A stretch of DNA of 55,347 bases from a virus, in IMG/VR virus record IMGVR_UViG_3300046170_000038, positions 1-55,347 of that record; one strand, written 5' to 3'. Positions 1 to 55,347 of the stretch are shown here, one piece after another (position 1 is the first letter of the stretch; the number at the start of each line of letters is the position of its first letter). Under the pieces are notes generated by a model, which saw nothing but the letters and a program-made list of their open reading frames with translations, was not told where the DNA came from and made no database searches. The position numbers and the translations under genes are program-made.

Positions 1-242
1 CACATATACTACGCCACCCCCAGTGGCCCTTGCCCCGCCCGTGTGATCGCCTGTGAAGAAGGTACCCGTGCATTATCTCCCTCGGTTTTTCCACACATCT
101 TTTTTGCCACACCATCATTGCCGCATATGCCTGTTATCATGGGCGATATGGGATAGCGGCAAGTGTTATGAAAACAGTTATGGTGCGATATGTGAAAGCA
201 AACATTCAAATATTAGAATGTGTGAAGCGATGTTGAGCCGAT
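1..242. repeat. Left copy of 242-bp terminal direct repeat
   Basis: Bases 1-242 are identical to 55106-55347. This is either a true direct terminal repeat, as in T7-like podoviruses that package concatemers, or the redundant end of a circularly assembled genome. It contains no convincing gene; the short ORFs in it have no ribosome binding site or recognisable product. Confidence 0.95.
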
Positions 243-246
243 GCAC

Positions 247-262
247 ATTGTCTGCAGACAAT
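247..262. promoter_or_regulatory. Perfect 16-bp palindrome beside the terminal repeat
   Basis: ATTGTCTG followed by CAGACAAT forms a perfect 16-bp palindrome five bases inside the end of the terminal repeat. A palindrome of this size is typical of a dimeric protein binding site. It could be an operator for the early arm or a site connected with end processing; no function can be assigned from sequence alone. Confidence 0.5.
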
Positions 263-336
263 ACCCCTACTTTACATTGCCATATGTGCAAGCTGCATGT
301 CATATTATATGCATATGCATCTATTATGACTATCTA

Positions 337-412
337 AGGTTGCCGAATCACCCCTAATTAAACAACCTTAATGCATTGTAATACCCCCTACAGGTTGCCG
401 AATCACCCCTAA
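337..412. repeat. Pair of 21-bp direct repeats in the leader
   Basis: An identical 21-base unit (core TTGCCGAATCACCCCTAA) occurs at 337-357 and 392-412, a 55-base period. It lies in the gene-free stretch 243-613 ahead of the first plus-strand gene. Iterons, protein-binding sites and promoter elements are all possible. I saw no further copy elsewhere. Confidence 0.6.
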
Positions 413-530
413 CATATCGCCATATAGTTGCGTTATTTGAGTAGGTAAAAGATAGTGCTTTCCAAACAATACACTTTTAAGATGTATTCACTGCCTTTCA
501 ACCCATTGATAACATTACATTTTATTATTT

Positions 531-577
531 ATACAATTAGGGTGTTTACAAAGTCAATTATCTGGATACAATTAGGG
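531..577 (+). promoter_or_regulatory. Candidate early promoter with 12-bp direct repeats
   Basis: TTTACA at 545-550 and TACAAT at 567-572 are spaced by 16 bases, a plausible sigma70-type promoter for the first gene at 614. The 12-mer ATACAATTAGGG appears at 531-542 and again at 566-577, so the -10 element is itself part of a direct repeat. Confidence 0.45.
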
Positions 578-613
578 CCACAAACAGAAACACAGACACA
601 AAGGATTAAATCA

Positions 614-856
614 ATGTTTAATAAAGTTTTCACATACACATCAGCAGATACCATCGCCGAAACATGGGACGGTGTAAAATATGGTGGCGAACTATATTGT
701 TTTCTTTGGAATGAAATTGTTTCTCAATATCCTAAAAAAACAGACTATGATGGTTATGGCTTTGAGGGTGCAACATCTAACAATGTATCAGATTATTGGG
801 ATATAATCCCTACACATTTACAGAATGAACTAAACAGATTAGCGTTGATTGATTGA
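614..856 (+). CDS. Hypothetical early protein, 80 aa
   Basis: First credible gene of the plus arm. I chose the ATG at 614 because AAGGA precedes it at good spacing; the open frame extends upstream to 455, but that part has no ribosome site and runs through promoter-like AT-rich DNA. The product is small, acidic and aromatic-rich, with no motif I recognise. In T7-like phages leading-end genes are usually expressed first and often target the host, so a host-takeover role is possible but only inferred from position. Confidence 0.65.
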   Translation: MFNKVFTYTSADTIAETWDGVKYGGELYCFLWNEIVSQYPKKTDYDGYGFEGATSNNVSDYWDIIPTHLQNELNRLALID

Positions 857-865
857 TTTTAACTG

Positions 866-885
866 GTAAGCATTTACTTGCTTAC
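866..885 (+). other. Intergenic hairpin
   Basis: GTAAGCA and TGCTTAC form a 7-bp stem around a 6-base loop between two early genes. There is no long T run, so this is more likely an RNA processing or stability element, or a weak terminator, than a strong terminator. Confidence 0.4.
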
Positions 886-927
886 TTATTAAGACCAAAC
901 TTAACCAAACTGAAAAGGACTAAACCA

Positions 928-1179
928 ATGCAAATCAAAACAACAGTTAAAACGGGTAGAGTTTACAATGGCAATCAAGAAATAGTTATTTCATTGATTG
1001 ATGATGTGGTAACATTTACTGATCAATCAAGAAACATCAATGGCCTATGTCAACTAGATGATATTGATATTGAAATGTTACAAGATGAAACATTGTTTTC
1101 AACTCAGGCAAACAAAGCAAAGTATCTTGAAAATTTCATCATGGCAAAATATGATGCGGGACAATATAAAAACGCTTGA
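928..1179 (+). CDS. Hypothetical early protein, 83 aa
   Basis: Start ATG at 928 is preceded by AAAAGGAC. The leader resembles that of the gene at 2454 (ACTTAACC...AAAAGGA...ATG), suggesting a shared translation-leader module. The product begins MQIKTTVKTGRV and has a beta-rich first half and a more helical second half. I do not recognise the family. Confidence 0.65.
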   Translation: MQIKTTVKTGRVYNGNQEIVISLIDDVVTFTDQSRNINGLCQLDDIDIEMLQDETLFSTQANKAKYLENFIMAKYDAGQYKNA

Positions 1180-1204
1180 CATTCTTAGATTGCACCATTA
1201 TCAA
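1176..1204 (+). promoter_or_regulatory. Candidate sigma70 promoter into the non-coding region
   Basis: A perfect TTGACA (1176-1181) is followed after 17 bases by TATCAA (1199-1204). It overlaps the end of the preceding gene and points into the 520-base stretch without genes. CACCAT/ATGGTG forms an inverted repeat just over the -10. Confidence 0.45.
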
Positions 1205-1261
1205 GATGGTGTAATGTTAGAAAGTCAAACAAAGATAAAACAAGATGCGGTACGCCCATAA

Positions 1262-1781
1262 TGATTTTATCTTGACTTTTCAAAGCTGGTATGGTGCAAG
1301 CTAGTCCATACGTTCTAATTGAGACAAAGTAGAGCCAATTAGAACAAAATAAAATAAAGACTTGACTAAGTTAAACGACTAAGACTAGACTGAATACAAG
1401 AAACGGGCAACACGGTGATAATAGCCCACACCACACGTTAAATGAAAAGTAAGAACATTGACTAGGGTAAAGATGCCTAGCACAACTAAAAGGCTCTGGC
1501 TTGTGGATGCAAGCATGTCTAGCAAATGGACGGATTAAGCAACCGTGTAGCGACTAAACACCCGATAGGTACGTGTACCTTTGAGCAAGGGATGCAGCGC
1601 AAAATGTCCCATGAAAAACAGGGCTTGTGAACGGTGACTTGAATCAGTCCGTCTATAGTGCTGGTTAATTGTCTTTTGAGTAATCGCAAGCTGTGCAATT
1701 CTAGGCCAACCTAGACCATGCTTGACATGTGGCATGGCTTGTGATTATCTATAAAGACAACACAAACTGAAAGGTTTCAAT
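1262..1781 (+). ncRNA. Structured non-coding region, candidate phage RNA
   Basis: About 520 bases with no convincing gene in an otherwise tightly packed arm. Several inverted repeats are visible: GTTCTAATTG/CAATTAGAAC at 1312-1345, GGTAC/GTACC at 1568-1579, CTAGG/CCTAG at 1701-1714 and CCATGC/GCATGG at 1716-1737. A sigma70-like promoter lies just upstream (1176) and another at its end (1722). I found no tRNA T-loop and no match to a known RNA I could name. It may encode a small RNA, be a long leader, or hold a replication or packaging signal. Confidence 0.35.
1722..1750 (+). promoter_or_regulatory. Candidate promoter for the gene at 1782
   Basis: TTGACA at 1722-1727, a 17-base spacer and TTATCT at 1745-1750. 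The -35 lies in the loop of the CCATGC/GCATGG inverted repeat, a pattern that recurs in this genome. Confidence 0.5.
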
Positions 1782-2366
1782 ATGTATACTGACAATATCC
1801 TTGCATGTTATATGCAAAGCCTCAACTCTGAGGTATCGCATGGCAAAACATGGTATGCAGACGCAAAGCAAGCTGCACAAGATATGGCAGATAAGTACGA
1901 ACTGCCATTGCATGTTGTTGTGGGTGTCATTGCAGCATTGTCACCAACTAATAACTGGTCACGTAATCTAGTTGATGCAGATAATATGCTAGATACCTTT
2001 GTACTGGGCGGCTATGTGGAAAGTTGCAAGCCTTGTACTTACAAAACAATGCGTGATAAGGCTTGGTCTATTCTGCAGTCTATGCCCCATGATAATGATG
2101 ATGTGGCGTTTATACTCAAAGGCCCAAAGATAACAGACTTTTTCTACTGCATCATGGGCAAGAATGTTTGTGTAGTTGACGGTCACGCTTGGTGCATTGC
2201 CAATGCAGACCGTAGGACTATGCAGGAAGTGCCAAACATTGGCAAAAAACTACGCCTAGAAATACAGCAAGCCTATGCAGACGCTGGTGAACGTGTGGGA
2301 CTTACTGCATACCAGATGCAAGCTGCAACATGGGTGACATGGCGTAGGCTACACGGTGTAAAATAA
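1782..2366 (+). CDS. Conserved phage protein with DNA-glycosylase-like (HhH) flavour
   Basis: 194 aa, start ATG preceded by GAAAGG. The pattern is a predicted helical N-terminus with AALSPTNNWSRN at about 50-60, a VVDGHAWCIAN segment at about 130, and a C-terminal AYQMQAATWVTWRR helix. I recall this pattern from a family of unannotated phage proteins. The VPNIGKKLR stretch resembles a helix-hairpin-helix turn, and D-G-H is a plausible active-site patch. A DNA-binding or base-excision-like role is a guess. It has its own promoter candidate at 1722. Confidence 0.6.
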   Translation: MYTDNILACYMQSLNSEVSHGKTWYADAKQAAQDMADKYELPLHVVVGVIAALSPTNNWSRNLVDADNMLDTFVLGGYVESCKPCTYKTMRDKAWSILQSMPHDNDDVAFILKGPKITDFFYCIMGKNVCVVDGHAWCIANADRRTMQEVPNIGKKLRLEIQQAYADAGERVGLTAYQMQAATWVTWRRLHGVK

Positions 2367-2369
2367 TAG

Positions 2370-2398
2370 TTGACAGTACTGATAGGCGGCTATATGCT
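2370..2398 (+). promoter_or_regulatory. Sigma70 promoter candidate
   Basis: Perfect TTGACA (2370-2375), 17-base spacer, TATGCT (2393-2398). It lies in the short gap before the gene at 2454, which has the most regulator-like sequence of the early block. Confidence 0.6.
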
Positions 2399-2453
2399 GC
2401 TTATTATACTACCAACTATCTCAACTTAACCCAACTTGAAAAGGAACTACCCC

Positions 2454-2813
2454 ATGACTAATGTAAACACAAAGCCAGTTGTTGCCACATCTAACCCACA
2501 GTTGTATGCAAACCATACTTTCCACATGTCACGTGCGACACCGTTCACTTACAACTACGCAGTAGTTGATGACTACATCCTTGCTAATTACATGACCAAA
2601 AGCCAGCGTCAAATGGCAAAAGACTTGAACGAATACCCAAATCGTATTGCCTATCGTGTGCAAATACTCAAAGCCAATGGCATTATCAGTGTCAAGGCTG
2701 TAGGACGTACTACTGAGGGACGCTTAAAGAAAGAGTACCTGCAGCAGTATGATGCAGCTATCAAGCTGTACAAAGAACTGATGGCGATTAACCCGCAAGC
2801 ATTGGCAGGGTAA
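2454..2813 (+). CDS. Candidate helix-turn-helix early regulator, 119 aa
   Basis: Start chosen at ATG 2454, with AAAAGGAAC nine bases upstream, over an in-frame ATG at 2436. The central part (about residues 45-80) reads YMTKSQRQMAKDLNEYPNRI and then VQILKANGII, which fits a helix-turn-helix: a helix beginning at TKSQ, a turn at NEYPN and a recognition helix. The N-terminus is Thr/Asn-rich and the C-terminus a Lys/Glu helix. It may regulate phage transcription, but the HTH is read by eye only. Confidence 0.65.
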   Translation: MTNVNTKPVVATSNPQLYANHTFHMSRATPFTYNYAVVDDYILANYMTKSQRQMAKDLNEYPNRIAYRVQILKANGIISVKAVGRTTEGRLKKEYLQQYDAAIKLYKELMAINPQALAG

Positions 2814-2980
2814 TGATTTATCACTGTACATTCTATACTGGTGTGGGCAAGATACTGCACCAGTATCAAACCAAGTCCTACAGACAAGTTATGTATGATG
2901 CAAAGATTGCTGTACAGTCTGGACTACATGTAAAAGTGTTGCAGAATGGCAACACAATTAAGCTGCCTGAGTTTAAATAG
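2813..2980 (+). CDS. Small hypothetical protein, 55 aa
   Basis: ATG overlaps the stop of the preceding gene (TAATG), a sign of translational coupling. The product begins MIYHCTFYTGVG and ends NTIKLPEFK. No family recognised. Confidence 0.65.
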   Translation: MIYHCTFYTGVGKILHQYQTKSYRQVMYDAKIAVQSGLHVKVLQNGNTIKLPEFK

Positions 2981-2996
2981 ACAGAAAGGTTATCCC

Positions 2997-3042
2997 AAGT
3001 TATATAAGTACTTGACACCTCCCTATGGTACTTATATAACTT
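2997..3042 (+). promoter_or_regulatory. Promoter embedded in a perfect 15-bp inverted repeat
   Basis: AAGTTATATAAGTAC (2997-3011) is mirrored exactly by GTACTTATATAACTT (3028-3042). The 16-base loop starts with a perfect TTGACA -35 (3012-3017), and TATAAC at 3035-3040 in the right arm gives a 17-base spacer. A dimeric regulator on the repeat would cover both elements. It would drive the small-gene block from 3076 onward. Confidence 0.7.
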
Positions 3043-3075
3043 TGATATAATCTAACTTAACATGGATGAATTGGT

Positions 3076-3252
3076 ATGAACATATACGTAAACGAAAGAT
3101 CAGTGTACGGAAACACAATGGTGTACCCCGCATGTGACAAGGCAAAAGCATTTGCAAATATTGCAGGTACAAAGACCTTAACCTTTGAGACAATACAAGA
3201 GATAAAAAACTTGGGCTATGATGTATGCCTAAACTATAGGGACAAACTGTAA
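3076..3252 (+). CDS. Small hypothetical protein, 58 aa
   Basis: First gene after the palindromic promoter. It starts at ATG 3076 (MNIYVNERSVYGNTM) and its TAA overlaps the next start (TAATG at 3252), so the two are probably coupled. No known domain. Confidence 0.6.
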   Translation: MNIYVNERSVYGNTMVYPACDKAKAFANIAGTKTLTFETIQEIKNLGYDVCLNYRDKL

Positions 3253-3449
3253 TGACTATTATAATAGACAGATGGGACTTGCAAGGTGAACTGGCAAACA
3301 TAATGTGCAAGCTATCAACAAGTGACTTATGTGTACTGGCAGAACATATGCTAGGCACAGGCCACACTTCACTAGGCTATACAATGGTTATGGGTGAAAA
3401 GACTGACGCCATACTGAAAGAAATAAAAAATGAAACAACTAATGATTGA
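3252..3449 (+). CDS. Small hypothetical protein, 65 aa
   Basis: Coupled to the gene before it by a TAATG overlap. The sequence is mostly helical (LANIMCKLSTSDLCVLAEHM), with an acidic/basic tail. No family recognised. Confidence 0.65.
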   Translation: MTIIIDRWDLQGELANIMCKLSTSDLCVLAEHMLGTGHTSLGYTMVMGEKTDAILKEIKNETTND

Positions 3450-3543
3450 CAAGCTAATGACCGTAGGCTACTCTGTAATGGTAGTGATAAACACTGTCAC
3501 TGCACTAGCAATAATCTACACCGCAACACATTACTTAACTTAA
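3430..3543 (+). CDS. Small single-span membrane protein, 37 aa
   Basis: ATG at 3430 overlaps the end of the previous gene. After a short polar N-terminus (MKQLMIDKLM) the rest is one hydrophobic segment of about 20 residues rich in V, I, A and T. It is probably a one-pass inner-membrane peptide. Role unknown. Confidence 0.5.
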   Translation: MKQLMIDKLMTVGYSVMVVINTVTALAIIYTATHYLT

Positions 3544-3559
3544 TACAAAGGACAGACCA

Positions 3560-3871
3560 ATGACTGTAGCAGAAATTAAACTGGCACTAATGACCCTTAA
3601 CACCAGTGAATTGACTGATATCAAACAAGCAATGCTTACACTAGACACTGCTGACCTCAATGATATTATTGACTTGGCTCATGAGCTAAAGACCCTCAAG
3701 GGTAGGATTAGCCTCAAGGTAGGTCAGGACGTTTGGGTAGTACAGACGTACATTACGGGAAATACCAAGCGTACTGCTGGTATCGTTGAGAAGATCAACC
3801 AGAAGAAAGCACAGGTGCGTATGCGTGGCTCTATCTACAACGTACCCTTTGCAATGCTTGAGGCAGCATAA
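3560..3871 (+). CDS. Conserved hypothetical protein with SH3/KOW-like C-terminus, 103 aa
   Basis: Good ribosome site (AAAGGACAG). The N-terminal half is an amphipathic repeat (LTLNTSELTDIK, then LTLDTADLNDII). The C-terminal half (VGQDVWVV...AGIVEKINQKKAQVRM) looks like a small beta-barrel of the SH3/KOW type used to bind RNA or DNA. Function not known. Confidence 0.7.
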   Translation: MTVAEIKLALMTLNTSELTDIKQAMLTLDTADLNDIIDLAHELKTLKGRISLKVGQDVWVVQTYITGNTKRTAGIVEKINQKKAQVRMRGSIYNVPFAMLEAA

Positions 3872-4026
3872 TGAAACGTAAGGTAGGTATCATTAATCCT
3901 GTGGCAAAGGCTATGCTTCAACAGCGTAAGCCACCACAGGTGGTGCTACCTAAGAAGGGTAACAAGGCCAAGCGTAGTCGTGGCAATGACTTTCGTAAGG
4001 CATTAGCAGAACAAATGGAGAAATAA
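3871..4026 (+). CDS. Small basic protein, 51 aa
   Basis: TAATG overlap with the preceding gene. Strongly basic (MKRKVG, QQRKPPQVVLPKKGNKAK), which suggests nucleic-acid binding. No family recognised. Confidence 0.6.
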   Translation: MKRKVGIINPVAKAMLQQRKPPQVVLPKKGNKAKRSRGNDFRKALAEQMEK

Positions 4027-4029
4027 ATT

Positions 4030-4293
4030 ATGACAGATACACCGAAAACACCAGAGGAATGGGAACAATTACGTAAGGATCGTCACCAAGCAAACCTTGA
4101 TGCCTTCAATGCTTTGCAGGAAGATCAACAGGTAGCAATTAGACATGCGTTCAAGGCTTTGTCTGCAGCACAGGATACTTTATCTGAGTGTCAAGACCTG
4201 TGGCTATCTGACATCAAGGAACTAGACCGTGCCTACTGGCAAATGCGTCACAGCTTTATGGCTGTTGTTGATCCAGAGAATGCAAGCCTATGA
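4030..4293 (+). CDS. Hypothetical helical protein, 87 aa
   Basis: Acidic, almost entirely helical, starting MTDTPKTPEEWEQLRKDRH. It sits in a chain of overlapping small genes (4030-5056), which points to one operon. No known domain. Confidence 0.7.
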   Translation: MTDTPKTPEEWEQLRKDRHQANLDAFNALQEDQQVAIRHAFKALSAAQDTLSECQDLWLSDIKELDRAYWQMRHSFMAVVDPENASL

Positions 4294-4529
4294 GTTATTT
4301 GAAGGCATATACTGTTACGCTTGACATAGATGGTGAGTACAAGCTAGTCAGACTAGATGATACCTTTCCATCTGTATCAAGTGCAGTAACAGCTATCAAC
4401 ACAGCCATGTTACTTGTACAGGTTAAACAACCTGCATCTGTAATAAATCTGGTAGACTGTACTGAGTATGTGCCTTCAGCATTTGAGGGTATCAAGTATG
4501 CCTACCCAATACCAGAGGTAATGCAATGA
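4290..4529 (+). CDS. Hypothetical protein, 79 aa
   Basis: ATGA overlap with the previous gene. Predicted beta strands alternate with one helix: LKAYTVTLDIDGEYKLVRL, then SVSSAVTAINTAMLL. No family recognised. Confidence 0.65.
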   Translation: MSYLKAYTVTLDIDGEYKLVRLDDTFPSVSSAVTAINTAMLLVQVKQPASVINLVDCTEYVPSAFEGIKYAYPIPEVMQ

Positions 4530-4711
4530 ATACAGATGATGACTTTGCCCTGACTGTCAAACCTAAACGACAGGTAAAGGGTACATACACTGGTATGTGT
4601 GGTGGTGTATTAGCTATTGAGTATGCCACAGACACATGGTTTTTAGAACAGGATGAACTGGAACATGACACAGATACGCAAGCGCATGGCCCGTCTGATG
4701 CAGCCTATTGA
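4526..4711 (+). CDS. Small hypothetical protein, 61 aa
   Basis: ATGA overlap with the previous gene. Acidic, mostly beta (KGTYTGMCGGVLAIEYAT). Its 3' end overlaps the next gene in another frame. Confidence 0.55.
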   Translation: MNTDDDFALTVKPKRQVKGTYTGMCGGVLAIEYATDTWFLEQDELEHDTDTQAHGPSDAAY

Positions 4712-4856
4712 CAGGCAGATAATGATGTGCGATGATCGTGAAGAAACCATGATGCTTGCATGTGCTATGCTTCAGTCCTGCATCACCATACTGGACGCCA
4801 GCATAGGTACACAGGGACGCAAAGAAATAATAACTGACGCCAACAAAAAGGATTAA
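4665..4856 (+). CDS. Small hypothetical protein, 63 aa
   Basis: The reading frame is open from 4653; I prefer ATG 4665 (MTQIRKRMARLMQP), but 4653 or 4686 is possible. All starts overlap the preceding gene. The product is Met-rich and helical with a basic N-terminus. No family recognised. Confidence 0.5.
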   Translation: MTQIRKRMARLMQPIDRQIMMCDDREETMMLACAMLQSCITILDASIGTQGRKEIITDANKKD

Positions 4857-4861
4857 GTTCT

Positions 4862-5056
4862 ATGCCTAACAATATGATAATTCAAATGCCTAGTGGCATG
4901 AGACTGTCTATCACACAAGGTGTAGGCATGATGGGTGACAGAGACAGAGGCTCTATTGAGGTAGGTGTGCTTGATGACAAGGGCAACCTGATAGGTGATC
5001 CACGTGGCTATGTGGATGGCTCACAATTACACCAGATACTAGAGGGGATGCTGTAA
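4862..5056 (+). CDS. Small hypothetical protein, 64 aa
   Basis: Begins MPNNMIIQMPSGMRLSITQG and ends GSQLHQILEGML. Its TAA overlaps the start of the SleB-type hydrolase (TAATG), so the two are probably co-translated. Confidence 0.6.
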   Translation: MPNNMIIQMPSGMRLSITQGVGMMGDRDRGSIEVGVLDDKGNLIGDPRGYVDGSQLHQILEGML

Positions 5057-5463
5057 TGGTACTTACTGCCCTGTCCTGCATTGCATTGAACGTATACTTT
5101 GAGGCACGTAGTGACAACATGTCTGGACAGTATGCCGTGGCTCATGTTGTACTCAACAGGGTACAGGATAGCCGCTGGCCTAATGAGGTATGCGAAGTAG
5201 TCACACAACGTAATGATAACAACGTCTGCCAATTCAGTTGGTACTGTGATGGTAAAGCTGACAAGCCTGATGATGAATATGCTTGGGCATATGCTCAGAT
5301 GGTGGCGGCAGATGTACTACGTGGCGAAGTCCCTGACTTTACTGGTGGATCAACCCACTATCATGCGTACTATGTCAAGCCCTATTGGGCTGACAAGATG
5401 CTATACCAAGGAGACTTTGGCTCTCATTATTTCTTTAGAGAAATAGATGGGCTGAACAGATAA
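5056..5463 (+). CDS. SleB-type cell wall hydrolase
   Basis: 135 aa matching the compact Hydrolase_2/SleB domain: ALNVYFEARSD with the catalytic Glu near residue 16, then QYAVAHVVLNRV, a tryptophan/cysteine-rich middle (NNVCQFSWYCDG) and the late STHYHAYYVKPYW segment. SleB-like enzymes cleave the glycan strands of peptidoglycan. There is no signal peptide. It sits in the early operon, far from the holin/M15 lysis genes of the minus arm, so it may act at a different time or place than the endolysin. Confidence 0.85.
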   Translation: MVLTALSCIALNVYFEARSDNMSGQYAVAHVVLNRVQDSRWPNEVCEVVTQRNDNNVCQFSWYCDGKADKPDDEYAWAYAQMVAADVLRGEVPDFTGGSTHYHAYYVKPYWADKMLYQGDFGSHYFFREIDGLNR

Positions 5464-5466
5464 CAC

Positions 5467-5495
5467 TTGCTATCTTTACTAGTATAGGTTATGAT
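5467..5495 (+). promoter_or_regulatory. Promoter candidate for DUF932 and the replication block
   Basis: TTGCTA (5467-5472), 17-base spacer, TATGAT (5490-5495). It precedes the DUF932 gene, so it could start the long replication transcript. The overlap with an open frame starting at 5491 argues for the downstream start at 5542. Confidence 0.5.
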
Positions 5496-5541
5496 AGCTA
5501 TACAACAAGGGCATAGTTGCCCACAACATAAGGAACAGACA

Positions 5542-6375
5542 ATGGCTTTAGATTTTATTCCAGAGAACCTTGACTTCGCAGTAGCGTTTGAGGACACAAA
5601 AATGCACGACAAAAAGTATGTGCTTAATGCAGACACTGGCAAGTACATGGGTATTGTTGGTCAAGGCTTTCAGTGTGCCAGCCACGGTGATTTCTTCCGA
5701 GGTGTATGGGACACAGTGACAGAGGAAATGTCACCTAATGAGTTAGCAGATGCAGACTTTACATGGCATACTGCTAGAGGTGGGGCATGGGCAATGCTTG
5801 ATGTTACCTTACCCAACATGCGTAGTACCATAACTACAGACAAGCATGAGACTAGCATTGGCAATCGTATCATTAGTCTGCATGGCATTGATGGATCATG
5901 CAGCAATCAATCTTACTTTGGTGCTATTGATTACTTCTGTAAAAACGGAATGATCAGTGGTGACTATGACAAAATCCGTAAGAAGAACACAGCCAACTTT
6001 ACCCTTGAGGGTTTCATCTATGAGTTGGCACGTGCAAGGGCTAGTTTCTATGACAACGCTGCAAAGATGCAGGTGTGGGCTAACACCTCAACTAAATATG
6101 TAGATGTTAAGTCTTTGCTTGATGATATGATTTCATCTAAGCGTAAAGCAGAGAAAATGTTTCAGTTGTATAGCCATGAGGCCAGTGTACGTGGGCATAA
6201 CAAGTTCTCTTTGTACTCTGCCTTCACCAACTATGCCAGCTATGCTGATGAACGTAATGGGTTCAGCCTCAAGAATACTGGCAATGATACACAGGCAGTC
6301 AGCATGTGGTCACGTGAGCAAGAGGTGAGCAAGTGGGTCAGTGATCCTAAGTTCATCACATTGGAAGCTGCATAA
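5542..6375 (+). CDS. DUF932 phage/plasmid-like protein
   Basis: 277 aa. Start at ATG 5542 (MALDFIPENLDF) with AAGGAAC upstream. The layout matches the DUF932 family (phage/plasmid-like protein): YVLNADTGKYMGIVGQGFQC near residues 35-55, the central GNRIISLHGIDGS and CKNGMISGDYDKI segments, and a C-terminal NGFSLKNTGNDTQAVSMW. Members are common in phages, often near replication genes, but have no settled biochemical role. Confidence 0.85.
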   Translation: MALDFIPENLDFAVAFEDTKMHDKKYVLNADTGKYMGIVGQGFQCASHGDFFRGVWDTVTEEMSPNELADADFTWHTARGGAWAMLDVTLPNMRSTITTDKHETSIGNRIISLHGIDGSCSNQSYFGAIDYFCKNGMISGDYDKIRKKNTANFTLEGFIYELARARASFYDNAAKMQVWANTSTKYVDVKSLLDDMISSKRKAEKMFQLYSHEASVRGHNKFSLYSAFTNYASYADERNGFSLKNTGNDTQAVSMWSREQEVSKWVSDPKFITLEAA

Positions 6376-7499
6376 TGACTAAGTTGCCACGATATGTACA
6401 GCCACGTAAACAACCCAAGGGTGTAGTGTCTTATCGCTTCAACCCACCTCAGTCTCTTGTTGATGCTGGGGTGGTGAGCCGCAAGGAATGGGGTACTGAT
6501 CTTAAACAGGTTAAGGTACTCGCCAAAGAGTTGAATGACTTAGTTGACAAGTACCGTGAAGAACAGGCATTGATATTCAATGTTAAGCCAAGCAGCACTG
6601 TTGCAAATTTGTCACAGTATTACTTTGCCTCTAATGATTTCAAGGCGTTACGTAATACAACTAAGGTACATTACAGGTACTTCATTGGTCTACTGGACAA
6701 TGCCATAGGTCACATGAGGCATGGTGATGTTACCTCTAAGGTTGCAAAGCATTTGTATGAACAGTGGGTTGAGCAAGGCATTAGCTTTGCCAATCATGGT
6801 GCTACCTGTGCCAGCCGTGTCTTTAACTACGCCATTGAAATGGAACAGATTAACACTAATCCTTTCACCAACATTAAGCGTAAGGCTACACCACAACGTA
6901 AGGTAGTATGGGAACATGCTGATGTGACTAACTTTATGGACACCGCCTTCAGTAAGTACAAGTACCGTAACGTGGGCATGATCGTGGCTATGGCCTATCA
7001 GTGGTGTCAAAGACTAGGTGACATGCGTATGCTTACGTGGGATGCCCTTGACTTAGACAGGCAGCGCATGTACCTTGAACAGTCTAAGCGTAGGGCAGAG
7101 GTGTTCCTACCCATTGATGATCAGTTACATGTAATGCTCAAGGAACAGCATGAGGACTACGGCTTTCAGCCTTATGTTGCACCCCACCCTACACCTGTAG
7201 GTGGTACGTTCAAACCCTATGGCATGGAAAGACTATCTAAAGTAGGACGTAGGGTAATGCGAGAGGCTGAGTTACCAGAAAGCCTACGCCTTATGGACTT
7301 ACGTAGGACAGGGGTAACACAAATGGTTGAGGCAGGTGTACCATTGCCACAGTTGATGGCTGTTACTGGTCACACACATGTTGCATCTGTGAAACCATAC
7401 ATAAAAAATACATTCGCCTCTGCTAATAAAGCCTTGACAGCACGTAATGCTCATGTAGAATTGAGTGTAACGAAGAACATTGAAAGTGATTGGCTATGA
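6375..7499 (+). CDS. int: Tyrosine recombinase / integrase
   Basis: 374 aa. The N-terminal part (about 70-165) fits a SAM-like core-binding domain. The catalytic domain has Arg213 (WCQRLGDMRML), Lys near 238 (EQSKRRAEVF), Arg310 (LMDLRRTGVT), His333 (VTGHTH) and Tyr342 (KPYIKN). The position where most members have the box II His (HxxR) is Met307 here. No excisionase, repressor or att site is evident. It lies between DUF932 and primase, so it may serve genome resolution or DNA circularisation, or integration in some hosts. Confidence 0.88.
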   Translation: MTKLPRYVQPRKQPKGVVSYRFNPPQSLVDAGVVSRKEWGTDLKQVKVLAKELNDLVDKYREEQALIFNVKPSSTVANLSQYYFASNDFKALRNTTKVHYRYFIGLLDNAIGHMRHGDVTSKVAKHLYEQWVEQGISFANHGATCASRVFNYAIEMEQINTNPFTNIKRKATPQRKVVWEHADVTNFMDTAFSKYKYRNVGMIVAMAYQWCQRLGDMRMLTWDALDLDRQRMYLEQSKRRAEVFLPIDDQLHVMLKEQHEDYGFQPYVAPHPTPVGGTFKPYGMERLSKVGRRVMREAELPESLRLMDLRRTGVTQMVEAGVPLPQLMAVTGHTHVASVKPYIKNTFASANKALTARNAHVELSVTKNIESDWL

Positions 7500-8302
7500 A
7501 CATAATAGAAATTATAAATGACTTACAGCTAAGTGTTGGTGACAGTAAACGTATGGCATGTCCAGTGTGTCATGCTAAGAATACATTTACTATTACTAAT
7601 ACTATGGGTAAGATTGTTTGGAATTGTTACAAGGCTAGTTGTACTGTCAGCGGCGGTACAAATGTGGCACTATCTGTTGGTGATGTTCGTAAGGCACTTG
7701 GTTATATGACTGACGAGCTAGACCCTTCCCCATTTGTAAAGCCTGACTACCTAGTTAATGATGGGCCTGAGTGTTGGGATTTTCTTAAACAGTATGGCCT
7801 ATCATCTGAAGATGTTATTGTATTGTATGACGTAAAGGATCACCGTATAGTCTTTCCTGTGCTAGATGACAGAGGTTGTATAGTTGATGGATCAGGTAGA
7901 TCACTGGGAAAAAGAATACCTAAATGGAAAAGATATGGTAATAGTGACTTGCCATACCATTGTGGATGTGGTAATGTCGCTGTAGTGGTAGAGGACAGCG
8001 TGAGTGCTGCAGTTGTAGGTGCGACAGTGAACAACGATCTAAAGCTGGATGCCAAAGATGATGATGTATATGTCGGGGTGGCTGTGTTGGGTACATCATT
8101 ATCAGAGGGACACAAGCGGTACTTGTCGCAGTTCTCTACCATAATAGTAGCACTTGACCCCGATGCTTTACCCAAGTCACTCAAGTTCGCTAAAGAATTA
8201 CGCACGTACTGTTCAGATGTACGTGTTTTAAAGTTGACAGACGATTTAAAGTATAGTAACCCTGACGATATAAGTAATCTGATAACCCTAACACAAGGAT
8301 AG
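7496..8302 (+). CDS. DNA primase (T7 gp4 N-terminal type)
   Basis: Start ATG 7496 overlaps the integrase stop (ATGA); a TTG at 7490 is the less likely alternative. 268 aa with a CHC2-like zinc finger made by Cys22, Cys25, Cys44 and Cys49, then a TOPRIM-like region with VVVEDSVSAAVVG and TIIVALDPDALPKSLKF. The protein makes RNA primers for lagging-strand synthesis. In T7 primase and helicase are fused; here the helicase is the separate next gene. Confidence 0.85.
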   Translation: MNIIEIINDLQLSVGDSKRMACPVCHAKNTFTITNTMGKIVWNCYKASCTVSGGTNVALSVGDVRKALGYMTDELDPSPFVKPDYLVNDGPECWDFLKQYGLSSEDVIVLYDVKDHRIVFPVLDDRGCIVDGSGRSLGKRIPKWKRYGNSDLPYHCGCGNVAVVVEDSVSAAVVGATVNNDLKLDAKDDDVYVGVAVLGTSLSEGHKRYLSQFSTIIVALDPDALPKSLKFAKELRTYCSDVRVLKLTDDLKYSNPDDISNLITLTQG

Positions 8303-8309
8303 ACCCCAC

Positions 8310-9533
8310 ATGGAACTAGCACTAATACGCAGCCTGATGAACAAAGAGTTTTATGACAGTCATCGTGGCTCTCGTTGTCCAGAACGATTGTTCAGCCCTG
8401 ATGTACGCAAGATTAAGAAGGCCATTGACAGTGCAATGCACCGTTATGAGCGTACCGTTACACCTGACGAGATTGAGGCGTTGTTTATGTCCAACAATGC
8501 TACCCTGACAACAGCACAGAAGACTGCCTATAGTGCGCTGTTCGCTACAGTAAAGCGAGAACAGCCTATGGGTGAGGACATTGCACAAGAGGTGCTATCC
8601 AAGCTGTTCCAACAGGTGATTGGTGAGGACATTGCTAACCTTGGCTTTGATTATGTCAATGGTACAAAGGATACCCTTGAGCCACTACGTAATATGCTTG
8701 AGCAATATGGTGATGACTTCACGCCCAAGCTAAACATTGAATGGGAAGACACAAGCATTGATCATATCCTTGCACTCAACAGTCTTGAGAGCCAGTGGAC
8801 ATTCAACATCCCTACACTTACCCGTAAGGTTGAGGGTGTTAATGCTGGTCACTTGATTGAGATTGGTGCTAGGCCCAACACTGGCAAGACTTCATTCCAT
8901 GCCAGCCTGATTGCTGGTGAGAATGGCTTTGCATGGCAGGGTGCTAAGTGCATTGTGTTATGTAACGAGGAAGGCTATCACCGTGTAGCACACCGCTACA
9001 TCACTGCCGCCTCTAACATGGAAGCCAAAGAGGTTGTAGCCAACAAGTCAAAGGCAATGGCTGCATACGATAAGATCAGGGATAACGTCAAGTTCAAGGA
9101 CGCTACTGATCGTGACATGTCATGGGTTGAGAGTGTCTGTAAGACATACAAGCCTGACATTGTGGTGCTTGACATGGGTGACAAGTTCGCCAAGACTTCT
9201 GGCTACTCTCGCCCTGATGAAGCACTAAAGGCTAACGCTATCTATGCTAGACAGATTGCAAAGCAACATGGCTGCGCTATCTTCTACATGTCTCAGCTAT
9301 CTGCTGATGCAGAGAACAAGGTGGTACTCAACCAATCCATGATGGAAGGTAGTCGTACAGGTAAGGCTGCAGAGGCAGACCTAATGCTGTTGATTGCAAA
9401 GAATCCACCTGTTGAGGGACAGGACGAAGAGGACACCATGCGTCACCTCAATGTTGTCAAGAACAAACTGTCTGGTTGGCATGGTATTGTACATACCAAT
9501 CTGAACTACAAGACAGCGAGGTACGAGGCATGA
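8310..9533 (+). CDS. Replicative DnaB-like helicase
   Basis: 407 aa, start preceded by AAGGAT. RecA-fold helicase with Walker A GARPNTGKT at about 186-194, Walker B DIVVLDMGDKF, the FYMSQLSADAEN sensor segment and an EGSRTGKAAEADLMLLIA motif near the end. It should unwind DNA 5'-3' as a hexamer at the fork, partnered with the primase directly upstream. The N-terminal 150 residues may be the partner- or primase-binding domain. Confidence 0.9.
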   Translation: MELALIRSLMNKEFYDSHRGSRCPERLFSPDVRKIKKAIDSAMHRYERTVTPDEIEALFMSNNATLTTAQKTAYSALFATVKREQPMGEDIAQEVLSKLFQQVIGEDIANLGFDYVNGTKDTLEPLRNMLEQYGDDFTPKLNIEWEDTSIDHILALNSLESQWTFNIPTLTRKVEGVNAGHLIEIGARPNTGKTSFHASLIAGENGFAWQGAKCIVLCNEEGYHRVAHRYITAASNMEAKEVVANKSKAMAAYDKIRDNVKFKDATDRDMSWVESVCKTYKPDIVVLDMGDKFAKTSGYSRPDEALKANAIYARQIAKQHGCAIFYMSQLSADAENKVVLNQSMMEGSRTGKAAEADLMLLIAKNPPVEGQDEEDTMRHLNVVKNKLSGWHGIVHTNLNYKTARYEA

Positions 9534-9703
9534 TAAATAGAGACACACACAGAGAGTTATGTGAAAAGTATGAGGCGGTAAAACGTGACGCAAAGTATTG
9601 GGAAGCACAAGCTAAGACATTACGTACACGTAACGTACATTTACTAGAAGATGTAGAAAGACTGTCTGCACAATTAAGGTTATGGAAAGGTACAGCACCG
9701 TGA
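9530..9703 (+). CDS. Small coiled-coil protein, 57 aa
   Basis: ATGA overlap with the helicase stop (start 9530, MINRDTHRELCEKYEAVK). Nearly all coiled coil, highly charged, ending in QLRLWKGTAP. The stop overlaps a GTG start of the next gene. No family recognised. Confidence 0.6.
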   Translation: MINRDTHRELCEKYEAVKRDAKYWEAQAKTLRTRNVHLLEDVERLSAQLRLWKGTAP

Positions 9704-10131
9704 ATAACTATGTATATACAGCCATTGGACTTGTGGTATTTTACATTGGCCTTAAGATGTTTAGTGGTGGTATGAAATCTATGGGTAACATAGACCACTT
9801 GACTTGGTTCTTGGGCAACCCAATCTATATGTTCTTTGGGTCAATCGCTATGACACTGGCATGGCAGAGTAGTAGCCTTAGTACTACAGCAATCATTGCT
9901 TTGGTTGCATCAGGTGTACTACCCTTACCTGCTGCTGTGGCTGCTGTATTAGGGGCTAACATAGGTACAACAGGGACTATCTGGTTGGCAGGGCTGCTAG
10001 TGTCTGACGGTATGCCAAGGGGTGACACACTACGCATAGCCATGATACACACTGGCGTTAATCTTTTGATGGCGATAAGTCTATTGCCATTTGTAAATCA
10101 CATAGCTAAGTATGTTGGGAGAGTAGGGTGA
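9700..10131 (+). CDS. Half-size Na+/phosphate cotransporter-like protein (possible AMG)
   Basis: The frame is open from ATG 9682; I prefer GTG 9700, which overlaps the previous stop and has GGAAAGG upstream, giving 143 aa. The signature of the NptA/PF02690 Na/Pi cotransporter family is clear: QSSSLSTTAIIALVASG (56-72), then VLGANIGTTGT (83-93), with about four hydrophobic segments. Full transporters carry this QSSS module twice as inverted halves; this protein has one copy. It may work as a homodimer, or alter the host transporter. Plausible as an auxiliary gene for phosphate uptake during infection. Confidence 0.82.
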   Translation: MNNYVYTAIGLVVFYIGLKMFSGGMKSMGNIDHLTWFLGNPIYMFFGSIAMTLAWQSSSLSTTAIIALVASGVLPLPAAVAAVLGANIGTTGTIWLAGLLVSDGMPRGDTLRIAMIHTGVNLLMAISLLPFVNHIAKYVGRVG

Positions 10132-10167
10132 ATGATGAGGAATAAGTCTGTAGTTTATTACTCACAA

Positions 10168-10212
10168 GTTACGCTGCAACGTAACTATTTAACTTTTACG
10201 CCATAGCGTAAA
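10168..10212 (+). other. Two tandem hairpins before the 2-TM protein gene
   Basis: GTTACG/CGTAAC (10168-10185, 6-base loop) is followed by TTTACGC/GCGTAAA (10195-10212, 4-base loop). They occupy the only sizeable gap around the transporter. There is no T tract, so a leader element, processing site or operator is likelier than a terminator. GAAAAGGA, the ribosome site of the next gene, follows at once. Confidence 0.5.
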
Positions 10213-10227
10213 GAAAAGGACAGGAAA

Positions 10228-10545
10228 ATGAGACAGCACATATACGACACGTGGACACTAATCATGGACTCGGACAGAAGCCCCCTAAAGAATATACCTG
10301 ACAACAATGCCCGACACTTAATCTTGCAGATACTTGCATGGATGTGGTGTATTGTGTTTAGTATTTTCTTGGGCAGCTATCTTGTGTTTGGGTTGACAGC
10401 GATAGCTCATGTGTTACTACTGGCTGCAATAGCTGTGACTGTCGGTACGTTTGATACTGCTAACAGGAACCCAAAGACGTTATCTGATTTTGCCATGCGT
10501 CTTGATGGGTACAATGGTAGACGTAACAACGGAGAGCATGATTAA
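10228..10545 (+). CDS. Two-span membrane protein, 105 aa
   Basis: Polar N-terminus, then two adjacent hydrophobic segments (ILAWMWCIVFSIFLGSYLVF and AHVLLLAAIAVTVGTF, about 45-85), then a polar Asn/Arg tail. It follows the Na/Pi transporter-like gene, so it might be a partner subunit, but nothing in the sequence proves this. Confidence 0.65.
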   Translation: MRQHIYDTWTLIMDSDRSPLKNIPDNNARHLILQILAWMWCIVFSIFLGSYLVFGLTAIAHVLLLAAIAVTVGTFDTANRNPKTLSDFAMRLDGYNGRRNNGEHD

Positions 10546-10560
10546 ATTATGACTAAGAAA

Positions 10561-10590
10561 GATAATCGGATATAATCGGATATAATTGGA
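10561..10590 (+). repeat. Three 10-bp tandem units upstream of thyX
   Basis: GATAATCGGA, TATAATCGGA and TATAATTGGA are three imperfect units of period 10, about one helical turn. Two contain TATAAT. They end 11 bases before the ThyX start. No good -35 is found at standard spacing. They may be overlapping -10 boxes or face-aligned protein-binding sites. An 8-codon mini-ORF (MTKKDNRI) runs into them. Confidence 0.5.
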
Positions 10591-10601
10591 GTGGATAAAG
10601 A

Positions 10602-11276
10602 ATGTCACAGATTGAAGTAACATACATAGACCACATGGGTAGTGACCTGAGTGTAGTCAATGCAGCACGTGTATCCTTTGGTAAGAAGAGTGAGGCACTA
10701 GGTACATCAGGTGTAGAGGGTGAGCATATGACACCCATACTACATGATACAGACAAGAGACTAATTAAGTACCTAGCCAAGCATAAACACATGTCACCAT
10801 TTGGTCATGCCTTTTCCAGCTTCCATGTCAAGGCTCCTATCTTTGTAGCTAGGCAACTGGTCAAGCATAAGTTCCTACGATGGAATGAGATTAGTCGTAG
10901 GTATGTAGATGATGAGCCTGAGTTCTATGAGCCTGATGAATGGAGAGACAAGAGTGCAGATAAAAAGCAGGGTAGTGGAGGTAAAAGTCAGTCTCAATAC
11001 TTCCCTAACATCTATGTCAAAGAGGTATCAGACAAGGCACTAGGTGACTATAAAAAGATGTTGGTTCAAGGCATCTGTCCAGAGCAAGCACGTATGGTGT
11101 TGCCACAAAGCACCATGACTGAATGGTATTGGTCAGGTAGTCTTGACGCCTTCTCTGACATGTGTATACTAAGATGTAAAGAAGATACACAGTTTGAAAC
11201 AAGAATAGTTGCAAATGAAATATCTGCTTGTATGAAAGACCTGTTTCCTATAGCATGGGGAGCATTGACCGTTTGA
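10602..11276 (+). CDS. thyX: FAD-dependent thymidylate synthase ThyX
   Basis: 224 aa, ribosome site GGAG. The ThyX signature RHRx7S is present as KHKx7S at residues 88-98 (KHKFLRWNEISRRYVDD), followed by the conserved RRY. Phage members of this family can show such Lys substitutions. Lies two genes before the DNA polymerase. It converts dUMP to dTMP with methylene-tetrahydrofolate and NADPH, supplying thymidine nucleotides without host ThyA. Confidence 0.92.
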   Translation: MSQIEVTYIDHMGSDLSVVNAARVSFGKKSEALGTSGVEGEHMTPILHDTDKRLIKYLAKHKHMSPFGHAFSSFHVKAPIFVARQLVKHKFLRWNEISRRYVDDEPEFYEPDEWRDKSADKKQGSGGKSQSQYFPNIYVKEVSDKALGDYKKMLVQGICPEQARMVLPQSTMTEWYWSGSLDAFSDMCILRCKEDTQFETRIVANEISACMKDLFPIAWGALTV

Positions 11277-11291
11277 TAGGATACCCGACAC

Positions 11292-13331
11292 ATGATACTG
11301 ACACTAGACGTAGAGAATACAACGACAACACGTGATGGCAAGCTGCACCTTGATCCATTTGAGAAAGACAATTCATTGACACAGGTAGGTACACTGGATC
11401 AATCAGGTAACGAACACATCTTTACCTTTGACCATTCAGAAAAGCAGGGTACACAATTTGATCACCAATGTGTGCAGTCAATGCTTGACAAGACTACTGT
11501 ACTGGTTGCACACAATGCTGTACATGACTTGCTGTGGTTATGGGAGTCAGGCTTTACATATGATGGTAAGGTGTTTGACACCATGCTTGGTGAGTATATC
11601 TTACAGCGTGGGCAGAAGCAACCCCTATCCCTTGATGCATGTGCAGAGCGTTACGCATTAGACACACAGAAGCAGGATACACTCAAAGAGTATTTCAAGA
11701 AGGGCTACACCACACGTGACATACCCTTGGCTGAGTTGACAGAGTATTTGTCCCATGACCTACATGCTACACAGCAGTTGTACAATACAATCACTGCCAA
11801 GCTAGATGGTACTACCCTGCAGGACAGTGTTGATCTGACTAACCAACTTGCTATACACCTTGCTAAGATTTATCAGCGTGGCTTCAAGGTTGATACAGAT
11901 GCACTAGAGGCAGTACGTAAAGAGTACGAGGATGAACGTGACGAGTTAGTGCGTAGTCTTGAGGCACATACACATGAGTTGATGGGTGACAGACCTGTGA
12001 ACCTTAACAGTCCAGAGCAACTTGCATGGGTTGTGTATGGTCGTAAGCCTGATGACAAAAAGGTGTGGCCTACATTGTTTGAGGGACGTATGGTAGATGC
12101 TAAGTTCAAGTCTACCGTTACCAAGCACTCAACCAAGTTGTACAAACAGAAGGCAAAACAATGCAAGTCCTGCTACGGTAGTGGGCAAATCAGGAAGGTA
12201 AAGAAAGATGGAACTCCTTTTGCAAGACCCAACAGGTGTGTCGGGTGTGATGGTTGTGGGTATACTTTTGTGGATACTAACCAGTTAGCTGGCCTACAAT
12301 TCACTGCACCGACTGCCAAGTTCATCAGTGCCAATGGTTTCAGTACAGGCAAGGACAGCCTGACATACCTTGAGGGTGTGGCTAGAGCCAAGCAGATGCC
12401 AGAGGCAGTCAAGTTTCTACAGAACATGAAGCGTCTGAATGCCATTGAGGTATACATTGCCAGCTTCATTGGTGGTATTGCTACCCACACCAAGGCAGAC
12501 GGTAAGCTACATGCCCGTCTACTGCAGCACAGGACAGGTACAGGCAGACTATCAGGTGCTGACCCTAACATGCAGAACATGCCACGTGGCGGTACATTCC
12601 CTGTCAAGCGTGTGTTTGTATCACGATGGGATGGTGGACAGATTATGGAAGCTGACTTTGCACAGCTAGAGTTTCGTGTCGCTGCATTTCTGTCTCAAGA
12701 CATGGTTGCCATTGACGAGGTTATCACTGGCTTTGATGTACATGCCTACACTGCCAAGACCATCACAGATGCTGGTCAACCTACAGCTAGGCAAGCTGCC
12801 AAGGAACATACCTTTGCTCCACTGTTCGGTGCTACTGGGTATGGACGTACACCAGCAGAGGCTGCATACTACACAAAGTTCATGGACAAGTACAAAGGTA
12901 TTGCTGCATGGCACAAGAGACTAGCCGACGAGGTACTGGCTACTGGCTGCATTACCACACCATCAGGCAGGGCATTTGCTTTCCCTGATGCTACCCGTAA
13001 CAAACATGGAGGTGTGACATATTTCACACAGATAAAAAATTATCCGGTGCAATCCTTTGCAACGGCTGACATTGTACCTATATGTCTGATATACATAGAC
13101 AAGATGTTGGAGGCAAACAAGATGCAGAGTTGTATAGTCAACACCGTACATGACAGTGTGGTACTTGACATACACCCTGATGAAACAGACAAGGTACTCA
13201 AGATCATAGACAGAACAAACGACAGGCTGATATCCATTGTCAATAAGAAATGGAATATAGACTTCAACATTCCTCTATTATTAGAGGCAAAGATTGGCCC
13301 GAATTGGCTTGACACCAAAGACGTAGCATGA
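11292..13331 (+). CDS. polA: Family A DNA polymerase with DnaJ-like zinc-finger insertion
   Basis: 679 aa. The N-terminal 3'-5' exonuclease has DVENT with Asp6/Glu8, the HNAVHD segment and YLSHDLHAT. The polymerase domain has RTGTGRLS (414-421), motif A MEADFAQLEFR with Asp455, motif B Arg500-Lys504-Phe508-Phe512-Gly513, and motif C VHDSVVLD with His620/Asp621. Between them residues 291-324 form a DnaJ-like zinc motif, CKSCYGSG then CVGCDGCG. That insertion is the hallmark described for HMO-2011. Phe508 is at the position of E. coli Phe762. Main replicative polymerase of the phage. Confidence 0.95.
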   Translation: MILTLDVENTTTTRDGKLHLDPFEKDNSLTQVGTLDQSGNEHIFTFDHSEKQGTQFDHQCVQSMLDKTTVLVAHNAVHDLLWLWESGFTYDGKVFDTMLGEYILQRGQKQPLSLDACAERYALDTQKQDTLKEYFKKGYTTRDIPLAELTEYLSHDLHATQQLYNTITAKLDGTTLQDSVDLTNQLAIHLAKIYQRGFKVDTDALEAVRKEYEDERDELVRSLEAHTHELMGDRPVNLNSPEQLAWVVYGRKPDDKKVWPTLFEGRMVDAKFKSTVTKHSTKLYKQKAKQCKSCYGSGQIRKVKKDGTPFARPNRCVGCDGCGYTFVDTNQLAGLQFTAPTAKFISANGFSTGKDSLTYLEGVARAKQMPEAVKFLQNMKRLNAIEVYIASFIGGIATHTKADGKLHARLLQHRTGTGRLSGADPNMQNMPRGGTFPVKRVFVSRWDGGQIMEADFAQLEFRVAAFLSQDMVAIDEVITGFDVHAYTAKTITDAGQPTARQAAKEHTFAPLFGATGYGRTPAEAAYYTKFMDKYKGIAAWHKRLADEVLATGCITTPSGRAFAFPDATRNKHGGVTYFTQIKNYPVQSFATADIVPICLIYIDKMLEANKMQSCIVNTVHDSVVLDIHPDETDKVLKIIDRTNDRLISIVNKKWNIDFNIPLLLEAKIGPNWLDTKDVA

Positions 13332-13372
13332 TATAACTACAAAATTCGCTCAGTGTTAAGGAGAACATACAC

Positions 13373-14266
13373 ATGACAAATCAAGTAACAACGATTGATA
13401 CAAACAACTACGCAGCTATGGCTAAGGCTATGGGCATGGGTGACACAGCAGGAGAAAAGAAAACCAGTGCGCTTGCCCGTCTGCGTATCAACCACACACC
13501 TGTCATGGGACAGGCAGAGGTTAAAGGCAAGCAGGTAAATGTAGAGGTAGTGGAGGGTGGTACATACAAGCTAGAGATACCTGATGGGCCTACATACTTT
13601 GCAGAGAAGGTAAAGATTCGCCCATTCCTACAGCGTTTCATGTACAAAAAGTTTGTCATGGGCAGTGACACTACACCTAATCGTTATGTCAAGACTGTTA
13701 TGGGTGACAACCTAAACTCAGATATGAAGGACAATGACGGTGGCTTCAACTGTGGTAAACCTTCTGGTTGGATTGAAGACTTCAACAGTCTGCCTGACAG
13801 CATGAAAGAGTTGATCCGTTCTATCAAACGTGTGCGTGTACTCTTTGGTACTGTGGACATGGTGAACAGTACAGATGCACAGGGTAATCCTGTTGAAGCA
13901 CCTAGTACACCATTCATCTATGAGGTTGAGAACCGTGATGCCTTTAAGATTATTGGTAATGTCTTTACTAAGTTGGGTAAGATGCAACGCCTTCCACCAC
14001 AGCATTACATTGACTGTGCTACAGAGAAGCGTGACCTACCCAATGGTAGTTGTTTCTATCTGCCTACCGCAGACTTAGACCTCATGTCTACACTGGACAT
14101 GGACAATGATACACAGGCTACCTTTGCTGACTTCATTGCATGGATTGCTAACTACAATCAGTATATCCTTGGGGAATGGGGAGACAAAATGCAGCATGAC
14201 AATGAGGAAATACCAGATGCCATTGTAGAGGACTTGGTAGACATTGATGAAGATGCGTTTGCATAA
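13373..14266 (+). CDS. Candidate single-stranded DNA binding protein
   Basis: 297 aa with a strong ribosome site (AAGGAG). The core is beta-rich and mixed; the last 35 residues are strongly acidic (DAIVEDLVDIDEDAFA) with a Phe next to the end, as in T7 gp2.5 and SSB tails that bind polymerase and helicase. Its place between polymerase and exonuclease supports a replication/recombination role. No OB-fold motif is certain by eye; the function is inferred. Confidence 0.6.
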   Translation: MTNQVTTIDTNNYAAMAKAMGMGDTAGEKKTSALARLRINHTPVMGQAEVKGKQVNVEVVEGGTYKLEIPDGPTYFAEKVKIRPFLQRFMYKKFVMGSDTTPNRYVKTVMGDNLNSDMKDNDGGFNCGKPSGWIEDFNSLPDSMKELIRSIKRVRVLFGTVDMVNSTDAQGNPVEAPSTPFIYEVENRDAFKIIGNVFTKLGKMQRLPPQHYIDCATEKRDLPNGSCFYLPTADLDLMSTLDMDNDTQATFADFIAWIANYNQYILGEWGDKMQHDNEEIPDAIVEDLVDIDEDAFA

Positions 14267-15054
14267 TGTTTGATATGCCACCACAAGGCATTGTCTATGA
14301 CATGTCAAATGAGGACTACCACAAACAGGTAGGCTACTCTTCATCTGCCATTAAAACGGTGTGTAAGCAATCGCTTGCACACTACATGGCACAGAAACCA
14401 TTAGGTGACAGTCCAGCGTTTGCGTTGGGCAGTGCCGTACATGCTACGTTACTTGAGCCAGAGCGTGACCTTGTTACCAAAGGCCCAAAGACACGTACCT
14501 CTAAGCTGTACAAAGACCTGTATGCTAACAAGAAAGGTGACGAGGTTGTACTGACAGAGGTTGAGTATCATGTACATAACAAGATGTGTCAGTCAGCACT
14601 TGACAATCCAGTGTGCAATGCCTTACTGACACACAAGGAAAGAGTAACAGAAAGCAGTGTGTTTACAGTTGATCCTGTGAGTGGTCTTAACATTAAGACT
14701 AGACCAGACCTATACATACCAGAGACAGGACAGATCGTTGACATTAAAACTACTATTGATGCTTCGCCAAAAGGTTTTGCAGAACAAGTTGGTAAGTACG
14801 CTTATCATATACAAGCTGCTTTCTATTTGCTTACTTGTAAACTGGCTGGCATAAAGGCTAAAGAGTTTAGCTTTATAGCTATTGAAAAGACTGCGCCCTA
14901 TATGGCACACCTGCATGTCATGTCACCTGAGTTAGTTATAGAATCAACTAAGCAGGTTAAGGAAACACTCGCCCTTATAGCGGAGGCTAACAAGTCGGGT
15001 GAATATGGTACTGGTTGGGGAGATTACTCAACCCTAAAGGTAGGAGACTTTTAA
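14266..15054 (+). CDS. RecB/Cas4-type PD-(D/E)XK exonuclease
   Basis: 262 aa. The motifs of the RecB nuclease superfamily follow in order: His59 (GSAVHATLLEPE), Asp148 (TRPDLY), Asp159-Ile-Lys161 (IVDIKTT) and Gln183-x3-Tyr187 (HIQAAFY). It resembles the DUF3799/RecE-like exonucleases of phages. It may degrade host DNA or make single-stranded ends for recombination, as T7 gp6 does. It overlaps the preceding gene by one base (TAATG). Confidence 0.88.
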   Translation: MFDMPPQGIVYDMSNEDYHKQVGYSSSAIKTVCKQSLAHYMAQKPLGDSPAFALGSAVHATLLEPERDLVTKGPKTRTSKLYKDLYANKKGDEVVLTEVEYHVHNKMCQSALDNPVCNALLTHKERVTESSVFTVDPVSGLNIKTRPDLYIPETGQIVDIKTTIDASPKGFAEQVGKYAYHIQAAFYLLTCKLAGIKAKEFSFIAIEKTAPYMAHLHVMSPELVIESTKQVKETLALIAEANKSGEYGTGWGDYSTLKVGDF

Positions 15055-15281
15055 TGTTCAATGAAGAAGAAATCAAAGATATGGAAGAGGCCATTGCCAC
15101 TATGGAAGATGACCTTAGCCAAGCCAAGGCAGACCTAAAGAAAAAGAAGTACGGTGCTTTACGTGAAGCTATTAATGCACGTAATGAAATGGATAAGGTA
15201 GTGCAGGAAGAGTTGACCAAGCTAAACCTGACACATAATCCTTGGACTGTACAGCCAAGCCGACACCTTTTCTGGCGGTGA
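15054..15281 (+). CDS. Small coiled-coil protein, 75 aa
   Basis: Start ATG 15054 (MFNEEEIKDMEEAIATMEDD) overlaps the exonuclease stop and has AGGAGA upstream. A long acidic/basic coiled coil makes up most of it. It ends in the TGATG overlap with endonuclease I, so it is placed to be co-translated with nucleases. Unknown function. Confidence 0.65.
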   Translation: MFNEEEIKDMEEAIATMEDDLSQAKADLKKKKYGALREAINARNEMDKVVQEELTKLNLTHNPWTVQPSRHLFWR

Positions 15282-15733
15282 TGAATGGCAAGAGCTTTCG
15301 TGCAGCTAGAAAGTACGGGTACAGGAGTGGACTAGAAGTTAAACTAGCTACCTATTTAAAAGAGCAAGGTGTACTTGCCGAGTATGAATCAATGAAGATT
15401 GAATGGGAAGACTTGACATACCGTACCTATACACCAGACTTTATACTACCTAATGGTATCATCATTGAGACTAAGGGTATGTTTACTACAGACGATAGGC
15501 GAAAGCATCTTGCGATAAAAAAGCAACACCCTAAACTGGATATACGTTTTGTGTTTGAAAACGGTAGACGTAAGCTACGTAAGGGTGCTAAGAGTACTTA
15601 TGAAATATGGTGCGACAGGTACGGCTTTGAATGTTATGATAGGATTGTACCTGAGTCATGGTTAAAAGAAAAGGGTAAGGCATTAGGCACTAAGTTTGTT
15701 GCCTACCCACATCCCAAAGTAGTGAGGAAGTAA
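15281..15733 (+). CDS. T7-type endonuclease I (Holliday junction resolvase)
   Basis: 150 aa from ATG 15281, which overlaps the previous stop; the open frame extends 13 codons upstream without a ribosome site. The catalytic set Glu19, Asp53, Glu63 and Lys65 (SGLEVKL, YTPDFILPNG, IIIETKG) has almost the spacing of T7 gp3 (20, 55, 65, 67), and the DIRFVFENGRRKLRKGAK stretch is typical. It cuts branched DNA and, in T7, helps degrade host DNA. Confidence 0.92.
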   Translation: MNGKSFRAARKYGYRSGLEVKLATYLKEQGVLAEYESMKIEWEDLTYRTYTPDFILPNGIIIETKGMFTTDDRRKHLAIKKQHPKLDIRFVFENGRRKLRKGAKSTYEIWCDRYGFECYDRIVPESWLKEKGKALGTKFVAYPHPKVVRK

Positions 15734-16069
15734 ATGAATATAAAAGATATAGTAAATGATATGAGGGATGAAGACTTTATAATACGCATTACTCCTTACC
15801 ATGAGAATGGTGCATGGGATGGTGACGTACAGGTATCTCTGGTATCATCTGAGAATAACCCTTTGGGTGAAGAGGACTTTGCTTATCTATCTCACTTGTG
15901 TAGTATGCTATGTTCTGTTATACCTGTAATAGAGGAAGATGAATACGTAAGGGATGCACTACATAGCTATGTTCTTAATAGGTTAAGCGATGAACCTGAT
16001 GAAAAGCCTAGTTATACAGCAGACGGTAATGTGCTAACGCTAACATCTAAGACAAGAGGTAATGCCTAA
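15734..16069 (+). CDS. Hypothetical protein, 111 aa
   Basis: Acidic, mixed alpha/beta, starting MNIKDIVNDMRDEDFIIRIT, with an AYLSHLCSMLCSVIPVIEED helix in the centre. It directly follows endonuclease I and overlaps the DUF3310 gene by one base. No family recognised. Confidence 0.7.
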   Translation: MNIKDIVNDMRDEDFIIRITPYHENGAWDGDVQVSLVSSENNPLGEEDFAYLSHLCSMLCSVIPVIEEDEYVRDALHSYVLNRLSDEPDEKPSYTADGNVLTLTSKTRGNA

Positions 16070-16320
16070 TGGCTAAATGGAAAGAGTTACCAGCAGATGT
16101 AGTCAATCATCCCCCACAGTACAATTCGGGGGGGATTGAGTGCATTGATGCAATGAAGGCAATGTCAGAGGGATCATATGTAGAGCCACACCATGCCTAC
16201 TGTTGGCAGAATGCCTTCAAGTACATATGGCGTTGGCCTTACAAGAACGGTGTAGAGGACTTGCGTAAAGCAAGGTGGTACATTGACCGATTAATACATG
16301 AGTTAGAAAATGAAAGCTAG
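16069..16320 (+). CDS. DUF3310 protein (nucleotide-kinase-like)
   Basis: 83 aa. The DUF3310 pattern is clear: VNHPPQYNSGGIECIDAM, then YCWQNAFKYIWRWPYKNG and DLRKARWYIDRLIHELE. Small phage proteins of this family, including T7 gp1.1, are often called nucleotide kinase-like, but the biochemical function is unproven. It sits in the nucleotide-metabolism section just before RNR. Confidence 0.85.
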   Translation: MAKWKELPADVVNHPPQYNSGGIECIDAMKAMSEGSYVEPHHAYCWQNAFKYIWRWPYKNGVEDLRKARWYIDRLIHELENES

Positions 16321-16471
16321 GGTATTAATAAGTCTTGAAATAGATGAAGAGGACTACCCTATGCCAGTAGATGGTAGTGTTCAAGAGGAATTAAATGAAG
16401 CTATCTATGCATACATATATGATATAGATGGTATAAGTATAACCAAGATGAGGATAACAACTGATGAATAA
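16310..16471 (+). CDS. Small acidic protein, 53 aa
   Basis: ATG 16310 lies inside the end of DUF3310 and the stop lies inside the start of RNR. Strongly acidic (LEIDEEDYPMPVDG, QEELNEAIYAYIYDIDG). Tight overlaps on both sides suggest a real coupled gene. No family recognised. Confidence 0.55.
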   Translation: MKARVLISLEIDEEDYPMPVDGSVQEELNEAIYAYIYDIDGISITKMRITTDE

Positions 16472-18365
16472 TAACTATTTGCCTACTGACTATCAGACTT
16501 TCATTGCTACTAGCCGCTATGCACGATGGTTAGAGGATGAAGGACGCCGTGAGACATGGGGAGAAACAGTAGAACGATACCTACAAAACATTGCAAAGAC
16601 TTGGCTCAAGCCTGTTGATCTACAGGAAGTACGTGAGGCTATCCTTAGCCTTGAGGTCATGCCTAGTATGAGGTCAATGATGACAGCAGGTAAGGCTGCA
16701 GATCGTGACAATACCTGTATGTATAACTGTAGCTACCTACCCGTAGATGATCCTAAGTCTTTTGATGAGGCTATGTTCATCCTCCTTTGCGGGACGGGGG
16801 TTGGTTTCAGTGTTGAGCGTCAGTTCATTACTAAACTCCCTGATGTTCCTACTCTTTTCCAAAGCGAAACGTGTGTCGTCATCAAGGACAGCAAGGAAGG
16901 ATGGGCTAAAGGGCTGAGACAAGTTTTGGCACTCCTATGGGCTGGCGAAATTCCCAAGTGGGACGTATCTAAAGTCAGGCCAGCAGGTGCAAGACTAAAG
17001 ACATTTGGTGGTAGGGCATCAGGCCCAGCACCATTGATTGATCTGTTTAACTTTGCTATCACTACATTCAAACAGTCACAAGGACGTAAGCTGTCCAGCC
17101 TAGAGTGTCACGATCTTATGTGTAAGATTGGTGAGGTAGTAGTGGTCGGTGGTGTACGCCGTAGTGCTATGATTAGTTTATCTAATCTATCTGATGATCG
17201 TATGCGCCATGCCAAGTCAGGTAACTGGTGGGAGAATGCAGCACACAGAGCATTAGCTAATAACTCAGTATCTTATACAGAAAAACCAGACAGCATGGCA
17301 TTCATGCGTGAGTGGACAGCCCTAATGGAGAGTGGTAGTGGTGAACGAGGTATCTTCAACAGAGAAGCATCAGTTAAACAAGCTGCAAAGAATGGCCGTA
17401 GAGAGTCTTGCTATGAGTTCGGAACCAATCCATGTTCGGAAATCATACTTAGGCCAAATCAGTTCTGTAATCTTACGGAAGTTGTCATACGTGCTAACGA
17501 CAGTCTGGAAGACCTTGCAAGAAAAACCCGCATTGCAACTATACTTGGAACAATACAGTCCACCTACACAAACTTTCCATACTTGCGAAAAGTGTGGAAC
17601 ACCAATACAGCAGCGGAAAGATTGCTAGGTGTATCACTAACAGGAATAATGGACAATAAGCTGATGACCTTGGAGAACAAAGGGTTGTCCGAAACATTGG
17701 AGCATCTTAAAAATGTGGCTGTTTCTACTAACGCTGAGTGGGCTGACCGTCTTGGTATCCCTCATAGCACTGCTATTACTTGTGTCAAGCCCAGTGGAAC
17801 AGTTTCCCAACTGGTTGATTCATCTTCTGGCATTCATGCTCGTCACTCTCCCTATTATATCCGTACTGTGCGTGGAGATAATAAAGACCCATTGACAGAG
17901 TTTATGAAGGCACAAGGTATACCTAACGAACCTGACGTTATGAAGCCTGACGCTACTACAGTGTTTAGCTTTCCTATGCAGTCACCTCTTGGTGCAGTAC
18001 ACACGGCTGACATGACAGCAATACAACAACTAGACATGTGGCTTATGTATCAGAGACATTGGTGTGAGCATAAACCTAGTGTAACTATTAATGTCAAGGC
18101 AGATGAATGGCTAGAGGTAGGGGCATTTGTGTACAAACACTTTGATGAAATGTCAGGAGTGTCATTCCTACCTTTCAATGAACATACATACCAACAGGCT
18201 CCGTATCAGGAATGTACAAAGGAAGAGTTCTTTGATATGATTGATGCATCACCTGCTAAGATTGATTGGACTAAGCTATCTGAATACGAACAGGAAGATA
18301 ATACTAGCGGTGTGCAGACTATGGCATGTACTGGTGATGTTTGTGAGATGGTAGACATAACCTAA
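16464..18365 (+). CDS. nrdJ: Class II (adenosylcobalamin) ribonucleotide reductase
   Basis: 633 aa, monomeric RTPR-like type. Key features: N-terminal RYARWLEDEGRRETWGETV; Cys85/Cys89 (NTCMYNCSYL); the FGTNPCSEIILRP loop with Cys324 and Glu326 at the thiyl-radical site; FCNLTEVV with Cys335; and the C-terminal Cys622-x4-Cys627 pair (ACTGDVCEMVD) that re-reduces the active site. It reduces ribonucleotides to deoxyribonucleotides using B12 and no oxygen or second subunit. It feeds ThyX and the DNA polymerase. Confidence 0.9.
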   Translation: MNNNYLPTDYQTFIATSRYARWLEDEGRRETWGETVERYLQNIAKTWLKPVDLQEVREAILSLEVMPSMRSMMTAGKAADRDNTCMYNCSYLPVDDPKSFDEAMFILLCGTGVGFSVERQFITKLPDVPTLFQSETCVVIKDSKEGWAKGLRQVLALLWAGEIPKWDVSKVRPAGARLKTFGGRASGPAPLIDLFNFAITTFKQSQGRKLSSLECHDLMCKIGEVVVVGGVRRSAMISLSNLSDDRMRHAKSGNWWENAAHRALANNSVSYTEKPDSMAFMREWTALMESGSGERGIFNREASVKQAAKNGRRESCYEFGTNPCSEIILRPNQFCNLTEVVIRANDSLEDLARKTRIATILGTIQSTYTNFPYLRKVWNTNTAAERLLGVSLTGIMDNKLMTLENKGLSETLEHLKNVAVSTNAEWADRLGIPHSTAITCVKPSGTVSQLVDSSSGIHARHSPYYIRTVRGDNKDPLTEFMKAQGIPNEPDVMKPDATTVFSFPMQSPLGAVHTADMTAIQQLDMWLMYQRHWCEHKPSVTINVKADEWLEVGAFVYKHFDEMSGVSFLPFNEHTYQQAPYQECTKEEFFDMIDASPAKIDWTKLSEYEQEDNTSGVQTMACTGDVCEMVDIT

Positions 18366-18847
18366 TGCAACTTGAGATGTTTGAAATACTAAGTCCTGAA
18401 CCTTACGAGGGCGGCATAGAGTGTAACAACTGTGGTGTAGTTCAACCTATTGATAACTTTCAACAAATGTTAGCAGGAGAAATAAAAAGAAAGTGTAGAA
18501 CCTGTGCTAGAAATCAATCAGGACTTATCAAACATCTTAAGTCTTTGCATCCATACCCTGATGAAAACTATTGCTGTCCTATCTGCAATAGAAATATTAA
18601 GGAGATAAGTAGAACAGGACAAAAAATGTTACAGTCTTGGGTACTAGATCACTGCCATGAAACAGAAACATTTAGGGCATGGCTATGCTTTAATTGTAAT
18701 ACAGGACTTGGTGCTTTTAAAGATAACCTTGATAGAGTAAAAAAAGCTAAAACTTATTTAGAAGATCATATGTACAAACAAAAGGAGAACTATTATGATA
18801 TGGGTTTATACAGTAGTAATGATGATGATAGAACCAACAACAAGTGA
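18365..18847 (+). CDS. Recombination endonuclease VII-like (HNH/His-Me)
   Basis: 160 aa. N-terminal CxxC pairs (ECNNCG, KCRTCAR) precede the endonuclease VII core: CCPICNRN, VLDHCHETETFRAWLCFNCNTGLG at about 95-120. The DHCH is the catalytic His-Me motif and the four cysteines bind zinc. T4 endonuclease VII resolves branched DNA before packaging. With endonuclease I at 15281, this phage carries two different junction-cutting enzymes. The start overlaps the RNR stop. Confidence 0.9.
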   Translation: MQLEMFEILSPEPYEGGIECNNCGVVQPIDNFQQMLAGEIKRKCRTCARNQSGLIKHLKSLHPYPDENYCCPICNRNIKEISRTGQKMLQSWVLDHCHETETFRAWLCFNCNTGLGAFKDNLDRVKKAKTYLEDHMYKQKENYYDMGLYSSNDDDRTNNK

Positions 18848-19016
18848 AAAAACTTTCATAGTGTTTTCACCAAACACAGCATTTACAAATGAAGAGTCTT
18901 GCCAACAATGGAGAGAGGTAGATATGTTGAGGCTCTACAATTCAAGGCCAAGTGAAAATGCAAAAGCAGTTAGTCAATGCTTTCCATTTCCTTTTAATGT
19001 AGATAAAGGAACATAG
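18795..19016 (+). CDS. Hypothetical protein, 73 aa
   Basis: Start lies 53 bases inside the endonuclease VII gene but has AAAGGAG at ideal spacing. A hydrophobic N-terminus (MIWVYTVVMMMI) could be a membrane anchor or signal. The rest has a Cys at each end (EESCQQW and VSQCFPF) that might pair in the periplasm. No family recognised. Confidence 0.55.
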   Translation: MIWVYTVVMMMIEPTTSEKTFIVFSPNTAFTNEESCQQWREVDMLRLYNSRPSENAKAVSQCFPFPFNVDKGT

Positions 19017-19019
19017 GTA

Positions 19020-19048
19020 TTGACATACGCTTTACATAATGATAATGT
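19020..19048 (+). promoter_or_regulatory. Sigma70 promoter candidate
   Basis: TTGACA at 19020-19025, 17-base spacer, TAATGT at 19043-19048 (GATAAT overlaps at shorter spacing). It serves the last three plus-strand genes (19076-20095). Confidence 0.5.
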
Positions 19049-19075
19049 TGCCCTGTAACTCAATAAGGAAATAAC

Positions 19076-19525
19076 ATGACCGCTTACAGAAAACCTTTCT
19101 CGCATAATCTCTACGGTAAATACGATGGTGTAGCTAAAAAAACTCTAATCAAACACCTTGAGTATCATGGACATACTGTAGTAAACAGTGAGGAATCTTA
19201 TGATGCTGACGTAGTAACACAAGAGGGTGGAGAAACATACTTCAATGAAGCAGAGGTAAAGGCTGCATGGAAAGGAGATTGGCCTACACACTGGACAGAG
19301 ATACGCATACCTGAACGTAAGAAGAAGTTGTTAAGCAAGCACAAAGGCAACCTGACGTTCTACATCTTTCGTGAAGACATGAAACAGGCATGGTGTATTG
19401 ACAGTTCATTACTGACTGATGATAAATTAAAGGTAGCAAAGGGCAGAAACATAATGAAGGGTGAGCAGTTCTATCACATACCTTATGTAGATGCTAAGTT
19501 AATCAATGTAAAGGAAGCGGCATGA
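19076..19525 (+). CDS. Putative PD-(D/E)XK-like nuclease or DNA-binding protein
   Basis: 149 aa. Residues 40-60 read ESYDADVVTQEG, then NEAEVKAAWKG, which is compatible with the D...ExK core of small restriction-like nucleases (DADVV and EVK). A basic RKKKLLSKHKG segment follows. No close family recognised. Placed under its own promoter candidate at 19020. Confidence 0.6.
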   Translation: MTAYRKPFSHNLYGKYDGVAKKTLIKHLEYHGHTVVNSEESYDADVVTQEGGETYFNEAEVKAAWKGDWPTHWTEIRIPERKKKLLSKHKGNLTFYIFREDMKQAWCIDSSLLTDDKLKVAKGRNIMKGEQFYHIPYVDAKLINVKEAA

Positions 19526-19779
19526 GAAAGCCAATGAACCGTAATGCAAGGGGGTTGGGCAAATACGATGCCCCACTCAAGGTACAGTATCAGCAGGGAT
19601 ACTATGCCTTCAAGAGAGGTGGGCAAGTAAACCCCTTTCACTCAGACACTATGCAGTTCCGTGAGTGGAATAGAGGATACGACAAAGCCTACCATGAGAA
19701 CTTAACAAAGGTAAAGAAGGATGAACAGCTTAGAGAAAGACGTAAAGACATTCATGGAGGGCAAGTACAGCATGTCTGA
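19522..19779 (+). CDS. Ribosome modulation factor-like protein
   Basis: 85 aa, ATGA overlap with the previous gene. The central QGYYAFKRGGQVNPF and EWNRGYDKAY are the GYxA...NPY...W..G pattern of the Rmf family, whose host members dimerise 70S ribosomes in stationary phase. The phage version may act on host ribosomes, but many Rmf-like phage proteins are uncharacterised. The C-terminus is a charged helix. Confidence 0.65.
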   Translation: MRKPMNRNARGLGKYDAPLKVQYQQGYYAFKRGGQVNPFHSDTMQFREWNRGYDKAYHENLTKVKKDEQLRERRKDIHGGQVQHV

Positions 19780-20095
19780 TTTCAATTCGTATCAAAGATC
19801 AGCAGCAACCACAGCTATCTATACAGACAAGGTTGTGTATCCTGCACTGGGTCTTGTTGGTGAGGCAGGTGAGGTAGCCAACAAGGTTAAGAAGGTCTTA
19901 CGTGATAAGGATGGGGTCTTTACATCTGAGGATAGGGACGCTATAGCCAAGGAGATTGGTGATGTACTGTGGTACTGTGCCGCACTAGCCACTGATCTTG
20001 AATTAACATTAGGTTATATAGCTAGTCAGAATGAGTTGAAGTTATCTAAGCGTAAAGCTAACGGTACTATTGGTGGTAGTGGTGACGATAGGTAA
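19772..20095 (+). CDS. mazG: MazG-like nucleotide pyrophosphohydrolase
   Basis: 107 aa from ATG 19772, which has GGAGGG upstream; a longer start at 19721 would overlap the previous gene by 59 bases. The MazG helices are clear: PALGLVGEAGEVANKVKK (EAGE, first metal-binding motif) and IAKEIGDVLWYCAALA (ExxD, second). It hydrolyses (d)NTPs to monophosphates. In marine phages it is proposed to adjust alarmone or nucleotide levels, though a (p)ppGpp role is debated. Last gene of the plus arm. Confidence 0.85.
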   Translation: MSDFNSYQRSAATTAIYTDKVVYPALGLVGEAGEVANKVKKVLRDKDGVFTSEDRDAIAKEIGDVLWYCAALATDLELTLGYIASQNELKLSKRKANGTIGGSGDDR

Positions 20096-20101
20096 AAGAA
20101 A

Positions 20102-20125
20102 AGGGGGGCTTAATTGCCCCCTCAC
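20102..20125. terminator. Convergent terminator between the two arms
   Basis: A strong hairpin GGGGGC/GCCCCC (104-109 and 116-121 of the 20 kb block) with loop TTAATT stands between the MazG stop and the stop of the large minus-strand gene. On the plus strand it is followed by CACTTTATT; on the minus strand by A/T-rich sequence ending TTTTCTTTT. It is placed to end transcripts from both directions. Confidence 0.75.
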
Positions 20126-20126
20126 T

Positions 20127-23100
20127 TTATTGCCTAGCCATTAAACCTGATTTTATTTCTTTAGGTATTACAGCAGAAGTTTCATTTATTCCTTCAATGT
20201 AACTCTTTAGTAAAATAACATCTTCAATATTATTAGGATCAAACTTTCTATCTGGGCCTTTTTCATCCCAATCCTGTAATGCTCCACGTTTTTTACTCTT
20301 AGGTATCTTTAAATACTCTGCCCTAGCAACAGTCTTAAAAAAATTAACCTGTATTCCCTGCAGTTTTTTTCCTAGTGCAGTATACTCTGAATTATTAGTA
20401 CCTTTTTCTTGTCTTACTTTATTCATTTCATCTACTACAGATTGTTTTCTATCTTGTAAAGCTGTAGCTTGGGGTAAAGTTATATTAAATTTATTACCTT
20501 CCCCGTATTTAATTCTAGCTAAAGACCTGTATACATTCATTTGACTTTCTATTTCAGTAATAACTTTATTGTTTACAAACTGTTCCTGTGTATACTTACC
20601 GTGCAAGCTGCTGTCTTCTTTGTAGTCTTCAATTAAGTCAGCTTCTTTTTTCTTCATGTCTTTTAAAAATACTGGCATAAAAGATAGCATCAATGCATCT
20701 TCAGCAGCTTTTATGTCAGGTTCTTTTGTTCTACTCTCAAACTTCCATGCAGGAAAACCTTTCTCCTGTAAATATTCGGCAGCTTCATTTTTCTGGCCCC
20801 TCATATTGATACCAAAGAAAGCAGCAATAGGATTACCTCTCCTGTTAGGAGACATAAACCCTTCATTTATAGGATCATTCTGTAAAATAGTTGGATCACT
20901 TTGATCCGCATACTGTATGCCACCTGCACGTTTCTTCATCTTAAACTCTTCACTAGGATTAAACAAGTTGGCATTTTCTGGTCCAGTAAGTATCTGTCCT
21001 TGGTCTAAAGATTCTCCAAAAGAATAACTAAAAGCACCCGCTAAATTTTCTGCTGTGCTGCCTGTAAGTATAGGACGATCTGCCTTCCTAGTATTAATAT
21101 AGCTTTCACTTGGCCTGTACTCTGCTATCCTTTGTGCATCAAGTACCTGTCGCATTGGAGATAAGAAACTATTTACATACTGACCTACAGCTTTTCCTAA
21201 AGCATCAGCAGCTTTTTGATCTGACTCTGGCGTACCTGCACCACCTGCAATTTTAGAAATTTCTTCTATGAATACATTGCCTGTACCTGTACGAAATGTA
21301 GTACCAGCAAATGTTTCCATAAATTCTTTAACATCAAACCAATCATTAAAAGTACCTTGCAGTTCCTCTGTCTTACCAAAAGTTACAGCCTGTGCCTGTG
21401 GTACAAACTTAGCTACATCAGGGTCAAGTCTTTTCATAGCCTCGCCTATCCATAGCATTTGCCGTAGTGGAAATTGAGGGGTAGTATCTACACCCATTCC
21501 TTCTTCAACAAACCTGCCTCTAACTTCTTTATAGTCTGCAGGGGCATCTTCACTTGCTCTGTAATTATAGGCGGCACAAATGGCAGCTAATCCAGTTATG
21601 TTACGAGATATTCCTTGCCTGTTTTTAGCTGAAAGGGCTACCTCACTAAGGCCCTCTTTAGTACGTGCTATATTACCTTTTCCTTTAATAACAGCCGTTA
21701 CAGCACTTAAAGCTGGCCTAAATGCACCAGAAGAATACTGCGCCATTAGTTCCATAGAGTTAAACATAAATCTTGGGAAGGGTATAATAGGTGTAAGTCC
21801 GTTACGTGTAATGAAATTACTTGCATCTCTAAATGCTTTTATGTCTGGTGCTTTAGCGTAGGTAACGTCTAATGCACGTTTGGTTGCTTGCTCAAGTAAG
21901 TTTTCAAACTTAGGTGATCCTTTACCTCTAACTGTACTAGAGTTAGAAATAAAATCCTGCAGTTTTCCTTCTTTCAATGCCTGAACAAAGTCAACTCCTT
22001 TACCATCTATTTTATAATGTCTCTTGACTAGCCGTTCTAGTTCTCCAACAAAAACACCTCTACGTATTAAGTGTTCTTGCAACCTGTTTGGTCCATTAAG
22101 TACATCAACAACACTCTCACCTCTTTTCAAAAGAGCATCTGTTACTTTCCATGCAGCACCACCCTCAGAACCAGAGCCTAATGCTTTTTGATATTCATTA
22201 ATATTATTAAGTAAGTTGTCATGTTGTTTTTCAAACTCAGGACGTTTAAGTATAAACTCTGTAAGTTCATTAGCCATTCTAGGACTAGAAAAAATGTACT
22301 TCATATGAGACATTGAGCCTGTCCAGTAACCTGTTTTAGAGAATGGACTTACTTCTCTAATTAAACCCTTAACACCGTCCTGTCCAAGTGCATATATAGC
22401 AGAGTCAAATAAATTTTCTACAGCTTCCATTGGCGCTCTCATACCAGCAGACTGTAAGTTACGCATGGCAGTTTTAAATTGACTAACCATTAAACCACGG
22501 CGCATGTTCTCTAGTCTACGCCATGTTTGCATTGGCTTACTCTGTTGGTTAGCCCGTATTCTATCTTTAGCCGCATCAATCTCAGACAGATTACCTGCCT
22601 TCCTAATTTGAGATAGTTTGTTAAGTATCTTACCTGCCTCAGAACCTGAACCTGCTACAGCCAATACGTACTCGTCAAAAGACATACCATACTTAGCCAA
22701 CATATCAGCTAGTTCTTGGTTTGTATTTACGTCTAGTTTATTTGCTACAGTTAAATCAAACAAGCTGTCTATAATTGTTTTATCTTTTGGAAATGCACCG
22801 GGATTTTTCTTAGCAAACTCAGATGCAATAGATACCAATGCATTAAATTTTTCTGGCCTAACTAAAGGTGACACTAAATCATCTACCTCTTCTGTAAGTC
22901 CTGTAAATGCTTGGTCTTCATCCATACGTAGTGTATCAACAGGTGCGCCTGTATCAGTAGCTTGCTGTGCCATCCTTGCCTCTGCAGCCTCAATAATATT
23001 AAGGTCTGCCTGACTTGGCTCAACACCCACCTGTCCTCTTGCAGATACTACTCTTGCTCTAGCTTCCTGTAACTCCTGTACATCTGCTGCTACAGCCCTA

Positions 23101-24212
23101 CCTGCCTCACGCATTCTATCAAAGTCTACTACTTGATTGCCATCAGCATCAATTTTAAGTACACCCAACTCAGCGTTAGAGCCTGTGCCAAGGGTTACTT
23201 CCATCCACTCTTCTGCAATACGTGCCTGTAATTCTGGTGCTGCCTGTGCTGTTGTTGCAGACAGTGCCGTAGTTTCTGCTGTGCTTGCTTCAGTAGCCTC
23301 AAGTATTGTATCCATTTGTTGTCTGGTTGTTTCGTATGGTTTACCAGTAACAAGTTCTTTACCTTTACGTATTACTGCAGTACCACCGACTATACCAGCA
23401 GCAAGTTCTGCAGCAGCTAGTGATGCAAAGCCTACAGCCTTGGCTCTGTCTCCCTCAAGCCACATTTGCCTAGATGATTCTAGTGTATCTGGTATGTCTA
23501 GTATACCCATAGCAGTACCTAAGAACGGTGTCCACTCAGAACCATTCATTACGTATGCAATACTATTAATGTCTAGCCCCGCATCAATTAATTCTGTTGC
23601 TAGTTTTTGACGTACAGGATTACTGTTGTCTTCTAAGGCAGTAGAAATATCATTGTATCTATTTACAAGTTTATCTTCTAGTCCTCTTTCTTCAAAGCCT
23701 TCGCCCCTTGACAATTTAAATGCTGCCATAGTTTCTGCTTGTTGCTTTGCAAAAGAACTAGGATATTGCTCAGTAGCACTTTCTAAATCTTCAATAGTTT
23801 CTTCAATACGTTCTACACCTTCTTGAGCCTCTTGACCTAAACCTTCCCATTGTGCCACTAATAATTTATTTAAAGTTTGTTGAGATTCAAAGTCTGCCAG
23901 ATTAGATGTATCTTTTATTTGAACAATATTATCACCCTCTTTCAAAGGTCTACTAGCTAATTGTTCTGAGATAGTTTCTATAGATGTTTCACTGTCGTTT
24001 ATATCTTTAGGTGTGGGAATTATAGTAGTTTCAACTTCAGGCTCTTTACCTGCAGTATCCAATTCAACAGTATTTAAATCAATAGAACGATTTATACCAC
24101 TTAAACTAGAAGTTGGTTTTGCTACAGGTGCAGTAACTACAGGAGTGTCATTGGTAGTTTCTTTTTCATTAGCAAATACATTTCTAACAGTTACGTTATC
24201 TAAAACACCCAT
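20127..24212 (-). CDS. Very large internal virion / DNA-ejection protein
   Basis: 1361 aa, last gene of the late arm. Long helical and coiled-coil stretches (EEAEVETTI, GLGQEAQEGVERIEETI) alternate with Ala/Gly-rich hydrophobic parts (AAELAAGIVGGTAVI). No lysozyme or transglycosylase motif is seen. By size, position and composition it resembles the large internal core proteins of podoviruses (T7 gp16-like role) that enter the cell envelope with the genome. The family itself is inferred. Confidence 0.65.
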   Translation of the reverse strand: MGVLDNVTVRNVFANEKETTNDTPVVTAPVAKPTSSLSGINRSIDLNTVELDTAGKEPEVETTIIPTPKDINDSETSIETISEQLASRPLKEGDNIVQIKDTSNLADFESQQTLNKLLVAQWEGLGQEAQEGVERIEETIEDLESATEQYPSSFAKQQAETMAAFKLSRGEGFEERGLEDKLVNRYNDISTALEDNSNPVRQKLATELIDAGLDINSIAYVMNGSEWTPFLGTAMGILDIPDTLESSRQMWLEGDRAKAVGFASLAAAELAAGIVGGTAVIRKGKELVTGKPYETTRQQMDTILEATEASTAETTALSATTAQAAPELQARIAEEWMEVTLGTGSNAELGVLKIDADGNQVVDFDRMREAGRAVAADVQELQEARARVVSARGQVGVEPSQADLNIIEAAEARMAQQATDTGAPVDTLRMDEDQAFTGLTEEVDDLVSPLVRPEKFNALVSIASEFAKKNPGAFPKDKTIIDSLFDLTVANKLDVNTNQELADMLAKYGMSFDEYVLAVAGSGSEAGKILNKLSQIRKAGNLSEIDAAKDRIRANQQSKPMQTWRRLENMRRGLMVSQFKTAMRNLQSAGMRAPMEAVENLFDSAIYALGQDGVKGLIREVSPFSKTGYWTGSMSHMKYIFSSPRMANELTEFILKRPEFEKQHDNLLNNINEYQKALGSGSEGGAAWKVTDALLKRGESVVDVLNGPNRLQEHLIRRGVFVGELERLVKRHYKIDGKGVDFVQALKEGKLQDFISNSSTVRGKGSPKFENLLEQATKRALDVTYAKAPDIKAFRDASNFITRNGLTPIIPFPRFMFNSMELMAQYSSGAFRPALSAVTAVIKGKGNIARTKEGLSEVALSAKNRQGISRNITGLAAICAAYNYRASEDAPADYKEVRGRFVEEGMGVDTTPQFPLRQMLWIGEAMKRLDPDVAKFVPQAQAVTFGKTEELQGTFNDWFDVKEFMETFAGTTFRTGTGNVFIEEISKIAGGAGTPESDQKAADALGKAVGQYVNSFLSPMRQVLDAQRIAEYRPSESYINTRKADRPILTGSTAENLAGAFSYSFGESLDQGQILTGPENANLFNPSEEFKMKKRAGGIQYADQSDPTILQNDPINEGFMSPNRRGNPIAAFFGINMRGQKNEAAEYLQEKGFPAWKFESRTKEPDIKAAEDALMLSFMPVFLKDMKKKEADLIEDYKEDSSLHGKYTQEQFVNNKVITEIESQMNVYRSLARIKYGEGNKFNITLPQATALQDRKQSVVDEMNKVRQEKGTNNSEYTALGKKLQGIQVNFFKTVARAEYLKIPKSKKRGALQDWDEKGPDRKFDPNNIEDVILLKSYIEGINETSAVIPKEIKSGLMARQ

Positions 24213-25303
24213 TAAAATACGCCTCTTGTTCCCATTATTCCTTGTTGTGGTTGTCCTGTTTTTTTATCTGTCCATTGTATAACATCACCTTCTTTGTATA
24301 CACCTCTTTCAATTTTATCTTCTACTACGCTTTGTGCTTCAATAGGATGCATTGTAACATTTGCAGGACCATTACCATTATTTATTTTTTTTATGTATGC
24401 GGCTGATCTTTTTGTAAACTCTTTTTCTGCTGCAAGTACTCTTTGCTCCATAAATTTATCAGGAACAAAACCTTCTATTGGGTTAGTTACAAACTCATTC
24501 TTTTGTATATTTATAATAACACTATTGACTTCTAATTCTTCAACTTCATTACCTATAATAATTTTTTCAGTCATAGTACTTAAATCTGTTTTTACTCTAC
24601 CAAAAGATTTATATACATCTGTGGCTGTATCACGTAACATTTTTAATCCTCTGGCTTGGTCAACTCCTAATTGACCTGAAGGATCACCACCACTGTCTTT
24701 AGTTGCTGCTGCTTTCCACTCAGCATGTCCTTCTTTTAAAATTGTTTTCTGTCTTTCCCATTCTGCTAAAGCATCTGCATCATCTAGTGGTATACTTATC
24801 TTAGCCTCATAATGACTAGACAATTTATCTTCCCAACTATTCTTTTCAGCTTTTACTTTTGGGGGTATAGGTTTAAATGTAATACTGCCAGTAGTTAAAC
24901 CTTGAGGTGCAGATGCGGCACTAGCAGAAGTAACATCAGGTAAATCTTCACCTGTTATTTGACCAATCTTTACTTGAGTAGCTGGATCAACACCTGCTTT
25001 AACATAAAGGTCTGCTTGTTTTAATGCTTCTTGTGCAAACCCCTTTCCTTTTTCTACAAATTTAGCTGCATTTTCATCTCCAAAATGAAATGACAAAGAG
25101 GCTAATAAAGTTTCAGCATCTTTTTGTTTAGCTACACGTGCGGCTTTTCTGGCCCTTGATGCTGCACGTGCCTCTGTAGCAATTTGCCACTGTTGTTGTT
25201 GTTCAGTAACCTCATCTTCTCTATTTTGTTGTGCAAATCTTTCTAATGTTCTAGTACCAGCACGTGCGCCACCACCTAAAAATGCCCCAAAGTTAAAAGC
25301 CAT
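24212..25303 (-). CDS. Internal virion protein, coiled-coil
   Basis: 363 aa. Starts MAFNFGAFLGGGARAGTRT and continues as a long charged helix (QQQWQIATEARAASRARKAA), then mixed. It overlaps the next gene's start by one base. Late virion operon context suggests a core/ejection protein, but no motif proves it. Confidence 0.65.
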   Translation of the reverse strand: MAFNFGAFLGGGARAGTRTLERFAQQNREDEVTEQQQQWQIATEARAASRARKAARVAKQKDAETLLASLSFHFGDENAAKFVEKGKGFAQEALKQADLYVKAGVDPATQVKIGQITGEDLPDVTSASAASAPQGLTTGSITFKPIPPKVKAEKNSWEDKLSSHYEAKISIPLDDADALAEWERQKTILKEGHAEWKAAATKDSGGDPSGQLGVDQARGLKMLRDTATDVYKSFGRVKTDLSTMTEKIIIGNEVEELEVNSVIINIQKNEFVTNPIEGFVPDKFMEQRVLAAEKEFTKRSAAYIKKINNGNGPANVTMHPIEAQSVVEDKIERGVYKEGDVIQWTDKKTGQPQQGIMGTRGVF

Positions 25304-25827
25304 TACATTTCTCCTTGAACTTGGTTCATATCACGACTAGGCCGTGCCATAAGGCCACTTGCAAGCGGTCTTTTTTTAGTTACTTCAACAGGCTTGTCTT
25401 CTTTTATTTCTGGTTTTTTATCTTTTAAATTCTTCATAGCTAGTGCAATTTTACTAGGTGATATAATGTCTTGATCTATTTTTTCTGATCCATCCATACT
25501 GTATTCTATCTCAGCTTCGTCTGCAACATATGCAATTAATTCCATAAGTACTGGTAATAATAAAATTGATACATCAATAGTATGCATACCTTCCATAGCA
25601 CCTGACTGTACTATTATTTCAGCAATAGAAGTTACAGGTGTACCCATTTCAAGTGCATCTATTAATGAATCATTTAATGAAGGGTCAGTAATTTTATTAG
25701 CATAATGTTCTAATGCATCTTCTACTGTTGAATACTTAGCAGGTTGTTGCCAAGGTCTTGCACCTATCTCAGTAGTCAAAGACTGACCGGGAATTGGTCC
25801 ATCCATAAGGGGATTAAACTCAGCCAT
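25303..25827 (-). CDS. Hypothetical virion-operon protein, 174 aa
   Basis: Mostly helical, acidic in the centre and Lys-rich near the C-terminus (KDKKPEIKEDKPVEVTKK). Ends SGLMARPSRDM, a tail that echoes SGLMARQ at the end of the 1361-aa protein. The echo could mark a shared processing or assembly signal. Confidence 0.65.
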   Translation of the reverse strand: MAEFNPLMDGPIPGQSLTTEIGARPWQQPAKYSTVEDALEHYANKITDPSLNDSLIDALEMGTPVTSIAEIIVQSGAMEGMHTIDVSILLLPVLMELIAYVADEAEIEYSMDGSEKIDQDIISPSKIALAMKNLKDKKPEIKEDKPVEVTKKRPLASGLMARPSRDMNQVQGEM

Positions 25828-26026
25828 TTTGCATTCCCGCCCGTAGCTTCTGTAATATTTTAAATTGATCTATAAGATAATTATCATCAGCCATGTTAGT
25901 ATCTTCCTCAACGGGTTTATTACGTGAAAGTAAACCTGATTGTTTTGCAGGTTCTTCTTTAGGCTGCATCATCATACTTTTATTCATGTAGTCTCTATAA
26001 GCTGTAGCAGCTTGTCCCTTTAACAT
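25820..26026 (-). CDS. Small virion-operon protein, 68 aa
   Basis: Met-rich N-terminus (MNKSMMMQPKEEPAKQSGLL), acidic centre. It contains SGLLSRN, similar to the SGLMAR tails in the neighbouring proteins. Function unknown. Confidence 0.6.
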   Translation of the reverse strand: MLKGQAATAYRDYMNKSMMMQPKEEPAKQSGLLSRNKPVEEDTNMADDNYLIDQFKILQKLRAGMQNG

Positions 26027-26038
26027 TACATTCCCCTA

Positions 26039-28111
26039 TTAAAATATAGCTTTAAAACCCGGTATTTTACTACCTACATAACCAAGAGCAAGTGTACTTA
26101 CAAAGTCACCAATAGCACTAGACGATGCTACATCTGCTTGATACTCTGCTGTTGATCTTTCTCTACCTGCAGCCAAGTGACTCAGTGTTACAGCATTCTG
26201 TCTGTCACGTTCATTGTCAGATGAAGTCCATGCCCATTCCATCATGTCAGCATGTTCTTGCCACAGATTAGAGTATGCCTGATTAGACATGTCAAGTACA
26301 GCAGCAGCATTAATTTCATTAGCCCTATTGACAGCGGCTGTTGCTGCAGTTGCAATCTCTCTACGCCATACAGCATTAGACTGTGCAATTACTAAACCAT
26401 TCTGTGCATTAAATTGATCACGTTGATTTGCAATCTCTGTATTAAATTTGTTAACAGCATTCTCTTCACCAGCATTAAACTGTGACATAGCATTAGCTTG
26501 TGTAGTATTAAACTGTGAAGTCTGTGTTTTAAGGTTAGCAAAGAACTGGTCAGATTGGTTCTCACTAGTTGCATTAAATTGCTTGGCTGCATTCTCTGCT
26601 GCCTGATCTGTAAACATAGACTGTGTACGTTGTTGTGCCTTAAACATTTCTGTCTGTTGTTGATTAGCTAGGTTAGTCATGTCCATTGCAAGGAATGACT
26701 GTGCATTCATTACGGCTGCAGCCTGTCGGTTACTTAGATTAGCCATGTCAAGGTTTGCCAGTGACGATGCCTCTGCCATAGTAAGTGCCTGTCGGTTAGA
26801 CAGGTTACTCAGGTTCATTGTGTTAGCTGCACGACTATTCTCTAGTGCTACCTGTTGTTCTGCAGTAAAGTTCATGTTAGCTATATCACTAACCTTAGCT
26901 GCATTAGCTACACGTGACTGAAAGGCTTGATCAAACTCCATGCCCATAAAGGTAGCACGTTGTTGTGCTGACAGCATGGCTCTCTCTTGACGATTACTCA
27001 GGTTTTTTATTTCAAACCCTGCAACTGTCTGTGCATCTGCACTAGCAATAGGCAGTGCTGACTCCATAGCTGCCTGTACAAGAGCCTGTCCTGCCATGCT
27101 ACTAGCACCAAGGCCACGTGCAGCCATCTGTGCTGTAGCGTTGCGTAAGGCTCCTGCAGCCCATGCTGGTGTTTCACCACCCTCAAAGTCTGCCATCAAT
27201 GTATCTAGCTGACCCTTTACAGTAGCCCTGTCACTAGGTGTGGCTGTTGCTGCCTGTATCTGTTCTGTAAACTGACTTGCCTTTGCAGCATTAGCTGCTG
27301 GCTCAATGATCTCACCTGCCTGTAGCTCACGCTGTACAGGGTTATCCATTTTAAGGGCAGTGCCTTGTGCTGCATCTATAGCAGATACTGCAGTCTCAGT
27401 TTGTTGCTGTCCTGTTACCTGTGCATCATCTGATACAGTACCTGTAGGTGTTTGTGTTTGATCAAGTACACCCTCTACAGTACCTGCAGTTTTAGTTGGG
27501 TCTACTTTAGCTATTCCTTGGGTTAATGGATAAGAAGCTAATCTACCTTTATCTCCTTCATCTACAGATGGGCCTATAGGGGGTGCTGTAGATGGTTTAA
27601 ATCGTGCCATATCATCATGAGGTTCATATCTTGGTCTAGGGTCAAACATACGAAACTCATTACGAGGATCATAGGCAGTAGCCTGTGCAACTGTACCCTG
27701 TGTAGCTGTGGCTGTAGGTGATGTTGCACCTACCTGTCCAGCACCTGCAGCTAAGTCTTGTGATGTTTGTGCAACAGTGCCAGTAGCTGTAGCTATACCA
27801 CCAACAGGTAGTGCTGGTCCTTGCATACGGTTTACTGTAGTCTGACCAATACTTGCAGGTGTTTCAGGTTCTTCTGGTTCTATGGGTTCTACAGGTGTAG
27901 TTACATCACCACCTTCTTGATAGTTTTTACGCACCATACCACCATTCATCATTTGAATAGCTTTGTTTTGAAAGTCATTAAACTTCATCTGTGCTTCAGG
28001 ATCAGTTTGTAAAAAGTCTTTAAACTTTCCCATGTCACCCTGATAGCCTAACGTACCAGCTATACGCTCCATTGCCTGTGGTTTAAATCCTTGAAACTGC
28101 ATTGCTGTCAT
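26039..28111 (-). CDS. Repeat-rich internal virion protein, 690 aa
   Basis: N-terminal PQAMERIAGTLGYQGDMG and MVRKNYQEGGDV precede a Pro/Thr/Gln-rich linker (about 60-280). The C-terminal half is a degenerate repeat of about 14 residues built on NLSNRQ...MAQAQ... (NLSNRQERAMLSAQ, NLSNRQALTMAEAS, NLSNRQAAAVMNAQ, NLANQQQTEMFKAQ), then FN-A/T repeats (QFNATSENQSDQFF). Such arrays form long coiled coils. The protein is probably virion-internal. It starts with ATG 28111; 28102 is an alternative. Confidence 0.7.
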   Translation of the reverse strand: MTAMQFQGFKPQAMERIAGTLGYQGDMGKFKDFLQTDPEAQMKFNDFQNKAIQMMNGGMVRKNYQEGGDVTTPVEPIEPEEPETPASIGQTTVNRMQGPALPVGGIATATGTVAQTSQDLAAGAGQVGATSPTATATQGTVAQATAYDPRNEFRMFDPRPRYEPHDDMARFKPSTAPPIGPSVDEGDKGRLASYPLTQGIAKVDPTKTAGTVEGVLDQTQTPTGTVSDDAQVTGQQQTETAVSAIDAAQGTALKMDNPVQRELQAGEIIEPAANAAKASQFTEQIQAATATPSDRATVKGQLDTLMADFEGGETPAWAAGALRNATAQMAARGLGASSMAGQALVQAAMESALPIASADAQTVAGFEIKNLSNRQERAMLSAQQRATFMGMEFDQAFQSRVANAAKVSDIANMNFTAEQQVALENSRAANTMNLSNLSNRQALTMAEASSLANLDMANLSNRQAAAVMNAQSFLAMDMTNLANQQQTEMFKAQQRTQSMFTDQAAENAAKQFNATSENQSDQFFANLKTQTSQFNTTQANAMSQFNAGEENAVNKFNTEIANQRDQFNAQNGLVIAQSNAVWRREIATAATAAVNRANEINAAAVLDMSNQAYSNLWQEHADMMEWAWTSSDNERDRQNAVTLSHLAAGRERSTAEYQADVASSSAIGDFVSTLALGYVGSKIPGFKAIF

Positions 28112-28113
28112 TA

Positions 28114-28377
28114 TTAAAATCCGTCCTTTAATCCGTCAAGTATGTCTTGAACTGATACTCTCTTCTTAGCATTAGGTGTGTATCTACACATATATGTCTT
28201 AGGGCATTCACTAAACTTAAACATAGGGTAATGATATCCTATTGTACCATTAGGTCCACGGTAAATGCAAACCATTTCTCCCTGTATCTTAACTCTTTTT
28301 GCTAAGTGACACTGTACAAACTCAGGGTTACTTAACAGCCCTGCTAACACAAGGGGTAACACAACAAGATTAATCAT
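28114..28377 (-). CDS. Small secreted or membrane-anchored protein, 87 aa
   Basis: Hydrophobic N-terminus of about 15 residues (MINLVVLPLVLAGLLS) resembles a signal peptide. The mature part has four cysteines (QCHLAK, MVCIYRG, SECPKTYMC) that could form disulfides. A periplasmic or outer-surface role is inferred. Confidence 0.65.
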   Translation of the reverse strand: MINLVVLPLVLAGLLSNPEFVQCHLAKRVKIQGEMVCIYRGPNGTIGYHYPMFKFSECPKTYMCRYTPNAKKRVSVQDILDGLKDGF

Positions 28378-28856
28378 TAACTAATTCCTAGTGATATCAG
28401 ATATATGCCCCCACCTAATACACCAATGATTAGTAATGATAGGCCACCTATAGCTGCGTTGTTTGCCATCTGTCTTTTAGCTTCCATCGCCGCATACACA
28501 GTCTCTTCACGTTCCTTACGTATTTGCCTACGCATACCTAACATTTCATCGTATGTGCCTACACCAAACCTGTAGTCTAACATAAACTTTATTTCTTTTT
28601 CTTTCTCAAGCAATGTTTTCTTACGAACAATAATGTCCATTGCTTCTTGTTCTATGTTGTCAGTACCGTGGGTCTGCTTGTCTAACCACGTAGGGTTTTT
28701 ACGTTGAGACTCAGCCCTAGTAATGTCAGCTACTGCACCGTACCACTTACCTAGTTGCTGTGATACATCTTGTATTTCTCTGCCAGCACCTACTAGCATC
28801 TTGACCCCTTTGAAGGCTGCATTAGCTGCAGCAAAAGCTGTAACGGGGTCAATCAT
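28377..28856 (-). CDS. Virion-operon protein with C-terminal membrane span, 159 aa
   Basis: Helical, charged body and a hydrophobic C-terminal stretch (GLSLLIIGVLGGGIYLISLG, about 137-158), so it is likely tail-anchored in a membrane or a core particle. Its ATG overlaps nothing; it lies between two small membrane-associated genes. No family recognised. Confidence 0.65.
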   Translation of the reverse strand: MIDPVTAFAAANAAFKGVKMLVGAGREIQDVSQQLGKWYGAVADITRAESQRKNPTWLDKQTHGTDNIEQEAMDIIVRKKTLLEKEKEIKFMLDYRFGVGTYDEMLGMRRQIRKEREETVYAAMEAKRQMANNAAIGGLSLLIIGVLGGGIYLISLGIS

Positions 28857-28860
28857 TTAA

Positions 28861-29115
28861 TTATCTCTTTGCGTGATTAGTTGTAACCACATTTAATGCA
28901 TCCTTGATTGCTTCTACATTTGCATCAATACGTGCAATCATTACGTCATTCTCTTGTATATCATCTTCTAGTATTTCCATACTAGTTCTCATATCTTCTA
29001 TGTCATTCATGTTATACTTAATGTCTGATACCATGCTGGACACTGCCCACACTACAGCAGCACCCTGTGCTAGTAATGCTCCTGCTATTGTTACTAATGT
29101 CCAGTTGATATCCAT
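28861..29115 (-). CDS. Single-span coiled-coil membrane protein, 84 aa
   Basis: N-terminal hydrophobic segment (TLVTIAGALLAQGAAVVWAV, about 6-26) followed by an acidic coiled coil (DIKYNMNDIEDMRTSMEI). This is the layout of small phage membrane proteins such as spanin- or holin-like accessories, but no motif decides it. Confidence 0.6.
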   Translation of the reverse strand: MDINWTLVTIAGALLAQGAAVVWAVSSMVSDIKYNMNDIEDMRTSMEILEDDIQENDVMIARIDANVEAIKDALNVVTTNHAKR

Positions 29116-29603
29116 TAGCTAGGCTCCGTAGGCCAATCGCCCCCATTGCCTTCCATGTCAGGACTTGCCAAGTTAGGCCAGTTAGAGTGAGTAGTAATAT
29201 CACGTAGTGCTGTACGGTAAGTTACCCATGCACTAGGTACAGAGCCACCAGCTTCTAATGCTTTTGTTACAACCCAATCACAACTAGCTAGACGTTTATC
29301 TCTTTCTGCTCTGTTACGTGTAGCTACTTCAGCATTAGCAGCAGTGACTACAGCAGCACGTTCCTCAGAGGTCATATCTGTGACACGGCGAGTATATACT
29401 TTACCGTCCTGCAGATATGGCGTGACACTCTCGTTTTTTTGTGTGGCTGAGTCATAAGCTAGGAACACAACCACTTCTGCACAGCTATTAGCCGCAAGCC
29501 AATCAGCATCAGGGCCAGCTTTAGGGAATGAAGTGTTAGGAAACATAGACTTGTGATCTGCTATCTCGCCTATAGTGCTGCCATCTAGTTTTGCTATCTT
29601 CAT
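29115..29603 (-). CDS. Tail fibre assembly-type protein (Phage_tail_APC-like), 162 aa
   Basis: The C-terminal 60 residues match the tail-assembly pattern: RDKRLASCDWVVTKALE, WVTYRTALRDIT, then NWPNL and DWPTEPS. A smaller relative lies at 34221-34502. Such genes accompany tail fibres. Overlaps the preceding gene's stop by one base. Confidence 0.7.
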   Translation of the reverse strand: MKIAKLDGSTIGEIADHKSMFPNTSFPKAGPDADWLAANSCAEVVVFLAYDSATQKNESVTPYLQDGKVYTRRVTDMTSEERAAVVTAANAEVATRNRAERDKRLASCDWVVTKALEAGGSVPSAWVTYRTALRDITTHSNWPNLASPDMEGNGGDWPTEPS

Positions 29604-29605
29604 GT

Positions 29606-31645
29606 CTATTGTCCTTTATCTGCGAATGCTTTGGTCGGTGCTGTGAAATTGCTTGTATAACGAGCAAACTTGCTTATACGAACTTCATCCATATATCCGT
29701 TGGAAGGGTAAGTAGTTTCAGCAGTTCTGAGAGTGCCTAGAAACCAAGGAAATCCACCCGTATCTAAGTTAGAAGAGGATGTAACGGATATATCACTAGT
29801 GCCATTTAAATATAATTTGTAAGAGGTTCCATTTTTCACTAAGGCAAGATGATACCAAACGTCATTATCCAATGTTGTACCACCAGCATTGGCTATATCA
29901 TAACTAGAATTATTAGATGATAAAGCCAAAGATAACGTCCCATTACCTGTATATATTTGAAAGCCGTTGCCTTTAGTTATAAGTTCTTGATATGCTGGTG
30001 ACGTTTTATTTACGAACCTCCAAAAAAACTCAACAGTCCAGTTACCTCCACCATCAATGTTGTTTCCCCCATTCTCTGAAAAAGTGGCATAATCACTATT
30101 ACCATCCAGAAGCAGAGAAGCAGTACCAAACTTTTTTTGCGCCGTGCTAGTTTTAGCAGTGCCATACAACGTCAGATTATTCTGTGAAGTACTGTCAATC
30201 GCCTGACCATCTGCCATGTTTAAGAGCAGCTTGGTGTTGGTGACGGCTGTAAGGGGGGCTGTTGGGACAGTATACGTTGTGCCACTATATAACGCAGTGC
30301 CTTTTACAATTCTTGCATCACAGATATAACCGTCAAAGTCGTAAGAAGCACCGTCCATAGTGCCAATTATAAATGTTGTACTACTTCTATCTAAGTTGTT
30401 ATTTATACCTGTTGCTGCTGAACTTTTTCTAGCACCGTTGACGTAAATATAACCTGTGCCGCTGCTGACAGAGAAAGCTATATGGTTCCAAGCATTTATT
30501 TGCACAGGGTCACTACCATCTGTGGTTAAATCTATTGCACCTCCTGCATTATCTGCAGCATTTAAATAAAAATTTACTTCATTTGTATAACGCAAAGAAA
30601 AATACCAGCCTGTAGGATAACCACCTGCTTGAGCCATAATCATTGGATAATCATTGCTTTCAGAAACAGTTGGATATACCCAAGCCTCTAGTGTAAAGGT
30701 ATCACCTAGAACAAAGTCAGCAGAATCCCCAGTGCTTAAAAAGTCATTGTCTCCATCAAAATAAGCACTCGCCCCGTTCACCGCAGGGTCATACACACTG
30801 TTGGACAGGAATGGGCCAAATGCTGTTACTGCTGGATTGCCCACAGGTGTTAATGCAAATCCTGTTGAGGAATTATCAATGAACCTGTTGCTTTGGCAGG
30901 TTAAAAGTTTGGTATTTGTAATGGCAGTTAATGCAGAAGTTGGGACAGTAATGCTTGAGCCACTGTATAGGGCAGTGCCTTTAAGTAGTCTAAGGTTGCT
31001 AATGTGACCATTAAAATTACCGCCACTAGCAGTATAACTGCCAATTCTTGCTGTACCGGAGGATGCACCTTGTGTTGCAGTGTTTGTGGCTTGTGCCACT
31101 CTTGTCCCGTTTAAATACAAGCTAGTGTTGTTGCTCCCTGTGCCTGACCTAACTACTGCGACATGGTTCCAAGTATTTGTTAAGATGGAATTATCAGCAC
31201 TTTTAACTATATCAGCACCCGCATACCAACTGACATATTTGTCAGATGAATGAATATATAATTGTGTGCTGCCAATTAGAAAAGTATTCGGATGCTGATT
31301 ATCTATTACAATAGTTCTAGCATTAAAAAAAAGCTCAAATGTGTAGTCACCATCTAAACTCATTGTTGCATCATTTGTGTATGTTAGGCTATCCCCATCA
31401 CCATCAAAGGACCAACTCCACTCACCATCAGGCCGAGCAAATGGCCCAAACGAGCCTTGGGTTACATTGCCATTAGCTGTGATTGTGTGGTTGCTTGTAG
31501 AGCCATCATCAAAAGCATTGTTGACACCGTTGTTACTGCCCTCAAAATGACTGAGAAAACTAACACGGTTGAACTGATCGTCTGACGGTGCCGCATCTGT
31601 ACCAGAAGCACCTAACAGTCCTGTATTGAAGAATGATTTAGCCAA
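29606..31645 (-). CDS. Tail protein with three LamG-like domains
   Basis: Start chosen at TTG 31645 (LAKSFFNTGLLGA) because GGAGGGGC lies just upstream; the open frame extends to 31690 but that would overlap the preceding gene more. 679 aa. Three concanavalin A/LamG-like units are visible: around WSFDGDGDSLTYTN, AYFDGDNDFLSTGD and LLLDGNSDYATFS, each ending in an RLLKGTALYSG/ARIVKGTALYSG/VRISKFARYTS strand. Such domains bind carbohydrates, so this is a likely receptor-binding or tail-appendage protein. Confidence 0.78.
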   Translation of the reverse strand: MAKSFFNTGLLGASGTDAAPSDDQFNRVSFLSHFEGSNNGVNNAFDDGSTSNHTITANGNVTQGSFGPFARPDGEWSWSFDGDGDSLTYTNDATMSLDGDYTFELFFNARTIVIDNQHPNTFLIGSTQLYIHSSDKYVSWYAGADIVKSADNSILTNTWNHVAVVRSGTGSNNTSLYLNGTRVAQATNTATQGASSGTARIGSYTASGGNFNGHISNLRLLKGTALYSGSSITVPTSALTAITNTKLLTCQSNRFIDNSSTGFALTPVGNPAVTAFGPFLSNSVYDPAVNGASAYFDGDNDFLSTGDSADFVLGDTFTLEAWVYPTVSESNDYPMIMAQAGGYPTGWYFSLRYTNEVNFYLNAADNAGGAIDLTTDGSDPVQINAWNHIAFSVSSGTGYIYVNGARKSSAATGINNNLDRSSTTFIIGTMDGASYDFDGYICDARIVKGTALYSGTTYTVPTAPLTAVTNTKLLLNMADGQAIDSTSQNNLTLYGTAKTSTAQKKFGTASLLLDGNSDYATFSENGGNNIDGGGNWTVEFFWRFVNKTSPAYQELITKGNGFQIYTGNGTLSLALSSNNSSYDIANAGGTTLDNDVWYHLALVKNGTSYKLYLNGTSDISVTSSSNLDTGGFPWFLGTLRTAETTYPSNGYMDEVRISKFARYTSNFTAPTKAFADKGQ

Positions 31646-32447
31646 GTGCTGCCCCTCCAAGGAAGCCGTAGTAAGTAGTGCCACCATCACGTGTAAAGAA
31701 ACCGTATCCGTTTACTTCACTATTTCCCGGTGCATCTGGTGCTGATCCTCCTGCCCAATCCACTGAGCTAGGCCAAGCAATAGTTTTAGCTGATGAAGGT
31801 TGAGTAATAAACAAAGTAAAACTGTATGCTGTACCACTTGTAGGTGGATTGCTAAATGCAAACGTAGTGTTCTCGGATAGTGTAACAGAAAAAGATGTGC
31901 CTGTAGCTAGATCAAGTGTAGTTGTAGAACCTGTGCTATTGGCTACATATGTTTCTTGGTATGTCAGAGGCTTTAGTGAGCCTGTCATGGTTACGGAAGT
32001 AGTGCCTGTAGGTATCTCAATTACGTCTGCGTCTGCGTCATTCTTAATTGTTACATCGTTAGTACTGCCCTGACCAGTAATGATAATACCTTCTGCTGCA
32101 GTGTAACCAATAGCTGCATCATCCCCTGCTGCTGTGTCACCTGTAGCTTGAAGTGTAGCACCAGAGGCTACTACATCACTTGTAAATACACTGTTACTTG
32201 TATCAAACGTACTAAAGGCTACAATCTCTACAGTATCATTAGCTGTAGCACCAGAGGCCAACACAACGTCTGACCCATTGGTAGCTGTATAGTCTGCCCT
32301 AGCTAAGTGTACCCCATTAAGATATACAGAAACAAGATCAGGGGTATACCCTTGGGTAGTAAATGTAGTTTGATTTGATGTGGCTGTATATACGTCCCGA
32401 CTTTGTGTAGCCTGTGGGGTAGGTATTGCGCCTATATATCCTGACAT
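31638..32447 (-). CDS. Tail fibre-like protein, 269 aa
   Basis: Starts MSGYIGAIPTPQATQSRDVYT, an N-terminus close to the next protein (MAGYIGGKVAVSAPQQIETK), followed by a shared VYLNGVHLARADYTATNGSDVV and GATANDTVEIVAFSTFDT segment. The C-terminus (TIAWPSSVDWAGGSAP, DGGTTYYGFLGG) is a small beta domain typical of fibre tips. Paralogue of 32457-33482. Confidence 0.7.
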   Translation of the reverse strand: MSGYIGAIPTPQATQSRDVYTATSNQTTFTTQGYTPDLVSVYLNGVHLARADYTATNGSDVVLASGATANDTVEIVAFSTFDTSNSVFTSDVVASGATLQATGDTAAGDDAAIGYTAAEGIIITGQGSTNDVTIKNDADADVIEIPTGTTSVTMTGSLKPLTYQETYVANSTGSTTTLDLATGTSFSVTLSENTTFAFSNPPTSGTAYSFTLFITQPSSAKTIAWPSSVDWAGGSAPDAPGNSEVNGYGFFTRDGGTTYYGFLGGAALG

Positions 32448-32456
32448 TCTGTTTCC

Positions 32457-33482
32457 TTATGAGTTTACTCTGCCGTACATAGTGATTGTCCCACTTACTA
32501 TGTTACCACTAGCAAATTTAAATTGAATCCCATCTACTATCGTTGCAGCTTTTGTTTTTCCTAGTGAATAACCGCCGCTGACTAGTCCACCAAGAGCACC
32601 ATTTTCTCTCGTATAAAGACCAAATCCAGTGACATACGTAGTTGTGTTTAAATGAGGGCATATAAGAGAGTATTCACCATTAAGGCCTTCATTGGTGGCA
32701 TTGCCAATTCCTCTATATGCTAAAGGTATATATGCTGCATCCCCCGCACTTGCAGCTGCATCCACGCCTTTTACATAACTATCTGAAGCACTTAAATAAT
32801 TAGAGCCATCATCAACACTCAACAAAGCCTGAAATAATTGATCGTCAGTTTGTGGTAAAATATTACCTAGTGTAAATATATAGCTATCATATTTACTTGA
32901 ATCAAAACCTGTAAAACTAGCAGTTGCTGCGTTGCTTACATCAGTAGAAGAGATAAATTCTAACCCACCGCCAACTTTAGTGCCAATATACGTAGCTAAC
33001 CTAGCCATTGTAGCTTTACGATTAGTGCCACCCGCACCGTCATCCACAACCATCAAGTCTGCATCAACTAATGCTGCACCAATGTCTGTACCACCGTCTA
33101 TGTCTAGGTCAACCAAAGGTATTGAGCCATCTGGGACAATTAAACTATTTGCAGTAACACTACCACTAACTGTTACGTTACTACTAAACGTACCACCTGA
33201 TGCCTTACTTACTGTATCACTTGTTTCAAAACTACCGTGGGACACAATAACAATTTGATCACCTTCAGTAGCACCTGTTTCTAAGGTAACAGTAGAGCCA
33301 TTAGTGGCAGTGTAGTCTGTGCCATCTACTAATCTTATACCGTTCTGATATACATGCACAGCACCGACAGTATAACCAACATTAGGAATACTGGTTTGGC
33401 TGGCTGTTGCCGTAATTGTGTGCTTTGTTTCTATTTGTTGTGGTGCTGATACTGCTACCTTACCACCAATATAACCTGCCAT
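32457..33482 (-). CDS. Tail fibre-like protein, 341 aa
   Basis: N-terminal MAGYIGG module as in the adjacent 269-aa protein, then a linker with DIDGGTDIGAALVDADLMVV and DDGAGGTNRKATMARLATYI, then a C-terminal fibre domain (FISSTDVSNAATASFTGFDS ... SGTITMYGRVNS). The middle and C-terminal modules are shared with the two neighbours at 33492 and 34527, so this is part of a paralogous fibre set. Confidence 0.75.
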   Translation of the reverse strand: MAGYIGGKVAVSAPQQIETKHTITATASQTSIPNVGYTVGAVHVYQNGIRLVDGTDYTATNGSTVTLETGATEGDQIVIVSHGSFETSDTVSKASGGTFSSNVTVSGSVTANSLIVPDGSIPLVDLDIDGGTDIGAALVDADLMVVDDGAGGTNRKATMARLATYIGTKVGGGLEFISSTDVSNAATASFTGFDSSKYDSYIFTLGNILPQTDDQLFQALLSVDDGSNYLSASDSYVKGVDAAASAGDAAYIPLAYRGIGNATNEGLNGEYSLICPHLNTTTYVTGFGLYTRENGALGGLVSGGYSLGKTKAATIVDGIQFKFASGNIVSGTITMYGRVNS

Positions 33483-33491
33483 TTTGTTTCC

Positions 33492-34210
33492 TTATGAGTT
33501 TACTATGCCAAACATAGTAATTGTTCCTGATGCTATGTTTCCACTATTATATTTAAATTGCACTGCATCTACATCGGCTGATGAGTTTCTTTGCCCTGCT
33601 ATTTGAATAAGAGTTGCGTATCCATCACTGCTATAATAGAATGTTTGGCCTACTACTCTTGTCGGCAGAGTTAGATGGGGGCCATGGATAAACATATGCC
33701 CACTGCATCCACCTTCTTCGCCTGATGCGGTTCCTTGACTAGCACTAACATTTATGTTTGCACTTGTTGCATCAAATCCAGCATAGCCACTACCACCACT
33801 ATCACCACGATATTGAGCAACATAATCACTACTACCTGTATCATAATTACTTCCACCATCAGTACTCGTTAGTAAAAGTAGTGACTTTGCATCAGCCGCA
33901 GAAACTACATTTAAAAATGTAAATAAATAACTGTCATACTTAGAAGAATCAAAACCTGTAAAACTAATAGTAGCAGTATCACTAGCATCAGTAGAAGCTA
34001 TGAACTCCATGCCACCACCAATCTTAGTACCCATATAAGTAGCAAGCCTAGACATTGTAGCCTTGCGGTTTGTACCACCAGCCCCATCGTCTACAATCAT
34101 AAGGTCAGCATCTACAAGAGCAGCACCGATATCTGTACCTGCATCAATGTCTAGTAAGGCAGTGTTACCCCACTACCAGTAAGATTAGCTGTGTCTCTTG
34201 CTTTAGTCAT
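33492..34210 (-). CDS. Tail fibre-like protein, frameshifted, 239 aa
   Basis: The open frame starts inside the conserved module (MIVDDGAGGTNRKATMSRL) at 34100, but the real N-terminus begins at ATG 34210 (MTKARDTANLTGSG). One base is missing in the C run at 34168-34171: restoring it joins the two halves, ...GSG then GNTALLDIDAGTDIGAAL..., and gives 720 bases, an exact 240 codons. The C-terminus (GTITMFGIVNS) matches its neighbour's. Confidence 0.72.
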
Positions 34211-34220
34211 GTTCTATCCT

Positions 34221-34502
34221 TTAGCTAGGCTTGGTAGGCCACGTAATACTATTAGGGAAGCCACTCTGTGCTGGTACGTCCCGTAGTGCTGCACGATAAG
34301 TAGTCCATGCACTAGACATGGTTACATCACTGTTGCCCATCCAATCGGTAGCAGCTAGTAGTGCATCCCGTTCCTCACGGACAGCTACAGCAGCACGTGT
34401 GTCTGCAGCATCAGCCCATGCCTTTTCTTCAGCATCACGGGCAGTTTCTTCGTCTGCTGTGAACTGAACCATTTCTCCGTTAATATTATGATATCTTGGC
34501 AT
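34221..34502 (-). CDS. Small tail assembly protein (Phage_tail_APC-like), 93 aa
   Basis: Begins MPRYHNINGEMVQFTADEE, then a charged helix (EERDALLAATDWMGNSDV), and ends WTTYRAALRDVPAQSGF, SITWPTKPS. The end matches the conserved assembly/chaperone domain of tail genes and the 162-aa gene at 29115. Sits between two fibre genes. Confidence 0.7.
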   Translation of the reverse strand: MPRYHNINGEMVQFTADEETARDAEEKAWADAADTRAAVAVREERDALLAATDWMGNSDVTMSSAWTTYRAALRDVPAQSGFPNSITWPTKPS

Positions 34503-34526
34503 TTCTGCTTTTCCTTTGTTGTTGTG

Positions 34527-35235
34527 TTATGAATCTTTAATTCCGTACATTCTAATTTCACCAGACTCTATATTTCCTGATGAAAAGAAAAATTGTATTG
34601 CATTTACATTAGCAGTAGCCTGTCTTGATCCACCATAGGTTACATAGTTATTACTGTATATTCTGCTATTAGGGTCTTGTCCCACTCCACCTGATGAAAT
34701 AATATAAGTGTAAGAGCTAGTAACATGCGGTAATCTGCACTCTATGTCTAAACTTGCACCAAGCTCTCCACTATCAGACCCAAAAGTATTAGTACCAAAA
34801 GGATCAATAACATTAACATCAGTAGTATTACCAAAATTATGATAATTATCACTGCCACTATCATAAGAACTGCCACCATTAGAGCTAGTTCTAACCTGTA
34901 ATAATACATTATCAGTAGCAGGAATAACTAATCTAAATTCAAACAGGTAGTGTACATATTTGCTAGAATCAAATTGTGTAAATGCTTGAGTAGCAGCATT
35001 ACTAATAGACCCAGATGAAACTATAAACTCTTTAAGTCCACCAACTTTAGTACCCATATAAGTAGCCATAGTCTCAACGGAAGTCATACGCATAGTGCCA
35101 GCATCGTTGATCAAGACACCATCACCATCAGCAATAGCAGTTGTGCCCTCTGGCTGTACCACCGTCTATGTTATCTAGTTCAGCTTTTGTTACACCAGTG
35201 CTTGCTAATGCAGCTAGTTTCTCTTGCCTACTCAT
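34527..35235 (-). CDS. Tail fibre-like protein, frameshifted, 235 aa
   Basis: Start ATG 35235 (MSRQEKLAALASTGVTKAEL) overlaps the stop of the previous gene. The frame breaks after LDNIDGGT and resumes as PEGTTAIADGDGVLINDAGT; one extra base near 35145-35162 explains it, and removing it gives 708 bases, 236 codons. The C-terminal fibre module (FIVSSGSISNAATQAFTQFD ... GEIRMYGIKDS) is shared with neighbours. Confidence 0.72.
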
Positions 35236-35591
35236 TAGCTGTCAATCTCCATATAGCTCATAATCACTGAGACTTTATCTGCTACACTACAGTCTACCTT
35301 AATGATATCACCTGCGTTAAGAACAACCTTACCGTCTAGTACAGACAGTGACGATCCTACTGGTATAGCTGCATCTTTAATTAGGTGTGCTGTAGTGTTT
35401 TGTGTTTGACTTGTTTGTGTAGTTGTACTAACCAGAGTTACACTTGCTGTAACCTGAGAGGTGTGTACGTTAGCTAAAGTAAGTCCTAAGATGATAGCCC
35501 TAGTACTTGATTGGGTAGTGTATATTGTTTCAGGAGTACCTGCACTAGCTGGTGCAACGTCCCTTGTAATTGTCTTGAATGTATTTGCCAT
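35235..35591 (-). CDS. Conserved tail structural protein, 118 aa
   Basis: All-beta small protein (MANTFKTITRDVAPASAG, TIYTTQSSTRAIILGLTLAN, VLDGKVVLNAGDIIKV). The type is common next to tail fibres of marine podoviruses. The stop overlaps the start of the next minus gene (TAATG). Confidence 0.7.
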   Translation of the reverse strand: MANTFKTITRDVAPASAGTPETIYTTQSSTRAIILGLTLANVHTSQVTASVTLVSTTTQTSQTQNTTAHLIKDAAIPVGSSLSVLDGKVVLNAGDIIKVDCSVADKVSVIMSYMEIDS

Positions 35592-35603
35592 TAATTTGTT
35601 TCC

Positions 35604-37346
35604 TTATCCAAGGGCGATTGCTAAAGCTGTTGCTTCATCTTGTGCGGTACTTGTTACGACTGCAGTAGTTGCAAGTGTACCAGCAGTACTAGGTAGTGTC
35701 AAGGTAATATCTGCAGTAGATGCAGGGACCAATTAAGGTTACTTTGTTTGTACCGTTATCACTATCCTCAAAGAACTCAAGGAACCCTGCAGAGGTAGAA
35801 CCATTCTTTAGCTGAACCCCTGCGTTTGCTATTGGGGTAGTTAGTGTAGCGTAGTAAGTGTTTTGTTTGTGAGTGTCTTAGAGGTAGCTGACAGATATGT
35901 ATCAAAGGTATCTACTGTAGTTTGGCGCATAGTGCCATTATCATTAGTAACAATACCGTCACCACCAGCTACAGCCGTAGTACCTGCAGAGGTATCCCCA
36001 TCCATTATATTAAGCTCAGTAGCTGTTGAAGTTACTGCTACATCTTCGTTAATCTTAGGAGAGGTTAGTGTTTTGTTTGTCAGTGTATCTGTAGATACAA
36101 GTGATACCAGAGTAGAGTTAGCACCTGCAGGTAACATAAGAGTATTAGTTACTCCTGCTGAGTGTGGTTGACCATATACTTTTTGACCATGACTGTTACT
36201 TTCACAGTTAAAGACAACAGCACCTGAGTTAGTGTTACCACGTACAACAACAGTGCCTGTACCATTAGGTGCTAAGTCTAGTGTAGCATTAGAAGTAGTA
36301 ACAATATCATTGCCATTAAGGTCTAGGTTGCCGCCTAACTGTGGGGTGCTATCTTCTGCTACATTAGAAATAGCACTAGAGGTAGCAAGGCCAGAGACTA
36401 CAGTACTTCTTGAAACTTTCTTTAAACCACCACCAGAAGTATCCAATGCAAGGAATACATCATCATTAGCAATAGTACTAATCTCTGATAGACTACCTAT
36501 TGTACTACCACTAGCATCAAGAATGTTTAACTCAGCAGCAGTTGCTGTTACCCCATCCATAATGTTTAGTTCTGCAGTAGTGGCAGTAACACCGTCCATA
36601 AGATTTAGCTCTGCTGTTGTAGCAGTTACACCATCCATGATATTAAGTTCAGCAGCAGTAGCTGAGATAGCTGTACCGTTGTAGTTAATAGCATCTACGT
36701 AAGCTGTACCATCAATGTACAAGTCACGCCATTCCTGACTAGACGAACCAAGATCGTATGCACTATCTGTATTAGGAATAATACTTGAGTTTACATCAGC
36801 ACCAAACACAACATTATCTGCTGCTGCATCACCTAAAGTAATTGTACCACCATTGAAGGTAGTAGTACCTGTTACTGTAAGATTGCCACCAATACCCAAG
36901 TTGCCTGAGATATCAGCATTACCATTCATGTCAATAGTAGTAGCTGCAATCTGTATCTCTGTATCAGCTACAAGGTCAAGCTGCCCGTCAGTACTAGAAT
37001 TAATATAGATAGCACTATCACGAAACTGTAACTTTTCCGCAGCCGCAATAAGTATATCATCAGAAAACTCAAAGTAATCCTCATCCTCCATCCACTTGAA
37101 TACACCGTCATTACTCTCACCATCAAAGGTTACTGTAATGTCTGTACCTGCAGTACCGTCACCCATCGTAATAGATGTACCAAGCAGCTTAGTAATAGGA
37201 CCACCTTCTGCAGTAGTCCCGTCATGTGTGTGGCCTGTACTTGCGGCAAAGGCAGCTAATAGCTGATCAAACTCATTGTTAGTGTGAGCCGCCGTAATTG
37301 TATCGCCATCTGTATATGATGATTGTCTTGAATATGTAGCACCCAT
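35604..37346 (-). CDS. Tail fibre protein with repeated trimer-type motif, frameshifted, 580 aa
   Basis: The N-terminus reads MGATYSRQSSYTDGDTITAA, a common start of long tail fibres. The centre holds four copies of TAxELNxMDGVTAT. The reading frame breaks twice near the 3' end: one base is missing near 35849-35853 and one extra C lies in the run at 35725-35727. Corrected, the C-terminus is ATLTTPIANAGVQLKNG..., then PASTADITLTLP and ...ALAIALG, and the total is 581 codons exactly. Confidence 0.75.
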
Positions 37347-39085
37347 CTAACGTCTTGCTCCTAATTGATATTCTAGCTGAAACCCTTTAAGTGAGTACGG
37401 GGCAGTAGTACCACCGTCTTCTACTTTTAATGCAACTGAAAAACCAGAACCTTCTACTGGTTGACGTACAAGGGGCTGGGTTGGCCCACCATAAACAAAC
37501 TGTGTTGCACTGCCTTCTGTGCTGTACGTAGCAGAACCATACTGTGCAGCCACGTTAGCTGTGTCTAGTGGGTAGTTTGCAGGTCTAGCAGAATCTGTAT
37601 CTTCATTGTCATATCTAAGTATTAAGTCAGCATCAATGTCTGCTTCTGGTTTGTAGTTAATGATAACCCGTTGCATGTGCTTACGGATACCAGTATCACC
37701 AAAGCTCATGTCAGGACTTCTGTATCTACCTAAGATAGCTGTACCATCAAAGTCATTGCCTGATTCTTGTCTTTGTATAAAGCCTGTAGTGTCACCGTGA
37801 AGAACAATTACATCACCTGACTCAACAAAAGGTATCCGTACAAGCTACCTGTATGCCTCTTGTTTCAGAAAACTCAAATGCTTCTTTCTTAAGAACACAA
37901 ATAGCACCTTTAGATAGTGACTGCCCTTGCCCATCTTTAGTAAAGAATATGCGGTATTGGGTCTTATCGGGTATAACTACGGAGTCAAACGATCCAGCAT
38001 CACTGATGTTCTCATCAAATACAGTTTGGATGTTCTTACTAATAGTACCCTAGTTCAGTATCACCAATACGTGCAGTCGCAGCAACAGTACGTAGTCCAT
38101 CAGGACCAAGAAATATTAAGTCACCTGCAAATTCCTGCACGGTAAAGCTGTTAATGCATCCAATGTTTCTAGTAACAGGTTGTACAGAAAAGTCAGAAGA
38201 ACTAGAACCAGTAAGTTTAAATATCCTGTTTTCACAAAAGATAAACAAGCTATCACGGAAAACCTTTAGTGCAACTACAGTATCATCAACCTTAATACTA
38301 CCTGCACCTTGACCACTATTAAACCCGTCTTCATCAAACGGCTCACTAAATACTACCTCTTGTGGTGTAGTAGACTTACCACCATAAAACATATGATTTC
38401 TATATGCAGCCACAACAGTAGCACCTGTTACACTACTATCACTAACATCTGCTGCTGACATAGAAGTGTTAAATATTACAGGAGCATTAACCCCATCCAC
38501 ACAGATAATCTTTTCGTTACCGTCAAAGTTATATCTTTCAAAGTGGTACTTTGCAGCACTGGTTCTACCTGTGTCTCTAACAGTCCAGCTTTCTGATACT
38601 ACATCAAGTTTAGCATGTGCTGCTGCAGTAGAAGATACAGCCCTAGTTACACCTGTAAAGTTAGTAGATGTTTTACCTGTGTAAGTAAATATCTCTGAGT
38701 TAATCTGTAATGTGCCACTAGAAGAAAAACCTAATGTAGATGGTACAGTAATAGTACCTGATCCTGTCATGCTTGTATCTGCTGCAATAGCAATAGACAA
38801 CTCAGCAGAAGCAGAACTAAATATCTTTTCACCTCTGGCTGCTATTACTTTATTGTCAAAGTTAGCAATCATTAGCAGTGGCTCAGAGCTAGAACTAGTT
38901 TGAGGCACAATAGCATTTACATATTTACGAAAACCACTAATACGTCTATAGCCACCTGAAATGTCAGGCTCAAAGTTTTCTAGTTGTAGTGCCTCTCCCG
39001 GTTGCATAATAAAGTTAGATCGGTTAAGAACTAATCCACCTTCACAGTTAAATGCAACTGGCTGTGTCTGGGAACTATCAGGCAC
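37347..39085 (-). CDS. Tail tubular B/nozzle-like protein, frameshifted, 578 aa
   Basis: Starts MPDSSQTQPVAFNCEGGLVL, then LNRSNFIMQPGEALQLENF and GGYRRISGFRKYVN, as in tail stem proteins of marine podoviruses. Two single-base insertions (a C run at 38048-38050, and near 37839-37848) split it into three frames; correcting them gives LGTISKNIQTVFDENIS..., then VLVRIPFVESGDVIVLHG..., and 579 codons. An inner GTLQINSEIFTYTGKTSTNF domain recurs in the next gene. Confidence 0.72.
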
Positions 39086-40027
39086 TAGCTTACAACCCCT
39101 GACATAAAGTTAACAGAGCCACGTGGTCTTAATACAACAGTAGACCTAACGTACTCATATTTATTAATTAACAAACTTTGCATGTTCTTAATACCCTGCT
39201 CAAACCTAGCAAAGTTTAATTGATACTGTTGCATTTCACCACGATACTGATATACAAAAGCAGAAGCACCATCTACAATTACAGGTGCAAACCTTTCAGG
39301 TATAGTAGTAGTATCTCCATGTGCAGAAAGATTAGCAGGAAATGTATAGTAATCAAATGTTAAAGTGTATTCTTTATCAGGAAATGGATGAAGTAAAAAA
39401 TTATTATCAGGTGTACGGAATAATACTTCTAGGTACACCGCCATTATCAAATTGAGCTACAAATACTCCATCTGCATGTGTAGCTGCAGTAGTGCTATTA
39501 GCACCACGTGTACAGCCTGTAAGATCATTACCTGATATAGCAGGTATATGTTACTTGCTCACTACCAAGATAAATAGTACCAGATGCATCAAAACCTGTA
39601 GTAGATGTAAGAGTTAGCGTTGCTACAGAATCAGAATGTGAGCCATTTAAAGTAGTAGATGCAATGTCATCTTCTTGATTAGGCATACTCATTCTGTATA
39701 TATTCATTATAGTTTAATGTACTAAGATTACTACCAGATGCATTAAGGCGTAGTACTTTTCTTTATCCTAGCTGTATTGTAGTCTATTGATTTAGTACTA
39801 GTAGGTACAGTATACCTAACTTTTCCCGGCACTAATGTTTCTGTATTAGTAGCGTGATTAAAAGAATATCCAAACTCACGTTGATTAATATATCGTATAG
39901 ACTCATTAACTGCATTTTTACATTGTATTTGTACGCCCCTAGCACTAGTAAAGTTACTAGAGGTAAGCTCTACTTCATTCATACGAGTGATGACACTGTT
40001 AGCTAATGTTAAATAAGTAAGAGCCAT
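39085..40027 (-). CDS. Tail tubular A/adaptor-like protein, frameshifted, 312 aa
   Basis: Start ATG 40027 (MALTYLTLANSVITRMNEVE) with AGGA upstream. Four single-base insertions (runs at 39757-39760, 39682-39683, 39543-39544 and 39432-39433) break it into short frames; removing one base from each gives 939 bases and a continuous protein. The DASGTIYLGSEQVTYTAISG domain parallels one in the neighbouring gene, and the C-terminal FRTPDNNFLLHPFPDKEYTL is typical of tail adaptor proteins. Confidence 0.7.
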
Positions 40028-40089
40028 TATAATTCCTAAATAGATTTTTGCCCCAAGAATTGTTTGTTGCATAAACTTGATGCACCAAT

Positions 40090-40112
40090 GGGGCCAGCAT
40101 ATAGCCAGCCCC
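40090..40112 (-). terminator. Hairpin after the capsid cluster
   Basis: GGGGC...GCCCC with an imperfect inner stem (23 bases) sits between the stop of the gene at 40129 and the start of the tail adaptor gene. There is no good T run on the minus strand, so it may attenuate or process rather than fully terminate the abundant capsid transcript. Confidence 0.4.
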
Positions 40113-40128
40113 AAAGTATATAGGTTTA

Positions 40129-40664
40129 TTAAATGAGGTCACGTTGAGCAACAGCAGCCTCAGTCTTTGCAGCCTGAAACATCTGCAACTACTGCATATA
40201 CCCGAAGGCGTCCAGTAGCAGGTGCAGCACCAGCAACAAGAACGTCAATGGTATCAGCAGCACCAACACATGCCAAAGCAGCAGCAGCAAACGTAGAAGC
40301 TGCGCCTGTATTGACAATGTTAGCTTCACCGTTAGTACCTTTTGCAAGGTATGTACCAGCAGCAGCAGTCAAGTCAGCACCGTCAATAATGTCATCGCCA
40401 CCAGCGAAGTCAATATCTGCAGTACAAGAAGTCGTGAAAGGTTTCATGATTTCTGCACCAGCAGCAACGATAACTGATTCAGCAGGGATTTCTAGTAGTT
40501 GAAAGATATCACCAGTTTGCGCCAGAGTAACCAGCAGTAACCATTGCATCAATATCTAGGATTGCTTCAATGGTGCGTACAGAGTTACCAACTACTGTTG
40601 GAACAGCAAGAACATTTGCTCCAACACCAGCGGTATCACTGGAAGTCATATCATAAGTAGCCAT
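40129..40664 (-). CDS. Head-associated protein downstream of MCP, frameshifted, 177 aa
   Basis: Start ATG 40664 (MATYDMTSSDTAGVGANVLA) with AAGGGGGAT. Two single-base insertions (40529-40530 and 40177-40179) break the frame; with both removed the protein reads ...DAMVTAGTLAQTGDIFQLLE... and ends VVADVQAAKTEAAVAQRDLI, 178 codons. Ala-rich and beta-like, directly after the major capsid gene, so a decoration or head-completion protein is likely but not proven. Confidence 0.65.
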
Positions 40665-40676
40665 GTTATATCCCCC

Positions 40677-41750
40677 TTACGCTGCGTTATATTTGGCAGT
40701 AACGATACCTTCAGGACGAAGAATCTTTCTACCGTATAGATGCATACCACGAACAATGTCAGCAAAGCTGTCAGGGTCACGATATGTTTCTGTCTTATTG
40801 ATCTGCTCGGCAGTTGCTACAGCAGAATCATGTCCAGCAACAATAACACCAAAGTTAGAGTTTTGGTTAGAAGCACCAGATGTTCCCGGTCCAGTACCTA
40901 CCGCTGGCAGGTTAGACGAAGAATATACACGGAAGCCGTGGAAGTTATTGAGAACAAGACCATTACGAAGTCCACCTGATTCACCGAAGTCTGCATTCAT
41001 GAAGCGTGAATCTTCATCAGCAAGAATTTCCATGAATACTGGATCAACTACAATCCAACGGCCTTGTTTGTCAACTTGCTGTTGATCAAGCAAACGAGCC
41101 ATACGAGCAACAACCATTGCTGGTGAAGCCGTAGCAGTTGGAAGTGCAGTAGCACCGGGCAAACGTGCAGCCAGAGGAATAGAGTGTGTTCCTGCAGAGC
41201 TTGTAGTGATGTTGCCAAAGTCATCTTTATGCAGTTGCATAGAGGAAAGCAGTTCGTTAGAACCAGCAGTTGATACCGCTTTAGTACCGTTCACAGTAGT
41301 GTTCAGTGCATCAGCTTGTGAGTGCAAAGAAGACTGTTTGTAACCAGACATGTAGCCAAGAACTTCTTGGTCATGCTGATCAGCAAGACGGTATGCAGCA
41401 CGGTTAGAAGCAAGGTCCATGAAATTTACATGCGAATGTGCTTCTTCAATATCGTCCATTTTAAAAGCAAAATAGTTTGCTTTGTCAATGACTAATGAGA
41501 AATCTTCGTCTTGCAAATCTTGCGCTGTGACATTTGTGCCACGTGCATATTCGCTTACAGAGATTTCGGGTTCTTTAATGATCTTGACGGTATCGCCTTG
41601 ACCACTAATTTCTCCGAAATAATCAGAGTTAGTAATGTCACCACAGACGGTAGACTTGCGGAAGGCAAGTTGTACCTGTTTGCTGTAAATGACTGGGCTA
41701 AAATTACCATTAGGTAAATTACCATAACCCGTAGCTGTCGTAAATGCCAT
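40677..41750 (-). CDS. Major capsid protein
   Basis: 357 aa from ATG 41750 (MAFTTATGYGNLPNGNFSPV), with AAAGGAAT upstream; the open frame extends a few codons further. HK97-fold features: a long N-terminal arm, then FRKSTVCGDITNSDYFGEIS, the E-loop region (VKIIKEPEISVSEYARG), a central ASNRAAYRLADQHDQEVLGY spine helix, and a C-terminal RYIWPRILRPEG-like basic end (GRKILRPEGIVTAKYNAA). Follows scaffold and has its own promoter and a 200-nt leader. Confidence 0.88.
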   Translation of the reverse strand: MAFTTATGYGNLPNGNFSPVIYSKQVQLAFRKSTVCGDITNSDYFGEISGQGDTVKIIKEPEISVSEYARGTNVTAQDLQDEDFSLVIDKANYFAFKMDDIEEAHSHVNFMDLASNRAAYRLADQHDQEVLGYMSGYKQSSLHSQADALNTTVNGTKAVSTAGSNELLSSMQLHKDDFGNITTSSAGTHSIPLAARLPGATALPTATASPAMVVARMARLLDQQQVDKQGRWIVVDPVFMEILADEDSRFMNADFGESGGLRNGLVLNNFHGFRVYSSSNLPAVGTGPGTSGASNQNSNFGVIVAGHDSAVATAEQINKTETYRDPDSFADIVRGMHLYGRKILRPEGIVTAKYNAA

Positions 41751-41965
41751 TGTATTATTCCTTTGCATTAAGACACAGATACAAACTTAAATGTAATTAA
41801 TGAGGCTAATTCTTTTGGGTAACATTATTGTAAAAAGTTGGCCGACCTTTTACGTAACGGGCCACAAGACTTTAGGTAGTCGTTAGCACTATTCATGTTT
41901 GTGAAAGTAGATTTAACACAGGTAGTCCAAATAAGTAGGGGGCTGTGTTAAACCTGTTGTATATA
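41751..41965 (-). promoter_or_regulatory. Structured leader of the major capsid mRNA
   Basis: About 210 bases without genes. The predicted 5' end of the transcript falls next to a perfect 10-bp inverted repeat, TTTAACACAG/CTGTGTTAAA (41912-41921 and 41943-41952). Further downstream is an imperfect 24-bp palindrome at 41830-41853. A stem at the extreme 5' end commonly protects mRNAs from decay, which would suit the most abundant virion protein. Confidence 0.55.
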
Positions 41966-41993
41966 GTTATATTGTTTATTTAAGACTTGTCAA
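41966..41993 (-). promoter_or_regulatory. Sigma70 promoter of the major capsid gene
   Basis: On the minus strand TTGACA (41988-41993) and TATAAC (41966-41971) are 16 bases apart, right after the scaffold stop. The -35 is the centre of a palindrome, AAGACTTG-t-CAAGTCTT (41982-41998), as at the promoter at 2997. Confidence 0.65.
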
Positions 41994-41999
41994 GTCTTT

Positions 42000-42869
42000 T
42001 TATCGTGCGCTACCAGAAATATCGTAAATAAATTCACCTTTTCTAATAGCATCCATGATCTCATCTTGATGTTTCTCGTATTCTTTAGTAGACATTTTAT
42101 TAACACGTGACTCAGACATTTTAGTATTGTTAGATGTAGCGTCTGGTTGACCACGTGTATTACGAGTATTCACCGACTTAGCAGCTTCTTTGTTACTGCT
42201 AGGTTTCTTTGTTTTGATATTCATGTCTGCTTTGTACAAATCAATAGCACGTGCTGCAGACCTTGCATCATTATCATTTTCGTATAGTGCCTCTTGTACC
42301 CACTTAGGCTGTTCTTCTGCCCACTCATGGAACTCATCACTGTCACGTATCTCACCAAAGTCAGGGTGGGCTTTAAGTAATTCTACTTCAGCTTTCTCAC
42401 GTGATGCACTTTCCCGTAATGTATCAATTTCTTTAATACGTTCTTGTAAACCTTCTTGTTGTTCACGTGCTTTCTTAATAGCAATAGTTTCAACAATAGC
42501 AGCTACATCTGGATACTGGCTTGCCCATGCATCTATGTCTTCATCTGACTTAGGTAATTTAATTTCTTGTGCAGTACTTTGTTTTAATTGTGACTCTAGT
42601 GTAGTAATACGAGCTTCTAAGTCTGCCTTTGCTTTCTGTGATCCTCTACGTAAATCAGCATAGCGTTTCTTATAACTCTTTTCTTCTGCACCTTCTGGTT
42701 CTGCATCTTCTTTGGCCTGTACTTCAGCTTCTTTTTCTGCGCCTTCACGTTCTGCCATTAACTCACGTAGTTTTTTTTCGTCTTCCTCTACACGTTCATG
42801 CACTCTACTTTTACGTTGCATCATCATTGACTTGGGCGGTTCTTGTGCCTCTACTATTTGGTTTTCCAT
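42000..42869 (-). CDS. Scaffolding protein
   Basis: 289 aa, highly charged. Acidic N-terminus (MENQIVEAQEPP, then long Glu/Lys coiled coil VEEDEKKLRELMAEREGAEK), central acidic PKSDEDIDAWASQYPDVAAIV, and a basic C-terminal tail (SNNTKMSESRVNKMSTKEYE) as used by scaffolds to hold the capsid. Lies between portal-side genes and MCP. The portal-scaffold-MCP order supports the call. Confidence 0.8.
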   Translation of the reverse strand: MENQIVEAQEPPKSMMMQRKSRVHERVEEDEKKLRELMAEREGAEKEAEVQAKEDAEPEGAEEKSYKKRYADLRRGSQKAKADLEARITTLESQLKQSTAQEIKLPKSDEDIDAWASQYPDVAAIVETIAIKKAREQQEGLQERIKEIDTLRESASREKAEVELLKAHPDFGEIRDSDEFHEWAEEQPKWVQEALYENDNDARSAARAIDLYKADMNIKTKKPSSNKEAAKSVNTRNTRGQPDATSNNTKMSESRVNKMSTKEYEKHQDEIMDAIRKGEFIYDISGSAR

Positions 42870-42943
42870 TTTAGTTCCTATTTACTGGGGCCACCGTAGC
42901 CTGTGTTATAAGGGGAGTGGGTAGGCCAGTTCTAATTAGCTGT

Positions 42944-43138
42944 TTAACGTGCAGCTAAACCACGTTTAGGGACAGGTTCCGCTGTGGCAAATTGCCCTAG
43001 CATACGATCAAACTCTGCGCCAAAAACTTTTGCAATAACTTCTCTTACAGGTCCATTCATTGCTTCACGAATAATAGTTTTCTCTTCTTCTGATAGTTGT
43101 TCGTAGTTATTCCAAACTTCAATAAAATCAATTTCCAT
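42944..43138 (-). CDS. Small acidic protein, 64 aa
   Basis: Starts MEIDFIEVWNNYEQLSEEEK and ends PVPKRGLAAR. Helical, acidic. The start overlaps the stop of the 1080-aa gene. The GLAAR tail resembles the SGLMAR tails of other virion-operon proteins. Function unknown. Confidence 0.6.
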   Translation of the reverse strand: MEIDFIEVWNNYEQLSEEEKTIIREAMNGPVREVIAKVFGAEFDRMLGQFATAEPVPKRGLAAR

Positions 43139-46100
43139 TACTTTACTATTCCTTTATTATACAGGACAGTCCAATCTTTTTGATCTGTAAATAATCCAAT
43201 GCTATAGCAAATAGCTTCACCTACATTTTTAATAAGGTATCCTAGCACTGACCTCTTTTTATATTCTTGAGGTTTAACTATATGGGCTATCTCTTTAGCT
43301 CTCGCTATTGTAAGATATTCAAAAACATTTGTCAAGAGGGTAGATGATCTCATTTTAACAACCATAGGTACAGCCCAATAGTGATAGCCACGTACTGTAA
43401 TAGGTGACAAATGTTTGGCTGTATATACTACATCCATACGATACAGTTCACGGTCTAGCTTACCCTGCTTGTACAATTCAGTACAGATAACACGTGAGCT
43501 ACTACCATCACCGCCACCACGATCTATTTCCTGTTGAGCGCTTTCTCCCGGCCCACCACCATCAAACATATCTACAATGCTAGTAAATCCACCTGTATTT
43601 CCCGGTGGGTCTGCAGGTTTACTAGGTGTGCCTCCACTACCATCACTAGTATTATAACGTACACCGTCTTTAGTTACCTGTTTAGCTGTAGCTGTAGCAG
43701 GTGTACCACCTTTGTCTTGTTGTGTAATTCCCGGCCCTTCATACTTGTCACCATTTAGTTTAGTCTTTTTACCAAATGTACTCTTAACAAACTTAGTACC
43801 TTCAGCATCACTAAACACTGTCATAGCAGCACGTTGACCTGTAGCATTAGGATCAAGGTCACGAACTTTAGTAACCTTACCATCAGCTTTTTGTAAAACA
43901 CCAGCTTCATTACCATCACTACCAGATATCTTACCAATAGCATAGCCGCCTGTAGTACTACCTACGTAGCCAGCTTTAATTGAGTCTTGTGTTTGTTTAG
44001 AGTTTGCAATGTATGCTGGTATCTTAGAGGTTGCTGTAGCAATTTCTTTATTACGTGTTTGTATTCTAGTCCTTTGTGCTGCAGCTTCTCTGGCTCTAGT
44101 TTGTGCTGCAGTTTGTTGTTGTGCAGCTACATCTAAAGAAGCATCTTTAAAACCCGGCTCAAGTTCATCTCCAAAAATAGAATACCTTTTATCTTGTTCT
44201 GCAATAAATGGAGTTCCCCCAATATAAGAAGTATCACCAAATGCTTGTTTTGTTTGAATAGGTCCAAACATATCAGGCGATGCTTGAAGTGCTGCAGCTT
44301 CCCTTTGTGCTTGAGCATTAAGATTTTGTGCAGTGTATTGAAAAGCATCTGGGCTTGGATAACTTGGAACAAATCTATCAGAAGCAGGGCCATATGTTTC
44401 TTCTGCACTGACTGTAGTAGGTTTAACAACAGGAGATAAAGGAGAACCCATGCCTTCTGTTTCACGTGGGTCTTGCATTTGCACACCAACTTCATCATAG
44501 CTACTTTCTACAGATGTTTGTGGTTGTTTTTGTAAAACTCTATTTGCTTGACCTGCTTCGGCGGGAGCAACTACATAATTAACTGGGGGCATGTTTTGCA
44601 TTGCAGCATACATATCACTTTCGTAACCTGCACGTTGGGAAGGTCCATAGTTTTGTTGAGTTGTTTCTAATGAAGTATAGTCAGGTTTATCTTCTCTTAT
44701 TAAATTAGGTTTAGTTGGCGTGTATCTTTTTTTAAATTCTTGATCCCTTTGAAATTTTGCTAAGTTTTGTTCTGCTTCTGTAGGTTGTGGAGGTTGTACA
44801 TTTATACCCGCTTCATCATACCCTATTAAATTTTTATTAAATTCAGGGGCGTCAAAGTCAGGTCCAGTGCGTTCAGGACGTACATTAGGTTTTAATGCTT
44901 CTTGACTAGTAAGGTAGTCACCTGTACCAATCATTGAATTAATAGAAGATGGCCCCGTTTCAGATGCAGAACGTATTGGAGATAAAGCAGTTTGAGGTGG
45001 TCCTGCCCTAAGAGGTGACGTTAAAGGAACTGGTTTTTTTGAAGTAAGAGATTTATCTTTTGTAGAAGTAGGTGTTTGTATATTACCTGCTGCTACTCTA
45101 GCTCCCATACCGGGAAATGCAGTAGGTTGTCTAGGGTCTTGATTAGTAAATGTACCAATAGCTGTACCTTGTGGTCCTGTTTGAGTAACAGGTGCAGTAA
45201 CACTAACATCAGGCCGTAATATAGGTTTAAGACTTGTTGTAGGTGCAGCAGCAGTAGCAGGTTTAGTACCACTTACCTCTGTCACTGCAGCATTCTGTGC
45301 AACCTTTGCAGCATCCTCTTGATTAATGCCAAGTGCATTAGCAACAGGAGTAACAAGACCTGTAACAAAATTTGTTATGTTAGCAAACAGTCCTTCTTTT
45401 TTCTTAGGGTCTGTTTCACCACCATATTCTTTATAAAGTGCTAGTGCATTAGTTTTAGCTGGGCCATTAGGCATATTATCTATGCGGCTTTTCATATTAG
45501 CCATTTGATTATTTTTATTGTTACGCATTAAAGCACCAACTAATAAACCAACAGGGCCACCTACCATAGTAGCAATAGCTAAACCTGCAGCATTACCTGC
45601 TTTAGCACCAAAGCCATTTTGTTCTGCCATATAACTAAAAAACTCATCGTCATTCATATTTCTATAGTCAGGTGCTGGTTGATCTGGCTGTGGCTCTGGG
45701 CCTTCATTATCACCAGTAGTAGGTCTATAGCTACGTCTATTAACAGTCTGAATAGCTGCCTGTGTAGTTGTAGGTGCTGTGTTAGCAGGTGGTGTGTACA
45801 GTGTATACCCTGCAGGTATTTCAGTAGTAGCTACTCCATTTACAGATGTAATAATAATAGAGTTACCATTAGCGTCACGATATTCCTGCATAGTTACTAC
45901 AGGTGTCTTCATAAAGTCATCATACACAATAGGTGTCTGCGTACCAGTAGATGTACCACCACCCATCGTAGGTACAGGTGCTGTTTGTAATGTCTGCATT
46001 TGTGGTACAAATCCACCCTCTGCAAATTCCATAGGCTCACCTTCACCACCTACAACAATAAGATCAGCCATACCAAATGGTAAGTCATCAGGCATAGTAG

Positions 46101-46380
46101 CCTCTTCACTATTGCCCATCTGTCCCATGCGTTCCATTTGTTTAAGGCCCATCTTAGCCTCTTGTCGTAATGCCATCATTTTATCTAGGCCATGATATCG
46201 TACTACATCTGCAGGAAAAATAAACTCACCTTCACTTACATTAGCTGGTATGTCATCCCGTACACCTTCTTTAGTGCCACCGATAGGTACACGATTGCCT
46301 GATGCTTCATCAATCTCGCCACCTTCGTCTTTTAATCCACCTAGTGCAAATGCTTGCATCTGTTTATCCATTAGACCCAT
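43138..46380 (-). CDS. Large virion-associated protein, 1080 aa
   Basis: N-terminus (MGLMDKQMQAFALGGLKDEG, then VSEGEFIFPADVVRYHGLDK) is a known module of marine phage virion proteins. The middle (about 130-920) is a long Pro/Gln/Thr-rich linker with a hydrophobic AAGLAIATMVGGPVGLLVGAL segment. The C-terminal domain (RVICTELYKQGKLDRELYRM, ITVRGYHYWAVPMVVKMR) recurs in alphaproteobacterial phages. It lies between portal and scaffold, so an internal head or connector-associated role is plausible. Confidence 0.65.
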   Translation of the reverse strand: MGLMDKQMQAFALGGLKDEGGEIDEASGNRVPIGGTKEGVRDDIPANVSEGEFIFPADVVRYHGLDKMMALRQEAKMGLKQMERMGQMGNSEEATMPDDLPFGMADLIVVGGEGEPMEFAEGGFVPQMQTLQTAPVPTMGGGTSTGTQTPIVYDDFMKTPVVTMQEYRDANGNSIIITSVNGVATTEIPAGYTLYTPPANTAPTTTQAAIQTVNRRSYRPTTGDNEGPEPQPDQPAPDYRNMNDDEFFSYMAEQNGFGAKAGNAAGLAIATMVGGPVGLLVGALMRNNKNNQMANMKSRIDNMPNGPAKTNALALYKEYGGETDPKKKEGLFANITNFVTGLVTPVANALGINQEDAAKVAQNAAVTEVSGTKPATAAAPTTSLKPILRPDVSVTAPVTQTGPQGTAIGTFTNQDPRQPTAFPGMGARVAAGNIQTPTSTKDKSLTSKKPVPLTSPLRAGPPQTALSPIRSASETGPSSINSMIGTGDYLTSQEALKPNVRPERTGPDFDAPEFNKNLIGYDEAGINVQPPQPTEAEQNLAKFQRDQEFKKRYTPTKPNLIREDKPDYTSLETTQQNYGPSQRAGYESDMYAAMQNMPPVNYVVAPAEAGQANRVLQKQPQTSVESSYDEVGVQMQDPRETEGMGSPLSPVVKPTTVSAEETYGPASDRFVPSYPSPDAFQYTAQNLNAQAQREAAALQASPDMFGPIQTKQAFGDTSYIGGTPFIAEQDKRYSIFGDELEPGFKDASLDVAAQQQTAAQTRAREAAAQRTRIQTRNKEIATATSKIPAYIANSKQTQDSIKAGYVGSTTGGYAIGKISGSDGNEAGVLQKADGKVTKVRDLDPNATGQRAAMTVFSDAEGTKFVKSTFGKKTKLNGDKYEGPGITQQDKGGTPATATAKQVTKDGVRYNTSDGSGGTPSKPADPPGNTGGFTSIVDMFDGGGPGESAQQEIDRGGGDGSSSRVICTELYKQGKLDRELYRMDVVYTAKHLSPITVRGYHYWAVPMVVKMRSSTLLTNVFEYLTIARAKEIAHIVKPQEYKKRSVLGYLIKNVGEAICYSIGLFTDQKDWTVLYNKGIVK

Positions 46381-46585
46381 TCTGTAGTACCTCTTCTCTA
46401 AGTAAAAGTAATCTGCGTAATGTATGTATTGCGCCTTGCGCTCTATAAACTATAACACTTTCGTCTGTTTGCTCCATAGTGCGATGCTGTTGTTTAATTA
46501 AGTCCTCAACATAATTATTGAATTGGTCCCATTCCTGCTGGTTGACCACCAGCGGCTTGAGGTTGTTGAGTAGGTTGCTGTTCAT
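46364..46585 (-). CDS. Small helical protein after portal, 73 aa
   Basis: Start uncertain: ATG 46585 (MNSNLLNNLKPLVVNQQEWD) overlaps the portal end by 71 bases; another start at 46624 is possible. A helical bundle (WDQFNNYVEDLIKQQHRTME, IHTLRRLLLLREEVLQNG) common after portal genes in such phages. Needed to fill the space 46381-46514. Confidence 0.6.
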   Translation of the reverse strand: MNSNLLNNLKPLVVNQQEWDQFNNYVEDLIKQQHRTMEQTDESVIVYRAQGAIHTLRRLLLLREEVLQNGSNG

Positions 46586-48645
46586 TTCCTGTAAATCCTT
46601 GTTGTCCCGGCGCAGGTACTCCACCTGTACCTATAGTTGCACCACCAACGCCAGATGCGTCTACTGGTGGTTGTCCACCTTGGGGTGGTTGTGGCTGTTC
46701 CTGTTGAAAGCCCTTCATCATTTCTGCTTGCAGTGCAGCTTCATTCATATTGTTTGTTACTTTGTCTGGGTCAAGATCAAGAGACTTTGCAATCTCCCGA
46801 ATAATATAATCAAACTTAGTAAAGGGTGCTAGTGACGGTGCGGCTGCAATCTGCATAAACTGTGTAAGACGTTGACTACGTACCTCATTAGCCATAAGAC
46901 TTTCAGTACCACGTGCCTTTACTTCCAAGTCACCCTTAATGTCAGGGTCAAAGTCAAACTGCATGTTAAACCTAAACAAACCCTCACCTAGTGGACGTAG
47001 TAAGTAGTCATCAATGTTTTTAACTACAGACTTAATACTTCCCTGTGCTGCGCCCATAAGCATACTAATGCCTGATGCAGTTCTACCTACACCTGATACA
47101 CCTGTCTGTCCATGAGCAAAGCTAGGAAAGCCAGTACTTTCATCTGCAAGTACACGTGCCTTATCAAACAGTTGCAGATTTTCTCCTGATACATTAGGAA
47201 ACTTAGTACCAAAAATAGCCTGTCCCGGTGCGCCACCTTGACGCCTAAAGACCTTGCCGGGATACAATGACAAGTCTTGACCGGGAACTAGGTTTGTTTC
47301 ATCAATCTCTATAAGTAAGTTACCCGACAGTACGGCATTATCTACAGCCATACGCATAAAACCATTCATCAATGTTTGAGTATCGTCCATGTTTTCAGCG
47401 ATACCTACACCAAAGAAGCTATAGGGATTGAGTTCATACGGGGCAGCATGATACGGTATACGGGCAGGTTTAAATGGATTAATTACCATACGTAGTAGTT
47501 TACCATTACACACCCAAACATTAGCCTGTAGTTCATCTACATCACTAAGCTCAGAGGGAATGTCTACGCCCTGTTCTTCTAAAAAATCTACATCAACCAT
47601 GCCCCAGTACTCTAGTACCTCATAGCGTTCTACGCCATGTTCAGGTGCATAGTCAGATAGATCATCTTCCCAAAATTCTTTATTATAATTCTCGCCAAGT
47701 TGTATTGCTTCATCAATTACATTGTCTCTAAAGAAAGGACGTTTCTTAAGTTGACGTAACTGTGTACGTGACATTTTATGACGTTCAATTACATACTGTG
47801 CTTCATCCATATTGTTTGCATCTGGATCAGGATAAAAGTTCCACACAGATACATGAGATACCTGTGGTACTGTTTTAATAGTGGGGCTATACTCACCCTC
47901 TTCATTCCAATGAGGGTACTCTTTGTCAACAGCAAATGGACCCTTCATAACACCAGTGCCAAACAATGCCATTTCAAATGCAGTATTACGTAAATGTTTA
48001 CTTGCATTAGATTCTTCTAGCTGATCCTGTATTTTCTTTTGCATTTTCTTTGCAGCTACCATAGCTGGACTAAATGTAATAGCGGTAGGTGTCATGCCTG
48101 TGCCATTTTTTAAACCATCTACGCCACGTAGTTTATCTGTAAAGGAGCCAAGCATTTCGCCTAGTGTTTTACTTGTAGCACCTTTAGCTAGTTCTTTACC
48201 GTCACCTTTAAATCCATACGGAGTTACAGGATCGTTTTCTTCTGACTCTTTAATTTGCTCTGGTTCTTTAGGATCAAAGTTTACATCTGACACTACGCCC
48301 TCTGGTAATTCAGTAGGGTCTACTGTAAGAGGAAACTTATTATTAGCAAACATAATAGACTCAAGCTGCTGATATGCAGCTAGTGTTTTAGTTTTAGTAA
48401 CCTTAATAAAAACTCTTGACTTTTCAGCTTCAGTAAATTGTACATCAGGGACCGTATATACCACGATAGTTTCTGTATGCAGCTAACCAGCGTTGTTCAT
48501 CTTGATTACGATAATCTTCTGCACGTTTAAATCGTCCCTCAATATAAGGAATAATGTTATTGGTTTGATAATCGTCTATAGAAGACTGTTCACTATCTTC
48601 TAGTACTATTGATTCGTCTTCAATGAATGTATTATCTTCGTCCAT
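46515..48645 (-). CDS. Portal (head-tail connector) protein, frameshifted, 709 aa
   Basis: The main open frame starts only at 48464, but its true N-terminus is the small frame from ATG 48645 (MDEDNTFIEDESIVLEDSEQ). One extra C in the run at 48448-48450 separates them; removing it yields ...AAYRNYRGIYGPDVQFTEAE... and exactly 710 codons. Portal features include the WNFYPDPDANNMDEAQYVIE region, YELNPYSFFGVGIAENMDDT and a Gln/Gly/Pro-rich C-terminus. The protein forms the dodecameric ring through which DNA is packaged. Confidence 0.85.
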
Positions 48646-48655
48646 TTATATTTCC

Positions 48656-50516
48656 TTAATATCCAAAAGTTGAGTCTGCCATTGGCATACTGTTCTGAGG
48701 TGTACCCCTACTGTCATAATCAAATATACTAAAGCGTGGCCTAGACATTATACCATAACGTAGTGCGTCATACAAGTGATCTTCCGAGTGGGTATCTACA
48801 TCTTCTGGATTCTTTTTATCCAGTGGTATAGCAGGTAATTGTGAAATAGTTTCAGTACAGGTATTAAAGAATACCATACGTGCTTCCTCTGTAAACTCAT
48901 CTACCTGTAAACGCCTGTGTATTTCGTTCTTACCAGCTACACGTGAACCTTTACTTCTATCTGAAGGACGCCAGCGACAGCCTCTCATAATCATTTGTTC
49001 TGCTAGGCTAGGGCCAGTGTCACCACGTTTATGCCACAGTGACGAGTCAAGTACGCCATACCGTATATTACCATCACCAGCCTCTGCCTCAAGTACCATG
49101 TCTGCTAAGTCTACCGCAAGAACTTTAGATACATACAACTCTCTGTACACTACCAACTGCTCATCAGGACTAACCGCAAACCATAAGACTCCTGTGTAAC
49201 TTCCGTAACCGTAATCGCAAGCTCTAAACTTAACCCAGTTATTAGGAATTTCAAAAGGCTCAATGACATGATCGTGTCTATTAAACTCAGTGAAGGCTGC
49301 ACCTTCTTTAATGTCCCAATCACCGTCTAGTAATTGCCTACGTTGTTGCTCTGGTAGTGACAAAAGCATTGCTTCATAGTCACCCTGTTGCGACAAGTAC
49401 GGATTGTCTTTTAGTCTTGCAGGAATAAACCTGCGTTTAAATAATGGTCTACCTGCTTTGGCATGTCCTGCAGGATACTTTAATGGCTCACCTGTTTCAA
49501 TGTCTGTAGCTATAAATGACTTACCTGCAGGTGAGGGGTCTATAAACATTTTCTTAACCCAGTGATGGCCTCTGCCGCCGGGGTTTGTAGTTGCTCTCAT
49601 ACAAAGAGGTAACTCAGGGTCTGCTGATCTTAAACGTGACCTCATATAATTCCAAGCAAAAGGTGTAGCCCATTGGGTAAGTTCATCAAAACCGATCCAG
49701 CTAAAGGCCAATCCTTGATACTTAGTAACATCCTGATCCTTATCTAAATAACTCATCCACAGAGTAGCCCCTGATGGTGCAGTCCATTGCATCTTACGTT
49801 CTGACCACTTAATACCGGGCCAAATCTTAGGGTACATTTCCTGCGATTTACTAATAAGTTCTCTTAGTTCTTCTGTTGTGTGGCGTAGTAGTAGGCCGCT
49901 AAAGCTGGAATTACCCATGTACCTAAGAGGATCAGCAAGCATAGCGTAAGACTTACCCCCACCAGCACTGCCTCCGTACAGGACTTCTCTTTCACCTGCG
50001 GCAAGAAAGTTAGTCTGCGGTCCCTCATTCGGCTTAAAGATAACATTGTGGGTTTCCTCAACCTCCTTGATATAGTCATGTTCAATTATGTTAGGCTGGG
50101 GTAGCTCTTTCTTCGTTGTCTTTTTTGCTGTCAAGCCTTTTTTCTTCAATGGCTTCCGCTTTGGCGATTGCCGTTTTCGCATATTCAGCCCATCTGCGTA
50201 GGCTTGTAGCTTGTTGTTTTCTGCTTCGCTCATTCTTTACCCGTTTCATTAACCCTACATGGGAGATACTTCTACCTGTGTGTGCGCTTAACCAATTAGC
50301 AACTTCTCTATACGAGTATTGCTTTAAATACTTTTTAGCAAGTACTAACTTATTAAGTTCATCGGGTATAGGTTTTAGTATCCTATCATCTTCAGGATCA
50401 ACTATATACCCAAAAGGTATTGTACGTGAAATTCGGGGAATGTCAACCCATTCATTATCAACTTTTACATCAGTGGGCTGTGGTAATTTCCATTTGCCTA
50501 GTGGCCTAGTCATCAT
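48656..50516 (-). CDS. terL: Terminase large subunit with N-terminal HTH-like region, probably frameshifted
   Basis: The ATPase/nuclease frame opens at 50233: Walker A GGSAGGGKSYAML, Walker B FSWIGFDELTQW, nuclease acidic residues at DYGYGS, VLDSSLWHKRGD and DHLYDALRYG. The separate frame 50091-50516 (MMTRPLGKWKLPQPTDVKV ... WLSAHTGRSISHVGLMKRVK) looks like the N-terminus of marine phage TerL proteins. One extra A in the run of six at 50121-50126 would join them into 620 codons. If two genes are real, TerL starts at 50233 with a weak ribosome site. TerL pumps DNA into the head and cuts it. Confidence 0.78.
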
Positions 50517-50880
50517 CTTCTTCTATGTTTTTAGCTGGCATTAACATAACGCCACCCTTTGCCTCTACTTGCATCTTTTCTGTTTTAACCAATCCAGTGC
50601 GATCCAGTAGTTCCTTTGCAGAAGCAACTTTATCTTTAATGCCCAGTTCCGTGGGGTCATATAAACCACCAACAATAGCCATTGCAGCCTTTGGAGCATT
50701 CCTTGCCATATACATTTGAGTTGCTTCAAGTACTTCTTCCTTTATGCCTCTAATTAAATCACTAGTGCTGTAGGTATCTGAATACCCCGCTAGTTTCTTA
50801 GCAAGTACTACATCACCACCTGCACCGTCAAACAGTACATTAAGAAATGCTTGTTGTTTTTCTGTAAGTGTACGTGCCAT
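50506..50880 (-). CDS. terS: Terminase small subunit
   Basis: 124 aa: MARTLTEKQQAFLNVLFDGA, then GGDVVLAKKLAGYSDTYSTS, a helix-turn-helix typical of TerS, followed by RNAPKAAMAIVGGLYDPTEL and KVASAKELLDRTGLVKTEK. It recognises phage DNA and regulates TerL. It overlaps the N-terminal TerL frame by 11 bases. Confidence 0.85.
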   Translation of the reverse strand: MARTLTEKQQAFLNVLFDGAGGDVVLAKKLAGYSDTYSTSDLIRGIKEEVLEATQMYMARNAPKAAMAIVGGLYDPTELGIKDKVASAKELLDRTGLVKTEKMQVEAKGGVMLMPAKNIEEDDD

Positions 50881-51071
50881 TATTTTAGTTCCTTATATTT
50901 TGGTAAGCAATAAGCTATAGCTCTATCTTCTGGTGCTATGCCGTGTGTACTATATCGTTTAATTATTTGATTTGCATAATAGTTGCAGTGTTCAATCGTA
51001 TTAAATACCATTGTGTCCTCTATACGTTCTCTGTCTATGCCAAGATAAACTATTAGTACAAAGGTATACAC
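50880..51071 (-). CDS. Small hypothetical protein, 63 aa
   Basis: Hydrophobic N-terminus (MYTFVLIVYLGI), then a charged body with two cysteines (EHCNYYANQ, AYCLPKYK). May be an exported or anchored peptide. It lies between endolysin and terminase. Confidence 0.6.
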   Translation of the reverse strand: MYTFVLIVYLGIDRERIEDTMVFNTIEHCNYYANQIIKRYSTHGIAPEDRAIAYCLPKYKELK

Positions 51072-51073
51072 CT

Positions 51074-51526
51074 TTACATCATTTCAAAATGTGGTGCATC
51101 AATAAATGGTCTACGGCCTTGTGATCTACGCAGGTCTACATAGCTATTCATAGCGTCCTCCATAGAACCGTCCCACTCAGCAATGTTACCTACACTCCAA
51201 GCTGCGCCCCACTTAATAGGTACACCATGAATACGTGCAGCGTCAGCCATAGCATCAGCTAAGTCATCATACATATTTAAAGCCCATGTAATGTTTGGGC
51301 CAACATAGGCTACCAAATCAACTGCACGGCCCTCTAGGTGTTTACTTTTCATGGTTTGTGATGCGCCCTTAGCTACCAAGGCTTCCTGCTCGGCTACTGT
51401 ACGCATACCGCATGTCACACCAAAGTCTACCTTAGTCATGTCAATAGCTGCATTAACTACAGTTACTAAATCTGGATTGACACCTTTAAGCCGACCAATA
51501 CTACGTGACGATAATTTAAATCCCAT
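51074..51526 (-). CDS. Endolysin: M15-family peptidase
   Basis: 150 aa. The zinc-peptidase pattern of the D-Ala-D-Ala carboxypeptidase/VanY (M15) family: SKHLEGRAVDLVAYVG with His63 and Asp70, and the C-terminal DAPHFEMM with His146. It cleaves peptide cross-bridges of peptidoglycan at lysis. No signal peptide, so it needs a holin; holin candidates lie directly upstream. Confidence 0.88.
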   Translation of the reverse strand: MGFKLSSRSIGRLKGVNPDLVTVVNAAIDMTKVDFGVTCGMRTVAEQEALVAKGASQTMKSKHLEGRAVDLVAYVGPNITWALNMYDDLADAMADAARIHGVPIKWGAAWSVGNIAEWDGSMEDAMNSYVDLRRSQGRRPFIDAPHFEMM

Positions 51527-51623
51527 TTTGTTTCTCCGCTATGAGCTTTGCTTGCTCCCGTATTAACTCTTGTTGTTTTTCTAATACAATAAACTGCCTG
51601 TCAACTTCACTTAACTGTGGCAT
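51516..51623 (-). CDS. Small coiled-coil protein, 35 aa
   Basis: A frame from ATG 51623 (MPQLSEVDRQFIVLEKQQEL) ends inside the start of the endolysin gene. Almost entirely coiled coil. It sits where podoviruses often place Rz-like or antiholin genes but has no membrane span. Expression is uncertain. Confidence 0.4.
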   Translation of the reverse strand: MPQLSEVDRQFIVLEKQQELIREQAKLIAEKQNGI

Positions 51624-51633
51624 TTTTATCACA

Positions 51634-51987
51634 TTATCTTTTGCCAAAGAACTTACTCACTGAACGCATTCCTATACTGGCACTTACAATACCACCTAAT
51701 GCAATCTGATACCACTGAGGCATAGCTTCTAAAGAAGTAAAACCTTGCGCTACTATTTGATTACCCCAATCGCCACAAAAGGCTAGGATCAGTGGGATTG
51801 AGAATAGTAAAGTAATCCACTCATCTTTCCATGAGTTTTCTGTAGCCTTTATAGCTTCAATGTCCCAATCAATCTCACCTGTAAGCTGTTTCTTTTTTAT
51901 CTCAGCCTCAGTTAATTTGATCTGTGTCTTACCATCTATGATACTGGTAGCTAATCCTGTGAGGCTACCTATAAGTTGACCAATCAT
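51634..51987 (-). CDS. Putative holin, 117 aa
   Basis: N-terminal charged helix (KTQIKLTEAEIKKKQLTGEI) followed by two hydrophobic segments: WKDEWITLLFSIPLILAFCG and WYQIALGGIVSASIGMRSVS. Two-span holins of this kind precede endolysins in many marine phages. The ATG overlaps the stop of the gene before it. Confidence 0.72.
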   Translation of the reverse strand: MIGQLIGSLTGLATSIIDGKTQIKLTEAEIKKKQLTGEIDWDIEAIKATENSWKDEWITLLFSIPLILAFCGDWGNQIVAQGFTSLEAMPQWYQIALGGIVSASIGMRSVSKFFGKR

Positions 51988-52274
51988 TTAAACAATCCTG
52001 TTTTACGATAATCTATTAAACCACCTTTATTAAGTGCTATAGAAGAAAAATGTTTTAAAAATTCTGCCTTTGTTGGATTATTATTTTTAAGATACCTCAT
52101 AATAGTTTTTGAAGTTTCTTTTCCCAATGTCGGTTCTGGGGCAGATTTATTTTCCTTTAAAAGTTTTTCTACTTGATCTAAACGTATTCTTTTTCCATCT
52201 TTAAAATCTATAACAGTTTGTTCTTTACCGTCATATTCAGCACTATTTATTTCATATGATTTTTTATTGCCCAT
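51984..52274 (-). CDS. Hypothetical protein, 96 aa
   Basis: Start chosen at ATG 52274 (MGNKKSYEINSAEYDGKEQT); 52301 is an alternative. A basic, helical protein with FKDGKRIRLDQVEKLLKENK and a Lys-rich C-terminus. It lies inside the lysis gene cluster. No family recognised. Confidence 0.6.
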   Translation of the reverse strand: MGNKKSYEINSAEYDGKEQTVIDFKDGKRIRLDQVEKLLKENKSAPEPTLGKETSKTIMRYLKNNNPTKAEFLKHFSSIALNKGGLIDYRKTGLFK

Positions 52275-52276
52275 AA

Positions 52277-52483
52277 TTAATGTTTCTCGTTTCCTAGCCA
52301 TACCGCAAAACAACCTGTGAGTGCGCCCATACAAATAGATACTAATCCTGATTGTTGTACTGATGGGTCAGGCAATGTCATAAACCAATGTACCGTTTGG
52401 TATGTTAGTACAGTGACAGCAAGCATCATAATACGTGGCATGATTTGCCATTTAAGTATACGTTCCATAACAATCTCTGGCAT
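52277..52483 (-). CDS. Small two-span membrane protein, 68 aa
   Basis: Two hydrophobic segments separated by a polar turn: RIMMLAVTVLTYQTVHWFMT and SICMGALTGCFAVWL. Holin-like topology; together with the 117-aa protein at 51634 it could form a two-component lysis pore. The assignment is by shape only. Confidence 0.6.
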   Translation of the reverse strand: MPEIVMERILKWQIMPRIMMLAVTVLTYQTVHWFMTLPDPSVQQSGLVSICMGALTGCFAVWLGNEKH

Positions 52484-52484
52484 A

Positions 52485-52748
52485 TTATTTCCCCCTATAT
52501 GCTTTTACTTTTTTTGCAACTTTCTTAGGTTGAGCCACAAACTGCTTACCCGCAGCCTTGCCTCTTCGTTTGGCACGTGTTGTAGCAGCATACTCAGAAT
52601 CACTAAGAGATTTAATAGCTTTAGCAGGAAGGTATCTTTCGCCAGTAGCCTTAGACCCCTGTGTAGAGGGCTTGCCACTCTTAGTTCTCCAATCCTGCTT
52701 AGTCCACCTGTCAAGGCTCTGTTGACTTTGAGCTTTACTTTTTGGCAT
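52485..52748 (-). CDS. DUF5872-like basic protein, 87 aa
   Basis: Start ATG 52748 (MPKSKAQSQQSLDRWTKQDW) lies inside the end of the upstream gene. The KSGKPSTQGSKATGERYLPA and SDSEYAATTRAKRRGKAAGK segments match a conserved basic protein of marine phages, which I recall as DUF5872. Probably binds nucleic acid inside the virion. Confidence 0.7.
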   Translation of the reverse strand: MPKSKAQSQQSLDRWTKQDWRTKSGKPSTQGSKATGERYLPAKAIKSLSDSEYAATTRAKRRGKAAGKQFVAQPKKVAKKVKAYRGK

Positions 52749-52890
52749 CTGTATGTTTTTTCTGCACAGGAAAATTAGCGGTAAGACTTGCTCCTTTATG
52801 GGATACAAACTTACCACTATGTTTCATTAGTTTAAATTTACCGTCTTTTTGCTTCATCCAATGATAGCCTTTGGGTGCATCTACCTTCAT
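52735..52890 (-). CDS. Small conserved basic protein, 51 aa
   Basis: Starts at ATG 52890 in a TAATG overlap (MKVDAPKGYHWMKQKDGKFK, LMKHSGKFVSHKGASLTANF). A short basic protein of a type seen repeatedly beside DUF5872-like genes in marine phages. Below 60 codons, so easily missed. Confidence 0.65.
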   Translation of the reverse strand: MKVDAPKGYHWMKQKDGKFKLMKHSGKFVSHKGASLTANFPVQKKHTDAKK

Positions 52891-53072
52891 TACTTGTATC
52901 CTCCCCCAGCTTTCTTGTAACGAGAGGCAACAAGCTGTGCTTTACGGGCCGACCACTGGCCGGGGCTTCCACCTTTGCTGCCAGCTTTAACGGAATTAAA
53001 AATACGCTTACGCATACTAGGCTTAGTATAATTACCTGCCGCATTAACGGTAGACTTTTTGCCTGATTTCAC
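52890..53072 (-). CDS. Small basic protein with GGxPGQWSARKAQLVA motif, 60 aa
   Basis: Start GTG 53072 (VKSGKKSTVNAAGNYTKPSM). The KAGSKGGSPGQWSARKAQLV segment is a motif shared by small proteins of many marine phages. Strongly basic, likely virion- or DNA-associated. It overlaps the end of the DUF1127 gene by 29 bases. Confidence 0.65.
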   Translation of the reverse strand: MKSGKKSTVNAAGNYTKPSMRKRIFNSVKAGSKGGSPGQWSARKAQLVASRYKKAGGGYK

Positions 53073-53184
53073 CTCTTGTTACTCCTATGTCTCTAAGAGC
53101 TTTATCTGACATATGTTGTAATTGCCAGTATGCTACTCTACGTTCTTGTGCTTGTTGTATTGTTTTAATAATATTCTTGAACAT
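53044..53184 (-). CDS. DUF1127 protein, 46 aa
   Basis: Too short for usual ORF thresholds, but the motif is clear: AYWQLQHMSDKALRDIGVTR is the W/L-x2-LSDxxLxDIGLxR core of DUF1127. Host DUF1127 proteins are small and common in alphaproteobacteria, where several affect RNA metabolism and growth. Ribosome site AAGGAGA precedes ATG 53184. The start codon and ribosome site are buried in a long inverted repeat (53176-53232), so expression is probably conditional. Confidence 0.78.
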   Translation of the reverse strand: MFKNIIKTIQQAQERRVAYWQLQHMSDKALRDIGVTRGEIRQKVYR

Positions 53185-53232
53185 GGTATGTCTCCTTATG
53201 TTTAACCATAAGATAGTTATACCATGTTCAAG
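53176..53232 (-). promoter_or_regulatory. Start-codon-sequestering hairpin with internal extended -10 promoter
   Basis: A perfect 14-bp inverted repeat (CTTGAACATGGTAT at 53176-53189, mirrored at 53219-53232) encloses an inner hairpin CTTATG/CATAAG (53195-53212). In an mRNA coming from upstream, the ATG of the DUF1127 gene pairs in the outer stem and the ribosome site adjoins the inner one. Inside the 5' arm lies TGGTATAAC (minus), an extended -10. A transcript started there would lack that arm and leave the start free. T4 lysozyme uses this type of switch. Confidence 0.6.
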
Positions 53233-53297
53233 TTTAAATAACTACAGCTATTAATGCATTCCCGCTATGCACGATCAACACAACGGAAAGGGTTGAA

Positions 53298-53540
53298 TTA
53301 CTTAGGTGTGCCACTTTGAGTAGCTGGACCTGTTAAGTGAGTAGGAGAGGCTTTAGCTTTCATCATTGCTACTGCCTTCTCCATATCTTTCTTGCGTTGT
53401 CTAGTGGCTCTTTTAGTAGTTACGTCAGGAGTATAGCCATGCTTATTAGCAAATTCAGATGAGGTCATTTCACCATCACTTACTTTAGCCTGATCCATTC
53501 TTTCAGTAGCTGTCATAGAGTATTTAGATTTAGTAACCAT
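53298..53540 (-). CDS. Small virion-region protein, 80 aa
   Basis: Charged helical protein (MVTKSKYSMTATERMDQAKV, EFANKHGYTPDVTTKRATRQ), with a Thr/Ser-rich end. The ATG overlaps the stop of the 231-aa gene. No family recognised. Confidence 0.6.
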   Translation of the reverse strand: MVTKSKYSMTATERMDQAKVSDGEMTSSEFANKHGYTPDVTTKRATRQRKKDMEKAVAMMKAKASPTHLTGPATQSGTPK

Positions 53541-54235
53541 TACTTCTTAGTTTTTTTCTTAGCCATGCCACCGTACATATATGCAGTAGCTTTTTTCTTA
53601 GCGGTAGGTTTCTTTTTAGCCATACCACCCTTCATCATTTTGCCAACACCGTCAGCAGCAAAGGCAGGTACTTTTTTACCATTCTTCATTACCATTGGCA
53701 TACCACCATCTTTAAGATTTTTAGGACGGGCTTTAGGTCGTAGTGATGTTTTTACACCCGGTTTAGATGTAGGTACACGTGTTCCCTGTGGTACTTTTTC
53801 ATTATTACCACGGCGAGTGTTTGTGTTTTCTGTACGAGATTTAGTGTCGCCTTTGTCTTTAGCTTTTTGTTCTGCAGCTTTAACCTTTGCAATTTCTTTT
53901 TCAATACGTGTTTGTAACTTAGCTCGCTGTTCTGCAGTCTTAGCTTTCTTTAAATCACTACGTAGTTTAACTATAGATATTGCAGGTGTAGCACTTGCAA
54001 CCACTGTAGCTCCTGCAGCAGCCCTACGCTGCCCACTACGGTACACACGCTGCGCTCTAGTAGCAGGATCAATTTTCTTTTGGCCTGAAGTTGGACCATC
54101 TTTTAAATCCTTCATATGTTTTTTGCCTTCGTTTACAGCTTTCTTTGTAAACTTTTTAGTTGCGGCTGCTAGACCACGTTTTGCAATAAATCTTGCTACA
54201 ACACCTGCTGCTGCTGCTATTAAGGGTACTCCCAT
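53540..54235 (-). CDS. Lys/Ala-rich basic protein, 231 aa
   Basis: The first 60 residues include hydrophobic AAAAGVVARFIAK. The centre is a basic helix with many Lys, Ala and Arg, and the C-terminus repeats GGMAKKK-like blocks (MKGGMAKKKPTAKKKATAYM). Such proteins are common in marine podoviruses and probably bind packaged DNA; this is inferred from composition. Confidence 0.65.
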   Translation of the reverse strand: MGVPLIAAAAGVVARFIAKRGLAAATKKFTKKAVNEGKKHMKDLKDGPTSGQKKIDPATRAQRVYRSGQRRAAAGATVVASATPAISIVKLRSDLKKAKTAEQRAKLQTRIEKEIAKVKAAEQKAKDKGDTKSRTENTNTRRGNNEKVPQGTRVPTSKPGVKTSLRPKARPKNLKDGGMPMVMKNGKKVPAFAADGVGKMMKGGMAKKKPTAKKKATAYMYGGMAKKKTKK

Positions 54236-54247
54236 TGGTTTAATTCC

Positions 54248-54526
54248 TTACCATTTTACTTTATTAGCCCAGTATGCGGCACTCATTTTGCCCTTGGCTA
54301 TGTTCTTTCCATGACGAGCTTTAAATGATGCACGTTTCTTTTTCATTTTACTTGTTTCACCAGCTTTTGGTTTACCTGCGGTCTTCGCTCCCTGTTCACC
54401 AAACCTGATGAGCTTAATTTTACTACCCTCTTTTGCAAGTACGGCATGACTTTTCGTTGGGTGATCAGGGGTACGCTTCGGCTTGTTATAACCTGCAAAG
54501 GTTTCCCCTCTATATGTAATACTCAT
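54248..54526 (-). CDS. Conserved small basic phage protein, 92 aa
   Basis: MSITYRGETFAGYNKPKRTP at the start and KARHGKNIAKGKMSAAYWAN at the end form a pattern found in many marine podoviruses. Basic, probably DNA- or virion-associated. It overlaps the stop of the gene before it by one base. Confidence 0.75.
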   Translation of the reverse strand: MSITYRGETFAGYNKPKRTPDHPTKSHAVLAKEGSKIKLIRFGEQGAKTAGKPKAGETSKMKKKRASFKARHGKNIAKGKMSAAYWANKVKW

Positions 54527-54762
54527 TAGGATTTTCCATAGTTAGGATCACTGTATGACTTCTCAGTCCAACCTTCCAGCCTCATTGCTTCTTCTACGTG
54601 CTTTAATGTAAATGATTTACCGTAGTGAGCATCAACTGCAGCCTTTACATAAAATACATCACTATGTGGTATGTGCAGTTGGTCTAAATTACCGTCAAGA
54701 AGGTGGTTATAAAACTCTTCTAATACATTGTCTGTGTATAGTTTTACAGATTTCTTACTCAT
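54526..54762 (-). CDS. First minus-strand gene, 78 aa
   Basis: Start ATG 54762 (MSKKSVKLYTDNVLEEFYNH); a TTG at 54768 is also open. Acidic-basic mixed helical protein with a YVKAAVDAHYGKSFTLKHVE segment. It follows two sigma70-like promoter candidates and a 15-bp direct repeat, so it heads the late arm. No family recognised. Confidence 0.65.
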   Translation of the reverse strand: MSKKSVKLYTDNVLEEFYNHLLDGNLDQLHIPHSDVFYVKAAVDAHYGKSFTLKHVEEAMRLEGWTEKSYSDPNYGKS

Positions 54763-54795
54763 TGTCAAGTACTTTCTACATATTATTGTTATTTA

Positions 54796-54839
54796 TGTAC
54801 ATTTAAAGTGATAGGATTTTAGTTTGTACATTTAAAGTG
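54796..54839. repeat. 15-bp direct repeat upstream of the late arm
   Basis: TGTACATTTAAAGTG occurs at 54796-54810 and 54825-54839, a 29-base period, between the late promoters and the first minus-strand gene. It could be a regulator binding site for the late transcript. No other copy was noticed. Confidence 0.55.
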
Positions 54840-54925
54840 TCTGCATTTACGTGATTAATAGGTTTTAATTATTATTCATCTACAAATGAATCACTGTAAG
54901 TGAGTGTCTACTGTCTACTATGATA

Positions 54926-54953
54926 GTTTTACACATCCAGTAAAACATGTCAA
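54926..54953 (-). promoter_or_regulatory. Candidate late-arm promoter 1
   Basis: On the minus strand TTGACA (54948-54953) and TAAAAC (54926-54931) are 16 bases apart. Perfect -35, weak -10. Positioned to drive the whole minus arm. Confidence 0.5.
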
Positions 54954-54981
54954 CCCCTAATCGTACATGTAGTAGCATTTT

Positions 54982-55010
54982 AGTGTAAGGTTTGGGGTAA
55001 TGTGTGACAA
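54982..55010 (-). promoter_or_regulatory. Candidate late-arm promoter 2
   Basis: TTGTCA (55005-55010) and TACACT (54982-54987) with a 17-base spacer on the minus strand, in tandem with promoter 1. Confidence 0.4.
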
Positions 55011-55105
55011 ATATGTCACTATATATGCAGCTATGGGGTATCATGGTACGTATATACACCTTGTGGTTACCAGTTTGAAAAACTTGATCTGTGTATTTGT
55101 GTATG

Positions 55106-55347
55106 CACATATACTACGCCACCCCCAGTGGCCCTTGCCCCGCCCGTGTGATCGCCTGTGAAGAAGGTACCCGTGCATTATCTCCCTCGGTTTTTCCACA
55201 CATCTTTTTTGCCACACCATCATTGCCGCATATGCCTGTTATCATGGGCGATATGGGATAGCGGCAAGTGTTATGAAAACAGTTATGGTGCGATATGTGA
55301 AAGCAAACATTCAAATATTAGAATGTGTGAAGCGATGTTGAGCCGAT
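55106..55347. repeat. Right copy of 242-bp terminal direct repeat
   Basis: Exact repeat of bases 1-242 (see left copy). Its presence shows the sequence is a complete genome with redundant ends or a closed circle. Confidence 0.95.

Follow-up and report, generated by a model that had tools for sequence, protein, structure and literature searches.

Passages of a study of metaviromic islands describe hypervariable recognition domains in marine phages (PMC3909814), and passages of another describe the shuffling of receptor-binding C-termini in phages (PMC10684548). For phages of the HTVC010P type, part of a third report describes a hypervariable lectin-domain region (PMC10504331). The cases in the first two sources resemble the locus analyzed here: hypervariable recognition domains lie beside conserved parts, and non-homologous C-termini stand on near-identical N-termini. 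Our locus differs in that one tip family moves among paralogous stems of a single genome, which is absent from those passages (PMC3909814, PMC10684548). In the openly available literature that was searched, no title or abstract opening describes a single tip family that moves among several paralogous stems. Mosaicism of phage-fibre tips is already known; the form found here, in which several paralogous stems within one phage group exchange their tips, looks like a new variety of it.

A different arrangement is known from the virophage DSLV2, whose tripartite tail proteins form a heterotrimer according to part of the published report (PMC12724248). The phages closest to ours by conserved genes are those of the HMO-2011 type. 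Cultured members of this type have hosts that include SAR116 and Roseobacter RCA bacteria, and their DNA polymerase A carries a partial DnaJ domain with two CXXCXGXG motifs between the exonuclease and polymerase domains (both from passages of PMC6918029).

Methods

The window is the whole stretch of DNA that was analyzed, an IMG/VR virus record of 55,347 bases. A protein search gave 66 related environmental loci, designated by L numbers below. With an iterated profile we obtained 97 tip ORFs in 73 sequences (the 66 loci, six isolate regions, and the window). Nine ORFs were left out (seven incomplete, two without an assignable stem), and the remaining 88 were reduced to 62 by dereplication at 95% among tips on the same stem. 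The stems of seven contig-edge ORFs, two C stems, and the three stems of the window were set by hand from context. The SAR11-type set consists of the best 80 of 344 environmental loci and three isolates; because the middle gene served as query, this selection inherently favours stem 2.

Results

The phage and its fibre genes

The first 242 bases of the record are repeated exactly at its end, and the record is thus consistent with a complete genome. Judged by its genes, the phage is of the HMO-2011 type. Its capsid and terminase have their best matches in such phages (81% identity to CRP-9 and 82.5% to CRP-1, respectively). In comparison with HMO-2011 and the Roseobacter phages CRP-1, CRP-9, CRP-13, and CRP-345, identity ranges over 72-81% for the capsid and 70-83% for the terminase. 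The DNA polymerase A of the record has two CXXCXGXG motifs, at residues 291 and 316, between the exonuclease (42-171) and polymerase (343-673) domains, and its match to the Pfam DnaJ family is under the cut-off. As in HMO-2011-type phages, an integrase is present: a tyrosine integrase gene at 6375-7499, ahead of the primase, helicase, and polymerase genes. A megablast search of 26000-38000 against phage records gave no match. No prophage host was found: when genome contigs were scanned with the tip alignment, the pattern matched five times, and no match was confirmed.

The fibre genes lie on the minus strand, and we designate them A to I in the order of transcription. A (35841-37346) encodes a long fibre-like protein, truncated by frame breaks here and 580-597 aa long in relatives. 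It is followed by B (35235-35591), which encodes a conserved 118-aa protein (phrog_1276). C (34527-35235) consists of a stem beginning with MSRQEKLAAL and a tip (34530-35042). E (33492-34210) has a stem beginning with MTKARDTANL, a linker, and a tip (33495-34019), and F (32457-33482) has an N-terminal beta domain, a linker, and a tip (32460-32972). All three tips were delimited by profile matches. G (31638-32447) combines a stem homologous to the N-terminus of F with a different end domain. HMO-2011 itself also carries a series of many small fibre genes. Unlike the window, the six HMO-2011-type isolate regions that we examined have no detectable tip of the C/E/F family.

D (34221-34502) and I (29115-29603) encode small proteins of the Phage_tail_APC family, which resemble tail fibre assembly chaperones (PF16778; D 1.6e-20 and 73.2 bits, I 2.6e-11 and 43.6 bits, against a gathering cut-off of 26.6 bits). 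Both are likely to help the fibres to fold and assemble. An earlier note on this DNA had placed two small assembly proteins within 29606-35235; their nature agrees with that claim, and I lies just beyond this span. The three-LamG protein that it had also noticed is borne out. This is H (29606-31690), a protein of 694 aa with three stretches of Laminin_G_3 (PF13385, 2.8e-49), which is variable among relatives and is a further candidate adhesin.

Frame breaks in the record

The called frames of C and E begin within the stem and lack the 5' end; each gene contains one frameshift (near 35150 and 34155, respectively). Locus L005, from another IMG/VR dataset, is 99.7% identical to positions 30974-35319 of the window; the alignment has one gap in C and another in E, and both genes are whole in L005. 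Comparison with five other relatives revealed more single-base differences that disrupt the frame; these lie in A and in the tail gene at 37347-39085. The latter forms a single open frame in the four relatives with a complete or almost complete copy (L009, L012, L015, and L050); the copy in L056 is cut by the contig edge. Because L005 and other relatives have whole frames, the breaks in C, E, and the neighbouring tail genes are probably indel errors of the record rather than biology. On the same grounds we set aside the idea that C and E undergo programmed or phase-variable frameshifting.

Three genes with one tip family

The C-termini of C, E, and F are homologous tip domains, each about 170 residues long. 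In BLASTP comparisons the tips scored 95 bits (F-E), 68 bits (F-C), and 78 bits (E-C), whereas the best scores after residue shuffling were 24-27 bits (200 shuffles each), so the homology of the modules proposed earlier is well above chance. The C-terminal domains match phrog_14820 (F 8e-14, E 5e-21, C 2e-13), which G does not. The linker DDGAGGTNRKATM is common to E and F, and C has a diverged version of it. The tips end in GTITMYGRVNS (F), GTITMFGIVNS (E), and GEIRMYGIKDS (C). The earlier note had ascribed common modules and tips to four genes. This holds for C, E, and F; both the linker and the tip motif are missing from G, which shares only the N-terminal stem with F (a 91-residue alignment, 46% identity, 78 bits). 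The end of G matches other tail-fibre PHROGs, e.g., phrog_9017.

Conserved stems and variable tips

In comparison with L012 and L015, the DNA of the window is mostly 85-100% identical in A, B, D, G, and the stems of C, E, and F. Identity falls to 23-60% in the tip cores of C, E, and F and in much of H, so that the three tips and H form four variable DNA islands. L009 differs from the window additionally in the end of G and the downstream region.

Such localised hypervariability would also be expected if a diversity-generating retroelement mutated the tips. However, a search of the record for a reverse transcriptase (PF00078) found none, and the variation spans whole domains. We rejected this mechanism, and its probability is negligible.

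Among the related loci, stems at the same position have a mean identity of 0.87 (C), 0.90 (E), and 0.64 (F) over the 60 residues before the tip. The corresponding means for the tip cores are 0.39, 0.36, and 0.37, with 0.66-0.69 in the last 20 residues. Tip cores from the same position (0.36-0.40) are no more alike than those from different positions (0.37-0.38). For 18 of the 62 tips, against 10.5 expected, the most similar tip has a stem of the same class (P = 0.034). Position thus matters slightly for the identity of a tip, but exchange dominates. We also considered whether similar tips avoid each other within a genome. None of 44 within-genome pairs has an identity of at least 0.6 (0.36 expected by shuffling), and two reach at least 0.5 (1.9 expected). 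Only the mean identity is slightly low (P = 0.034). The counts are not significant and we rejected such avoidance.

Exchange of tips between stems

The same tip occurs on different stems. The F tip of L009 and the C tip of L012 are 97% identical, while their stems are 34% identical; their DNA matches at 96.3% over 539 nt, from 24 nt before the tip to 11 nt past the last codon. Two tips of the window recur on another type of stem: in L013 the F tip is joined to an E stem (0.85), and in L022-L024 the E tip is joined to a stem like that of F (0.79). Three further loci (L026, L032, and L036) have a tip of the C/E/F family on a G stem, and in L037, L039, and L041-L043 an unrelated end is attached to F. 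Seven pairs were examined at the DNA level. In three of them the boundaries of the shared DNA lie close to those of the tip, no more than 24 nt away at its start and 11 nt at its end. In the other four the match extends further on at least one side, often since the stems or the downstream genes are also related.

The incongruence of tips and stems, together with the points where the shared DNA ends, demonstrates at the level of gene sequences that tips are exchanged as DNA cassettes. The stem identities show that stems are specific to gene position. One could suppose that the tips instead diverged in place under diversifying selection. Very divergent tip cores on conserved stems would fit this, but the occurrence of one tip on different stems, up to 97% identical in protein and 96.3% in DNA over 539 nt, makes divergence without exchange highly improbable.

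L037 contains the D gene and an E-type stem twice, which is direct evidence of duplication. The earlier suggestion of duplication and module exchange is thus supported by sequence, and better than would be possible from the window by itself: stems are conserved with divergent tips, one tip occurs on different stems, and a chaperone-plus-stem cassette is duplicated in L037. These comparisons support both processes as acting in this phage group.

Within the genome, the linkers and gene ends recur as repeats, one of 237 nt with 76% identity and one of 132 nt with 75%. Since repeats of this kind are where metagenome assemblers may wrongly join strains, and since the record contains indel errors, the chimeric genes might be assembly artefacts. 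Against this, the arrangement of the window recurs in the different dataset of L005 (99.7% over 4.3 kb), and multi-gene tip sets are also present in the isolate genomes HTVC010P, HTVC019P, and HTVC034P. We consider an artefact very unlikely.

D is conserved while the tips vary, with a mean pairwise amino acid identity of 0.84 in 40 loci. If D aids the folding of the tips, it must therefore act on features that they share. A small chaperone gene beside a fibre gene is also described, in passages of the respective reports, for the intermolecular fibre chaperones of Pam3 (PMC9608196) and V22 (PMC7289586), to which we liken D by arrangement; the conservation of D beside variable tips is set against these two chaperones.

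The tip family in SAR11 phages

A search with the whole E tip matched only SAR11 phages, namely five records of HTVC010P, HTVC019P, and HTVC034P, which are recorded on strain HTCC1062. Each of the three has three consecutive genes with tips of the same family as in the window, at 32-34% identity to the window tips. In HTVC010P and HTVC019P the triplet is followed by a gene annotated as fibre assembly or fibre. Unlike in the window group, the stems are short (mostly 21-23 aa) and the tips largely keep their positions: the nearest tip belongs to the same class in 151 of 189 cases. All 46 complete SAR11-type arrays (isolate copies included, without dereplication) end, as judged by eye, in the ordered stems 1-2-3; the motifs that define the stem classes were likewise chosen by eye. 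The profile counts three tips in 22 of these arrays and four to six in the other 24.

The SAR11 triplet resembles DSLV2, as described in part of its report, in that three tail proteins of divergent sequence follow one another in fixed positions (PMC12724248). By analogy with the heterotrimer reported for DSLV2, the three tip paralogues might co-assemble into one heterotrimeric fibre tip in the window too. The three copies in genomes with C, E, and F agree with this, and so do the ordered triplet in all 46 SAR11-type arrays, the mostly 21-23-aa stems of SAR11 phages, and the positional fidelity of their tips (151/189). In the window group, however, tips move between stems, stem lengths differ, and F of five loci (L037, L039, L041-L043) bears an unrelated end. 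The similarity of tips at one position hardly correlates with that at another: Mantel r is -0.07, 0.08, and 0.24 for C, E, and F, and -0.07, 0.02, and 0.20 for the SAR11 triplets, with a low P only for positions 2 and 3 (0.003). Tips at the three SAR11 positions thus vary nearly independently. Because of this near-independence and the swaps of tips across stems, a heterotrimer is not favoured for the window, and we regard it as unlikely.

Predicted fold of the tip

The AlphaFold2 model of E from L005 has a tip folded as a beta-sandwich (confidence mostly 82-97 by block, dropping to 65-72 in one stretch); its stem is of low confidence. In the model of F the N-terminal domain is of modest confidence (blocks mostly 51-80). 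Foldseek with the E tip gave no match in PDB at E<=0.001. Structural re-alignment gave galectin domains at Z 6.4-6.9 and GH32 beta-sandwich domains at up to Z 8.5, with 5-11% identity; these matches are weak, and the tool warns that scores of 6.4-8.5 are common. No phage fibre entry stood out among the PDB matches listed. In BFVD, 95 viral models match the tip at E<=0.001, mostly from unnamed or uncultured Caudovirales. A lectin-like arrangement of the predicted beta-sandwich is plausible.

As the fold matches indicate a common beta-sandwich only, found among others in GH32 enzymes, the tips could be decorations of the virion or enzyme-accessory domains that have no role in host recognition. 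The fibre neighbourhood, the chaperone-like neighbours, and the strong hypervariability of the tips speak against this, and we find it quite unlikely.

Discussion

The explanation that we consider probable is that C, E, and F are adhesin-type fibres in which position-specific stems carry tips of one family, exchanged as DNA cassettes between phages and between stem positions. The stem would set the attachment place of each fibre, and the tip, with its predicted beta-sandwich, would bind glycans or proteins of the host surface. The three proteins would most likely act as separate host-recognition fibres or short adhesins. We infer the receptor binding, the trimer state, and the chaperone action of these proteins.

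The exchange would most likely proceed by homologous recombination, with the conserved linker as the upstream flank and, downstream, the conserved end of the gene together with the start of the next one. The repeated linkers and gene ends would provide the homology for such events, whether these occur between positions or between phages that infect the same cell. The record has an exonuclease VIII-type gene (exonuclease VIII PHROG), whose product could take part. No annealing partner was identified for it, and the adjoining gene has no Pfam match. The exchange of tips probably serves to keep up with changing bacterial surfaces. Host-range adaptation, as suggested in the earlier note, may be its result.

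Host recognition by phages of uncultured or slow-growing marine bacteria is largely unexplained, hence the relevance of this tip family. The tip domain has clear edges and is present both in the HMO-2011-type group and in cultured SAR11 phages, which makes the tips expressible candidate receptor-binding modules and offers a natural experiment on how host recognition may be combined from parts. A more far-reaching and rather unlikely reading is that one family of beta-sandwich tips forms a common, exchangeable pool for several abundant groups of marine phages, each phage mounting its tips on at least three position-specific stems, and that the SAR11 triplet may be a heterotrimeric fibre with three independently varying faces. 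If true, the latter would mean combinatorial host recognition.

Integrity of the record

The record carries an exact direct terminal repeat of 242 bases (positions 1-242 and 55106-55347), which is consistent with a complete genome. Its tail gene at 37347-39085, assigned to phrog_5107 (labelled amidase), is split between three frames, whereas relatives have it as one open frame; we read this difference as an indication that the record contains indel errors. The 3' end of G, a fibre-like gene, and the start of H, the gene of the three-LamG protein, overlap by about 50 nt in different frames (31638-31690). Since L005, a related environmental contig, aligns with the window without a gap at this overlap, it is not among the frame errors of the record.

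Tip and stem genes in related phages

Tip proteins with short stems form an ordered triplet in SAR11-type phages (loci L077-L159), and they are annotated as hypothetical in the isolates. The related environmental contig L037 has, at 4095-4743, an additional, second copy of the putative chaperone gene together with a stem of the type found in fibre-like gene E. This is a cassette duplication within one contig.
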